Positions 1 to 64,000 of a DNA stretch of 64,000 nt are shown here, piece after piece. This DNA comes from Acorus gramineus (lineage: Eukaryota > Streptophyta > Magnoliopsida > Acorales > Acoraceae): positions 1 to 64,000 of the forward strand of contig JAUJYN010000045.1 of assembly GCA_030737835.1 (NCBI GenBank), given 5' to 3'. The notes beneath the pieces are model-generated. The model did not search any database. It saw only the letters and a program-made list of their open reading frames with translations, and was not told the DNA's origin. A program made the position numbers and the translations under genes. Each line of letters opens with the position of its first letter. The stretch's first letter is position 1.

Positions 1-3000
1 ATTCTGATTTCAAAGTAGAATTATCTCTGGACAAAAAATAGGTATATAACCCATCTACGTGTTTCTTGTTTCCTGTGACACGCACAGAAGTCAATTTTTA
101 CGATTCCAAAGCAGGCAAAAATAACAGAAGGAAAATCAATGAGACAGGATTAAACAAAATGACCTGAACATGGTCCCAGAACAGAATGCTCATCAAGCAT
201 TAGAGTTTGCCTTGTCAAGGTGATGACAAATGATAGTCCAGCGATTCCGCTAAATTGTTCTTCCAAAATTGTAACCTGTAAACAGGTTAAATATAATGAT
301 GAGCATTATCATGGAGAACATCATGCAAGGATATCGTCATGCAATAAACTACCAAAGTTTGGCTAGCTTGACAGTAATTGAGATGAAATGTATCCCAAGA
401 ATGATTTTATTTATATTTCAAAGTAATATACATGTAATGATGCAAGTAAAAAAATGGTTTCATTTCACCCACTGTACTGTTGTATTCCCAGACTTGGGTT
501 GGTGAAATCCTGTCTTATAAAATGTCAATACACATACTGAATTATAAGATTAAATTACTCAAAAGATCATTGAAACAACTCCGATGATAAAGAACATAGG
601 ACAAGCTACAGAAAATTTGGTGATCAATCAAACTATCATATCATACCCCGACTCATCCATTGGTCATCATCTCAAGTAAGTACTCTTGAAGAAGTTTAAT
701 TCTTGGTACTTCATCACATACAGTTTTGCAATTTACAGTTTACCCAACTCTGATTAAGCAGAAGAAATACAATGCTTTGACTCAGTAAGAAAAATAGTCA
801 ACTTACAGCATGGGATGGCATCGATGTATATTTAAGCAAAGAAAAACCAAGAACCTCCTTGATATATTGTTCCTGCAAAGTAAAAAAAATTAGTCTAAGC
901 GCAAATTGTCCAGCCAGTGATTACTAACCATGAGATCATACCTGTGACGTCACAACACTCTCCAAGACATTTTTATCATCATCCACTGGTTTAAAATAGA
1001 CATCCACAAGATCAGTGGGTTCTAGACCAGCTTTCTTGCGTAATTTCTGGATTCTATTAACAACCTACAACAGGCAAATTTCAAGAATCTTCACATCAGA
1101 TGGAACAATTCTAACATGTTTATTCACATGAGAAAAACTGAAGTAATATATGAAAGCGGATGTAGAGAAACAGTCCCTTGATATACTCAATAGAACCACA
1201 GCATTATAAGCTCAAAGATATTTGGTTCATCCTACCAAGGAGCTGGAAAAGCATAAAAATTTAAATAGACTGAAAAATGTAGTTTACCGTACCTCACGAG
1301 CAACTCCTTCCTCGAATAGCGAATGATCGGGACGCAAATCCAAAACCACTAATACCTCTCCTATAAAACAAAGAAAAGAAAATTGTATTGGTCAATCGGA
1401 TCATCATCATACTCTTTCAAAAATGCTTCAAAATTTTTACCATCTCCGGTGGCATCCATGTCTTTCTCCATCATATCTGCTGGGCGTTTAAAGTCCCGGA
1501 CAACCTGTTCATGGAAGAACCTTTCAAATTATTTGATGATCTTTTGTATTTTTTCAATAATGCTGCATAAATATTGTTGTAGAGCTCTAGTCAGCAGGCA
1601 CAGATTTAAGAACTATAGTAAAACATTTCATTCTGGAAAGCCAATGGAACCTGGCTCTACAAGAAAAAATTAACCCAGAACACCCTAAACTGCTATTGTA
1701 CGTTATGGAAACAAAGTGACAAGAATACTTGATGCCCACACAGCTCATTGACAATGACAGGGATAAAACATTAAGGAAGGTATCAAGTAACACAAAAACA
1801 AATGGACTGTTGCAATTATTTAGTTTTTGAAATTTATTCATTACAATTTACATTCATTCAGGCCTAATTTTTGCAAAAACTAAAATGTCAACTTTTTACC
1901 AAGCAGAAAACAGAACCTGCTGTTTGAGAGACGCTTATTACCAACATAACTTCATGAACAATTCTTATAAATTGTTGAAGAAACAGGATTCAACTCTTCT
2001 GAATCATATACAGGTGACAAGCAGCAACAAAGAAATCCTTAAAACCTAGATAAATGAACGAGGTCCCTTTTTCATTATAAGAAATTTCTGTTATACTCCA
2101 CAAGAGGATACGTTTTGAATGCCCCTGTAATCCACATGCTGAATAGGACAAAATTGATGTGGGTGAGGGGTTAGCTCGAAAAAGAAATTGCAGCACCTGC
2201 ACTATGTTTTTCGCTTCTATTTGTGTTTCACCTTCTTTGACAGTCAGATAGTTTTCAGATCTTCAGTGATATCAATCCCCCTCCCTCCTCTCAGTTTCAT
2301 TCATTTCGATCTTCCAAACTGATATAGGACCTCAAACTTTCATGTAGCCCTTGAATCACACACCTCTGTATAACCTTTTTTTTTTTTTTTTTGAATGAAG
2401 CACATGTGTATCACCTCACCCCTTCTACGATGGCAAGCTAGCTGTCCATCTTTATTTCAAGTTCATTTGTGTATGTTATTTAGTACTCATTTAGAATGGT
2501 TCCTTTTCTCTCTCTTCATTTCAACCATCCACCCAAAAAGATTGAAAACATCCAAGATTTCACTAGACATGCTGGGAAGCTTGATATCATATCCATAACT
2601 TGTATTGTATGATCTCATTTGCATTGATATTTTTCTATCTAAAAAAACTATAATCCCCATGTATGATATAGGAAATAATCTTTTACAAGTTGCATGCATG
2701 GCTAATGGGTATTTCAACAGCAGGGTTGATTTGCAAGATGTCCCCTCTAACCTTGACTTTTTAGAAAATAATAATTTATATAGGGGTCGAAAGTGATTTT
2801 TTTATTTTTGAAAAAGCGGTAGACATTGTGCCTTGAAAATTTTCATTCAAGCAAAATGCCCAAAACAAGTACAAAAGGACCATATCGACATCGAAGCCGA
2901 TCAACCAGTGTATTATGGTAGTAGAGGGATCGAATTGAAATTATCCAACAAAAAAGTCAACAGGAACCTTTTTTGTAAATATTGTTCTTTTACAATTACA

Positions 3001-6000
3001 TGGGTGAATTGCAATTTTCCCAAGAGAAGCAGCCAATTATCATGGAAATAGATAATAATAATCACAAAATATTACTGCTATAAAACTTTTGGGATCCTGA
3101 CAAGTGACAAATAAAAACATTATATAATAGGTGCATATCATGCATTCTTGCCAGAATTAGGATCTCAACTACAAGATAATGAATATTTAGAGGACACAGG
3201 TAGAGCCTCAAAAAATCAACACAATGACTGCTCAATGAATTCAAAACCTAAGATTTTCACACATATAGATATGTTTGTAAACATGAAAATATATCCATCC
3301 AATCTGCAAAGATATAATGAAGTACCTTAATATCAGAGATTTTCAAGCAATGCCCAGAGAAAGTAACTTCCCCAGCTAGCTCAAATGCTAATATGTCAGC
3401 CTGAGACATAGTTTTCACCTGCTTTGCAACTACTCCCATAGATTTTCCCAGCCGCTTACCTAACACACTAGGGGAAACAAAACAGTGCTCAAACATAAAG
3501 TTGGAATATAAGTGTTCTAACAGTGAGTCAACAAAGAGGTCCCCAACATCTACCTGAAATCAGGCTCTGCACGTAGAGAAGCATACTTCAAAAGATCACT
3601 GCATGGAACCACTGATCTTATATTGAGCTCTTCCATCACATACTTCATCATAAATGAAAAGTAAGGAAGCATTCATTACTAAACAAGGAAAGACGAATAA
3701 ACATAAAACAAAAGCAACTAAGCGAATCTAAGAAATTTGTGGAAACTGTTCTGCTTACCACTCTCAGCTTTCCAGTAATATCTTCAAGGAAATCCTTGTC
3801 CGAGTGGACCACAACCATCTCCCTGAAGTTGTTCGAGCATAAGCATTATAAGGAAACAAAATATGTGAGGTAAACATGAAATCATGAAGAAGAATGCAAG
3901 TATACCTAAGTGGTGATTTCAGTGGTTTGTTATGACGCTCTCGAATGTTACGGGCAAGATCGATCACAGTCATCATCCTAGTAACACTTTGTTCAATTCG
4001 CTCCTCTCTCTGAAAATAGGATTCGAGAAAATCACTCTAATACATTTTTTTGTGAAAATAAAAAACAATACACGTAAAGAAAGATTATCAAGAAAGCTCC
4101 CCAATCAATACTGCATAAAACAACATGCCTGTCCGCCTGGTGATGGAAAACTGCAATAATGAATGCTCTCCTCACATCCCTCGGAAACCTTGCGCAGATT
4201 CTGATAGAGAATTTCAGTGAAGAACGGAGTGAATGGTGCCATTGCCTTGCAAGTTGCCAGAAGCACCTGTGGCCCATCACACCCACAGTTTAGGATTGTT
4301 GATAATATATTATTCAAATACACATAGATAATGGAAAAGGGAAACTAAATTATTTGCACAAATACAATCTTCAAGGAATGTGCACATGAATATGTTGAAG
4401 TGGATGGTGATGCTAGATTAAGTTTTGACTGGACAGGTGCATTCTGAAAGAGCCATTATCCATGACTATCCCTAGGCTTGAATGGTTTCTGACAAATCTG
4501 ACTTGGTAAATCATGCTTCCATGAGATTGATGGGAGGCCCTTTGGTGTCCAAGTCTTAGCATAGACCTGAGCAAAGATAAGATGGTTGAGGCAGAGTATT
4601 TGTTATGTAAGTTGCAGAAACACCAGGTCAACATGGCCAGGGAAGACATAAAATTGAAGAAGATGGAGAAAAAGATTCCAAATCCTTAAATAGTTCCTTG
4701 CCTGAGCAATCAGGTGGTGGTGCTGGTGATGGTTGGGTTGGGGAAACTCCTCAAAATATGAAGAGATTTGGAATATTAAATATCCCCTAGGTTGCTAATT
4801 GTATCTCGATAAAATTCTAACTATGCTTGGATGCTATAGTCAAGGTTTTGGACTGTGTTCCTGCTTTCTGTCATCTAGGATACAAGTATCTCGTATTCCT
4901 CTACTTAGGAGATGTGAATTACTTCCATGCACTAAACATGGGACACAAAAAGAACGTCATGATGTGCTTGGCAAAGAACGGAAAAAAAAATAATCAAGAT
5001 AAAGATTGTTATGGGATCATATTTGAGCATCTTAGGATGTTTAAGGGCTTTGGGTCATAGTATGTTGGGGGCGATGCTTTAACTTTGGATAGGGAAGGGG
5101 GATTTATTATTGAGCAGGGGATGTCTTGTTGAGTAGTTCATTTTCAATTTTTTTCATTTTGTTTTGGGGAGACAACTTGCCTCTCTTTTTCTTTTGGATT
5201 TTTTTTTTTTCAAGAAATGGTAAGCATATGTCATTAATGGAATGAACCAAAGGCAAATGCCCAAAGCGATACAAAAGAGGAAGGGATTAGTGAACATAAT
5301 CCAACTAATCCATGACCAAGACCGCTAAAACCAACAATCTTGTGGATGTTTACCAGCTATAGTAAATTAGATTGACATCCCACTCTTTCCAAAAAAAAAA
5401 AATTGAAAAAAATCATAGGCATATGGGCTCGAATATTCAGGAAGGAGACATAATTCATAAACCATTTCAACTCTTTGGTTGACTAAGTATCCAGGAGTTC
5501 AATGCAATCCATATATCTATTAAATATAGCTTCACTCTCATTTAGACAAGTCAAAGGGGATTTCTGGATTTCCCCCAAGCTGCACGATCATACTGCATAC
5601 TAAAGCAAGCAGGTTTTCCTACCCAGTCACTGGACCCAAATAACACATGTTATGCACCTCTACTGTGACTGACTCAGGATTTGCCACCAATCAATTGGGG
5701 ATGGATGTCACATTGGGTGTTGTTCAAAAAAGTTGATCTCACATACATATACATGATATACAGATAACTAGTTTGACACACTTTTTTTTTTTTTTTGGGA
5801 AAAGACTTGGCTGCGGTTATATCTCATGATAATGCAATGACATTGTTTAATGCACAGATTCAAAACATAATCAATAGATAACAGGACAGGTTAGGAAGCC
5901 AAAATGAAAAAAGGAAATGACTACTGTTCACAATAGCAGAGAGCTCATCCAAAATGAAATGCTCAGGCATCATGCATCGAAATATATACTCGATCTCATA

Positions 6001-9000
6001 ACAAATACTTTTTTCTCTATCAGATTATGAAACAGAAGTTAAAACCAAAAACAGAAGGTATTATTCAATAACTTAATATTACCCGGTTTCATGTCTTAAA
6101 AATTTTGTGGTACACACAGAATTCTTGAGACAAAGAGGGCACTAAATACTCTCAAAGAATTCATGATGGTCCCTTGAATTAGCCTGATAGCTTGATGATA
6201 TGAATGTCTGACTAGGGCAATTGCCCTTGCAATTTTTGTTATTTTTCCTTTTTGTACAGCCTTTATAGCTTTTGCAATAAAATTTTACTTACATACAAAA
6301 AAAAAAAAAAATTCTGTGGCACCATTCAACTTCATCCAATAACGATGATGGTAGTAATAAAAGATTATGATAGTCCTTCAATTATAAAAGTTCACTTCCC
6401 CACATCATACTCTAGCTCATACAATTTTGGATTTACAAGTCCATTTGTTTTCATTGAGTTCATACTTTTTTCAGACCAAATCACATAATAAAGTACTTTG
6501 GTAGCTCCACCTTCAATTCTCTAGCATTATTTACTATTACTACTGTTGCTACTTCTCAAAAAAAGTATTAAAAAAAATCCACGCCAACCATTTTAGTCTG
6601 ACTCAACCTAACAATCCCTTTGTTGGTAATTATTTTAATTCTGCTTGATAAAGTGTTTGAGTAATCATCTTCCCAATATTTTAAAACGAATGTGAACAAT
6701 TTCAGGACTTAACCAAATATTCTAGGACAAAAAAAGTTATTGAAGGAAAGAATGCCAACAATTATATTTAATCAACAACCATCCCAGCAGATTAATTCCA
6801 AAAAGAACATATCATACATGGTATAGAGTTGAAAGAGAGATTCTGCAGTCTTCCTCTCCTGTACGACCTTTTAGCCTTTTACGATTGAATCGTACATATA
6901 TATTGGTGAGGTTGTCAATGAATTTCAATAGATATGGTACCACCTGCATAAAAGCAAAATATAAACTCTAAGCACAAAAATTCTCAACATTAAGCAACAG
7001 AAAGCCAAATGCACACATATATCCAAAGTATACTAAAAAGTAAACCACCGTGTATAATCGATATGCATCCATTTCCTGGCGAACAAAACAAACAAGACTT
7101 TCGGTAGCAGAATTGATCCACTGATCAAGAACATTTGAAGACTCCCGAAGAGTTGAAAGATCAATAGGTACAAATGGTTCAAGACCTTCAACCTCAAGTC
7201 TTTTTGCATTTTGAACAAGAAACCTGTATGCATTATACCATGGAAGAAATACATCTTTGACCTGCATGCACGTCAAGACATGAGTTATGAATGAATACCA
7301 TTTACAGGATATTATATCTAAAACAATATTTATAGATTATACTCACTACACCAAACACTCCATCCTTCTTGAAGCGCAATGGCTCTGCACGCACAACTGG
7401 TGAATTGATGAGGTACAGTCGCAATGCGTCCTGCAAAAAACAACCATAATAGAATATAAGAAAGATGATGTCAGGTTCAGAACAACATGAGTCACCGACA
7501 GAGGTAAACAAGATCAGGAAAATGCAACATTTTCAAAAGTGCAAACAGTAGCAAAAAAGATGACCAAAACAGGCCCAAACAAAAGGTAGCAACACGACAT
7601 CATTACACAGAGAAGTTCGATCAATGAGAAAAATATCCAATGGATTCCAAAACATCTGCAACCCTATATGGGTTCTTACAAGTGATCCGGCAGATGTAAC
7701 CAAAATTCATAATGTGATTGATGCTCTTGATTAAAGGAAGTGTAAGTGCCATGGTATAGATGGCTGGTTGGCAAAGAAATACTTCTTTTTTCATGAAGGC
7801 AATGAAATACTCTACCAGAACCAAATTAATTTTTAAGTCTTACATAGAGAATGAAAAATTACATCACCTTCCATCTAAAAAATCCATGGGATAAAATGAC
7901 ACAGAAACTTTAAACAATTTAATTTTGTGAGAAGAAAGCAGTGGGATAGTTCTTAAACCTATAGCTAAAACAGAGATGGTGAAAACAGAGAACTTACAGC
8001 CCCATAGTCGCCTATCACCTCTGTAGGTGAGGGATAGTTGTTCAACCTCTTGCTCATTTTCTTTCCATCCTCGGCTAGAACAAGACCATTGCAGATAAGA
8101 TTTCTAAATGCAGGTTTTCCAAATAGTGCAGTAGACAACACCATAAGAGTATAGAACCTGCAAAATATCATATATACTAAATGATAAGCTCAGAAGCTTT
8201 CTGAATACTCGTTTGAGTGTTGGAAGCTTTCAAAATTTCAATATAAAACCAAAATACGCATCAATGGGATACTAAGCCTACCACCCACGGGTCTGGTCAA
8301 GCCCCTCAGCCACAAAATGTCCTGGAAAATTATTTTCAAAGAGCTCAACATTCTCAAATGGATAGTGGATGTATGCATAAGGCATTGACCCACTCTCAAA
8401 CCAGCAATCAAAAACCTGCACAAACACAGTTGATCGCACTAAGCAAAACAACGTACTTAAACTTTAGTCCACATTTGAAAATGGATTAATTAGATGTAAT
8501 AATTTGACATCATAAATTTTAAAAAAGGCAAGCTGCATCTATTAGAGGAACAGCACTCTTTTTAGATTTAATTACACCCGGCTATAAAGCCAAGAAAACA
8601 TCTGACTAGGATTCTTTTGAGTAATTGCAATAAAAATTTTAACCAACCCTTTCTTGCTGGTTGTGTGACCTTAGAACCGATTCCCACGAGTTACCACAAA
8701 CAAATGAACCATGTGATGAGCTCCCTTGAACCAAAAAATTCTCAAAGAAGAAAAAGACTTGTTTTTCTGGGCCTTTGAAAAATATGGAGCCTTCACACAC
8801 AACTTGCTTCACAATTTCATTGCAAATAGAGGGCTCAGATGGAATCCTAACAAGATAATCTGGTCTAGGTGTCGCTTAAAATTAGAGTTTTGTGTGTTGG
8901 TTAGGTGCAAAAGAAGCGTCATGCTGGACAGAAAATATGAACAAAACACAACAAGATTGTGAAACTTACATCTTCGACACGTCGAAGGACGCCAAACTCT

Positions 9001-12000
9001 GGGCCACGACTAGATGGGATGGTGATATGGTCGATGAAGTGACGGTGCAAGTCTGTCACCTGAACCAGAGCATTAGTGAGTGAATGCAAAGCATAAGATA
9101 ACCTTATGTTTGAAAAAGAGCTATGCAGCAATAGTCAACCTTTTTCAGTCCACACACATATCTTATTATTGCTGGTCAATTATTCTTAATAATCCAACTG
9201 TATAAATCATTATTCTGTCCAGATCATCATAGAGAAATTATAGAATGCAACATAACAAATTAAGTGTGGCAATGGATGAAATTAAATTAAAATACCCTGT
9301 CATGCATTTATTAGTTTGATATATAAAACAATCTCAAAAATACTTATTTTATATAATAAAATATTATATAGGTTTCTTTTTTTTTTCGCTGGGTAAAACT
9401 ATAAGGATTTGTATGGTCAAACTTCTAAAATGTGTGTAACATAATACAGGGGATGGAATACCATTATCATGTCCCAAATTCAATAGACATATTGAAATAA
9501 TAAGTGTACATGGTAATAACTGAATTGGATAATAAACACAAGAGTTGGAAGATACCAAAAAATTTATTAAAACTAGGAAAGGGTAATCGATTTGAAAAAA
9601 TGTGTTTAATTCATGCATGTCAGTTTTGTTAAAGACAGGAAACAAACAACAATCATTAATTCCCTTATTTTAATTGTTCTCTTTTTTTCTTTTCTTTTTC
9701 TTTTGTGTGTAGTGGCAGTATTTTCAGAGGGGAGTTAGATCGTAAAGCAGAAGTTCAAACAAATTTCCAATGTTCAGGCAAGCTTAATTTGGAGTGTAGC
9801 TTTTCTTTATGGCTGATTTAGAAGTTTTATTTGTGAGACCCATAAGGGGCACCCATTTGAGAAAAAAGATGAAAGAAGAAAGGTTAAGGTGCATGTAAGA
9901 ATAAATATAAAAATGAGGTAACAAGGAAACCTTCTCTCCAGAAAGCTTTTCAAGCTTATGAATTGAATCAATCACAACTTTCTCCTCCCCATCCTCACTA
10001 ATCCATATAGGCAGAGGAGTGCCCCAGAATCTACTTCTGCTCACTGCCCAGTCTCTCGCATTTTCCAGCCAGTTGTGAAATCGTTTTTCCTGTGATCAAA
10101 AAACTATTTGAGCGGAACAATTATGACTGTAGTTCAAAAGGATTAAAAAGCCTTACAGTGTGTGCATTATTGAACAATCTAAAAGGCTTGCATCATCAAG
10201 TGAATATAAGATCAAAGAATCAGGAAACATGCATATATGAGAGGGAGCACAACCAAACCTTAACATATTCAGGAACCCAATATGTCTGCTTATTACTCTC
10301 AAGTAATTGTTCTTTAAGTTGCTCCACTGCCACAAACCTACAAAATCAATTAATAAATAAAAACAGATCCTCCGCAGCACGGCCCAAAAAATTAGACATT
10401 AATGTGAAGCCTGAAAGTTGCAAAAGATCTTATAAAACTACATAAAAGAAAGGAATAATTTAATACTTGGCTGTCATCTTCATGGGAAACAATTGGAAAA
10501 GGGTTGTAACTCAAGCTCTTTTGAAGTTTGTGTGAAGACCTTTCTTTCTAAGCTTTCTCTTCTTATTTGATGTTTTCTTGGATTTTTTCTGTTTCCTTTT
10601 TTAACTTTTTGGAGATCCCTCGTCTCCGTTTTGTTTTGAGGGGCAATTTCTTCTAATAAGATTGCTCCTATCTTTATTCAGAAAATATTGAAAGAAGCAA
10701 ATCATTAAATCTTCTTCGCCCTCCCTTCGTTCTCCTACAAATTATGTTTTGTTTTTTTAAATTCCTCAACCTCTTTTTGAGGAGGATGATTCCTCAAACT
10801 TTATGATCATAGATATGGAGTAACTGCTACAAGATACCATAAAGATGAAATGGTGCAAGAAAAACCACAAATCCTGGTAATAGAATTACTAATAGATTGA
10901 GTTATTTTTGTTGTTGTGTGCTAGACTATCTGGTTGAAATGGGAAAAAAAAAAGTTCTAAGCATCAATCTTAACAGGTTTGCGAATTGTGAAACTATGGT
11001 TCTAAGAGTCCATCTCCATTATTATTAAATGTCTTTTTGGTATTGTACACAAAATCATAAATAATATTTGATAGTGGAATCCCAACCATTCTAAAAAAGT
11101 GATCAAAGAGTTGTAATCCTTTATTATGTGTGGATCGTCTTTTTTTCTTGTTCCTTCTTATTTTATTTTTTGAAATAATGGTAGGCATCCTACCTCAATA
11201 TTATGTGCAGGTCTTGTGTCTTGGACTTATAATAAATCCCCATTACCCTGATGATAAGGTATAAAGAGTTGTGTTTGTGTTTGGAACTTGAAAGTTAGGA
11301 TTTTAAGTCTCCTTCCATGTCACATACTTCCACTGTCATTTGCTGTAAAATACAGGTGTTGGGCTTCTAATCTTTCCTCTAAAAACTACTTTGTTTGTGT
11401 TTGGATTATTATAGCTTGCCTTCCATGGGATATACGTTTAAGGGGGAAAACAGGCATTCTGGTCAATTCCCTTGACAAGAAAGTATTGTGTTTGGTTTGC
11501 CCTTTGAGAAGGAAAACATTTTCCAAGTTTCATAGCCTTGATGAATCGAGCAAAGATCATTGTTTTAAGAAGGGAAAAGGTATATTTCAGCTGGTATATG
11601 GCCTCTCGGATCCAACATATTTTTAAGTGGATGTCACGCAAGTAAGTTTTACATGCATTATTCATGAGAGACCGCAGTCAAACAAGATCTCCATTGGCAG
11701 ACCAGGAATGTTAAGAGAACATTCCTAATTGGATCAACAATTTTATCTATGTCATTGATATCATGGGTACTCTGTCATTCTTGTACAGTTCTTTCATCCC
11801 AGCAATAGAAAGCAATTGAGAAAGAGGAAATATAAATGAAGATTGAAAATCAATTTCCATTCAGCACTGTTAAGAAAGCTTATCATGAACAGTCTTGGAA
11901 AGCGCCTGAATTTGACAGGAGGCAAATGCTGAAGAATCCTAGAAAATCATGTCTACCTAGTTTTTCATTAGTATCCCCAAGTAGATGGACAACATAATCA

Positions 12001-15000
12001 TTAATGACCATATTCTAAAACAGATATGTAACCAACAAAAGCAATGAAGATCAATGCAAGGGAGTAAAACTATGAGCAAACTACATACCAGCTTGGAACA
12101 GCCCTATAGATGAGAGGAGTATCAGACCTCCAACAATATGGATAAGAATGCATTATGTTTCCAGAGCTAACAAGCCTTCCTTTTGCCTGTTCAACATGTC
12201 ATGATTTTTCCTTAAGAATGCAAAGTCCAAGTGAATAAATATCACCAAGTTGGAGATCTTGTAAGCCAAAAATAAATAAATAAACTCTATGACATGGTTC
12301 TCTTCAGAAAATCCAAGAATGATCAAGAATTTAAACATATCCAGTGTGGATAATTGCAGCTACAAGTGAATGGTAACATAGTTCAGAGAGAAAGAAATTG
12401 TATTTTGACCTCAATTACCATTATTTCGTCATGCTATTAAATGTGCAATGATTAACTTATTAATGGATATAACTTCAACCATCTGAAACCTATATAAATG
12501 ACCATACACTATAAAAAATAGTCCTAGCGTAAATAAATAACTGCCACATTTGATTGCTAATTTATGGTTGTCATGGGGAAGCAAAAGTAAAATAAATGAA
12601 GAAAACAAATAAAATAATAATAATAATAATTAGCTACAAAGTCTTGCATTTGATTCTCTTTCTTTCTTTGTTTTCTACAAGAGGTAGTGTCATCATGTTA
12701 CATTATAACTAGTGAACTATGAGAGGATACAAATGAAATAAAAAAGAACAGAAAAACAAAAAAGAAAAAAGGAAAAATGGTAGAAGAGTGAGAGACGACA
12801 TGAGGAATGTTCTCAGCCCCGCCCTTCAGATATCATAGGAATGGCTCACTCCATCACAAATATACCCTCCCTCCGTATTATAGAATCTCCATTCAAAAAT
12901 TGAAGACAAAACTTGAGTTATATCGCTTCATATAAATTTTGCTAGAAATATGACCCTGACCGCTTTTCAATTTGTCACCTGAATTAACCCAGGAAAAAAT
13001 AAGAATGTACTACAAGTGAAAAACAGAAGGCAAGTGGCAGGAAGTAGTTGTCCATGAAATAATAAATAGGTCTAATTGTAGACCATTGATACTACTTTCC
13101 ATTTTTCTTAAAATCAGTCCTTCAGGTGATGTATGCATCACACCCCCTCAACCCCCGATGAAAGATTGGAAGGCCGCAATTTCTATCAATGAAATAAACA
13201 GCACATCTGAAAGCGAGTAACTATCAGTACAAACATAAACAATTCTTGCCTTCACAGTATTTATGATATCCTTATCAGCATCCTTGACATGGCGCCCGCT
13301 ATAATCCCATACTTTTTCCGTGAAGCACCCATCATCATCAACTGCCACTATTAGGTCCTCGCCCTAGAAGAGACAATCATTATACAAAACAATGTCAGTT
13401 TCTATACGCATGTCAAGTAAAATGGCACACCTGACCATAATGGATTGTTGAGTAACAAACTGGAAACAGACAGAAGATCATTTCCAAACATAGAAAAACC
13501 ACAACAGGATGGATTCTAATATATAAGGAGATGTTTTCACAAAATAAGACTAAATATTATCTTCACCTGATACCAACACCTGACCAAGGAAAAATGACAT
13601 TCCACGAAGATCTCGTCTTACTAATGAGGATATTATCATTTTTTTTTAATAAAAAATTGAAACATCATAATATTAAATGCCATTCCTCAAACAAAAGGAA
13701 GAACATTATCAGTTGTAGGAGTGTATTTTCTTTTACCATTGTTATTATTTCTGATTTAACTGAGATGGACCAATGTCTATGGTATTAATTTATTGCTATG
13801 AAAGTATAGGTTGCTCCATCTTGGAGAGTTGTTTACACAGTCTTCCAAGTTATTCTTTAATTTTTATTTTAAAAACTTGGCTCCCCTTTTTGTTAGAGAT
13901 CCCTTGTCTCATTTTGTTCAAGGGTCATCAGATTATAAATGAATTTCCTACCTTCCATTCAAAGGGGAAAAAAACAGTTATTTAAATAATATCTCTTAAG
14001 TGGGAAAAGGGGAATAACTAGAGACTGTGATGTTGAGTTAAAATACACAGCCCTTAGAATGCATATACAATATTTATAGCTATCACAACATTTTCGTTAC
14101 CTTACGGATTACATTGTAAGCCAAGCAAGCATGATAATCATCTTCACCAAATGCTGGAGCGCAGTGGACTAACCCAGTTCCACTCTCCTCAGTCACAAAG
14201 CTGGCTGAAATGACCTTAAATGCAACGTCTGAAAATTCCAAGAAATAATCAAACAATGGCACATACCTGCATGATAATTTCCACATGAAATTAGTACCCT
14301 CACAAAAAGGAAAGACAATTGAAAATGACAGTAATACTTAAGCATCAAAAGGCAAATGCTCACTTCTTCCCCACCAATGAAGCACCAGGAAATTTCTCAA
14401 TTAGATCATAGAATTTGTTATCTACTCCTTCCTTAACTTTGTCATTGGCAGGAACTTTTGCTTTAGAATTAGAGGGATTAGAATTTTTAGCAGGCCCATT
14501 AGGTACATCCACTTTCGGCTTCTTGCTTGGTAGCTGAGAGAGACGAGATTCGGCAACGATGTAGACTGAACCAGTTGACTTGTCACGAACCTGATTTTTA
14601 CAGCTTTCAAGTGAGGGTCCAAGCAATAAATTACTAGAATGTGATAAACATACAAAATTCTGAAAGTTGTTCTTCTAACAGAAGTCTCATAACATTCCCA
14701 CAGATATATATACCCCAAAAACTCATAGAAGTCCAACTAAATGAATATTCAGGAAAACTTCAAATGTTACCTTGACATAAACCATGTTTGGATTAACGCA
14801 TATAGCGAGGTTACTTGGTAGAGTCCACGGTGTCGTTGTCCATGCCACAAGAGATGCATTATCTGGGTCATCAACCAATGGAAAAGCCACTGTGATTGCA
14901 GGGTCAGATACATCCTGGGAAGAAGAAAACATTCAGACATGTGTACAACATATTCATGAGAATAGATAAGAAACAAATCACAATAGACGGACGTGGTACC

Positions 15001-16680
15001 TTATAGTTTTGGTTTGCTTCAAAATTTGAAAGTGGGGTTTTGCAACCCGTGCTGTATGGCATCACCTGCATGAGAAAAATAATCTCAATTACCTCACCAA
15101 GCAAACAAACCCAAACTACCTCATAAGAAAGTATTGCTCACAAATTAAACTCCCCTCATTCCAGTAAAGTTCCATTCTATTTCATCATATTCTCTCAACA
15201 TAAATTTTACTATTCAAACTCAATTAATTCTGTATATGTTCACCTTTTTTCCTTCTTTAGTTCTTTCTCCCATAGTGACAAACTTCAGCAAAATTTTCAA
15301 GAATTTGTGAACATTATGCAATTCTTTGGTTATCCAAATTACATGGGCATATTAAACCGCATTTAGTGAATTATCATATTATTCAAGACAAATATGGTTG
15401 AAATCTGAAATAATTACAGATTAGTTTTGCATTCATCTTATTATCTAATGGCCCATTTAACAGTCATCTAGTGGTGTTTAATATGGTGATTGAATTAGAA
15501 GAATGACAGATATATATTGTTTATCATTATCATGATATGCATTTTAAATTCTATTAGCGTACAAATTTTTATTTCTGCAATTACATCTATATGTTTAAGT
15601 TTTCTGTAACTTCTGGTAAATTTTTTGCATTGGCCCGTATTTCAAAAATTCCCACATTGCCAGGTTCTTCTCGAATCCCAGTTAGCACTCTCACCCATCA
15701 TGCATTTTCACAGAAAGACAGACTAGTTCAAAGCGGATGGAAATACTGAAACAAACACAAAACCCCAATTCAAGAACCCTCAAACACGATCAAAGCCACG
15801 CCTTTCCATACCTTAAAACCCCAACTTCTGATGAATTCTTATAATTTCAAAAATTCCCACATTTCTGGGTTATTTTCGAATCCCAGCCCATCATTTCATG
15901 CACTTGTTCGACAAAGATGGAAATACTAAAAAAAAAAAAAACAACGCAAGACAATCCAAACATAATCAAAATCATAACTTTCGATACCTTAAAACCCCGG
16001 TAGACCAGACCCTTCTCTGGGTTATTTTCGAATCCCAGCCCATCATTTCATGCACTTGTTCGACAAAGATGGAAATACTAAAACAAAAAAAAAAAAAAAA
16101 CAACGCAAGACAATCCAAACATAATCAAAATCATAACTTTCGATACCTTAAAACCCCGGTAGACCAGACCCTTCTCATAGAGCTTAGAGAAGACCCACCA
16201 GACCCCCTCCATGAAATTGGGGTCCATGGTCTTGTAATCATTCTTGAAGTCGATCCACCTCCCGACCCTCGTGACGACCTTCTCCCACTCGGCGACATAC
16301 CTCGTGACGATGCTCCTGCACTCCTCGTTGTACCGCCCGATCCCCATCTCGATCACGTCCTTCCGGCTGTTGATCCCCAGCTTCTTGTCGATCTCGTGCT
16401 CCACGGGGAGGCCGTGGCAGTCCCACCCGAATCGCCGGGTCACGTGCCAGCCAGACATGGACTGGTACCGGGTGACGATGTCCTTGATCGTGCCGGCCAA
16501 TATGTGGCCGTAGTGGGGGAGGCCGGTGGCGAAGGGAGGACCATCGTAGAAGATGTACTCCGGGAGGTGCTCCGTCCGCTTCAGCTGGGTCTCGAAGGCC
16601 TTGATGTCTTCCCAGAAGGAGAGAATCTTCTCCTCCTCTGATGGGAAGCGGAACTCCTTCCCCTCGCAGACCTCTTCCAT
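1..16680 (-). CDS. IleRS: Cytosolic isoleucyl-tRNA synthetase, 26 exons, 3' end beyond window
   Basis: Class Ia aminoacyl-tRNA synthetase that charges tRNA-Ile with isoleucine in the cytosol. Exons: 16680-16147, 15065-15000, 14914-14771, 14590-14364, 14266-14101, 13363-13250, 12186-12089, 10337-10259, 10089-9931, 9059-8970, 8415-8282, 8157-7998, 7430-7347, 7261-7049, 6943-6818, 4266-4129, 4009-3906, 3822-3759, 3642-3554, 3467-3326, 1504-1441, 1360-1293, 1064-942, 872-807, 275-164, 72-(<1). Reading phase agrees at every junction, giving about 1,145 codons without a stop; the family is near 1,190. Seen: [13 protein letters not shown] (HIGH motif, about residue 50), [11 protein letters not shown] in the editing domain, [12 protein letters not shown], and [12 protein letters not shown] (KMSKS loop, near 8050), followed by the anticodon-binding helical domain ([14 protein letters not shown]). 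The start lies in a perfect GCCGCCATGG context. Exon 1 is markedly GC-rich compared with later exons. No organelle transit peptide is seen, so the cytosolic form is inferred. The introns after exons 6 and 16 appear to begin with GC. Confidence 0.95.
1505..3325 (-). other. IleRS intron between exons 20 and 21
   Basis: 1.8 kb of AT-rich sequence with a T run near 2380-2394. Nothing coding is recognised. The flanking exons (ending ...ISDIK and starting [12 protein letters not shown]) join in phase. Confidence 0.75.
5195..5600 (-). mobile_element. Possible LINE 3' end in reverse orientation
   Basis: A T run at about 5200-5212 is followed by sequence with GGCAAATGCCCAAAG and GATACAAAAGAGG. This resembles the reverse-complemented 3' end of plant L1 elements. 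No reverse transcriptase or endonuclease reading frame can be recognised. It sits within the 2.5-kb intron between IleRS exons 15 and 16. Confidence 0.3.
6160..6315 (+). mobile_element. LINE/SINE-like 3' tail with poly-A
   Basis: A TTTTTGTACAGCC motif is followed by TTTTGCAATAAAATTTTACT and then by a run of about 15 A. This is the form of a retroposon tail with its polyadenylation signal. It lies in the largest IleRS intron. The upstream boundary is uncertain. Confidence 0.45.
10338..12088 (-). other. IleRS intron between exons 7 and 8
   Basis: 1.75 kb, AT-rich, with the L1-like tail at 10540-10690 and short unrecognised frames at about 11290-11660. The flanking exons join in phase (...YRAVPSW then [10 protein letters not shown]), so nothing inside is needed for the protein. 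Confidence 0.7.
10540..10690 (+). mobile_element. L1-type LINE 3' tail fragment in an IleRS intron
   Basis: Shares GAGATCCCTCGTCTC, TTTTGTTTTGAGGGGC and the end CTTCTAATAAGATTGCTCC with the kind of tail also seen at 13780-13965. It lies in the 1.75-kb intron between exons 7 and 8. It is only a non-coding remnant. Confidence 0.4.
12187..13249 (-). other. IleRS intron between exons 6 and 7, GC-AG type
   Basis: The 5' splice site reads GTGAAG|GCAAGA, a good match to the known GC-donor consensus, and the 3' site is AACAG|GCAAAAGG. The joined frame gives [14 protein letters not shown], as expected for the family. No nearby GT keeps the frame. Besides AT-rich sequence, the intron holds a short AAT repeat near 12613-12630. 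Confidence 0.7.
13780..13965 (+). mobile_element. L1-type LINE 3' tail fragment in an IleRS intron
   Basis: Contains GAGATCCCTTGTCTC followed by TTTTGTTCAAGGG and a pyrimidine-rich stretch, closely resembling a second fragment at 10540-10690. The arrangement recalls the 3' untranslated ends of plant L1 elements. No coding part is left. The call rests on the internal duplicate and on memory of such tails, so it is tentative. Confidence 0.4.
15866..16176. repeat. Direct tandem duplication of about 152 bp over the exon 1 donor
   Basis: Copy 1 (15866-16017) and copy 2 (16018-16176) start with the same TGGGTTATTTTCGAATCCC and end with the same CCAGACCCTTCTC. They differ mainly in the length of an internal A run. 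Copy 2 contains the last about 30 nt of IleRS exon 1 and its GT donor, so copy 1 carries a duplicate exon end and donor inside intron 1. A further partial match of the same start (AATTCCCACAT and TCGAATCCCAG) is seen near 15650-15680. Confidence 0.85.
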
Positions 16681-16830
16681 GGCGGCGGAGAGGAGATTAG
16701 GGTTGCGAAAGGGGTGTTGCTAGGGTTTTTGCATATCCTTTTTTGTTTGGAGGGTCTTGTTAGGGTTTTCTCTAGAGAAGATTGTGAAAGAAGGGTTGGT
16801 CTCTGTTTAGGTTGAAAACAAAAAAAAAAA
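16681..16830 (-). promoter_or_regulatory. IleRS leader and proximal promoter with telo-box motifs
   Basis: Immediately upstream of the IleRS start, read on the minus strand, AAAACCCTAG (about 16720-16729) and AAAACCCTAA (about 16760-16769) occur, plus a weaker AACCCTAAT near 16695-16703. AAACCCTA (telo-box) is an established element in promoters and leaders of plant genes for the translation machinery, which fits a tRNA synthetase. No convincing TATA box was identified, and the transcription start cannot be placed by eye. Confidence 0.5.
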
Positions 16831-18015
16831 CCAAATAGGTGTATTCTATAATACCAAATGCTCTTTAATCTACTAGACTGTATTATTAATTTTTTTAGAC
16901 ACTAATAGTCTCTTCAAGGCATAATACTTTATCTAAGTTATGAAACAAAATAATTTCACTGATGCTGTCTTGATATCTATAAGTAATCAAATTAAAAGAA
17001 GAGAGAAAACCTTCATTGAAAAGTTTATCCTTGACAATTTTCAAATTGGCCATGAGGGAGTGCTTTTGAAAATGATAACCTTGGTAAAACAGTAATATAT
17101 TGAACTTGAATATTAGTAAAATTTTGGTAAACTCAGTACACTAAAAAGTCCTTTTTTATGTGTATAATATAATTTATAAATAAATAAGATGAGCTAAGAA
17201 AGTCAGTATTTTCTGCATAATGAAACGGATTTTCCAGGCTTGAAACAAGCTTTTTTATAAATTAGTTTATTATAAAATGGATCAAATTCATCCCAATTCT
17301 GACCCCTTAAGTGGTTGGATACTTAATTTGGATTCACGCTGCTCCACGTAATTCTTATTTTTTTATTTTAATTTTTTTTACTTTTTTGATATAATAGATT
17401 TCTTTATTAATTCTCATTAGCATCACTTCTGGATAATTTTTTATTTTTACTCAAAACATTGTTTCCTATAAGCGGGGGTGAGTTGGATATCTTTTATCAA
17501 TTCCTCATCTCCTCATCTGGATAAATTAATTAATCAAGTTCATCCTGTAAATTTTTTAGGTATTATTTGTCAAAAAAATTTGTTAGCTATTTTTTAGTTG
17601 TACTCAAAACATGAATACGATATATATAAAAACCCATAGCATGCACTTAAAGATTGTAAGATATATAAAAATAAATATTGCTCTCCACACCTTTTTTAAG
17701 GGGGCGTTGATTTTTTAGTTTTTTTTTTTTTAAGTGATGGTCCCAAAATCATTATTGAAAGCTATTTTATCATTTAATTAGTCTCCTCCACATCTTCATA
17801 TTCTTTTTTGACAGAATTGTTTTTATTAGAAATGTATGAAATTATTAATGAAAATAAGCTTGGTTTAAAAAAAAAACTATTTTTTGTTATTCTTTATATA
17901 GTTTAATTTGAGTGTTAAATTTAAAATATAATTTATATAAGTTGGATAGATATTTTGTATTATAATGGTGTGGATTATACATAAAAGATTACTACTTATT
18001 ATGTTATCCAATAAA

Positions 18016-18048
18016 CACACACACACACACTACATATTATGTTATCCA

Positions 18049-18081
<33 letters not shown>
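18016..18081. repeat. (CA)n microsatellite, interrupted
   Basis: Two CA runs (about 8 and 13 units) are separated by a short segment, TACATATTATGTTATCCAAT. The same ATTATGTTATCCAAT also precedes the first run, so the run plus its flank seems duplicated. Confidence 0.9.
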
Positions 18082-18082
<1 letters not shown>

Positions 18083-18229
18083 TTAGTTAGTATATTTGCA
18101 TTATTTAAAATTTATTTAATAAATATTTTACATAATTTAAAATTTTAAAAATTATTTTGAACATGTCATATATTTTATTAATTGTATTTTAATTATCACA
18201 CACACCGTGCATGAGGGAAGACTGGTATT

Positions 18230-18460
18230 ATTCTAACCAAAAGTGTTTAAGATTTTGTGTTCATTCATTCTTATGTAACATTTTCATTTAATTTTATCTT
18301 TAATTATATATGAACTTTTAATTTTATATTAAGGAATATAATGAACTTATAATTTTTAATATTTTAAAAGATAATGTGAGATATTCATTAAATCTATCTT
18401 TTTAATATCTATCAATATTCCATGATATATTGAATGAAAGATAGTGATCGATGCCACATA
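18230..18460 (+). repeat. Paralogous copy of the MULE target region
   Basis: Shares CCAAAAGTGTTTAAG, TATGTAACATTTT, TTTTATATTAA and, further on, ATATATTGAAT plus GATGCCACAT with the sequence that flanks the MULE on both sides (19318-19486 and 29898-29940). It is uninterrupted at the position where the MULE sits in the other copy. Confidence 0.65.
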
Positions 18461-19317
18461 CTAAATAAAAAGTTTGGGTTCTGTTTTATTTTAAAAAAAA
18501 ATCGAATAAGCCAAACTGAATCGAATGAAATTTAACACATGTTTATTCATAATCAATATTCATTTTTTATACATTCTCGATAGCCAGGTTTGTTAAGACC
18601 ATTTTATCGTGTTGGCCAACATCTAGGATGACTCTTAATCGCCTAGGAAGTAAACCTCTCTAAACAATGAGAATCGTCACGGAGATGAACCCTCTCTATC
18701 AACTCTAAAGCAGCATTTTGTCAACTCAGCTTCTACATCGATACTGACATTGATCCTATCCACCCTCGATCGACCGATACTGTTTTTCTCACTCATCAAT
18801 GTCCTATATTTTTATTAAACCATTGATATTCATAAAAAATGAATATACTAATTTATACCATCAATTCTAGCATCTTAATATAATAATATATTTATGTAAG
18901 TTGTAAACCAACCCTCCCCCCCCCAAAAAAAAATTCTAACCAATTCAAATCGGTTGGAAGAAAAAAGCAATTGAGTATATATATGTTTATCTTTAGCAGT
19001 TTGGTTCGGTTTAGTTTCAGTTAAGCAAACAAAAATTGGTTCTATTGTGGATTTTCTGTTCGATTTTTTTGTTCGATTCGGTTTTCGAGTTACAGTGTGA
19101 ATATAATTTGGTTCAATTTAGATTTGTCAAAAACCGAACCAAACTAACCGAATTGCACCCATAGTAATAAATATAAATCAAAAAGCTCTTTTCAACGAGC
19201 TATTGATCATCCAAATTAGAGTTCTACTTGAAAAGTTATGAGTTTTTAAATGATTTTGGGAATAATTTAATTCTTGATTTTTTTTTGTATATATACCCTT
19301 GAAAATCACATCTATCT

Positions 19318-19486
19318 ATTATACTAGCCAAAAGTGTTTAAGTTATCATGTTTGTTCCTCTGTGCGTAACATTTTTATTTTCCAATATTACTATTAGCTA
19401 TTTATGATCTTTGATTTTATATTAAAGGGTAATAATGAAATATACATATTTAATATTTTAGTGGATAATATGATATATTCATTCAA
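19318..19486 (+). repeat. Second copy of the duplicated segment, split by the MULE
   Basis: Left half of the segment similar to 18230-18460; the right half continues at 29898 beyond the element. Similarity between 19195-19260 (GAGCTATTGATCAT, CTTGAAAAGTTATGAGTTTT) and 30122-30190 suggests a larger tandem unit of about 1.1 kb. Confidence 0.6.
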
Positions 19487-19495
19487 TTGATGATG

Positions 19496-19609
19496 GGGAA
19501 ATGTGCATCCATACCGCTGTTAAATGCCTATTTTTGCATTATACCCCCATTGAAAAGCTAATTGCATCTATACCCCTGCAAACTTCTTTTGTGTTATATC
19601 TGTGCACCT
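19496..19609 (+). repeat. Left terminal inverted repeat of the MULE
   Basis: About 114 bp. It matches the reverse complement of 29784-29897 with few differences, including the shared words TTAAATGCCTATTTTTGC and TTATACCCCCATTGAAAA. Confidence 0.92.
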
Positions 19610-19875
19610 CCGTCTGTCTCTGTTACCAAGGTTGAACAAACCATGGTTACGACCTAACTCTACCCCACGAAATGTCTCTTTTACCTATGTCTTAATTGAA
19701 CCATAAATCCCCAAACAGACTCTCTCACTCTCTCTCACACCTTCTCCTTCCACCGAAAAAACTCCCCACGAAAACCCTAACCCTAAAATCTGCAATCCCC
19801 CGTTTCAAACTTGAGATCCCTCGTTTCAAACCTAAAATCCCATCTTAAAACTTGAAAACCCTACGTATTACTGCA

Positions 19876-20045
19876 ATGGGGAAGCATAGACACTCATTAA
19901 GGAGCGTAGTGAGAACTCCTAATGGGCATCTAGTTCCTCGTGATCTAGCTAGTCACTTGCTGAGGATGAGCATTGACGATCTTATCATGCTGGACACATA
20001 CATTATGAGTAAATCTTCTAAATTTGGCTATTTTTTGTGTGTTTG
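19876..20045 (+). other. Possible first exon in the left part of the MULE
   Basis: An ATG at 19876 opens 56 codons (MGKHRHSLRSVVRTPNG...) just inside the left TIR, after a leader with AAAACCCTAACCCTAAAAT. It might be an upstream exon of the transposase transcription unit, now cut off by the hAT insertion. I recognise no domain in it, and no splice partner was established. Confidence 0.25.
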
Positions 20046-20074
20046 ATGTGAGGTTTTTAGTTTAGGGTTATTTG

Positions 20075-21132
20075 TTTGGAGGGGGGGGGGGGGAAGTTGG
20101 GGCCCGAGCCCCCCTAGTGATTTTGTAAACTTTAATTAAATGGCCTATGCACATATGACAAAAAAAAACCCATGCATAACTTCATATAGTTTTTAATCGT
20201 TCAATCGCCAGCCCATTAGCCCAACAATTATAAAGACTTGCTGATTGGGTGGAACAATGGGATCCACTTAATTAAAAAATAAACAAAACCCTATTACCCC
20301 ATGTCCCCACTCCCACAGTTCCACGTAAAATCGAAAAATAAAAATTGGTGCGCCGTTGTCCGGTCGTTGACTCGTCGTGGCGTCTCTCATGAGTCGTGAC
20401 ATCTTGGATCCCATAAAAAACATCTTCAGCCTCTGCGGTTCTTCTTGTTGTATGTTTAATGTTTTTTTTTAATGAAAATATTTTGAATACTTACTTTGGA
20501 TATTTTTTTTCTTTATATTTGATCTCTATTTATTTTTTTTGTTGATGAATTTAATTTATTTTTGTTGATTGGATTAGAAGATTTAAAAATATTATTTTTC
20601 ATCTTCAATTCTTCAAATTTTTGTATGAGTAATATTTGTTTTTTTTTTTAGCCCCACTTTTAATTCTATATATGTCAATAGAAAATCATCGAAGCATATA
20701 CTCAGGTTAACGAGGTGCATGCTTTGATAAAATGTTTTTGTTGGGATTTATTTATTTATTTATTATATTGGATACAATTATTTTTTTATTTTTGTTGATT
20801 TTTAATTGAATTTTCAGGTCAATCATGAGCAAGTTTAAAATGATTGACTTTTTCTTTAAAGGAAATTGCTCTAACCCGAGAGCCAATTCACTTCCTTCTT
20901 CTAATATTATGCGAATAATATGTAATTTCTTATTTATTTTTGTGACGATTATCAAATACATCTATGAGATCTTCATCGGTGCATCTACTTATTATAATGA
21001 ATGACTTGAATTTTGATTTTTGTCTTAATTATCATCTTTATATTTATATTTTGTTATATATATTTTTTTAATTTCAAGTATATTGTTTGATCCTCGGCCC
21101 CCCCTGGTTTTAAATCCTGGGTCCGCCCCTGA
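20075..21132 (+). mobile_element. hAT-type element derivative inside the MULE
   Basis: The right end reads CCTGGGTCCGCCCCTG. Its reverse complement CAGGGGCGGACCCAGG is the terminal sequence I know from plant hAT elements with a TTF/DUF4371-type transposase. The left end is degraded: a G run followed by TTGGGGCCCGAGCCCCCC, which pairs with GGCCCCCCCTGG near the right end. At 20825 an ATG opens MSKFKMIDFFFKGNCSNPRA, like the IxxFFK start of such transposases, but the rest of the gene is missing. No clear 8-bp target duplication was found. It is a deleted, non-autonomous copy. Confidence 0.55.
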
Positions 21133-21184
21133 ATATGTCAATGTGAATAATGTTTGGATAGGAATGAAGTTTAAGTTGTTGAAT

Positions 21185-21640
21185 TTGTTTATATATGCTT
21201 AATTATACTGTGTGTGTAAATGTTATGCATTGATGTGTATTTGGATTATGTATGCTTAGTTATACAATGTATGTAAAATGTTATACATTGATGTGTGTGT
21301 AAATTATATATGCTTAGTTATACTGTGTATGTAAAATGTTATGCATTGATGTTTGTGTAGATAATACATGCTTAGTTATATTGTGTATGTAAAATGCTAT
21401 ACATTGATGTGTGTGTATATGCTTTGTTATACATTGATGTGTGTGTAGATTATATATGCTTAGTTATATTGTGTATGTAAAATGTTATGCACTGATGTGT
21501 GTAGATTATGTAGGTTTAGTTAAACTGTGTATGTAAAATGTTATGCATTGATGTCTATGTAGATAATGTAGGTTTATTTATACTGTGTGAGTAAAATGTT
21601 GTGCATTAATATGTATGTAGATTATATAGTAGTGCTGTGT
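21185..21640 (+). repeat. Minisatellite, unit about 55-60 bp, about 8 copies
   Basis: Each unit carries TATGCTTAGTTATACTGTG, then TATGTAAAATGTTATGCATTG and ATGTGTGTGTAGATTAT, with drift and one shortened copy near 21420. It lies in the MULE just upstream of the first recognised transposase exon, probably in an intron or spacer. Confidence 0.85.
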
Positions 21641-21679
21641 TTAAGAAAATGTCATGTTGTTTTATATTGTAGTTAGAAG

Positions 21680-24600
21680 AGGACACTCATGTTGATCTAA
21701 TTTTTAGATATGGAGGGTTTTGGATGATTGATAAAGGCTCAAGAAAAGAACATATAGGTTAGGTAGGCAAAAGAAAATCAATATAAATAAGGATTGCTAT
21801 AACATAAATGATATACTTATGGATATTGATAAGTTCATGCAGTCTGGTCCACAAGATCATATGATCTTGTCATACAAGTTTTTAGATTTTGATCGATATG
21901 CCTTAATTGTGATGTTGATTTGATAAGAATGTTTATTATTCATGAAAAAAAGCACAAAAATAGATGGTTACATAACATTGGAGAAGAATGTGGGAGATTT
22001 TGATGTATTACCTATATCAGAGGAGAATGAAGGATATAGAAGAGTGGCAAATGGTAATTCAGATGGTAGTGAGGGTGGGGATGACAGTGACAGTAACATG
22101 GGTGATTGTAATCCTAATATCTTTGATGGCGCAAGGGATGAGGAAGCAATGGTTGATGCTGATGATGAGCCATTATCACATATGACAGATGAAATAGAAA
22201 CTAGTGAGGGGGGGGGGTTGAGAGACAGAGGGAGAAGGGAAAAGAAGTTCAGAATGAGACAGTGGATAGACAGATAGATTTTGGGGGAAACAAACAGACA
22301 GCAGTTGGTGATGTCAGGCAAACAGATATTGGGGATAGCAGACAAACAGATTTTGGGGATGAGAGACAAACAGAAGCAATGGGAGATGTAGAAGATGGCC
22401 ATGGGAATGAGTGTAGTGAGTCAGGCTATCATGAATTGTATAGCTCTGACATTGCACAATGTGTAATAAAAATTGATTTCTCAGCTGATCACTATGATGT
22501 AGAGGATCCCAACATGAATGTAGGGGTCACATTCCACAGTATAGGGACTTTCAGGGATGCACTAAAACAAAATGCTATTAGGAAGGAGTTTTCTATAAAA
22601 TATCTGAGAAGTGAGCCATCTAGAGTGACAGGCAAGTGTGCAGAAAATGACTATCCTTGGAGGATTCTTGCATTAGTTTTGCATGACAAGGTGACCTTTT
22701 AGATCAAAACACTAAACTCCACACATACATGTTCCTCTATGAACAGAAGGGGTACTAGCATGGCCTCAGCTGAGTGGATTTCAAAAAAAATAATTGATTG
22801 GCTTAGGCATGAAGGTGATATTTCTATTTCGCAAATTAAGAAAAGGTTGCAGAGGACATCTGGACTTGATAATGTCCCATATCATAGGTACTGGAGGGGA
22901 AAGGACAAGTAAAATTTAAAGATTTGGGGATCCTATGAGGATCTATATGCACTGATGCCTTCACTGAGGGCTGAATTGTTGAAAGGAAATGATGGTAGTG
23001 TTGTTCATTACACAGTTGATGATATAGATCATTCTTTTGAGAGATTTTTTGTATGTTTTAAGGCTTGTAGCTCAGGGTTCATTAGTGGTTGCAGGCCATT
23101 CATAGGCCTTGATGGTTGTCATTTGAAGAGTAAATATTTGGGTTTACTGTTGGCAGCAACTACAATGGATTGAAACAATTGATTGTTCTCTGTGGCATAT
23201 GCGATTGTGGAGGGGGAGAACAGAGGTAGCTAGTAGTGGTTCTTGGAGTATCTCTATGAGGCTATTGGACATGTAGAAGGCCTTGTATTTACGTCTGACA
23301 GAGGCAAATGCCTTGATGATGCAATGAAAGTTGTACTCCCAGGGGCAGAACATAGAGCATGCATGAGACATTTATATAAAAATTTCAAAAGAAAATATCA
23401 TGGAGAATACTTGGAGGGATTGGTTTGGTCAGTTGGTAGAGCGTATACACCACAGTGGCATGTAGAACATATGAGGCAGATTGAGATGGTTTCAAAAGAT
23501 GCATACGATTATTTGCTATCTGAGAAAGATCATGCATGGAGCAGGGCAATGTTTGAAGAAACTACAAGATGTCAATACCTCACCAACAACATGTCAGAGT
23601 CATTCAATTTTTTTTTATTGGAGATGCAAGATTCAAGCCAATAATCTATTGCATTGATGCTATCGACAGAAGTTAATGAAAACAATGCATATCAGAAGAA
23701 TGAAAGCTCAAAAATAGACAGGTTGGTTGTGTTTAATCTTAATAACATTCTTTAATTGTTAACTGTGTAACTTTTGTGTGAATAACTGTTATTTGTTACT
23801 TATCTGGACAGGGATTCTTGTTCCAGAAGTTCAAAAATAGTTGAATGAGTTAAGCAAGGGCAATGGCATGTATGATATCTAGAGATCCACAGATGTGAGG
23901 GCAAAGGTTGATGGACCTAAAGGGAGGTTTGATGTGAGGCTGGATGAGAGAATGCAGTTGTAGGCAGTGGCAGGTAACAGGCATACCTTACAAGCAAGCA
24001 TGTTGCTCCAGTTATTTCAACAATCAGAGGTATCAAATGGAAAGATTTTGTGGGCAACCATTACACAATTGATAGATATACAAAAGTACATTACACGTGT
24101 AAATAAAAAATGTTCCTTCATATATGGTTTTAATCAACATTGCATTTGTACTGACAGGTACAAAGCAGCTTATGCCTTAGAAATTTCACCACTACCAGAC
24201 AAATCAATGTGGGAGGCAATTGATTTGACATATACTGTTCTACCATCAAAATGCATAAGACTACCTAGTAGGTCAAAAAAGAAAAAGGCTAGGCCTTTTG
24301 ATGAAGAGACCAGTGGAAGCTCAACAGTGAAGAGGGTTCATAAGTGCAAAAGGTGTGGACAAGTTGGTCATCATAAAAAAAACATGTAAAAACCCAATCA
24401 GAACCAGTGAAGAAAAATTTACTGAAGGCTTAAGGTAAAAGGACCAATTATACATATTTATACTTCTGATAAAGAGACCACTTTACACTACTAATATGAA
24501 CTTTGATTTCACTTATACAGTTCTTAGAAAAGACCTCCAGGAAGAGACCAGCAAAAAGGCATGTCAGAGGACCTCTTTCAGTTGGTAGAGGGATTTCAAT

Positions 24601-24892
24601 AGGTGAGAAATCTGACATTGTTTATTATGTATCCAAACTTTACTAAAAAGTATTCACTCCTAATATGGCATTCTCATGTTTTATGTTCTTAGGTTATGGT
24701 AGAGGATCAATTGCAGTTCAACATGAGCCAAGACCATCGACAACTAATTTTGATTCAACTACAGTACCACAAGAGGAAGGTCAAAGTAACACTCGTAGGG
24801 GCTTATATGCACCATCTAATTATTCAACCAGAGGAACCAGTAGATGGTCACTGGGATTGAGGGGAAAGCCACTGAATCGAAGAAGAGGATGA
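21680..24892 (+). pseudogene. MuDR-type MULE transposase, decayed
   Basis: Pieces in order: an acidic N-terminal region (about 21942-22300); a MuDR N-terminal DNA-binding-like part (VGVTFHSIGTFRDALKQ at about 22525; CSSMNRRGTSMASAEWI at about 22740); the MULE catalytic domain with FIGLDGCHLKSKYLG (first Asp about 23111), FTSDRGKCLDDAMK (second Asp) and LTNNMSESFN (Glu); a region after the SWIM site (YKAAYALEISPLPDKSMW, about 24160); and a zinc knuckle CKRCGQVGHH (about 24347). The expected last Cys of the CX2CX4HX4C knuckle is lost through one extra A in an A run. The catalytic domain has four stops between about 23172 and 23236, and further stops lie at about 22702 and 22912. Introns are likely near 23730-23820 and 24440-24520. 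It is non-functional but still readable, so decay is not ancient. Confidence 0.85.
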
Positions 24893-25039
24893 TCAAGCAA
24901 TGGGTGGTTCAGTAGGGGTGGGACTTCTATGTAAAACAAACAATGCCTTTGTTAGTCATGCGTGTTTGATGGACCTGAAGGTCTATATGTGTGTGTAAAT
25001 AAAATAATGTGTTGTTTCCAGAGTTAGTTATGTATGTTT

Positions 25040-25225
25040 GAACAAAATTCTGTTTTGATGTGATGCTATGTATCAATGAATATCAGATGTTTTATTTTGA
25101 TGTGTTGTTATATATCAATGAAGTGAATAACAGGTTCTATTTCAATGTATTGCTATGTATAAATGAAGTGAATATCAGGTTCTGCTTTAATGTGTTGCTA
25201 TGTATTAATGAAGCGAAAACAAGTT
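25040..25225 (+). repeat. Minisatellite downstream of the transposase, about 4 units of 55-60 bp
   Basis: Units contain ATGTGTTGTTATATATCAATG followed by AAGTGAATAACAGGTTCTA, with drift. It follows the end of the transposase gene and lies about 360 bp before the solo LTR. Confidence 0.8.
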
Positions 25226-26319
25226 CTGTTATATGGTGGTAGATGCTCACTTTTTCAAAATATAGCAGTTGTAAAGTTTTAATATTGCAGAACATGTTCA
25301 AGTAGCAGCTGTTAAGTTCTACTTTAATGTGTTTGCATGTTAGACTCCCATGTCTAACACCATATGTAGCAGCTATTAAGACCCCAGTATAGATTCTCAT
25401 ATTTTATCAAAACAATAGAACAACTAGACCTTAAAACAATATCAAAGCAATATTAACACACAAAATCAACCATATATATTATAGAACATGAAAATTTACA
25501 TACACATACATGCCTATTGCATGATAAACAAAATATCCATCTCATTTCAAAATAGGTGACTCTATGACTTGACAAACAACACTACTGTTATATATGTGTC
25601 ACTTTTTAGCCTGCTGGTAACCGTTGGAGCGTTCTGGCAGTTTTTCGTTTTTTTCGGTTTTTCGATCGGTACCGCTAATTTTTGGACTGTTAGCTATCGT
25701 CCTGAGCTAGAGGACTCCGATTGAAAATCTAACTGCATATTTGGTGTCCTGGTGCCATTTTAGACCTCTCACGAAAATTTCGTTGAATTCCGGTAACGTT
25801 TCTGAAATTTCGCAGTTCCGGGCGTATCTGGGTTTTTAAGTCGCTCACTATATAAAGGTGGGATGTAAATTCCGAGTTACTGTTCATCATCCCCTACCTT
25901 GAGCCCCCTCTCTCCTCTCCTCCGTTTTTCTTGCGTTTGAGGCCCTTAGACCCCTCAAAACTTAAAACCTAAAACATAGGAAGTGTAGATCGGGTCCCGA
26001 TCTACACTCCGGTGTTTTCAAATCCCAATTCCGGCGAGTTTTGCCCGTCCGTCCGCCCTCTCTTCGTCCCTGATTTGAGCCATCTCGGCGGTGGAGGTAG
26101 ATCGGGGCGTAGGAGAGCCTTTGAGAAAGGTTTCGGCGCGCGGAGAGCCACCGGACTTCCCCTCCTCCCCTTGGTAAGCCCCCTTTCCCTCTTTTTCTTG
26201 CATAGATGTATGCTAGGGGGGTGGTTTTGTGGTTGGGAGGCGGTTGGCGGCGGTGGGTGGCCGTCGGAGGGCTGTGGGAGGCGGTCAGAGGCTATGGTGG
26301 TGGTCGGAGGTGGTTGGTA

Positions 26320-27190
26320 GAGGAGCTCGGGCTCGGGCAGGATGGCAGGGCAGCAGCAGCAGGCGCAGCAGCAGCAGGCAGGGCCGCTGGCAGGGCGCGC
26401 GCGTGCGTGCGCGCGGGCGTGCGCGCGGGCGTGCGCTCGGGCTGGCGCTGGGCGTGCCTGGTGCTGGGCGTGCAGGGCTAGTCGGGTGCTAGGCTGGCAG
26501 GGCTAGCTGGGTAGGCTGGGAGCAGTGCACCAGTTTGCTGGGCGCGCGAGCGCGTGCGCGCGCGGGCGTGCGCTCGGGGGGTGCAGAGGGAGGTGTGCGG
26601 TGCAGGCTGGCTGCGGGCAGTGGCTGTGCGCGCTGGCAGGCCGGGCGAGCTGGCTGGGCGCGCAGGCGAGCAGGGCAGGGGCGCTGGCGGGCGCAGTCGC
26701 GCGCAGGTGCGTGCGCGCGGGTGCGCGGGTTCGCGCGGAACGGGCGCGCGGGTGCGCGCGGGTTCTGGCGCGAGCGGGGGTGTGCGCGGGAGTGCGCGCG
26801 GGGGCGCGCGGGCGTGCGCGCGCGCGGCCAGTGCGCCTGGGCGCTGGGCAGGGAACCAGTGCGCGCGCGCGCCTGCATGCGCGTGCGTGCGCGTGCTGGG
26901 GCGTGCTGGGGCCTGCTGGGGCAGTGCACGGGGTGCTGCGCGAGGGGCGCGGGCTGGACGCGCGGTGCGCGTGGGCGCGCGCGAGCGTGCGCATGCGTGC
27001 GGGTGCGCGTCTGGGCTCGCGGGCAAGCGCGCGGCAGTGCGCCGATGGTGCCGGGGTGTGTGCGCGCGTGCGCATTCGTGCGTGCGCATGCAGGGGACCA
27101 TGCGAATGGCTGCCCGAGGGTTCGGGTAGGTGTCGGGGCACTCGGACTCGCGTGCGTACGCGCGTGCTCGCATGCGTGCGAGCCCGTATG
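26320..27190. other. Very GC-rich, CpG-dense core of the solo LTR
   Basis: About 870 bp made largely of GCGTGCGCGCGGGCG-like words, in sharp contrast with the AT-rich surroundings. Long open frames run on both strands because A/T-containing stop codons are rare; they show no domain. It may be a degenerate simple array within the LTR. Confidence 0.8.
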
Positions 27191-27767
27191 CATGCTTATC
27201 CGAGTTTTGGGTATTTCTATGCATTTCTATGTATAAATTGTGTGGTTTCTCACCATATTGAATGTCTGTCTTGCAGATCTAGGCGGACGGTCGCGCGACG
27301 ACCCCGATCTCTGGTGAGTGGGACAATCCAACCCAGTAGAGAGGGGTCATACGCATTTGGGCGTATACCGACCTCTCCTGGGGCGCCATGGATAAATATT
27401 AACCTGCAATAATATGTATATCATGCGAGCATGATTTAATTGTAGAATGCATGTTACCCTAGACTTTGCATGTTAGGGACTTGCACCCTTAGGATGTGTA
27501 TGAGCCATGCAGCATGTCCCCTGGTTCCATGTTAGGAAGCCCGGCCGATGCATGTGCCCTACTAGTTTATTTATTAAATTAAATGCTAGTAAATGTCAAA
27601 ATGCATGTTATAGTGAATATTATAGGGGAGGGGCCTTGCGAGGACAGCGGTGAGACCCGGGTTAGGGTACACCGTGTTCCTTGTTTGGTTGTCGGGGTGT
27701 CCTATAGCGGGAACTCACGCTGCCCTCCCGAGTTTCTTTCCCCAACGATATTCCACCCTGTTATAAC

Positions 27768-27892
27768 CTTATGCATGCTCCCCGCATCGTAGTTATGCGC
27801 CCTGGTGGGTTCTGAGGAATTCAGAACATTATGCATGTTCCCCGCATCGTAGTTATGCGCCCTGGTGGGTTCTGAGGAATTCAGAACATTAG
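27768..27892 (+). repeat. Tandem duplication of about 63 bp in the solo LTR
   Basis: Two nearly identical copies of a unit containing CCCCGCATCGTAGTTATGCG and GGTTCTGAGGAATTCAGAAC sit head to tail. Confidence 0.9.
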
Positions 27893-28144
27893 TGTTGTTA
27901 TGATGTGTTGTCTGCGGATCCGAGTGGATCATATGCGATGGGTAGGCTGTTCTGTTCCCTGCGTTGGATCCGTTAGAGACTACCCCAGCGTTAGACAGGC
28001 CTTCCTGACAGAGGGCTCCCATCAGTAGGCACCTCCTGATTTAGGACGGACTGTGCTGAATGTGGGAGTAGACCAGGCGGCCTACGGAGTGGAGGAGAGA
28101 CTATCGGTGGACCAAGGGTGACCAACAGCCTAGTCAGTCCCAAG

Positions 28145-28560
28145 AGCCTATGTCACCCATTGAAGGGTGAGGGTGAGGGTATGGTGGGCCGGCGATGTGG
28201 CGACCCACTGGATTGTAAGTCCCAAAATCCTATGTCACCCATTGAAGGGTGAGGGTGAGGGTATGGTGGGCCGGCGATGTGGCGACCCACTGGATTGTAA
28301 GTCCCAAAATCCTATGTCACCCATTGAAGGGTGAGGGTGAGGGTGTAGCGGGTTGGCGGAAGCGACCCGTTGGTTTTGGTGCAGTTAGTCCCAATATCCT
28401 ATGTCACCCATTGAGGGTGAGGGTGAGGGTGAGGGTGTAGCGGGTTGGCGGAAGCGACCCGCTGGTTGTGTGTAGCCAGTCCCAATATCCTTTGTCGCCC
28501 ATTGAAGGGTGAGGGTGAGGGTGTAGTGGGTTGGCGATTGAGCAACCCACGGCTTTGAGT
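28145..28560 (+). repeat. Tandem array in the solo LTR, five units of 82-91 bp
   Basis: Units start at about 28147, 28229, 28311, 28398 and 28489, each with CCTATGTCACCCATTG and then GGTGAGGGTGAGGGT. Unit 1 is almost identical to unit 2; later units differ more, and one has an extra GAGGGT. Confidence 0.9.
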
Positions 28561-29082
28561 TTTGCTGTCAATTGTGGATTAAGTAATATGAATTGTGGAT
28601 TATAAGGGTATCTGGTTATGGTCAATATTGTCTGTGATGCATGGGTTGTGCCGTTCACTGAGCGTGTGGCTCACCCCTCGCATAATCTTTTTCTTCAGTG
28701 TCATCTGAGTCGGATCCAGAGGAGGAGCTCCCGAGGGACTTCATCAGTAGCGGAGTAGCGCCACGTCCCGCGAGTTGCAGAGACTATCAGCATCCCTTGT
28801 ACCAGTATGTATTATTTTCCGTGCTTGGGCACGTGTATGGATGTATTTGGATGTCTTTGTATGTATATTGGCTCTCACAGGACATGTGATTATGTATGGA
28901 GTCTGTAGTGTGTTTTGATTACAGATTCAGTCTTTAGTTATCCGCATTTGGTGTATATATCATGTCAGCCCCGCTTTTGTTGTCTGTGTGTCATTTGTAT
29001 GATATTATTGACCTCCTGTGTAGATTCTGATATTTTATATACACTTGCCGCGTCTCGGGGACGCCCGGGGCGTGACAACTAC

Positions 29083-29520
29083 AATCAATAAGAACACTAT
29101 AATAAATAGACACAACCAAATATGTCTACGCATTTCATCAATCTTTTTTTCCATCACGTTTCGCATTACATCGAACTTCTCTTCCATCTTTTCTTTGAAT
29201 TTGTTGATTTGATGTTTCAACGCACATGTGCATGGATCAAATTCATCAACCCAGCAAAAGAATATACAGTGCTCTAAGGTCTGCAACATTTAAACAAATC
29301 AAAACAAAATCAAACCCACTAAGAACCCTAGTCAAACACATTCAGACAGCATAAACACCCAAATCAAATACAAATCCATTGAAAACCCACCCTCCATTGT
29401 CAACACCTGTAGAATTTTCTCCCTTTGCTAACTTCTCTGTACCACAGTGGATGTCCCACATTGACAATTGGGGTTTCGAAGAGCATGAACAGAAGAAGAT
29501 GATTGAGAAGTTTCACTCAT
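29083..29520 (-). pseudogene. GRF-type zinc finger / coiled-coil / membrane-tail gene carried by the MULE
   Basis: Exon 1 (29520-29391) starts MSETSQSSSSVHALRNPN and carries the first half of a GRF zinc finger (CQCGTSTVV, then GRKFYRC in a shifted frame). A 110-bp GT-AG intron follows. Exon 2 (29280 onward) gives TLEHCIFFCWVDE, the second half of the finger, then a charged coiled coil (KFKEKMEEKFDVMRN) and a hydrophobic tail (LCLFIIVFLLIVVV). Known GRF proteins have this order of parts. Decay: a single-base frame change after TSTVV, and a stop where a Pro is usual after FYRC. The solo LTR interrupts the gene just after the hydrophobic tail. It is transcribed opposite to the transposase and starts about 260 bp inside the right TIR. 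Confidence 0.7.
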
Positions 29521-29783
29521 CTTTGCTGGACTGGCTATTGCAGAAAAAATACGGGTTGTTGCTTCGGGATGTTAGATCTAACGCCGAACGTTGGAGCAGA
29601 GGAAAGCAGAAAAAATGGTTGTTTGGAGGTTGAAGACGACTTATATGAGCTTTAGGGGTATAGATACAATTTCTTTAAGCCCCAACGGTCATAAGGGGCA
29701 ATTTAGACATTTTTCCTGAGACTTAACGGCGTTAGAGGAATATTCCCATAATATTCCACTCCTGTATGACAGAACTTAACCTC

Positions 29784-29897
29784 AGGGGCACAGATGTAAC
29801 ACGAAAGAAGTTTTCAGGGGTATAGGTGCAATTAGTTTTTCAATGGGGGTATAACGCAAAAATAGGCATTTAACAGGGGCATAGATGCAAATTTCCC
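29784..29897 (-). repeat. Right terminal inverted repeat of the MULE
   Basis: Reverse complement of the left repeat. Similarity ends near CAGATGTAACACG (about 29791) or a few bases beyond, after which the two sides differ. Confidence 0.92.
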
Positions 29898-29906
29898 TTG
29901 ATGATA

Positions 29907-30295
29907 TATTGAATTAACGGTGGTGATCATGCCACATCATCATATTTTATTATTATTATTTTTACTTAGATTTAGATTGAGATAATCATGCAATATATGT
30001 GATAAATATATAATTTCGAGTCAAATATGAGTTTCAACGTTTGAGCTCATTTTTCATCATGCAACAGTCATTTTTAAGAAAAATATATTTCACACTCACA
30101 CGTATATATCGAGAAAAAAAATTTAGCGAGCTATTAATTTCCCTAATCAAAGCTACACTTGAAAAGTTATGAATTTTTAAAGAATTTTGAGAGTAATTTA
30201 ATTTTGAAATTATTATATATTGTTATCTATATCTTGAATTTAAATATAGATAACTTTATCACTATCTACACAGATATAAAAAAAATATTATTTTT
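29907..30295. other. Short spacer between the MULE and the Copia element
   Basis: AT-rich. It continues the duplicated target segment (see 18230-18460) and, at 30122-30190, repeats sequence found at 19195-19260. No gene is seen. Confidence 0.7.
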
Positions 30296-30300
30296 AAATT

Positions 30301-30574
30301 TGTTGTAAAATGTTGTATAAATATGGATGACTACTATGGATAACCCTTTGATTTTGTAACCACTTATCTTTATCCTAAAGGATTGGTAAAACCAAATCCC
30401 CCCAAATCTTATTTTGTTATTATCTTTTGTTGCCTATAAATATAGGCGTGCATTGTATTCATTTAAAAAAAAAAATTAAGAAGATAGTAAATACAAAAAT
30501 GCTATAACTTCTCTCTTCCATCTTTCTACTTTGTAGTTGGTATGTTGAATTTTATTTATCTATAATTTATAACA
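30301..30574 (+). repeat. Left LTR of the old Copia element
   Basis: 274 bp, TG...CA ends, with a TATAAATATAGG word that may be its TATA region. Confidence 0.92.
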
Positions 30575-31089
30575 CGTTATCAGCACGATGCTCTATATTT
30601 TCATGTAGATCATCTAGTACATACATTTTTATTTTTTTATTTTTTTTCAATATGCCCTGATGATTATTTATTTATTTATTTATCTTCTATACGACATCTA
30701 CAACATTTAAATATTATGCATATGTTATGACATTATCATCCATGCATATGTTATGGAAACGAGAACCCGCGTGAAAATCATTCATGAATATGTTCTGAAT
30801 TATGAATGCAACAGTATGCACAGTATGCAATTTTTTTACATAAAAAAAAAAGTGCAACAATAATGCAACATTACGTGTGTGTATATATATATAGACAGCC
30901 ATGCAATATCAATCCATACTATATTATTTTTTTAATGATCATGCAAGCACGCAACCAGTATACAATTTTTTTCGTACAATAATTTTTTTTATTGTATATA
31001 TTTTTCATATAACAGTTTCTTAATTGTTATTTATTATTGGATCTCCATATTTGTTATATGTCATTAGAATTTAAAATTCTTTAAATATT

Positions 31090-31640
31090 ATTATAAGTCA
31101 AATCGAACTTGAAGTTCAATAATTTCATGTGTAAAACCCGAAGTTCTCACAAATAAATGTTAGAATCAAAAGTTCTACTTAATTTAATTTTATAATAAGA
31201 ACAAAAAGTTCGTATTTTATATGTGGAACCAGAAGTTCTAATTTTATATATAAAATCAGAAATTCGGATTTAATGTGTAGAAAATAAATATATATTTAGT
31301 TTATATGTATAGAACCAGGAGTTCTTATTTTATATGTAGAACCAGAAGTTCTAATTATATATATAAAATCAGAAATTCGGATTTAATGTGTAGAAAATAA
31401 AAATATATTTAGTGTATATGTATAGAACCAGAAGTTCTTATTTTATATGTGGAACCAGAAGTTCTTATTTTATATGTGGAACTAGAAGTTCTAATCTTAT
31501 GTGTAGAACCAGAAGTTCTCATAAATAAATAATATAATCAAAAGTTTTAATCTTATGTGTAGAACTAGAAGTTCTCACAAATAATTAATAGAACCAAATG
31601 TTCTATTAATCGTATAGAACTAGAAGTTCTACAAACGATA
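31090..31640 (+). repeat. Minisatellite of short palindromic units in the Copia leader
   Basis: About 16-18 copies, regular to scattered, of AGAACCAGAAGTTCT or close variants, spaced by TTATTTTATATGTGG-like linkers (about 27-30 bp per unit in the best part, 31310-31510). A larger unit of about 110 bp with CAGAAATTCGGATTTAATG is also repeated. The core is an inverted repeat, AGAAC-N5-GTTCT. It lies between the primer-binding site and the first coding remnants. Confidence 0.88.
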
Positions 31641-33359
31641 AAACATATGTTTCGATCATGTATATCATGATCATTATGATACAAAAATTATTGAAAAATA
31701 ATTTTGAATTTATTTTTCTAATTTTCAGATTTAAGTTATTTGGATTTTTTTTGTATATAAATCCATAATATATGTTATTAATATTGTTCCAAAAATTTAA
31801 GAAATTAATTGATGATATAAAATTTTGTATATAATTGTTATAACTGATTTTATGGGTTTATTTTAACATATTTCGGATGAAGATGAAAGAAAATGCCACA
31901 AATAAAGGAGATTTGGATTCTGTTTTATATGCTTAATGTGTATTCATCAAATCTATGATTGCCATGAATCAATGAATTGGTGATAAAGGATTGACATGAT
32001 ATTAATTTTTCACATGAAAGCTTGCATGGGATAATGTTTGATTATTTTGGAATTTATTGGGTCTCATGAATGGTTTAAAATCTTTTATTATTTTATTGAT
32101 CTGATTCTTCTGATTGGTTCTCCCCACCATATAAAATTTTGATGGCATTTCAAATCATATTATTTACATAATTAAAGCAGCAATTGTTTCTTTTATATGA
32201 TCCGATCATGTGGGCACTTGTATATATAATCGAGTTGGATCCTATTTTATCACCGTATCAAATTTTTTGTCAACCTATAAAGCTTGATGCCCATCAATGT
32301 CTAGGTCCAGTAATCTTATTATTGTTTTAGGATTATATAAAACCTAAGTTGAAGTTATTTTCTATTTTTATTATGAAGTTTTGTTTATAAATAATTTTTC
32401 TTATTATAGGGGTTTAAAGTAAACAGAAATTTGTGAATTTTATTATCCATTTTAATGGTATAGATTGGAAAGTCATTACAAATAATGACATTTATCTAGT
32501 AAATAGTGCAACAACTTATACAATTCTGAAAAACCAGAAGTTTTTATCTTGCAACTATGATATCCACCATTACAGGATCAATTAATTTTATTGAAGGCTC
32601 TCGAAGAGCCCATATGATGTTACTAAATGGTATCCACCAATTCATCCAGAATGCATTATATTCAAGCAATTCTGAGAAAATTTGCTTAGTTTTTAAAGAC
32701 ATAAGGATGAACGGAGTACCATATTGAAACAAGCAATGAGGTAACAAAGAATTTCTCTACATTACCTCTAGTATTGGAAGCCTGAAGCTTACACTAGAAA
32801 AACTCTCTACACTTTCAATTTATTTTTACATTTATTTTTAATTATCCATTTTAAAGCTATGGATTTGTGCATGGGACTCTGGTGGAGATCACTAATGAAG
32901 ATTGGATAAGGTTCAAGTGCTATATATTCAATTTTCATTGTATATTAGTAAATATATATCAATAGGTCTCCGCATTTTCGCGCTCTTATTCCTATTGTTT
33001 CTCCAGCTTGAGGCTATTATGTTCTTAATTTTTTTATTAAATTGATATAACTTGGTTACATTTATATCATCTCTACATGCATGGTACAGATTATATATTA
33101 GCATGGAAAATAATGTCCATGATGAATAATCTAAGCAAGTCATATATTTTTCCATGCGTTTTCTAGTAGAGATTGATTTGAGGTTCCCATATTCCACAGG
33201 CCATATAACCTGTTATATATTTAACTTTAAATCTATTGTTTTAATTGTACTACATTCATTCAAGGCCTATATTACATGCCACCAGTGGGTTATTGTTTTA
33301 TCAAATTTGATGAAATTCATATTTACCACATATAATATATTTATGTAAGATCCACTTTG

Positions 33360-33600
33360 GTGTTATATTGTCATGCATGTGTCCCTACAAGATTATACAA
33401 AAATTATGATTACATAAATCCCTGAAAGATCATATAAAAGTGTCCTTGAAGGACCATGTATTTTTTTTATCCATGAAGGATTATACAAAAATCATGGTTA
33501 ATCATGTATGAGGGAACATACAAAAATTATAATATTTTTTTTGGTCCCTGAAGGATCTGAAAAAAAAAATTCATGTATCCCAACAGGAACATGTAAAAAT
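33360..33600 (+). repeat. Second short-unit array in the Copia element
   Basis: Repeated words of the form TCCCTGAAGGATCATATAAA or TCCTTGAAGGACCATGTA, about six copies. Scattered relatives (CTCCAGAAGAG, CCTGAAGTGAC) continue at 34240-34800. Confidence 0.75.
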
Positions 33601-35039
33601 TATGATTAGCTAGTTTTACCATCATAATGAAGAGGATTTAAAGATAAATACCTCATTGACAAAGGTCCATCGACCATTATGCCAAAAATATGCTCCATTA
33701 GTAGCAATATCGAGAGCAATATTTTTATCATTATCAATTTCCATGTCTTCTCATTGTTGAAGAATGAGCTTTGATAATAATAATAAAAATCATGAAACCC
33801 GATATACTGATTATAGCATCTTTGCCTGAAGCAAATGAATTTTATTTTATTTTACGCTATGAACATGATCATGTTCAAGAGTTAAATCATGGTTAATAAA
33901 ACCACAACAATTGTAGAGATGTCAAGTTATGAGAAACCACCAGAAGTGGAATGAAAGCAAGGGAAAGATTTGCATAACAAACCTCCAAAATGCAAAGAAA
34001 AATTATTGTTATCTATGTGGTGTTTAAGAATATAATTTTGGTCACGTACCTAAAGTACGTCCAAATATTTAAAATTTGGTTACGTGCCTGAAGTACGATT
34101 AAACCTTTGTCAATTTTATATTTATGTCTTTATTTTTCTTTATTATATGAAATGAAATTTATATTTCTGGATTTATCTTATTACTTCTCACATCTTTCAT
34201 AGAAATAAAGTATGAAAATTTGAATATTATATTACAAAATTGTTTGAAAGCTCCAGAAGAGCAAACATCATATGATCATGGATTACATAATGATGTTTCA
34301 AACAATTAAAAAAATTCAATTGCATACCTATTAAAGAACCAGAAGATTCTTTCATCCAATTATGAATATTATTTTTTTGGGTCGTCATTTTAATGAGACA
34401 ATATTCCCGCCGTTAGGGGGGGGGGGGGGAGAACGTACCTGAGGTATGATCCGTTCCTGAAAAACGACGAGAATTATCGTGGAATACTTCCACCCTGTCT
34501 CATTTAGACCCCCGTACCGCTCAACGTGAAAATGAAGTACGAAAGATAAAGAAAATCAAATTCCTGATGCACGCTAGAAGTGTGACAGACCTATAGGTTC
34601 AAAAGATTCAACTCCCCAAAAGTGGAGATCAAATGAAAAATCATGCTCTAATAATACTCCAGAAGAAGTTATACATAATGCTCCAGAAGAGATTATGAAC
34701 AATAGATCCACTTCCTCTAAAACTCCAGAAGAGTATAATGTCCTTGAAGAGAAATGAGTCCCTGAAGTGACTACACAAACTCTTGAAGAGGAAAATGGAC
34801 CTAATAATAATAAGATCTCTATATTTTATATGCATATAAGAGAAACGTGGAATCGCAAATAAATGATCATTGATGACATATTTATCATACGAAGTAGCTA
34901 CTAAAATTTCAAAGGGCGATGATGACAATGAACCACATGGCATAAATAAATGTCGACAAAAAGAAATGATTGGCCAAAGTGGAAAAATGTTATTCAAGCA
35001 TAATTAGATTCTCTTGAAAAACATGGTGTATTTGGACCT

Positions 35040-36170
35040 ATAATACAAACCCCAAAAAGGTGTTAACCCTGAAGGTTACAAATTGGTGTTTGTAAGAAAG
35101 CAAAATGAGAAAATAAAATTGTTAGATGTAAGACACGTCTTGTAGCACAAAATTTCCTGCAGAAACCTGGGATTTGATTACGAAGAAACATATTCATCAA
35201 TCATAGATACAATAATGTTCCATTACCTAGAAAGTCTCAAGGTTTATGAAAAACTCATATGAGACTAATAGACAAAGTAACAACTTATATATATATGGGA
35301 ATTTAGATGTTGATATTTATATGAATCCCTGAAGGATATAAATTGTCTAAAGCAAAATCAAAGAGTATGTACTCAATAAAGCTACGACATTCATTGTACA
35401 GCACATTCATTGTACAGCTTAATGCAATAGGTGCAACCGTCTTAGTGAATATTTGATAACAGCAGGATATGAAAACAATCCCATTTGCCCATGTGTCTCT
35501 ATAAATAAATCCAGTAAAGGATTTGCTATTTTGAAAGTTTATGTTGATAACATAAATTCAATTCGGACTCTTGAGGAGCTCAATAAAGTTGCAGAATATC
35601 TTATGAATGAATTTGAAATGAAAGACCTTGAAAAAATTAAATATTATCTCGGCCAACAGATCGAGCGAATTTTTGGTGGAATATTGATCCACCCATTAAA
35701 GTATATAGAAAAGGTCCTACAGTGCTTCAACATCGATAATACACTTTCTCTAAGTACACCATGGTCGTTTTTGGTCTAGAAGTACCATATTTGAGTGCTA
35801 TAGGTGCACTGTTATACTTGGCTCAATACATGAGATATAGTTCTGCACCAACTCGCAGGCATTAGAATGGTATCAAGCATATTATTAGATACCTACATGG
35901 AACTGTTGATTTGAGATTATTTTATTCAAATGATAAATCTAATAATTTGCATCTAGTTAGTTGTGCAGATACATGTTATCTTTATGATCCTCACAAAGAT
36001 TGATCACAGACATGTTATTTATATCTTTGTAATAATGTCGTCATCTCTGGAGATCCACAGAGCAAACATTGGTGACTACCTCAGCCAACCATGTGTGAAA
36101 TTGGCATTCGTCAACTCAATCATTAGACAGCTTGAGACTTACTAAAATCAGGGGGAGTAACAAATAAAGA
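35040..36170 (+). pseudogene. Copia reverse transcriptase / RNase H remnants
   Basis: The best stretch (35453-35779) has FAILKVYVDN, EYLMNEFEMKDLEK, YYLGQQIE and HPLKYIEKVL, typical of the Copia reverse transcriptase around and after its catalytic YVDD box. Weaker similarity extends on both sides toward RNase H. A possible zinc-knuckle trace (NYCYLCG) lies near 34000. The region is a fossil and is broken. Confidence 0.8.
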
Positions 36171-36414
36171 GGACTTTTTTAGACTATAGACATCTTTTGC
36201 ATACTGTACTCTTTTTTCTTCGTCTAGGTTTTATCCCACTGGATTTTCCTAGCAAGGTTTTAATGAGGCAGTATTAAACGCATCCAACATTACTAAGATC
36301 GAGTAATTGTACTCTTTTTCTTTTGCTTTGGATTTTTCCCAATGGGTCTTTCCAAACAAGGTTTTAACGAGGCAGATACCTTAGTATAATGGTTGATGGT
36401 CATCCAAAGGGGAG

Positions 36415-36683
36415 TGTTGTAAAATATTGTAAATATGGATGATCATTATGGATAACCCTTTGACTTTGTAACTACTTATCTTTATCCTAAAAGATTGGTA
36501 AAACCAAATTCCCCAAATCTTATTTTGTTATCATCTTTTGTTGCCTATAAATATAGGAATGCATTGAATTCGTTGAAAAAAAAATTAAGAAGATAGTAAA
36601 TATAGAAAGGCCATGACTTCTCTCTTCCATCTTTTTACTTTGTGGTTGGTATGTTGAATTTTATTTCTTTATAATTTATAACA
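36415..36683 (+). repeat. Right LTR of the old Copia element
   Basis: 269 bp, the same ends as the left copy, directly after the purine tract. Confidence 0.92.
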
Positions 36684-36688
36684 AAATT

Positions 36689-38940
36689 GAAATTCATTAA
36701 AACATTCTTTTTTTTGTTTCTTAAGATCTACTTTTATTTATATACTAGTTTATGCACACGTGCATCACACGTGAATTATTTTTAATATTTTATAGTTATT
36801 AATTTGTGTTGATTATTCGATTAAGTATTAAAACCATATCTTTAATAAAAACATAAATGTAGATATTTTAATATTGATAATAGATATTAAATTTGTATAT
36901 TGTATTATATGATAATAATTTAATAAAAAAATTAAATTTATGTGGTTAAAATTTGTATTGCTAAATTTCACATGTAATTTCAAATATAATCTAGAATGAA
37001 ATTTATAATATAATTTCAAACAAAAATAATTTTTCATTTGAAACATATATTAGAAATTATAGTATACATAATGTTTTTGTACAATCGTTTAAATCAATTG
37101 TAATGTATGGATATATATTTTGAATGGTCTAAATCTAAGCAAATTCAAATAATATCAATTATATTTTAAGAGATAAATTTATTTTTCTATAATTTATTTA
37201 TTTGTAATTTATCTTGATTTCTTCATATGAAAATATAAAAATATATTATTTACTTTGAATCTAAATTATTTAATTTATTTTAATTTAATATATGAATGTT
37301 ATCTTATAATATTCTATTTATCCTTAAGTTATTAGTTTAAATTAATACTATGTTTTTTTATGAATTAATTAATATTAAATATGTAGCTAGTCAATTTTGA
37401 GTTACATATTTAATCAAATATCTTATAATATCAGTTTTAATTAAATATCTTAGTGATTCAAATTCATCAGTTTTTGTATATCAAAATAATTGTGAAATTA
37501 CAGTTTGCCTAGTGTTTTTCACTCAATAAAGCACAAAAAGTAATTATTAGAAACAAACTAAAACACTTAACATTTGAATCTAAATATTATTAATATATAT
37601 AAATATATATAATATAAAACAGAAAAAAATATAAAATCATATTCTGAAGACATAAACAATAATAATTATTAAATAAATTAATAAATGTATATTCTTATGT
37701 ACTTCTAACAAGTATGTAGAATATTATGTATAAGTGTTTATAAATATTACAATGAATAAAAACATCAGAAAATCAATACTTAGATATTAAAAATAAAAAA
37801 ATAAATAAAAATAAATAAAAGATCTTGCTCGTTCGATTAGCGTGTAGAAACAAAATTCTTGCATGTATAATTCAATTCTCTCAAAATAAAAAACATTTAT
37901 TAAAGTAATTATTAGAATATCCAAATAAAATATTAAAAAATACTGAAAATGAAACACATTCATCATCCTTACAAACAATTATTAGAATCCAAACAAAAAC
38001 TCCAAATATTTGAATTTAAAGATTATTGAAAAATAATCAAACATAAAAAAAAAACACATATAAAATCATCTTCCAAATACATAAAGACCCAAGAAACTAT
38101 AACTCATAGGGTTATTTGGATTTTCATATGTATTTTTAATAGGTTATATGAATTTTAGGAAAAATCAGGTGGTCATAAGGATTTGAGGCAGTTTACATGG
38201 GGGTTATTTGGATTTTTTCCTTTATTTTTTGTTAGAGGGTTGTTATTTCGGTTCACTAACATGTCATAGTATTTATTAGTTTTATTTTACACACATCGTG
38301 CATGAGTGAACTATTCACAAGAGCAAACTTTTTTTAAAAATTAATCTTAATTTTAATATTAAAAATTAAGTAAATATACATAAATAAAAACAAAGTAGTT
38401 CTCTCGCCCCGAACTCGACGGGATGAACACTGATTTTGAGGTTGGTTGATTAGAAAAATTGGGTTCTGGTTGAGTTGGGTTAGTGTTCGGGGATACCTAA
38501 TCCTAATTACTGAGAAAATTTTTGATTGAACACTGTTATACTTGGTCCATTGTGCAACTTGACGGGTTGAATCCGACCCAACCCATCTCATGGATGGGTT
38601 TCAGTTTGAGTTTTTGTCTATTGAGTTTAATCCGATCATAACCCTAACTCAATTCGGGCCAGATTTGAGATTTGGGTTGGGGTCTCGGTAAGCCTGTCAA
38701 TTATCCGAAAAAATATTCGTATCTGATCTGAATCCGTATCCAAAAATGCAGAAAATATTCTTTTTTCTCTGTTTATCAAAAACTTATTCAATGTTTCAAC
38801 GTGACCTTCATGCCCTCTCTCTCCATCACTCTTTCCCTAGCCGCCAACCCTTTTTCTTCTGTGTGTGTGAATTAATATATCCTCGCATCTTTTTGTCTTT
38901 GTGGGTGTCCTGTAGCCCTAGCCTTCTCTTGCGGATAACA
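36689..38940. other. AT-rich stretch without recognised genes
   Basis: Very AT-rich from 36700 to 38330, with no coding signal. A possible Helitron end lies at its left edge (36745). From 38395 to 38700 it holds GC-richer words such as GGTTGAGTTGGGTTAG and CCGACCCAACCCATC, like the hAT-type debris at 44.4-46.2 kb. Confidence 0.6.
36745..36776 (-). mobile_element. Possible Helitron 3' terminus
   Basis: Read on the minus strand, CACGTGTGATGCACGTG can form a hairpin; eight to ten bases later comes CTAG followed by T, the layout known for Helitron 3' ends (hairpin, then CTRR, insertion before T). The 5' end (TC after A) was not found, so the element body cannot be delimited. Confidence 0.3.
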
Positions 38941-38944
38941 CCTC

Positions 38945-41900
38945 AAAATAAAGGGCCGCTGAAGCTCTGCTTGTACATGACGCCTTGATCAGAAATCAAG
39001 AACCGAGCGGATCGATTCTTAATTTTTCTACCTTCCTCCTTGCCTGGCGAGAGGATGTCGTCTTTTAGATATGACAGGATGGGATCCATCCAAGTCTCTG
39101 TTCGAGGTTCCGAATCTATTGCCATGACGGATTCAAATCGAGTGATGTTTGGTTCTCCCAAAAACTCGACCTGAATCTCATGAGACAGTTCACCTTCTAG
39201 AGCACTGGCCAAATTTGCTAGGGCATCAGCTTGGGTGTTCTGCTCGCGATCGATCGAGTGGATGTTCCAAGCACCGATTTGTGCGAGCAGGGTCGTGCAT
39301 AGCTCTGATAGGCAGCCATGCACTTGTCTTTTGTCTGATACTCTTCAGTACTCTGGCTTACCACGAGATGAGAATCACTGTAGATCACCAATTTACGCAT
39401 GGAGAGATCTACAGTAAATTCCAAACCCACGATCAAGGCCTCATATTCAGCTTCGTTGTTGGAAGCCTTGAAGCCGAGCTTGATCGCATGCTCGAACAGA
39501 AATCTGTCCTCACTTTGTAGGATCATCCCTATTCCTGATTCTCTTCGATTGGACGCCCCATCGATGTGGAGTGTCCAAGAAACTTACCTGAAGTTGGAGA
39601 TGGTGTAGACCTGTTGCTCGGCCGACGTGAGGTCGACAACAATGTCTGCAACCACCTATCCTTTAATTGCATTTTTGGGTTGATAGTGGATATCAAAAGC
39701 TAATAGCTCCACTGCCCATTTCAGCAATCACCTTGCGACATCTGCCTTTCGCAATACGGCCTTGAGCGGCGAGTCGGTGACGACGTGGATTGAATGGGCT
39801 TGAAAATAATGACGTAATTTCAATACAGAAATGAGTAAGGCAAACACAAGTTTCTCGATGTGGGAACACCTGGTTTCTGCCCCATTTAATGCTTTGCTGG
39901 CATAGTAAATTGCACGCTCCCCCCAATCTACGTCCTTCAACAGTGCAAAACTGACTGCATGCTCAGAAGCTGCGACGTAAAGGAGTAGGATATCTCCGGG
40001 AGAAGGGCATACCAGGAGTGGCGGCGTACTGAGGTATTTTTTAATTTCCTCAAACGCCTTCTGAAACTTCGGCGTCCATTCGAACCTCTGAGCATTTCGA
40101 AGCAATAGGAAGAATGATTGGCATCGATCAGTGGCTCTGGAGATGAAACGGTTGAGAGCGGCCAACCTTCCATTTAGCTTATGCACCTCCTTTTTGTTTT
40201 GTGGCGGCTCCATCTCTGTGATCGCCTTGATCTGATCGGGGTTGGCTTCAATTCCTCGCTGGGTCGTCAAGTACCCCAAAAACTTGCCTGAGGTGACTCC
40301 GAAGGAGCACTTCGTTGCGTTAAGTTTGAGGCGGTACCTGCGCAGCATGGCGAAGACTTCCTCCAAATGGGAAAAATGGTTTTTTCTGTGCTCGCTTTTG
40401 ACCATCATGTCGTCAATATAGACCTCCACAGTCTTGCCGATTTGGTGCTAGAAGATCTTAGTGACCAGCCTCTGATAGGTGGCCTCAACATTTTTAACCC
40501 AAACGACATTACTTTGTAGAAATAAATGCCAGTAGGGTTATGAATGCGGTTTTCTCCTGGTCAGGCTTGTACATCGGGATTTGATGGTAGCCTGAATAAG
40601 CATCCATAAAACTCATTAGTTCGTTACCCGATGAAGAGTCCACCAGCTGGTCGATTTTTGGAAGTAGGAAGCTGTCCTTTGGGCTCGCGCTGTTCAAGTT
40701 GGTGAAGTCTACGCACTCCTGTCATTTCTTGTTCTTCTATGGAATCACCATGGTGTTGGCCAGCCAGTCAGGATGTCGCACCTCGTGGATGAACCCGACG
40801 GCCAACAGTCTGTTCACCTCGTCACGTACTGCTTCTGCATGTACTGAGGCCATCATCGTTGCTTCTGTCGGATTGGGTGAATGGTGGGCAAGATGAACAA
40901 TCGGTGATTCGTGACCTCGGGGTTGTTCCTAGCATGTCGCGAGGCCTCCAAGCAAAAACATCCTTATTTTTGACAAGGAGGTCGAGTACCACCCTTTGTT
41001 CCTCGACTAACAATAAACTCTCGACGAGAAAGAATTTCTCGGGGTCAACAGGGTCTATGGGGACTTGTTCAAGGTCTTTTAGAACCCTGTCTTCGGGATC
41101 GGGTCGGCTTTCATCTGCCTTGACTCGGTCCTGAAGTAATTGCTACCTCTTACGATGAATTTCTCCTTCCTCTGACAGTTCTTTGGGCAAGGTTGATTTT
41201 CCCGCCAGCACTGCCATGTAACAACGTCTCGCGGCTACCTGATCCCCTCGAATCTCCATTATCCCCTCGGCTGTGGGGAAATGAAGACGTTGATTATAAG
41301 TGGACATGATTGCCTTCATCGCCGCCAACCACGTGCGCCCAATGATCGCATTGTATGGCGATGGGAGGTCCATGATGGTAAACTCTATCACGGATGTCTT
41401 GTTCCCTGCTCGAACCGGCAACTTGATTCGTTCGGCTGGGATGACTCTCACACCATTGAAGGCGACCAGAGGGTCCTTAGTCGGGATGAGGTCAGCCGCT
41501 TTCAAACCCATCCGAAAGAAGGGTTGCATGAAAAGGATGTCGGCTGAACTTCCTGTGTCGACAAGGATCCTCTTAACGCCAAAGTTAGAGATGTGTAGAG
41601 TAATTACCAGCGCATCAGAATGAGAGGCCTGGATTCCTTCCAGGTCTGCGTCAGTGAAGGTGATGACCCCTTCTTGATCACTCTTTGCTTTCTTCGTGAT
41701 CAGCTTCGGCTCTTGGTCGATTTGCATCATTTCAAAGGAGATTTGCATCTTCTTCGAATTGCGTCGGACACTCTTTGGATTGGCGAAGTGTGGCTCGCCT
41801 CCAAAGATGACGTTGATAGCCCCGGCTGAATTATTGGGGTCAACGTTCATAACATGCTGCTCCTCTACAACTTGGGTCTTCTTGGAGGGCACATATTCCT

Positions 41901-43440
41901 TCAGGCACCCCTTACGGACCTGTTCTTCCAGGAATCCTCAGAGAATGCGGCACTGGTCAGTGGTGTGTCCCACGCTTTTGTGATAGTCGCAGCGGAGAGA
42001 CTGGTCTCACTTTGACTCGTCACTCTTCATTGGTTCAGGTCACCTGAACCATTGTTGCCCCTGAATCTTGGGCAAAATTTGGGACTGTGGGATCTTAAAG
42101 AACGTCTCCCGTCCCTCCCGCACCTCATTCGTTGAGGCGCCCTAATTCTTGTCTTTCTCGCCCCGTCGGTCCTTCTGACGAGTTTCTAACGACCATTTTG
42201 TTAATGATGTAGGAGTGGTGGCCGTCGGCGAGGATCAAGATGCAGCCACCACCTGCTTGAGGAGCTTAGATTCCTCCTCCACTTTTGCGTACTTTTCATC
42301 ACACCCCATTAGATTGCACAAATCGGAAGAAGTGCGTTTGATGAGTGACTCCTTCAGGCCGTTACCGGCTGGTAACCCGTTGCGAAATGACTGCAGCGTC
42401 CTCGTTGCAATCTTCAACTTTGAACTTTAGGATACAGAAACGATCGACATATTGTCGAATCGATTCTCCCTGTTGCATCTGGATCTTCATGAGATCCCCA
42501 AGGTCTTTCTTCCTTCACCTGCTGCAGATGAAGTGTTCGGCAAACATCGTGCCGAGCTCTTCGAAAGTTTGGATCATCACGGGTGGAAGAAGATGGAACC
42601 AGGTGAGTGCGGCCCCTTCCAGGCTGGACGGGAAGAGACGGCACATTAGCTCATCATAAAGCTCGTACAATGCCATGGAGTGACGGAATGCCAAAATATG
42701 GTCGTACGGATCCGTCGTGCCATTGTACAACTTGAATTTGGGCTGAACAAATTTTTGTGGAAGTCGCTCTCTGAGGATGGTTGTGCAAAACAGGGAGGCG
42801 AGCCCCCGTAACGCATGCTCCACCATTCCGTGATCTCGGGCCCGCCACACCTCTGAACGCAGATTGTGGCAAGATTGTACGACAACTCCTTCAGTTTGCT
42901 GAGGATGATCGCCGCGATGCCCATCAGATGCTTTGTGGAAGGCCGATCTTTCTTGATGAGTCAACCTTCGCAACGCCTCTCTTCGGGCGGACCGTTCCAC
43001 GCGCGGAGAACGTCCGCGTCTTTGTTCCTCGTGGTTTCGCCAGCTTGCTTGAGGGGAGCATGATCGTCGGCGGTTTCGTTGCCTACGATTTGAGGAAGCA
43101 GTACTTCCCTTCGAATCGTGCACAATGGCGACTGGTGGATTGAGCTGTGCCGGAGGTGGCGGCAGGACGTCCTCCCGAACAGGTTGCTGAGGATGCAGGT
43201 TAGCATAGAATTGCTGCATCGAAGCTTCAATCATTTGCTGCATGGATCCCTGGAAGGGGGTGAAGAGTCTCTTGTGCAGACTCCACTACCCACCGGAGAT
43301 CTTGGGCCTGGTGGCCAGGGTCCCAAGTGAATCGTCGGTAGCAGCATTTGGTGGGCGGTCGACTTGATCTTGCTGCCTCCCCGAATGAGTGTCACTTGGA
43401 TCAGACATTGTATACACTAAATTTTTGTTTTGATGTCCCA
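38945..43440 (-). pseudogene. Gypsy Gag-Pol remnants
   Basis: Recognisable parts: Gag at about 42430-42780 (KFKLYNGTTDPYDHILAF, EGAALTWFHLLP); protease at about 41560-41590 (ILVDTGSSADILF); reverse transcriptase at about 40170-40700 (EVYIDDMMVKS, KCSFGVTSGKFLGYL); RNase H at about 39240-39950 (FALLISVLKLRHYF, NNEAEYEALIVGLEF); and an integrase-side piece ending near 38945. It is a fossil with several breaks. Confidence 0.85.
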
Positions 43441-43455
43441 CAGACGGCGCCAAAC

Positions 43456-44242
43456 TGAGGAGGATAATTCCCCCTATAGTTAAATTTGTAGAAGTGGGAT
43501 TCAAACTTGGATTGGACTTTTTGTGGAAAAGAAAATTAATTTGGTAGCTTGGATAATACTGTTATTGTCTGTCTTTTTTTACTGTCTCAATGATTGGCTT
43601 TGACTGTCTCAATGACTGGGTCTTAGAGTGCTTATCTCGCGACCTCTTTATAGGCTACCTATGTACCACTTGGGGATCAAGTCACACGTAGTTCCTCACT
43701 TACCGTTGTAACTGCCTTGCCACTAAGTGTTTAGTGGGCTTTTTTTTCCAGGGAAACGTTCCCCATGTTTACGCTCCACATCAGACCCTTCATTACCCAC
43801 GTTTCGTAGGTAGTGGGCCTTAATTGCCAACTTGGCAGTTACAAGCGTTGATGGTCTTCTGACCGTTTCTTCAATCTGCTCGGGGCCACTTGGCCTACTC
43901 GTTTATCCGTTATGTCTTTCGAGTACATCTACGAGATGGAAGATCACCCAACAAGACCTCTTGTCTGGTCGTGTCTTCCCTGCTCGTACGCGAGGAGTAA
44001 GGTTGTCCAACCAAACCCCTAGTCTGGTCGCGCCTTAACTACTTGAGGTGGTATTCTTCTGTGAGATGCTTGGACCGTCCGACTAGACCCTAGATCTATT
44101 CGTGCCAACGCATTTGGGAATGTCATCATGGTTAAGAATCCAGACTCAGATTTACGGGTCCCATGCATGGCCCATATCCGTCTTGCTATGACACGTCAGT
44201 CCTGGCCTGACACGTGTCGTGGTGTAGATTTTTACCTCCACA
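43456..44242 (-). repeat. LTR of the Gypsy element
   Basis: 787 bp. Read on the minus strand it starts TGTGGAGGTAAAAATC and ends ATTATCCTCCTCA, directly before the primer-binding site. The end positions are inferred from TG...CA and the primer site, since no partner LTR is available. Confidence 0.75.
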
Positions 44243-44399
44243 GTATTGATTGTGAACAATTTTTTCAAACTATGTATTTATTTACACACACATCGTGCGT
44301 GTAAATGGTTTGACTTCGAATAACATCTCCCTAGGGCTGCTTTTAGTGGAAGGAGTGTATAGGTACTGCAATCGGTTAGCTGTGTATTTCTTACGAAAT

Positions 44400-45205
44400 G
44401 GTTTCTAGTGTGTTACAGGTCGGGTTTGGGTCAAGTCAGGGTGGACCTAACCCATTTTGACTGTTGGGTCCTTCGAGTTGGATTCATATCGGGTCTCGAG
44501 TCATTCATGTTCAATATTTTATGTCTTTTATCAGGTTCGGGTCGACCCATTGATAGGCCTAGGTTAAACCAGGAGAGGCCAGACTTGGAGAGGTCAAGGG
44601 ACTTCTTAAGGGCTTACAATGACTTCCTTTTTTTTTTTTTACCTTCTTTTTTGGGGAAAGAAAATAAAGGATTTGAGAAAGGGGAGGGAGAAGAAAGTGA
44701 TGAGGGTTTTGATGTAGTGAGAGAGGGCACTACATATTGAAGTGGTGGAGACCATGCTTTCGTTGTTTGGATTTTTTTTCATATATATTTTTACATGATA
44801 GGTTTGAATAAATAGAGTCCAATGTATTACAATTCTTCACTATTTTGATTTTTAGTGTTTTATGAGAGGCATTTAGAATACAATTTGGATTATTTTGCAT
44901 TTACGTGAAGTAAAAGGTTATAAACATATTTTTAAATGCTTAAAATTATAAATAATTATTCAGTATTTAGTTATAATAAATGTTGGGTTGGATTGTATCA
45001 TAAATTAAAAAAATACGTAATATTTGGGTTGGGTTAATTGGGTGCATAGAATCTGGTTGGGATAGACCCAGACCTGACTTGTTTTAATTATCACATCCTT
45101 CTGGTTGGGTCTATATTGGGTCTCTAGTCCTCTGGATCGAGTATTTTGCGCATTTTATCAGGTCATATCTGGGTCAACCCACGACCTGTTAACATGCCTA
45201 ATTGA
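44400..45205. mobile_element. hAT/MITE-like repeat debris
   Basis: Two direct copies of a segment of about 155 bp (44420-44570 and 45050-45205) share AGGTTCGGGTCGACCC-like or TCATATCTGGGTCAACCC words and end in CATGCCTAATTG-like or TAGGCCTAGG sequence. The many CCCAACCC and GGGTTGGG words resemble plant hAT-type MITEs. No target duplication was found. Confidence 0.35.
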
Positions 45206-45295
45206 GTCCCCTCCTTTTGTGGACCATATACTATCACGTGAACAAAAACACTTCCTAAAAGTTGGTTTTTCTTGAATGAATGTATGTACTTTACC

Positions 45296-46208
45296 TAGGG
45301 GTGCAACTTGGACGGGTTAAACCAGACCCAATTTGATTTTTGGGGGAGTTTGGATTGATATTTTTAGCATTCACGTCCAACCTGACCCGAACCTAATTAA
45401 ACCCTAATTTAATTCGAGTTGGGATCAAGTTGGGGGTCGGGTTGCTCAGGTTCAACCTGATCCCGACGCTGACTTTGTTTTTTTGTAAATGGCGAATGCA
45501 TGAGTTAACTCCAGTGTTATGCATTTCTTACCCCCCCCCCCCAAAAAAAAAAAAACTATGGGATTATGCGTTCACAACAGACCTTCATATTTCACCATTC
45601 ATTATGGAAAATTAAATCCAGGCCATCTATTCAAATGACAACCACACCTGTTATTCAAAGCTTGAACAAAGAACTCCATCTCGGTATGCTTTTCGTATGG
45701 TTAGGGTTCCATTGCTTTTATCTATCTATTGGATCCACCACACCTGTTATTCAAGCTGGAACAAAGAACTCCAACTTCGACGTTCATTCCGATTGTGCAT
45801 CTCCATGTTGATTAATTGGAAAAATAGAGAAGGAATTTCAATGGTTATATTTTTCTTTTGATTTTGATTTTTTCTTTTGATTTAAACTTTATATGTTGTG
45901 TTAAAAAGTTGTACAAGTATGATTTTTTATGTTTCTTTTGGTTTCAATTCTTTGCAAAGATGATTTGTGTAGTTTTTATTTTGGATTTAAAACATATGTT
46001 AAGTGTTAAACCCGAGCTCGGGCTCAACCCGAACCCACAAGCTGAGGTCGAGTTTGACCCGAACCCACAAGCTGAGGTCGAGTTCGGATTGAACCATTTG
46101 AGTTTTGAGTTGAGGTCAGGTTGGACTCTTGCATATTGTGGATTGGGTTTGAACAGATCTTCAACTTAACCCAACCTGTCCAAGTTGAACCCCAAACTTA
46201 AACCCCTA
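45296..46208. mobile_element. hAT-like non-autonomous element
   Basis: Left end TAGGGGTGCAACTTGGACGG; the right end in reverse complement is TAGGGGTTTAAG followed by TTCAACTTGGACAGG. These are similar inverted ends starting TAGGGG, as in plant hAT MITEs. Internally, a segment of about 40 bp with CACCTGTTATTCAA and GAACAAAGAACTCCA is repeated (about 45645 and 45739). The expected 8-bp duplication was not seen, and no transposase is present. Confidence 0.4.
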
Positions 46209-46455
46209 AGTTCATTCATCAGGTATTAAATTTCTTTAGAGCTTTCTCGATATTTGAAATTTGAAATTCATTCTATGTATCAGATTTTTCACTTAAATTT
46301 TTGTCAAATATCTCAACAGGCGCATAATAAAGTTCAATCACCTTCAACAAATTGTATCCCATCACATTATGACCCCTTAAACTAGTTGTAAACTGATGGG
46401 TGAGCATGCACAGATCCATATTCCGATTAACACTTGTACCACAAAAAAATATGGT

Positions 46456-46543
46456 GTGGTTGATACATAGTTGATCCACCAATACATAAAACTAGAACTT
46501 GCAACATAAAGTTTATCCACCAATACATAAAACTAGGACTTGC
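46456..46543 (+). repeat. Short direct duplication at the LARD insertion site
   Basis: TATCCACCAATACATAAAAC-type units appear twice (about 46472 and 46510), each followed by ACTTGC. The second copy forms the left target repeat of the LARD element. Confidence 0.75.
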
Positions 46544-47277
46544 TGTTGTGCGTAACAAATAAATATTAGGCTAAACGTAAATTCTTATAATTATCACATC
46601 AAGAATATAAACATCAAATACATATTAAATCATGCATACTCTAAAATATATAGTACAAGCACGAAATAAAAGAGCTAGAGATTAGAAAATGTATCCTTTA
46701 ATGTGGAAGCGAGTGAAGACACTCTGTCCTCGGTGAATAAGGCCCCCTCACGCACAGGGTTGAATGGCTCCTACCACTGAGAGATACGACCACAATAGGT
46801 TTTGTTCTTCCGGGGTGCGAGCTACGGAAGAACCACAATGAACAGACTGCGATCCTTTCAGACGCCCAGATAGATTGATAGATAACGGAAGGAACGAGCA
46901 TAGTTGACCACTCAATAGATTGTGTATACATTGTAAAGAAGAATTAGAATCCTATTTTTACTAAAAAATGGATGTCAACTACACACACTATTTTTATAGA
47001 AAATGCATACACCTTTATTTATATAGAGGTGGTGGAGAAAAGAAACGGCTATGCATTTAAATAAAAAATTGAATGTTAGCACTCTCTAAATTCAAAACGT
47101 TCCAAAACCAATAAATGTTTTATTTTTGTAACTCATGCATTTGTTCCCATTCATATATGCATTATTAGGACATTTATATGTGAATGTAAGTCCTTTAAAA
47201 CGCATGCAATAATATGGCCCATATACACACATTATTGATTATGTATATTTGGTCACATAATTCCAATAATTCCAATA
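46544..47277 (-). repeat. LTR of the LARD element (3' copy on minus strand)
   Basis: 734 bp, next to the purine tract, nearly identical to 50437-51186. Confidence 0.92.
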
Positions 47278-49534
47278 ATCCCCCACTGACCAAAGATACT
47301 TAATCAGTCTAGATATAACACAAAATAGAGATAATTGAGGGAAAAGAATAAATTGATCTGGAATGGAACAAATTTATCTAGAATGGAACAAAGAATTTTT
47401 GGGCGTCTTATACCATGTAATAGGTGAAGGTACCTTCTGGGTTTGAACCTTCACTTAGTGTAAATCATATCCCCCGGAGAAGCCTGAGTAGACTAAGTCT
47501 TTGAACTCGACCCCTTTAGCCCGGTTTCACTGATCACACACACGGTACAGGATATGAGTTCTGTTCTGCGGGGTAGCACATTACGGCCATGTGCTCGTAT
47601 CCTTTCTTGAGTGCTTTAGAGATTTAGCCCAAATCTCAAAGAACGCGGCCCCACGTCCGTGCACTCATATAGGTGAGTTCTCCAGGGTGCCTGCATGGAC
47701 CACACCCTGTCCGAAAAGGACTTGAACCCATTAAGAGCATTAGCTCAACCTACTTCCACTACAGTTAGCATTGTTACCATAGGGATGGGTTAGAGTACTC
47801 ACAAGTTTACCCGTACAGCTTCGTTAACCCCTTGAAAACCATCTTCATGGGATCTCCAATCACAATGGTAGGGAGCCCACTGCAGGTAATTTTTTAATGG
47901 GCTTAACCCATATCCCCTTCGGTCTCGATATTAAGGACGAGTCATCTCGCAAGTCCTTTAGTGAAGTTCTCTGCAACCTCACAAACTTGAGTTATATTCC
48001 TTTAGATATAAGGTGAATTGACTCAAGTTTTATTTATAGTTGTCTAGACATATTCATTTTCTTTTCCCAATATTTTGTAGTCTCTCTCTCAATATTTTTT
48101 TTTTTATAATTAATGAGGTATGTCTCCCCCCACATTTTTAGGGTATATATAAATTACCACTGTAATTTTTTATGATTTATTTTCGTAAATACCCCCACAT
48201 TTAGAGACTACTCAAAATAATTTCCAATATGCATGCAAAATATTCTATACAAATAAATCACAATTTTATTTTTAATTTATGCATGCAAGCAATAAAACTT
48301 GGTCATCATCACATGAGCATACAAAATAATAACTCGCATGTTAATCATAATTTCACTATAAGAGTATGCAATTGACCAAGACATTTATGTGAGCATGATT
48401 ACCATAAAATTGTTAAACACAACCACTAATAATTAAGGTAATCAAAAGTTAGGTTTGTACTCGCGTACCTCGGATGGACCATTTGTCACTGAATATTCTT
48501 CTAGAATACCATAATATAATACACACAATATGAAGGTCACATGAAGAATATATCCAGATAGTTCTTCAGATAATACCTCAAGAAAAGCCAAATAACGTAT
48601 ATAAATTTCCCATAAACTGAAAATTGATTAGCATAATGAGTCTTTCTCAATAGAGCATGAAACCGGTATATGGAGACCACCGAGAAAACCCCTATCTGCA
48701 TTTTGTTAGACATCAAGAGCTCAACTGACATCTTAATCATCTAATGATATAACAACATCATAGAGAATATCCCAGCCACGTATAATATATAAATAATCTC
48801 AAGAAAATCATAATAATGATAATCACAATAATAAAATCCGGGAGAAGAATTCCAATAGTCTCCACGGCCAAATAATTTAGAACTCCATTTATTCAATCTC
48901 ATGTCAGAATATTATTGGAATACCACTAGCCTTCAAATAAATGTAATCATGCCTTACTTGAAATTAATATATCTCAATAGGATATATAAATGTGCCATGC
49001 ATAAATAACAACACTAACACCGTGGAAATATCAAATCCCAAAAGAATAAATATTTTCAAGGAACTATTAGTGATGGCAAGTTATCTCAGAATAAGACGTA
49101 TGTTAAATAATACTCATATAAAACATGCAATATAACATATCACAACACTATGTGTATTGAAGTATTAAGATCATGATCAAATTTATATTCCCATAGCCAC
49201 ATTTATATATCATGAAATCAACCCTTTATAAAAATAGGTTACCTTTCTATTTCAAGAATGTAAGCAATATGAAATCATAAATATGCCAACAAATCTGAAT
49301 GCATATCAGTATATCACATAAATGATGGAATGGAAAAGTGATTTACTACAACATGCCATATGTGAGCCTTTATAAATGGAAACAACAATAAACCATTCGC
49401 AAAGTTTTGTAACTGTTCACGCATGTAACTGTGAATTTTATTTATGCATACGTAATGCATTCATAGTATGATAACCTCTCAGTTAATAAATAATTAACAT
49501 ATATTATTTCCCATCATTACCAACAAAATTATCT

Positions 49535-49538
<4 letters not shown>

Positions 49539-49600
<62 letters not shown>
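49539..49600. repeat. (AT)n microsatellite
   Basis: About 31 uninterrupted AT units inside the LARD element. Confidence 0.95.
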
Positions 49601-49602
<2 letters not shown>

Positions 49603-50436
49603 TGGATTAGAAACACATGCCACCAACCTTATGTAGCAAATTAACATAAGGTAATCGACAAACATTTATGATGAAATGTTGATTTTGATTTTAAGCTATC
49701 AAAATAGTAACATGGAGGGAGAATTTATAAGTCCTCAATACATAATAATAACACAATAAAAGTGATAAATAATTTGTAACTCATGTTTGTAAATGCATGC
49801 AATTATTTCATGCAAATTTAACACATCATATGCATGAAAATAAAACGGATGTATTTTTTTTATTTTATATATGGGACCTCATTAAGCATTGCATGTTGAT
49901 ATACATACTGAATGTTATACATTTCAAAGTCATAATAAAATATTCATTTCATGCATGCAGTGTTACATGTCATTACAAGTTCATGATAAATCACATGTCT
50001 TATATAGACAATTATCAAACTTAACGATGATTCTTTTCAACTTATGGAGGAGCATTAAAACATGAAACAACAGTTATTTAGATGTTTTAAATTTAAATTA
50101 AACATCCATTATCATTATTAACATTGACATGTAAATGTTTCAAACTGTTGAGTTTCAAAATATAACCAGTAAAACAATAAGCAATTACTATGAAAAGTTA
50201 TAATAACCACCACAAAATCCACTTTTCTAAATTACATTCTTCCCTATCCGGATAGAAAAATAAGGATCACATTAGGCCACTAGATTGACTACCCGGTTTG
50301 CAATAATCAAATATTATATGAACATGTTAATCCGACACTCTTCAATTAACATCTAGCTTGAACATGCATGTAAAAAATAAAAAAATATTTTCTCCACATA
50401 TATATACAAGAATTTGTGTACCTTTTTCACCGAGAT

Positions 50437-51186
50437 TGTTGTGCGTAACAAACAAATATTAGGCTAAACGCAAATTCTTATAATTATCACATCAAGAATA
50501 TAAACATCAAATACATATTAAATCATGCATACTCTAAAATATATAGTACAAGCACGAAATAAAAGAGCTAGAGATTAGAAAATGTATCCAGAAATGTGGA
50601 AGCGAGTGAAAACACTCTGTCCTCGGTGAATAAGGCTCCCCTCACGCACAGGGTTGAATGGCTCCTACCACTGAGAGATACGACCACAATAGATTTTGTT
50701 CTTCCGGGGTGCGAGCTACGGAAGAACCACAATGAACAGACTGCGATCCTTTCAGACGCCCAGATAGATTGATAGAGAACGGAAGGGTGTGTTGCAACTA
50801 GAAGGAACGAGCATAGTTGACCACTCAATAGATTGTGTATACATTGTAAAGAAGAATTAGAATCCTATTTTTACTAAAAAATGGATGTCAACTACACACA
50901 CTATTCTTATAGAAAATGCATACACCTTTATTTATATAGAGGTGGTGGAGAAAAGAAACGGCTATGCATTTAAATAAAAAATTGAATGTTAGCACTCTCT
51001 AAATTCAAAACGTTCCAAAACCAATAAATGTTTTATATTTGTAACTCATGCATTTGTTCCCATATATGCATTATTAGGATATTTATATGTGAGTGTAAGT
51101 CCTTTAAAACGCATGCAATAATATGGCCCATATACACACATTATTGATTATGTATATTTGGTCACATAATTCCAATAATTCCAATA
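50437..51186 (-). repeat. LTR of the LARD element (5' copy on minus strand)
   Basis: 750 bp; the length difference comes mainly from a short extra segment near 50786-50802. The primer-binding site that should follow is not recognised. Confidence 0.92.
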
Positions 51187-51191
51187 CTTGC

Positions 51192-52557
51192 AACACAATA
51201 TCAACTTCTAAAATTAATCACAAGGTACGTATTATTGACCAAGCTCCTCCAACATGATTTGTAAATAAAAAAATTACAAAAACAACTCCCAAAATTTTTG
51301 GAATATCATCGTAGATAGGAACCATCCATTAAGACCTACAAACCACAATAAAACATTGTTAGCTTCGATGTCAAATGAAATGAAATGTAATTTAGGTGTA
51401 GGTGTTCCATCTATGCTAAATGCAATACATAAAAAAAAAAAAAAAAAAACTCCACTATATTTATCTACCCTAGAATTCCACAAAATTATCCATCCTAGGG
51501 TTTTATCCACCCCAATAAAAAAAATGGGGACTGTTTTTTTCACCTGCATTTAATGTAAAACTACCCCCACAGGAAACCCACCATGTCTACTTTTATAAAC
51601 CTACAAAACCACCCCATGTTAAATACAAGGGTGTGAACAATGTAAAACCACCCCCAACTCAAATAGAAATTGTCTCTCTCTTGGACCCATCTCCCACCGT
51701 GAGCCCTTCCGATCCTCCACAACGCCCGCCGATCTCGTCCACGACGCCCGCCGATCACTTTCCCATCTTCCACCCACCTCCCTCTCTTACTTGGCCACCT
51801 CCGGTATTGGTAAATACCCTTCCTCCTCCATCTTCTTCATTTTCTTCTTGTTGATATTGTCTATGTTATTTTTAGTCATTTGAAACACTAGCTGATCAAT
51901 TATTTTGTCTTTTGAAATCCTAGCTGATAAATGATTTTATGCTTAGAAACCCTAGTTTATCAGTGACTGTTGATGCACTTTCTAAATGGGTGTTTTGGGG
52001 ATGGTTTAAGGATGGGTTTACTAACATGGCCTTAGATGAGTTGGGGTGGCAGAGAATCAATCCCGTCTTTTCTGCCCTCTATTTTCTAGCAATCGAGTAA
52101 AGGCAGAGACAAGTTGCATATGGTGGCTATTGCATAGGGTATTTTTATAGCACTGAACTTCAATACCAAGAGACAATCTTATCTACATCATACTGATGCC
52201 TCATTTCATGCATTTGTTAGTTGGCTTTCTAATGTTTCAGAAAATAAAATGTGGATCTTTCAATCTATCATGCCAACAAAGGTGTAACAGGTATTATTAT
52301 TAGATAACAGGATCAAGTCATGGATTTTGAGAACAGATCTTGACATCATGTGACATTATAATTTTGACTTTGAGACTATCCTTGCAAGATCCATAAATAC
52401 GACAGTGAGGACGAAAATTCAATGACAACCTATTTTATGTTTTATGATGGTGACAGGAAGCATATGTAATAGACCATATATAACTTTATGCATATAATTT
52501 TTATTTGAAGTAAGATATGTCAGAAGGTTGTATGTGGCAGATATAATTTCTCAGTAG
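51192..52557. other. Region downstream of the kinase-like gene
   Basis: No gene is recognised. Plus-strand 51640-51850 is richer in C and has a doubled ACGCCCGCCGATC word; its short open frame shows no domain. The 3' untranslated region of the kinase-like gene should lie in the right part of this stretch, but no clear poly-A signal could be chosen. Confidence 0.5.
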
Positions 52558-52870
52558 TCAAAACTTTACCAATAGATTCTCTCCTCTGCAGTAACAGAAC
52601 TCCACATCACCCTGCAATTGGAAGAGGTCAAGTGAACAATTAGCACACATGAAATAGTTGAAAAAGTTTCTAAACAATTTATAAAATATATTCTTTTAAA
52701 CAATACTTCATACTACACTTGATATTAATAATGAGATAAACAAGAAGCAGAAGTTCTATTCTGTTTTAGTTGAGCCTGGAAACAAATAGGACTTTTTGTT
52801 TTCACTTAGTCAGGGGATTGGGAGGGGGAGGGAGGCGAAGGGCGGTGGGAGGGTGGCGACAGTGGAGATC

Positions 52871-52905
<35 letters not shown>

Positions 52906-55900
52906 ATTCTTTAGTGACAATATATACCAAAAAGGACCCATTTTATTCAAACATGTGATTGGTGTTTTATTTAAAAGCATAACCCTTTTGTTTTTGTGTG
53001 TATATGATCCATGTGGGTATTCAAATAAGTGGGTATTAAAAAACATACCCCTATACTGTTCAAACATATTATTTTAGGGCTTGAATATATAGGTTTCTAT
53101 GGGTGTATTTGTTTAAAAACACAAAACTAAGTTTATTTTTCACCCCACATTTATTTTACTATTATTTGCTCATTGGTTGTAATTATATTGTCTTGGGTGT
53201 TTCCCTTGACCATCTGGTTTAGTAAAAAGACTCTCCAATATTTCCTACCGTAGAATTCCAGAAAATTGTTACATGTCACAATTTATTATGGTTTTTGACC
53301 CCCAAAAACACATTATTTCAAAATGTGGTAAACATGGAGTACATCAACTTATCCTTTTGGATTTCGCTTGATGATGACAATCACTTCAATTCTTATGTAA
53401 GATAAAGGCAATTCCTGTGTAGTATAGGCATATATGAAGGATTAAACACAACTCTGCGTCCTAATGATTAAATCGTAAACAAGTCTACCTTTAGATTATT
53501 ATAATTATAATGGCTCGTTTAGTTTATATTCATATTCATGAAAGAAAAAGACTACATGGTAATCAAACTAAAGCTATGAAATACAAAAATGGTGACATCC
53601 CTAGCAACCAATGAGTAGTGTGTTTTTTTTACTTCTATGTATGTATATAGATAATCATGAAACTAGCAGAAATTTTTTTATTACTCTAAACCATAAAACA
53701 TGTTAACAATTTAGTAACTCCAAAAAAAAAATTACAAATCATATTTAAGGATACGTGTATCTCAATATATGCTTACTTCAAGTTTGAAGTATCAGCTCTA
53801 CTTAATGGTATCTAACTACAACTAAAGACAAAAACAAACAACCCAGATATTCCATTAAGAGGTTGGATTATATAACTTACCCATGTGTTTGGGTTTGAGA
53901 CGGAATTGCCCATTCTTCGGATTTGCTGAAACAAGGGATATGAATATCCTTGGAATAATTTTCTCATGTACCTTTCAGCGTCATCTTTCCCATCAATCAT
54001 TGGACCAATGATACCCTAAAGACAAAAAATAACAACAATTAATTCTACATCATATTGAAAAAAACTTATACAACATCATTGTTTGGAAGCATACCACTAA
54101 TCCTTTTTTGTGTGATGATGGGTGAGGAGATTTCGGAAAAATATTATGAGAATCTATGGTGCGGTCATACTTGAAACAACGTTTGCGATGTTTTTTTTCA
54201 TAATATTTTAAAAGAGCCCCATCAACAGCTGCAGTTCAGTGTTTATTTCTGTTAGAAACAGAGAATAAAATTATTATTAATGGAATCCCTATATTCCACT
54301 TAGGGGTTAGTCCCTTTATATATACAAAGATCTAGGAGTTACACGTGTAATACACTACACACATTATAAGATAACACATATAATCTAACAGCCCTCCTCA
54401 AACTCACGGTGGATCATACAAAGTGAGTTTGCGAAGAAGAAACTGAAATCGAGAAATTGGATGTGATTTCGTAAAGAAATCAGCAAGCTGCTCAGCAGAG
54501 GAGATATGCGGAAGCGATAATGTCTCTGCAAGAAAGTGCTGACGAACGAAGTGACAATCGATCTCAATGTGTTTGGTCCTCTCATGAAAGACCGGATTGC
54601 TAGCAATCTGAATAGCAGACCGGTTATCACAGTGAAGAGGAGTAGGACCAGTCATAGTAACTCCTAGATCCACCAAGAGACGTCTGAGATGAACAATCTC
54701 CTTGGTGGTGATAGCCATGGCTCGATATTCAGCCTCAGTGCTGGAAAGAGAAACAACCTCCTGTTTCTTGCTGCGCCAAGAGATGATAGAATCTCCGAGA
54801 AATATGCAGAAACCAGTGGTGGAGCGTCTAGTCGTCGGGTCTCCAGCCCAATCAGCATCAGTGTAAGCCCTGAGAACCAGAGTCGAAGAGGATGACAGAT
54901 AGATCGATCTAGTGATAGTACCACGCAAATATCTAAGAATTCGCATAAGAGCACCATAATGCACTGATCGAGGAGCCGAGACAAACTGACTAACAATACT
55001 GACGGCATGAGCAATGTCAGGTCTAGTGATGCAGAGATACACAAGCTGACCCACGATCTGTCTGTATCGAGTAGGATCTGAGAGGAGCTCACCATCCGTA
55101 GGACGAAGCTTCACATTAAGCTCCAGAGGAGTATCCGCACTACGGGTATCGGAGAGGGCAGCACGCTCTAAGATGTCAGCTGTATACTTCTGTTGAGAAA
55201 GCAGAATCCCATGATCACTCTGTGCAATCTCGAGACCAAGGAAGTAGCGAAGAGTACCAAGATCTTTCATCTGAAACTGTCGACTGAGGTGATTCTTGAC
55301 CCGAGTAATACCAGCGGAGTCATCGCCAGTTATAATCATGTCGTCAACATACAGAAGAAGGATTACCCGCCCCTGCGATGAGGATCGCACAAACATAGAG
55401 TGGTCCTGGTGGCTCTCAACAAAACCAGCTGTCAGAATAACACTGCGAAAACGCTCAAACCAGGCACGAGGAGCTTGTTTCAGTCCGTATATAGCCCGCC
55501 GAAGACGACAAACATGCTGAGGAGGAGTGCTGAGACCTGGAGGTGGTTGCATATAAACAACCTCAGATAAATCACCATGAAGAAAAGCATTCTTCACGTC
55601 CATCTGAAAGAGAGGCCAGCGACGAACAGCAGCAACAGCGAGAAGGGTGCGAACAGTAGTCATCTGAGCAACAGGAGCAAAGGTCTCCTCATAGTCAATG
55701 CCATACTCCTGAGTGAAACCTCTGGCAACAAGACGAGCCTTATGTCGTTCAATGGAACCATCAGGGCGATGCTTGATCTTGAAAATCCACTTGCAGCTGA
55801 TAGGGGTAACACCATCCGGAAGGGGAACAACATCCCAGGTTTGTGTCTGCTCAAACGCCTGAAACTCCTCAGCCATGGCCTGCTGCCACTCAGGGTACTC

Positions 55901-58900
55901 GACTGCCTCTCGATAAGATCGGGGCTCACGATGGGCATGTATAGCGGTGAGATAGGCCTGAAATTCTGGAGAATAGGTACTCACTGATGCAAAGCCAAAT
56001 CGGTCAAGTGGTCCAGAGTCAAAACTGAAACGATCAGGTGGATGACGTTCACGTTGAGGGTAGCGAGTCAAGGGACGAGGATCCACATCAGAGAGAGGTG
56101 TGTTAGCCGTGGAAGACGGAGTACCAGCGGAGTCATCTGCGGAAGGAGGAAGAGGAGACACAATAGGAGGAGAACAGGGAGGACCATGGGAGTTGGCTGC
56201 AGGAGTGTGAAGAGGAGATGAAGAACCAGAACGGTCAGCAGTGGGAATGCCAAGATGAGACTCAGGGAGAACAGAACTAGGAGTGGGCTCAAGCAGAACA
56301 GACGGCCCGAGAAGAGGTAGAGACTCAATAGGAGAGGCCTGAACAGGAGAAGGCACCGGAGGAGAGGAGGCAGTGGGTGTAGAAGAAAAATAGGGAACAT
56401 CTTCGACAAATGACACATGACGAGCTATCCAAAAACGATCTCCAATAGGATCGTAGCAGCGATATCCCTTGTGTTCAAAACTAATCCCCAAGAATACACA
56501 CTTAACTGACCGAGCGGCCAACTTAGTGCGTTGATGAGGAGGGAGAAGCACGAAACAAGTACATCCAAAAGTGCGAAGTCTACTATAATCAGGTTTGGAA
56601 GAGTAAAGGCGCTCATGAGGAGTCATACCGGAGAGGACAGAAGAGGGAGTGATATTGATAAGATGAACAGATAGAAGAGCAGCCTCAGCCCAGTATGTGC
56701 TGGGGACTGAAGAAGAAAGTAAGAGGGAACGAGCGGTCTCAAGAATATGGCGATGTTTTCTTTCAGCAACACCATTCTGCTCATGAGTATAAGGACATGA
56801 TTGCTGAAAGAGTGCCATGAGATTGAAGAAGAGAACGCATCGTGGAAGAAATATATTCTCGAGCACAATCAGACCTAAAGATTTTGATACGAGTCTGAAA
56901 CTGGGTGTGAATCATAGTGGTAAAGACCTCATATATCTTTGGGACCTCAGATCGATGACGCAATAAATAAATCCAGGTAAAGCGAGAATAGTCATCAATA
57001 AAACTGATATAATACGAAAAACCACTCTTAGACGTGATATGAGAAGGACCCCAGATATCAGAATGAACAAGCTCAAATGGAATAGAGGACTGATGATTAC
57101 TAGAATGGAATGGAGTAGCAACAGGTTTGGCTAATTTACAGCCCTCACAAACAGAAAGAGGAGAAAGAAACATGACCTAAATCACCAGACTTAATAAGGT
57201 CTTTAAGACGAGATTCAGAAACATGGCCTAACCTCTTGTGCCACAAGTCAGTATCAGAGGTGACAGTGCCGCAGAAAACTGAGGGATCAGGTACAGGAAG
57301 ATAAAGATACTCCACATAATACAGTCCGCCAATCCGACGACCAACACCAATCCTCTGCCCTGAACGTGGATCCTGCACAGAACACCCAGAAGAGGTAAAG
57401 GTAATGGTGAATCCAGAATCACACAATCTACTAATAGACACAAGATTCATGCAAAGCTCAGGAGCATGCAAAACAAATGGTAGTGAAAGGCGGCCAGTAG
57501 GGTGGGATGTGGTGGTGATCGATCCACACTGCGTGATGACTAAAGGAGAGCCATTAGCAGTATGAATCGAAGGGAGGTGTGAGGGTGCAGGTGAGCATGC
57601 AGTGAGGATAGAACTATCAGGAGTCATGTGATGTGAGGCACCCGAATCAAAAATCCAATAAGCAGGAGTACCCATAGTAGAAGACAAGGCAAAGGGAGTA
57701 GAAGCACCAGAAAGTGACTGCTGCAGAATCAGGTGGTCTAGGCGCTGACTGATCTAGATAAGCTTATCCGAGTGTGACTGAATGGAGGCAATCGAAGTAT
57801 CAACAGGAGGAAGATGATGTCCTCGGCCTTTCGGTTGATAATGCTGCTTAGAAGGTCGTTGTCTTTTTGTAGCAGGAGCGGCCCCCAAGATGCCCTCATA
57901 GAGAAATGACGAATAGACGACGAGATACCTTCGAAGGCACAGTGTCGGAAGAGTAGGGTTGCCGTTGGTTTCTGACATTGTGCAGAACCACTCGGATGAG
58001 GATCAGAAGTAGACGAGGACGTAGAGCACGAAAAATCGAGCAAAATGGACTCCTGGATCACCTTAATCGGACTTCCGGAGAGGAAGTTATGACCGATTTA
58101 GTGATTTGAAGTCTCAAGGAGGCGGCCGGAGGCGGCAGAGGGCGGCCGGGGGCGGTCGGAGGAGGCAGAGGGCGGTCGGAGACGGCCGGAGGCGGTAGAG
58201 GGCTGCCGGAGGAGCGGCCGGAGGCGGCAGAGGGTTGCCGGAGGAGCGGGCCCGGTTCGCGGATCCGGGTCGCTGGGCCGGGTTCGCGGATCCGGGTCGG
58301 ATCCGGGTCGCTGGGCCGGGTTCGCGGACCCGGGTCGGATGCTGGGAGCGCCCGGGTCGGATGCTGGGAGGACCCGGGTCGGATGCTGGGAGCGCCCGGG
58401 TCGGATGCCGGGTCGGACAGCTCGAGATAGGCTAGCAGGAGCTGTCCCAGCAGATCCCAGGAAATCCCTGCAGGATCCGCGCGACAGATCCCGAGAAATC
58501 CGGATAGTTGCAACCGCGCGGCAGGGCGTGCGCGGCAAGGCGCGTGCGGCAGGCCGCGGCGCGGCAGGGCTGGTCTGGGCGCGACAGGGCTGGGCGAGCA
58601 GCGACAGGGCGGCGCCGGCAGCGGCAGGGGCGGCGCCGGTGACGGCAAGGGCACGACGGCGACGGCAAGGGCACGACGGCGACGGCGACGGCCAGGGCAC
58701 GACAGCGACGGCAATGGCACGACGACGACGGCAAGGGCACGACTGCAAGGGCACGACGGCGACGGTGAAGGATTCCAAAAAAAATAAAAATAAAAAAATA
58801 AAAAACTAGAGTTTTTAAATTTTTAGCTCTGATACCATGTTAGAAACAGAGAATAAAATTATTATTAATGGAATCCCTATATTCCACTTAGGGGTTAGTC

Positions 58901-61900
58901 CCTTTATATATACAAAGATCTAGATGTTACACGTGTAATACAATACACACATTATAAGATAACACATATAATCTAACAATTTCAATTAGTGAGAGGATTA
59001 GGGCTAATCCAAAATTTTTGGATAAATGGTCCATTTAAATATCAGATAGTTTGACATGGATTTCTTGACTTCGACAAAGTTTTGGAAATAAAATATCTTG
59101 GCTTCTAACGACCACATGCATGGCTCATCCTCAAGAAATTGCTTTGGCCTGATCATTAACAAAAAAATCATGAGTCATTTAAACTATATAAAGTAGAATA
59201 TTAATCAAACTTTTTTTTAAAAAAATAACACTGATAAAGAAGCTCACATGATAGAATTTTTTGAATGCAAATGACTTTTCAAAGTCTCGAATAGTTGAAA
59301 ACACTCGTTCTTTGGAGCTATTCCTAGCTTCTGGGCAATGCCTTCCAACACACATCCAACTTCATATAAGTCCTGTCTAGCCTCTTGACAAAAGTTCATT
59401 GCATTACCTAACCAAAAAACACTATTATTAAATTTATGTAAAACAAAATTGGAATATAAAAAAAAAATACTTACCATAAAAAAATATGACATCTAATTTT
59501 TGCACGTGGAAATGACAGTGAAACGATGTAAATTTCATTCTTCAAATTTCCGTGAGCCACGCCTTGGTTGTGTAAATGATCTAATCCGCGCATTGTTTCC
59601 CTGCATAATTAAAAAAAACCATTTAGGAACAAGTGTCCATATTAATGACAAAGGAATCCGAACAAAAATAAGATGCAAACCATATCAACTCTTTCAATTC
59701 AGGTGATAGATCAAAAACAACGCCATTGTAGCGCTTCACACAGTACTCTTTTTGCGCAAACGCCAGCTCATCAATATTGTATAGCAAATCGCTATCATAT
59801 GTGATATAAAATGCAGAAGAACTGATGGCACTCCGATCAATGTGTATTGGGCGCAATATATTCGGGTGTGTAAATTTCTGCATGGCACACCACGGAATGC
59901 ACTCATATTCTTTCCGTACTAAAACTTTTTTTGGATCAGAACAATCCAAGTTCAAGCTTCCCTCGAAGAATCTTCTATGGCAGTGAGTTTTTATTTTGTC
60001 GTATATGTCAAAATGTCGATCTCCAATGGAAATTCGCTCTAAAAAAGGAACAAAAATATAAATATTCAAACACAGATTCAAACAGGATATTCAATGTAAA
60101 CTTAAATTAGCAAATAACACTTAAGAGTTCTGACAGTAAATAAAAATAACTACTACTAATGACTATCAACAAAATCATGGAAAAGTTCATGCAACATGTA
60201 TTAATAAATTTATCAAGAAATAAAGAATAATTGGGTATGGCAACCCAAGCAATCTCCTAGATACTCCTGTTGTTGCCAGGCTTTCTTAAACAGATTGCCT
60301 ACTCTGGAACGCTTGGCTCGCATAGGCCTGGTTTCTGATAGGAATTGCAAGTTCTGCTCTACCAATGCACTGGAGGATATCAGCCATCTGCTCTGGGGAT
60401 GATCTAACTCTCGTTTCTTATGGACTTGGTTGATGAATGCCATTGCCATGTCGATAAGGGATGCTATTCCTAGATCTATGGATAGCATTCCAGCTTGGCT
60501 TGATAAATGTTTCAAAGATCCAGTCCTCAAGGTGATAATGCAGGCCTCCCTCTCCACCACAATATAGTTCATCTGGACCAAAAGGAATTCTCGCATATTC
60601 AAGTCCCGTTCTACTCATAAAACATCGGTGCTAAGTAAAATTCAGCGTTCCATATATAGCAGATTTCAATCTATCAAGTTAAGGGCCATGAACCCTCCTC
60701 AATTCTCCAAAATTAAAGATCGATTTCGCATTCACATTGGTTACCTCCTGAGCAGGGTTGGCACAAACTAAACTCGGATGGCTCTCTCAGTGATGACCGA
60801 GGTGGATATGGGGCGCTTATTTGGGACAGCTCATCACACTACATCAGTGGGATCACAGGTCGTTCTTCACTGCCTTCCATCAACTTGCTTGAGTTGCAAG
60901 GAATTGTTCATGGGGTTCGGCTTGCAATCAATAATTGAGTCCAGAAATTCTGGATCGAATCGGACTCTACCATGGCCATTGCTTGGTTAAAGGGGTAAGG
61001 AACCATTCCTTGGATTGCCTTCCAATTAATCAGAAGAGTGAATTGTCTCCTCTCTCATTTGGCTGATTGGAAAGCATCCCATATACACTGTGAAAGGTAA
61101 TGCTCCAGCAGATCTTCTAGCAGCGTGACGTTCTTCTATGGGCGAAGAGATTGTTGGTCCGCAGGAGCTTACAATAGATATCCGGGAGGTCTTAGCTAAG
61201 GATAAGAATGGTGGCATATACACTCGCACTAACAAAAGATGATTTATTTTATTTTCTTTTGTACAATGCCTACTTTTTGTATTTCTTCAGGTCTTCCACT
61301 GGTGATGGAATGTTTATATCTCCTGAGGGGATGCATGTCGATTCAGTTCGGCAATCTCTCCCTCTTGAGAAATGGACTTCCTAGTGTCCATTATGGGGTC
61401 ATCTTAGAAGGCATATGTTGTAATTATTTGTTTTTTTTTTTGGAATGAATAGAGCTCACCTTACCAATAAAAAAAATTAACTATGCATCCCCAAGGATAA
61501 ACTACTCTTCAAAAAAATGAAGATGAACACCAGTGATTTCATCATATATACGATGCAAACAAATAATGAACTCAAGAGGCATGCATATTGCAAAATTACC
61601 ATTAAAAGAACTACCATTAAATGGAATTTGAATGTGAAGCAACATAGTGCAGTATATCATGTATCCTGAAAAAAAAACACCTTAACAATATTTCTAATGG
61701 ACATGAATTTTTTTGAAGCTTCAATAAACATGTATCTTCTATTTTAAGAAAAATATTTCAAGAAGGGAGGGATCACGAATCGACTCAGACATAAACAAGA
61801 ATAACAGCCAGTGATCCTTCATTTTATGCCAGTTGATCTAAAATATTTACTCGTTAAGGAGAGTGAAATTTAAGGAGAAGAAAAGAGATCTTCATATGGT

Positions 61901-63006
61901 TTTCATCGATCCAGGGAATGCATATGATCAGGTTCCCAAAGAGATTATGTCAAGCTTCAAAGAGATCATGTCAAGCTTTTGAGAAAAACAAGTATCCCAT
62001 AATTATATCGATGTATGGTGAAGCTACGAAGAGATAAAATAGTTGCAAGGGAGACAATGCATTTTCTATCACATGTTTATACCAAGTGTCAACGTTGAAC
62101 CCTTACTGCTTCCAATAGTTATCTAGGCATGCATGCCCAGGAGGTGGTTTCTTGCTGTATGTTGTTTGCTGATGATGTTGACTTACTTGATTACACTAAA
62201 AAAAACAACTTAACACTAAAATAGAAAGATTGACAGAGGATAAAAAATAATTAAGGTGAATACAGAACATATGGAAATTTTTGTTTTTTTTTTTGACAGA
62301 AAAAAGTTGGATAAGATCTATATGGAATATAATTTTGGCAATAAAAAAAAAACATAAATGATGGAATAGTCAATATTATTGGACAACAAATACCTAAGTG
62401 TCAGCGGTTTCACAATACAACATTCATGAGCAAGATGAGATTAAACAGCATGCCATTTATAGAATTAAGGGAGGAATATTAGAGTGGAAGAGTGCTCCTG
62501 TAATATTATAGGCCATCTACGAACCTAAAAGAAATTTATATAAAGTATACATAATCTCAGAATTGATTTAACGGTCAATATTAAGAAACTATGTGTGAAG
62601 AAAGTGTAGCTGAGATGGTAAATGTTAACTGAACGAGTGGCAAGACCAGAAAGAAGAGAATAAGCAATGAATTCATTCATGAATTAAATGATAATAAAAT
62701 AAAATTATATAAAAAAAAAGAAATAAAAGATTTTACCTAGAATTGGAGGATGTCCAGCATTCCTTTTATAACGAAGTAATGCTTCTTCTTGCAAACCTAT
62801 TATATATTGTGAAGAATTTAGTTGGAGAGTAATTAACAATAAAAAAAAACCTTATTTTAAAAAAAAAATGTCTTACTTCGATTGCATTTTTCTGGTTCAA
62901 TCTGATCTTGTGGTCGAGTCTGATCGGGTGGCTGAGTCTCATTGTGTAAAAATCGAGAGCGAGAGATACATACGAAGAAGCGAACATGACGTCTAAACAG
63001 CAACAT
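52558..63006 (-). CDS. Kinase-like gene, possible IRE1-type pseudokinase with divergent KEN domain
   Basis: Nine exons placed by splice signals and phase: 63006-62877, 62796-62737, 60038-59681, 59600-59475, 59421-59248, 59148-59056, 54228-54095, 54015-53881, 52611-52558 (TGA at 52560-52558), about 420 residues. An in-frame stop lies just upstream of the ATG. Exon 3 gives GSLNLDCSDPKKVLVRKEY (beta-3 Lys region) and FTHPNILRPI; exon 4 gives GLDHLHNQGVAHGNLKNEIY, a kinase catalytic loop with HRDLK replaced by HGNLK; no DFG was seen; exon 5 gives RQDLYEVGCVLEGIAQ (kinase F-helix region). Exon 6 (EPCMWSLEAKIFYFQN) resembles the KEN-domain start of IRE1 and RNase L. The KEN catalytic RNK..H was not found. 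That the domain is a kinase fold is likely; the IRE1/KEN link is weak inference. The exon 6-7 junction is one base out of phase with the obvious sites, so the gene may be a pseudogene or that border is misplaced. Confidence 0.6.
52873..52903. repeat. (CT)n microsatellite
   Basis: About 15 CT units in the last intron of the kinase-like gene, preceded by a G-rich stretch (52810-52860). Confidence 0.95.
54250..54390 (-). repeat. 3' LTR of the young Copia element
   Basis: 141 bp, TGTTAGA...TCTAACA, near-identical to 58838-58978. Confidence 0.95.
54404..57687 (-). pseudogene. Copia pol region
   Basis: Parts from right to left: protease (FDSGASHHMT, about 57640); pre-integrase (LWHKRLGHVS, about 57230); integrase core (CEGCKLAKP, SDIWGPS and, further on, HEQNGVAERKHR); a Pro/Ser-rich linker; reverse transcriptase (WIFKIKHRPDG, FQMDVKNAFLHG, LLLYVDDMIITGDD near 55340); and RNase H (DWAGDPTTRRSTTGF, STEAEYRAMA, LADFFTK). 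The longest open stretch is 820 codons (56866-54404). It belongs to the element, not to the host. Confidence 0.92.
58100..58770. other. GC-rich low-complexity block in the young Copia element
   Basis: Lies between the primer-binding site and the protease region, where leader and gag would be expected. It is made of short drifting repeats: GGCGGCCGGAGGCGG (58110-58250), CGGGTTCGCGGATCCGGGTCG (58250-58400, several copies), GGTCGGATGCTGGGAG (four copies), and GACGGCAAGGGCACGACGGC (58640-58760). Long open frames on both strands result from composition; none carries a domain. Confidence 0.8.
58838..58978 (-). repeat. 5' LTR of the young Copia element
   Basis: 141 bp, next to the TGGTATCAGAGC primer-binding site. 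Confidence 0.95.
60225..61480 (+). mobile_element. L1-type LINE, 5'-truncated 3' end, in an intron
   Basis: Begins within a reverse-transcriptase zinc-binding region (zf-RVT: RLARIGLVSDRNCKFC, LEDISHLLWGCSNSRFLW, about 60300-60430). It continues with a plant-type RNase H (KLNSDGSLSDDRGGYGALIW near 60770, LLELQGIVHGVRLAINN, WIESDSTMAIAWLKG) and ends in a non-coding tail with CAATAAAAAAAATT near 61470. The RNase H frame is interrupted by at least one stop (after LAINN). It lies antisense in intron 2 of the kinase-like gene. No clear target duplication was found. Confidence 0.82.
61855..62660 (+). mobile_element. RTE-type LINE reverse transcriptase remnant
   Basis: Decayed frames give LHMVFIDPGNAYDQVPKE, close to the RTE consensus MVFIDLEKAYDRVP; then a region around TGTTTGCTGATGATGTTGAC (the FADD box); then VNTEHME, KYLSVSGF and RVARPERRE in the order known from RTE elements. 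Many stops and frame changes are present. It lies in intron 2 of the kinase-like gene, antisense, next to the L1 piece. Confidence 0.7.
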
Positions 63007-64000
63007 ATTTTAAGAATTGATCTGAAAAAAATCCGAAGCAGTATGAAATTCTATTTAACACATTGAGCACTCTAAAATCTTATTGCATGAAAAAATTGAT
63101 TTGTCTATATTCAAGAGTAAAAGGAAAATGAAAAATATCAAAATACTTCAAGCAACACACATCAAAATGTGGGTCCACGACCTCAAACCAATCAACTGTG
63201 TGCCTGTGATTTATGTAAAAACGTAAACCAGCAAGCAACTCAAACTTAACAATTCTGAATTTATATACATATATTAATTAAAAAGCGGTCTGAAAAAGAT
63301 ATTAAAAAAACACTAAATCAATGCACGACAAATTGATATATATTGCAATCAAAATAATCAACATGATAAAGACTCATTCCTACATATTCCAATAAAAAAA
63401 CTGATTAAAATAACCATTATAAAAATAAAAAATGAATTCCAAGTATTTTTTCAACCCTTTATTGTTTAGGTCTCTCACCTTTTTTTTTAACATACCAAAA
63501 CCCATGTTAGCAGTTATATTTTTTCCAGGCTTGACCCTGCCTATATGTATAAGTTAGTTAACAATGTACATGATATGGATAATAGTGTGCGAGTTAACAA
63601 TGTACAAATGATATTTCAGAGGGTAACGATTGAAAATGAGTAAGAAACACATGAAAAAAAAAGAGTTATGGTTGTTTTGGTATGCTAAAAAAGTTTAAGG
63701 AATCTAAAATAATAAGAGGTAATAAAAATACTTAGAATTAATTTCCCCAAATAAAAGAAAGTTATTTTCATATCACATGAATTGTCATTAACACCCAACG
63801 CTTGGTATTAGCAGCTGGAATATTGTTGCAGATTATATATACACTTTTAATTTCTCTTGATCAACTTAACTTAAAAAGAAGAAACTCAAAAAACAAGAAA
63901 CATCATACAAATACTAAAAATTATCCATATTAATTCAGTGAAACTAGATTTCTTAAAGAGATTATGTGTGATAGGCTAATAGCATCTAGGGAACTGAAAA
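63007..64000. other. Upstream region of the kinase-like gene
   Basis: About 1 kb of AT-rich sequence with no recognised exon, repeat or RNA gene. The promoter of the kinase-like gene should lie in its left part, but no TATA box was singled out. Confidence 0.5.

Follow-up and report, generated by a model that had tools for sequence, protein, structure and literature searches.

The question raised by this locus is whether Acorus gramineus carries here a working gene for a sensor-less relative of IRE1, or the remains of one. The initial annotation of the window (the whole 64,000-nucleotide stretch of DNA analysed) had proposed a nine-exon gene; we found instead a pseudogene which is one of many copies. 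Sequence comparison indicates, with a probability of about 85%, that the locus holds a decayed copy, a pseudogene, of a gene derived from IRE1, in which a pseudokinase is joined to a diverged KEN ribonuclease domain, with neither ER-lumenal sensor nor membrane anchor in the exons found. Judged in the same way, it belongs to a family multiplied in tandem, in which the kinase half has lost a catalytic residue, while several relatives keep the ribonuclease motif.

Exons and inserted elements

The components of the window copy are as follows, in the direction of its transcription:

62877..63006, minus strand: exon 1, with an ATG at 63006; 43 residues, charged and rich in proline and glutamine, without a clear signal or membrane segment
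62737..62796, minus strand: exon 2, present again near four other copies
60206..61480 (approximate limits), plus strand: 3' fragment of a LINE lying in intron 2, with zf-RVT and RNase-H-like pieces
59681..60038, minus strand: exon 3, kinase N-lobe and hinge; open frame, 97-98% identity to three other copies
59475..59600, minus strand: exon 4, catalytic loop HGNLK (Asp of HRD replaced by Asn), no DFG; one additional nucleotide near the donor
59248..59407, minus strand: exon 5, kinase C-lobe (DLYEVGCVLEGIAQ)
58979..59148, minus strand: 5' half of the KEN exon (exon 6 of the initial annotation), DEPCMWSLEAKIFYFQNF
54250..58978, minus strand: Copia-type LTR retrotransposon inside the KEN exon, with RVT_2, SH3_retrovirus and rve domains
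54095..54249, minus strand: 3' half of the KEN exon (exon 7 of the initial annotation), with TGA at 54236-54238 in place of a conserved tryptophan
53881..54015, minus strand: exon 8, C-terminal KEN region (GIIGPMIDG...YMRKLFQGYSYPLFQQIRR)
52558..52611, minus strand: exon 9, GDVEFCYCRGENLLVKF followed by a stop; similar to the KEN C-terminus of the genome's IRE1

The nine exons had been described as having good splice sites. This holds for exons 1-5, 8 and 9, which have GT/AG borders wherever an intron adjoins (in exons 5 and 8 the end was adjusted by a single base on visual inspection of the flanking sequence), but not for exons 6 and 7. A 4.7 kb Copia element lies between the latter, with LTRs (54250-54390 and 58838-58978) that are 97.9% identical and a 5-bp target duplication, ATTTC, at 54245-54249 and 58979-58983, and in the uninterrupted close copy at C5:17381493-17381816 the stretch split by Copia is a single open frame. 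Since the element separates the two halves and uninterrupted copies show one exon, exons 6 and 7 are parts of one KEN exon, which gives eight original exons; with these halves and the frame breaks described below, no single frame encodes the predicted protein of about 420 residues.

Searching the genome with the joined window exons gives 87 matches at E<=0.01 (27-98% identity, the window's own exons being counted within the 87), and the locus is therefore more than a chance similarity. Exon 2 recurs near four other copies (86-91% identity across 22 residues of the query, against 91% for the window in the same search), and the LINE fragment is also present at four other copies, with 98.4-99.5% identity to an approximate query sequence. 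The same Copia/KEN junction is found beside four more copies; it is visible, one side at each place, at C83 88k, 80k, 174k, 207k, 202k and C5:17356k.

Neither a lumenal sensor nor a transmembrane segment was found in exons 1-4 of the window copy as modelled, and Kyte-Doolittle hydropathy averaged over 19 residues reaches at most 0.57 in these exons, which have no long hydrophobic stretch. The earlier statement that a signal peptide and membrane segment are missing thus agrees with the exons found.

Decay of the reading frame

No open frame runs across all of the window exons, and the KEN exon is interrupted by Copia, the TGA codon and frameshifts. The single boundary that had been reported as inconsistent in phase is that between exons 4 and 5; compared with the 91k copy, the window copy has one nucleotide more near the donor of exon 4, which throws exon 5 out of frame. 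Compared with C5:17381k and 207k, the 5' half of the KEN exon has an additional T near 59035 that shifts its frame. In the 3' half, TGG has become TGA at the conserved tryptophan, and the loss of 2 and 1 nucleotides puts RNLLTHHH, which contains the Rx4H motif, out of frame. Exon 8 is shorter than in the 90k copy by 11 and 1 nucleotides. Each of the five aligned copies carries at least one frame-breaking change. Because of the stop in KEN, the frameshifts and the lack of an in-frame Rx4H motif, we regard the window copy as a pseudogene, which probably makes no working protein and would yield no more than a shortened pseudokinase fragment encoded by exons 1-4.

Exon divergence exceeds intron divergence in all 10 pairs formed by five copies (21/803 versus 5/307 between window and 91k), these pairs being non-independent and their intron counts small (0-5). 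When the dense cluster of differences in the last part of exon 4 is left out, the same is true of 9 of the 10, the exception being window and 91k (10/753 versus 5/307). Within exon 3, these two copies differ at 3 positions in 120 codons, 2 of them silent, which is too few to exclude constraint; recent copies show 1-2 changes of each kind in this exon, too few for dN/dS. Between deep clades, dN/dS is 0.42 (KEN) and 0.58 (exon 3), which fits constraint, the values being unsure because dS is >1. For two pairs of KEN sequences within the C5/C83 side clade the values were 0.69 and 1.07.

We consider it very unlikely that the window copy is a working gene, in which alternative splice sites would repair the exon 4/5 junction, Copia would be spliced out as an intron, and the compensated changes (-2/-1 and -11/-1) would keep the frame, so that a pseudokinase with an RNase-dead KEN domain could serve as regulator or decoy. 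An alternative donor splitting AGAT from GTCATA would mend the exon 4/5 phase, exon 3 is open and nearly identical to that of three other copies, and second changes in exons 7 and 8 of the window copy bring back the frame that is lost in some relatives. However, the half called exon 6 offers, by eye, weak donors only (GTCGAA, GTCAAG) and, read in its own frame, meets a stop, the half called exon 7 has TGA at the conserved tryptophan in what uninterrupted copies show as one exon, and the excess of exon over intron divergence in 9 or 10 of the 10 pairs also speaks against a working gene.

Kinship with IRE1

The reading as a pseudogene leaves the origin of the family to be considered. The HGNLK loop and the absence of DFG, both reported in the initial annotation, were confirmed, so that the window copy lacks the HRD and DFG catalytic motifs and its kinase looks inactive. 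Among the stretches examined, Asn replaces the Asp of HRD in all 11 exon-4 matches which cover the site. A search with Pfam profiles, using separate exons and joined copies, gave a Pkinase match below threshold (E 5e-4 and 6.3e-4) and no other.

In a search of PDB sequences with the joined window exons, IRE1 took the first 13 places (whole-sequence E 1.4e-4 to 1.2e-3), whereas the next kinase had E 0.16. The catalytic-loop region and the start of KEN align to IRE1 in order, the two stretches being weak when taken singly (bit scores of 14.6 and 7.9, with independent E-values of 0.16 and 17). Moreover, two introns match those of the genome's IRE1 in both position and phase. The first, in phase 2, precedes ETMRGLDHLH (between W and ETMRGLDHLH, versus R and DVVSGVVHLH in IRE1); the second, in phase 0, lies upstream of exon 8, at the place of the IRE1 intron before EILGP (between LV and GIIGP, or directly before KIIGN and SIIEK, versus between ELQ and EILGP). 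The motif RNxxTH (the Rx4H of HEPN domains) is invariant in the KEN exons of five relatives, four of which are 28-39% identical to the first. The PDB search, the two introns and this motif bear out the earlier proposal of IRE1 kinase and KEN ancestry. The assignment of exons 6 and 8 to the start and end of KEN was likewise sound (W in DEPCMWS; YMRKLF..YPLF), and exon 9 also falls at the KEN end (FCYCRGENLLVKF versus CREDDCFRKYF of the genome's IRE1).

The profile search against the KEN family, which had been proposed as a check, went the other way: the Pfam model Ribonuc_2-5A (PF06479) matched neither the window exons nor the KEN exons of the relatives tested, and the IRE1 gene was its sole match genome-wide. 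A phmmer search of the PDB with a composite KEN sequence gave nothing at E<=10. Compared as KEN profiles, five family members and four IRE1 sequences align over 135 columns with a score of 22.3, the best of 60 column-shuffled controls reaching 12.05; hhalign gave this alignment a probability of only 17.6% and an E-value of 3e-4. The structure prediction that had also been suggested was run (AlphaFold2, five sequences each), and the resulting models, with mean pLDDT 45.1 for the KEN piece and 40.6 for exon 3, are too poor to support anything. That the feature is instead a plant pseudokinase, receptor-like or of another type, that has diverged, has no KEN and resembles it by chance would fit the missing Pfam KEN matches, the empty PDB search with KEN alone and the low hhalign probability, but is very unlikely given that IRE1 heads the PDB search, that the KEN exon/intron layout and Rx4H motif fit, and that the best shuffled control reaches about half the real score.

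In the regions around L037 and L038, two distant KEN exons, a tblastn search found no match to exon 4 at E<=0.5, and its only matches to exons 3 and 5 at this threshold had stops, lay on the wrong strand or occurred downstream of the KEN start. An exon-5-like stretch was seen by eye at L038 and was not recovered by tblastn.

Proposed history and known systems

For the IRE1-derived pseudogene, the insertion of Copia would have preceded the local duplications, giving an order of events at the locus of insertion, duplication and then stop. The intact ancestor may have been a soluble protein, and the tandem family would have expanded and decayed in a manner frequent among defence genes.

The family resembles the genome's own IRE1 (C10:12783893-12785647) in the order of kinase and KEN, in the two intron positions and phases, and in the W at the KEN start, RN(x3)H and the C-terminal KEN end. 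It differs from IRE1, which has HRDLK, SDMG and a KEN domain above the Pfam cut-off, in having HGN, HLN or HEN, no DFG, an additional intron (exon 8/9) close to the end of KEN, many copies, and no sensor or membrane exon among those found.

Vertebrate RNase L combines an inactive kinase with KEN. The family shares this architecture, and its pseudokinase might have acted, as in RNase L, as a dimerising scaffold for the KEN RNase; in contrast to RNase L, no ankyrin 2-5A receptor was seen in the family, and RNase L was absent from the best 60 of the 62 PDB sequences at E<=1 in the joined-exon search. We advance only tentatively, as a rather doubtful proposal, that the genome has, or recently had, a plant counterpart of RNase L (soluble, sensor-less and IRE1-derived, with a dead-scaffold kinase, a KEN motif invariant across deeply split clades, and tandem expansion and death like those of immune genes), of which the window copy would be a fossil. 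On this reading less decayed members may still work, the candidates being those with the KEN exons at C5:16177460 and C5:16920856, which are open and have proper splice sites.

Arabidopsis IRE1C is an IRE1 paralogue without a lumenal sensor (PMC6883098, PMC6788458), which has transmembrane, kinase and RNase parts, is transcribed, and shows 46% and 41% identity to IRE1A and IRE1B, respectively (PMC6883098); judged by titles and abstracts, these two reports were the only ones found on this paralogue, and others may exist. The present family, in the exons found, also lacks the lumenal sensor, but it is far more diverged than IRE1C as there described and has lost the Asp of HRD.

The expansion of KEN in monocots is already published (PMC3710099). 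This report, the only one on plant KEN expansion found by titles and abstracts (others may exist), describes a lineage-specific expansion of KEN separate from kinase and proposes the expanded plant domains as defensive RNases. Many diverged KEN copies per plant genome, several with Rx4H, are common to that description and to our family, whereas in the latter kinase-like exons precede KEN. If a pseudokinase-KEN family outside the UPR keeps the RNase motif next to a dead kinase, the defence proposal of PMC3710099 becomes directly testable.

Structure and decay of the window copy

The window opens contig C83 of the 398.6-Mb Acorus gramineus genome. Of nine exons proposed in the initial annotation for a minus-strand gene at 52558-63006, seven were confirmed as described, with GT/AG borders. 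The remaining two, numbered 6 and 7 (58979-59148 and 54095-54249), are the halves of one exon, interrupted by a Copia element.

Features of the window copy (exon borders are GT/AG where an intron adjoins)
62877-63006, minus strand: exon
62737-62796, minus strand: exon
59681-60038, minus strand: exon 3
59475-59600, minus strand: exon 4
59248-59407, minus strand: exon 5
54250-58978: Copia element inside the KEN exon (141-bp LTRs 97.9% identical, ATTTC target duplication)
53881-54015, minus strand: exon 8
52558-52611, minus strand: exon 9

The element contains RVT_2, SH3_retrovirus and rve domains. At C5:17381493-17381816 (contig C5 of the same genome) both of its flanks are joined as a single open frame running through RNLLTHHH, which demonstrates that Copia lies inside a coding exon. 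The first half of this exon carries an extra T in the window copy, common to the copies at 91k and 177k. Moreover, a TGA (54236-54238) replaces a conserved W, and changes of -2 and -1 put RNLLTHHH out of frame. A single additional nucleotide, located at the exon 4 end, explains the break in exon phase. Exon 8 is 12 nt shorter than in the 90k copy, with the frame kept. Given the split, the TGA and the frameshifts, the predicted product of about 420 residues, an IRE1-like pseudokinase plus KEN (the ribonuclease domain of IRE1/RNase L), is not encoded in one frame. We conclude that the window copy is a pseudogene, split by a transposon, and belongs to an IRE1-derived family of pseudokinase-KEN genes.

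Another observation concerned the end of exon 4 (59475-59525), where a dense block of changes against all four aligned copies looks as if converted from another paralogue. Elsewhere, the window holds a class I tRNA synthetase exon (16078-16719, minus strand; tRNA-synt_1, E 2.4e-64), presumably of the isoleucyl type, a MULE transposase piece (23237-23644), a reverse transcriptase/RNase H stretch (39728-40447; RVT_1, RT_RNaseH), which we take to be of the Gypsy type, and an arginine/alanine-rich stretch (26478-27412) with several frames open on both strands.

IRE1 ancestry, the KEN domain and the kinase part

The kinship of the window exons with IRE1 was borne out by a PDB search and by the two introns compared (exon 3/4 and exon 7/8), which match in position and phase. 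IRE1 occupied ranks 1-13 among the best 60 of 62 PDB matches (E ≤ 1), with whole-sequence E of 1.4e-4 to 1.2e-3, the following kinase having E 0.16. The alignment comprised two collinear stretches: the catalytic-loop region (14.6 bits; alone E 0.16), then the KEN start (DEPCMWSLEAKIFYFQN against HPFFWSLEKQLQFFQD, 7.9 bits; alone E 17). A phase-2 intron precedes DVVSGVVHLH in the genome's IRE1 and ETMRGLDHLH, at the corresponding place, in the family; a phase-0 intron likewise precedes EILGP and GIIGP, respectively, as well as KIIGN and SIIEK in two distant family members.

KEN exons of the relatives follow the pattern W...W...FRNLLTHHH. When five KEN exons of the family were compared (a first one and four others with 28-39% identity to it), W13, W60, H76, Y83, F93, R95, N96, L98, T99 and H100 proved invariant; C5:17235044 departs from the motif (FHNLVTHTH) and has two stops. 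KEN is assigned to the HEPN superfamily, whose RNase motif is R-x4-6-H (PMC3710099). In a comparison of profiles built from five family members and from four KEN sequences of IRE1, the alignment spanned 135 columns and scored 22.3 (E 3e-4); the best of 60 column-shuffle controls reached 12.05, and the program's own probability was just 17.6%. The Pfam KEN model gave no match to the window exons or to the relatives' sequences searched; its single matching gene genome-wide was an ordinary-looking IRE1 on contig C10. A PDB search with a composite KEN sequence also yielded no match, and structure models were too poor to be informative. KEN ancestry is taken to be supported by order, introns and motif combined, no lone search being sufficient.

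The window exons match Pkinase (Pfam) below the cut-off. Whereas the genome's IRE1 has HRDLK, the HRD Asp is replaced by Asn (HGN, HLN or HEN) in all 11 exon-4 matches covering the site within the stretches retrieved; in two more copies (C83 844k and 257k) the HRD stretch itself is broken. At the DFG site the window has IRC and the four near copies aligned have IGG; the copies at C5 17228k and C83 844k carry IGDRT, with only the Asp position kept. These replacements suggest that kinase inactivity is probably a family trait which predates the decay of the window copy.

Copies, probable order of events and known precedents

The joined window exons gave at least 87 genome matches (E ≤ 0.01; a lower bound, the window's own included), spread over C83 (52-260 kb, 826-860 kb), C5 (17.21-17.38 Mb) and C7 (14.27 Mb). 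Exon 3 occupies at least 25 distinct places including the window's; in 17 of those counted the match contains a stop and in 8 it does not, a rough division since matches can overrun exon ends. C83:826-860 kb and C5:17.227-17.237 Mb form parallel arrays with equal spacing between matches (e.g. 656 bases from exon 3 to exon 5 at both C83:826729 and C5:17234166); C83 possibly arose from C5 by segmental duplication or represents its alternative haplotype.

The Copia junction recurs on the exon's 5' side at C83 88k, 174k and 207k, and on its 3' side at C83 80k, 202k and C5:17356k (88k/80k and 207k/202k were paired by order along C83). Insertion followed by duplication is the simplest reading. The TGA is absent from the 80k, 202k and C5:17356k copies and is thus younger; the -2 change is common to these three, and the -1 change is also present in the 80k copy.

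No purifying selection among recent copies was visible in the exon-intron comparison: in each of the 10 pairs the exons had diverged more than the introns (five copies, exon 3 to KEN half), or in 9 pairs without the dense block at the exon 4 end, the pairs being non-independent and the introns differing at only 0-5 positions. In every one of the five aligned copies, the stretch from exon 3 to the KEN exon contains one or more changes that break the frame. The dN/dS values between deep clades, 0.42 for KEN and 0.58 for exon 3, are consistent with constraint in the past, although dS exceeds 1.

Two distant KEN exons (C5:16177460-16177961 and C5:16920856-16921352) are open, with the phase-0 intron present and a next exon that fits the KEN end (YVRHKFSRILNYL, YIRSRIPNFYLTL); no accompanying kinase exon was found within the stretches retrieved around them. 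They are possible living members of the family.

A lineage-specific expansion of KEN, for which a role in defence has been suggested, is known among monocots, for example in rice (PMC3710099), and a sensor-less IRE1 is described for Arabidopsis (PMC6883098, PMC6788458).
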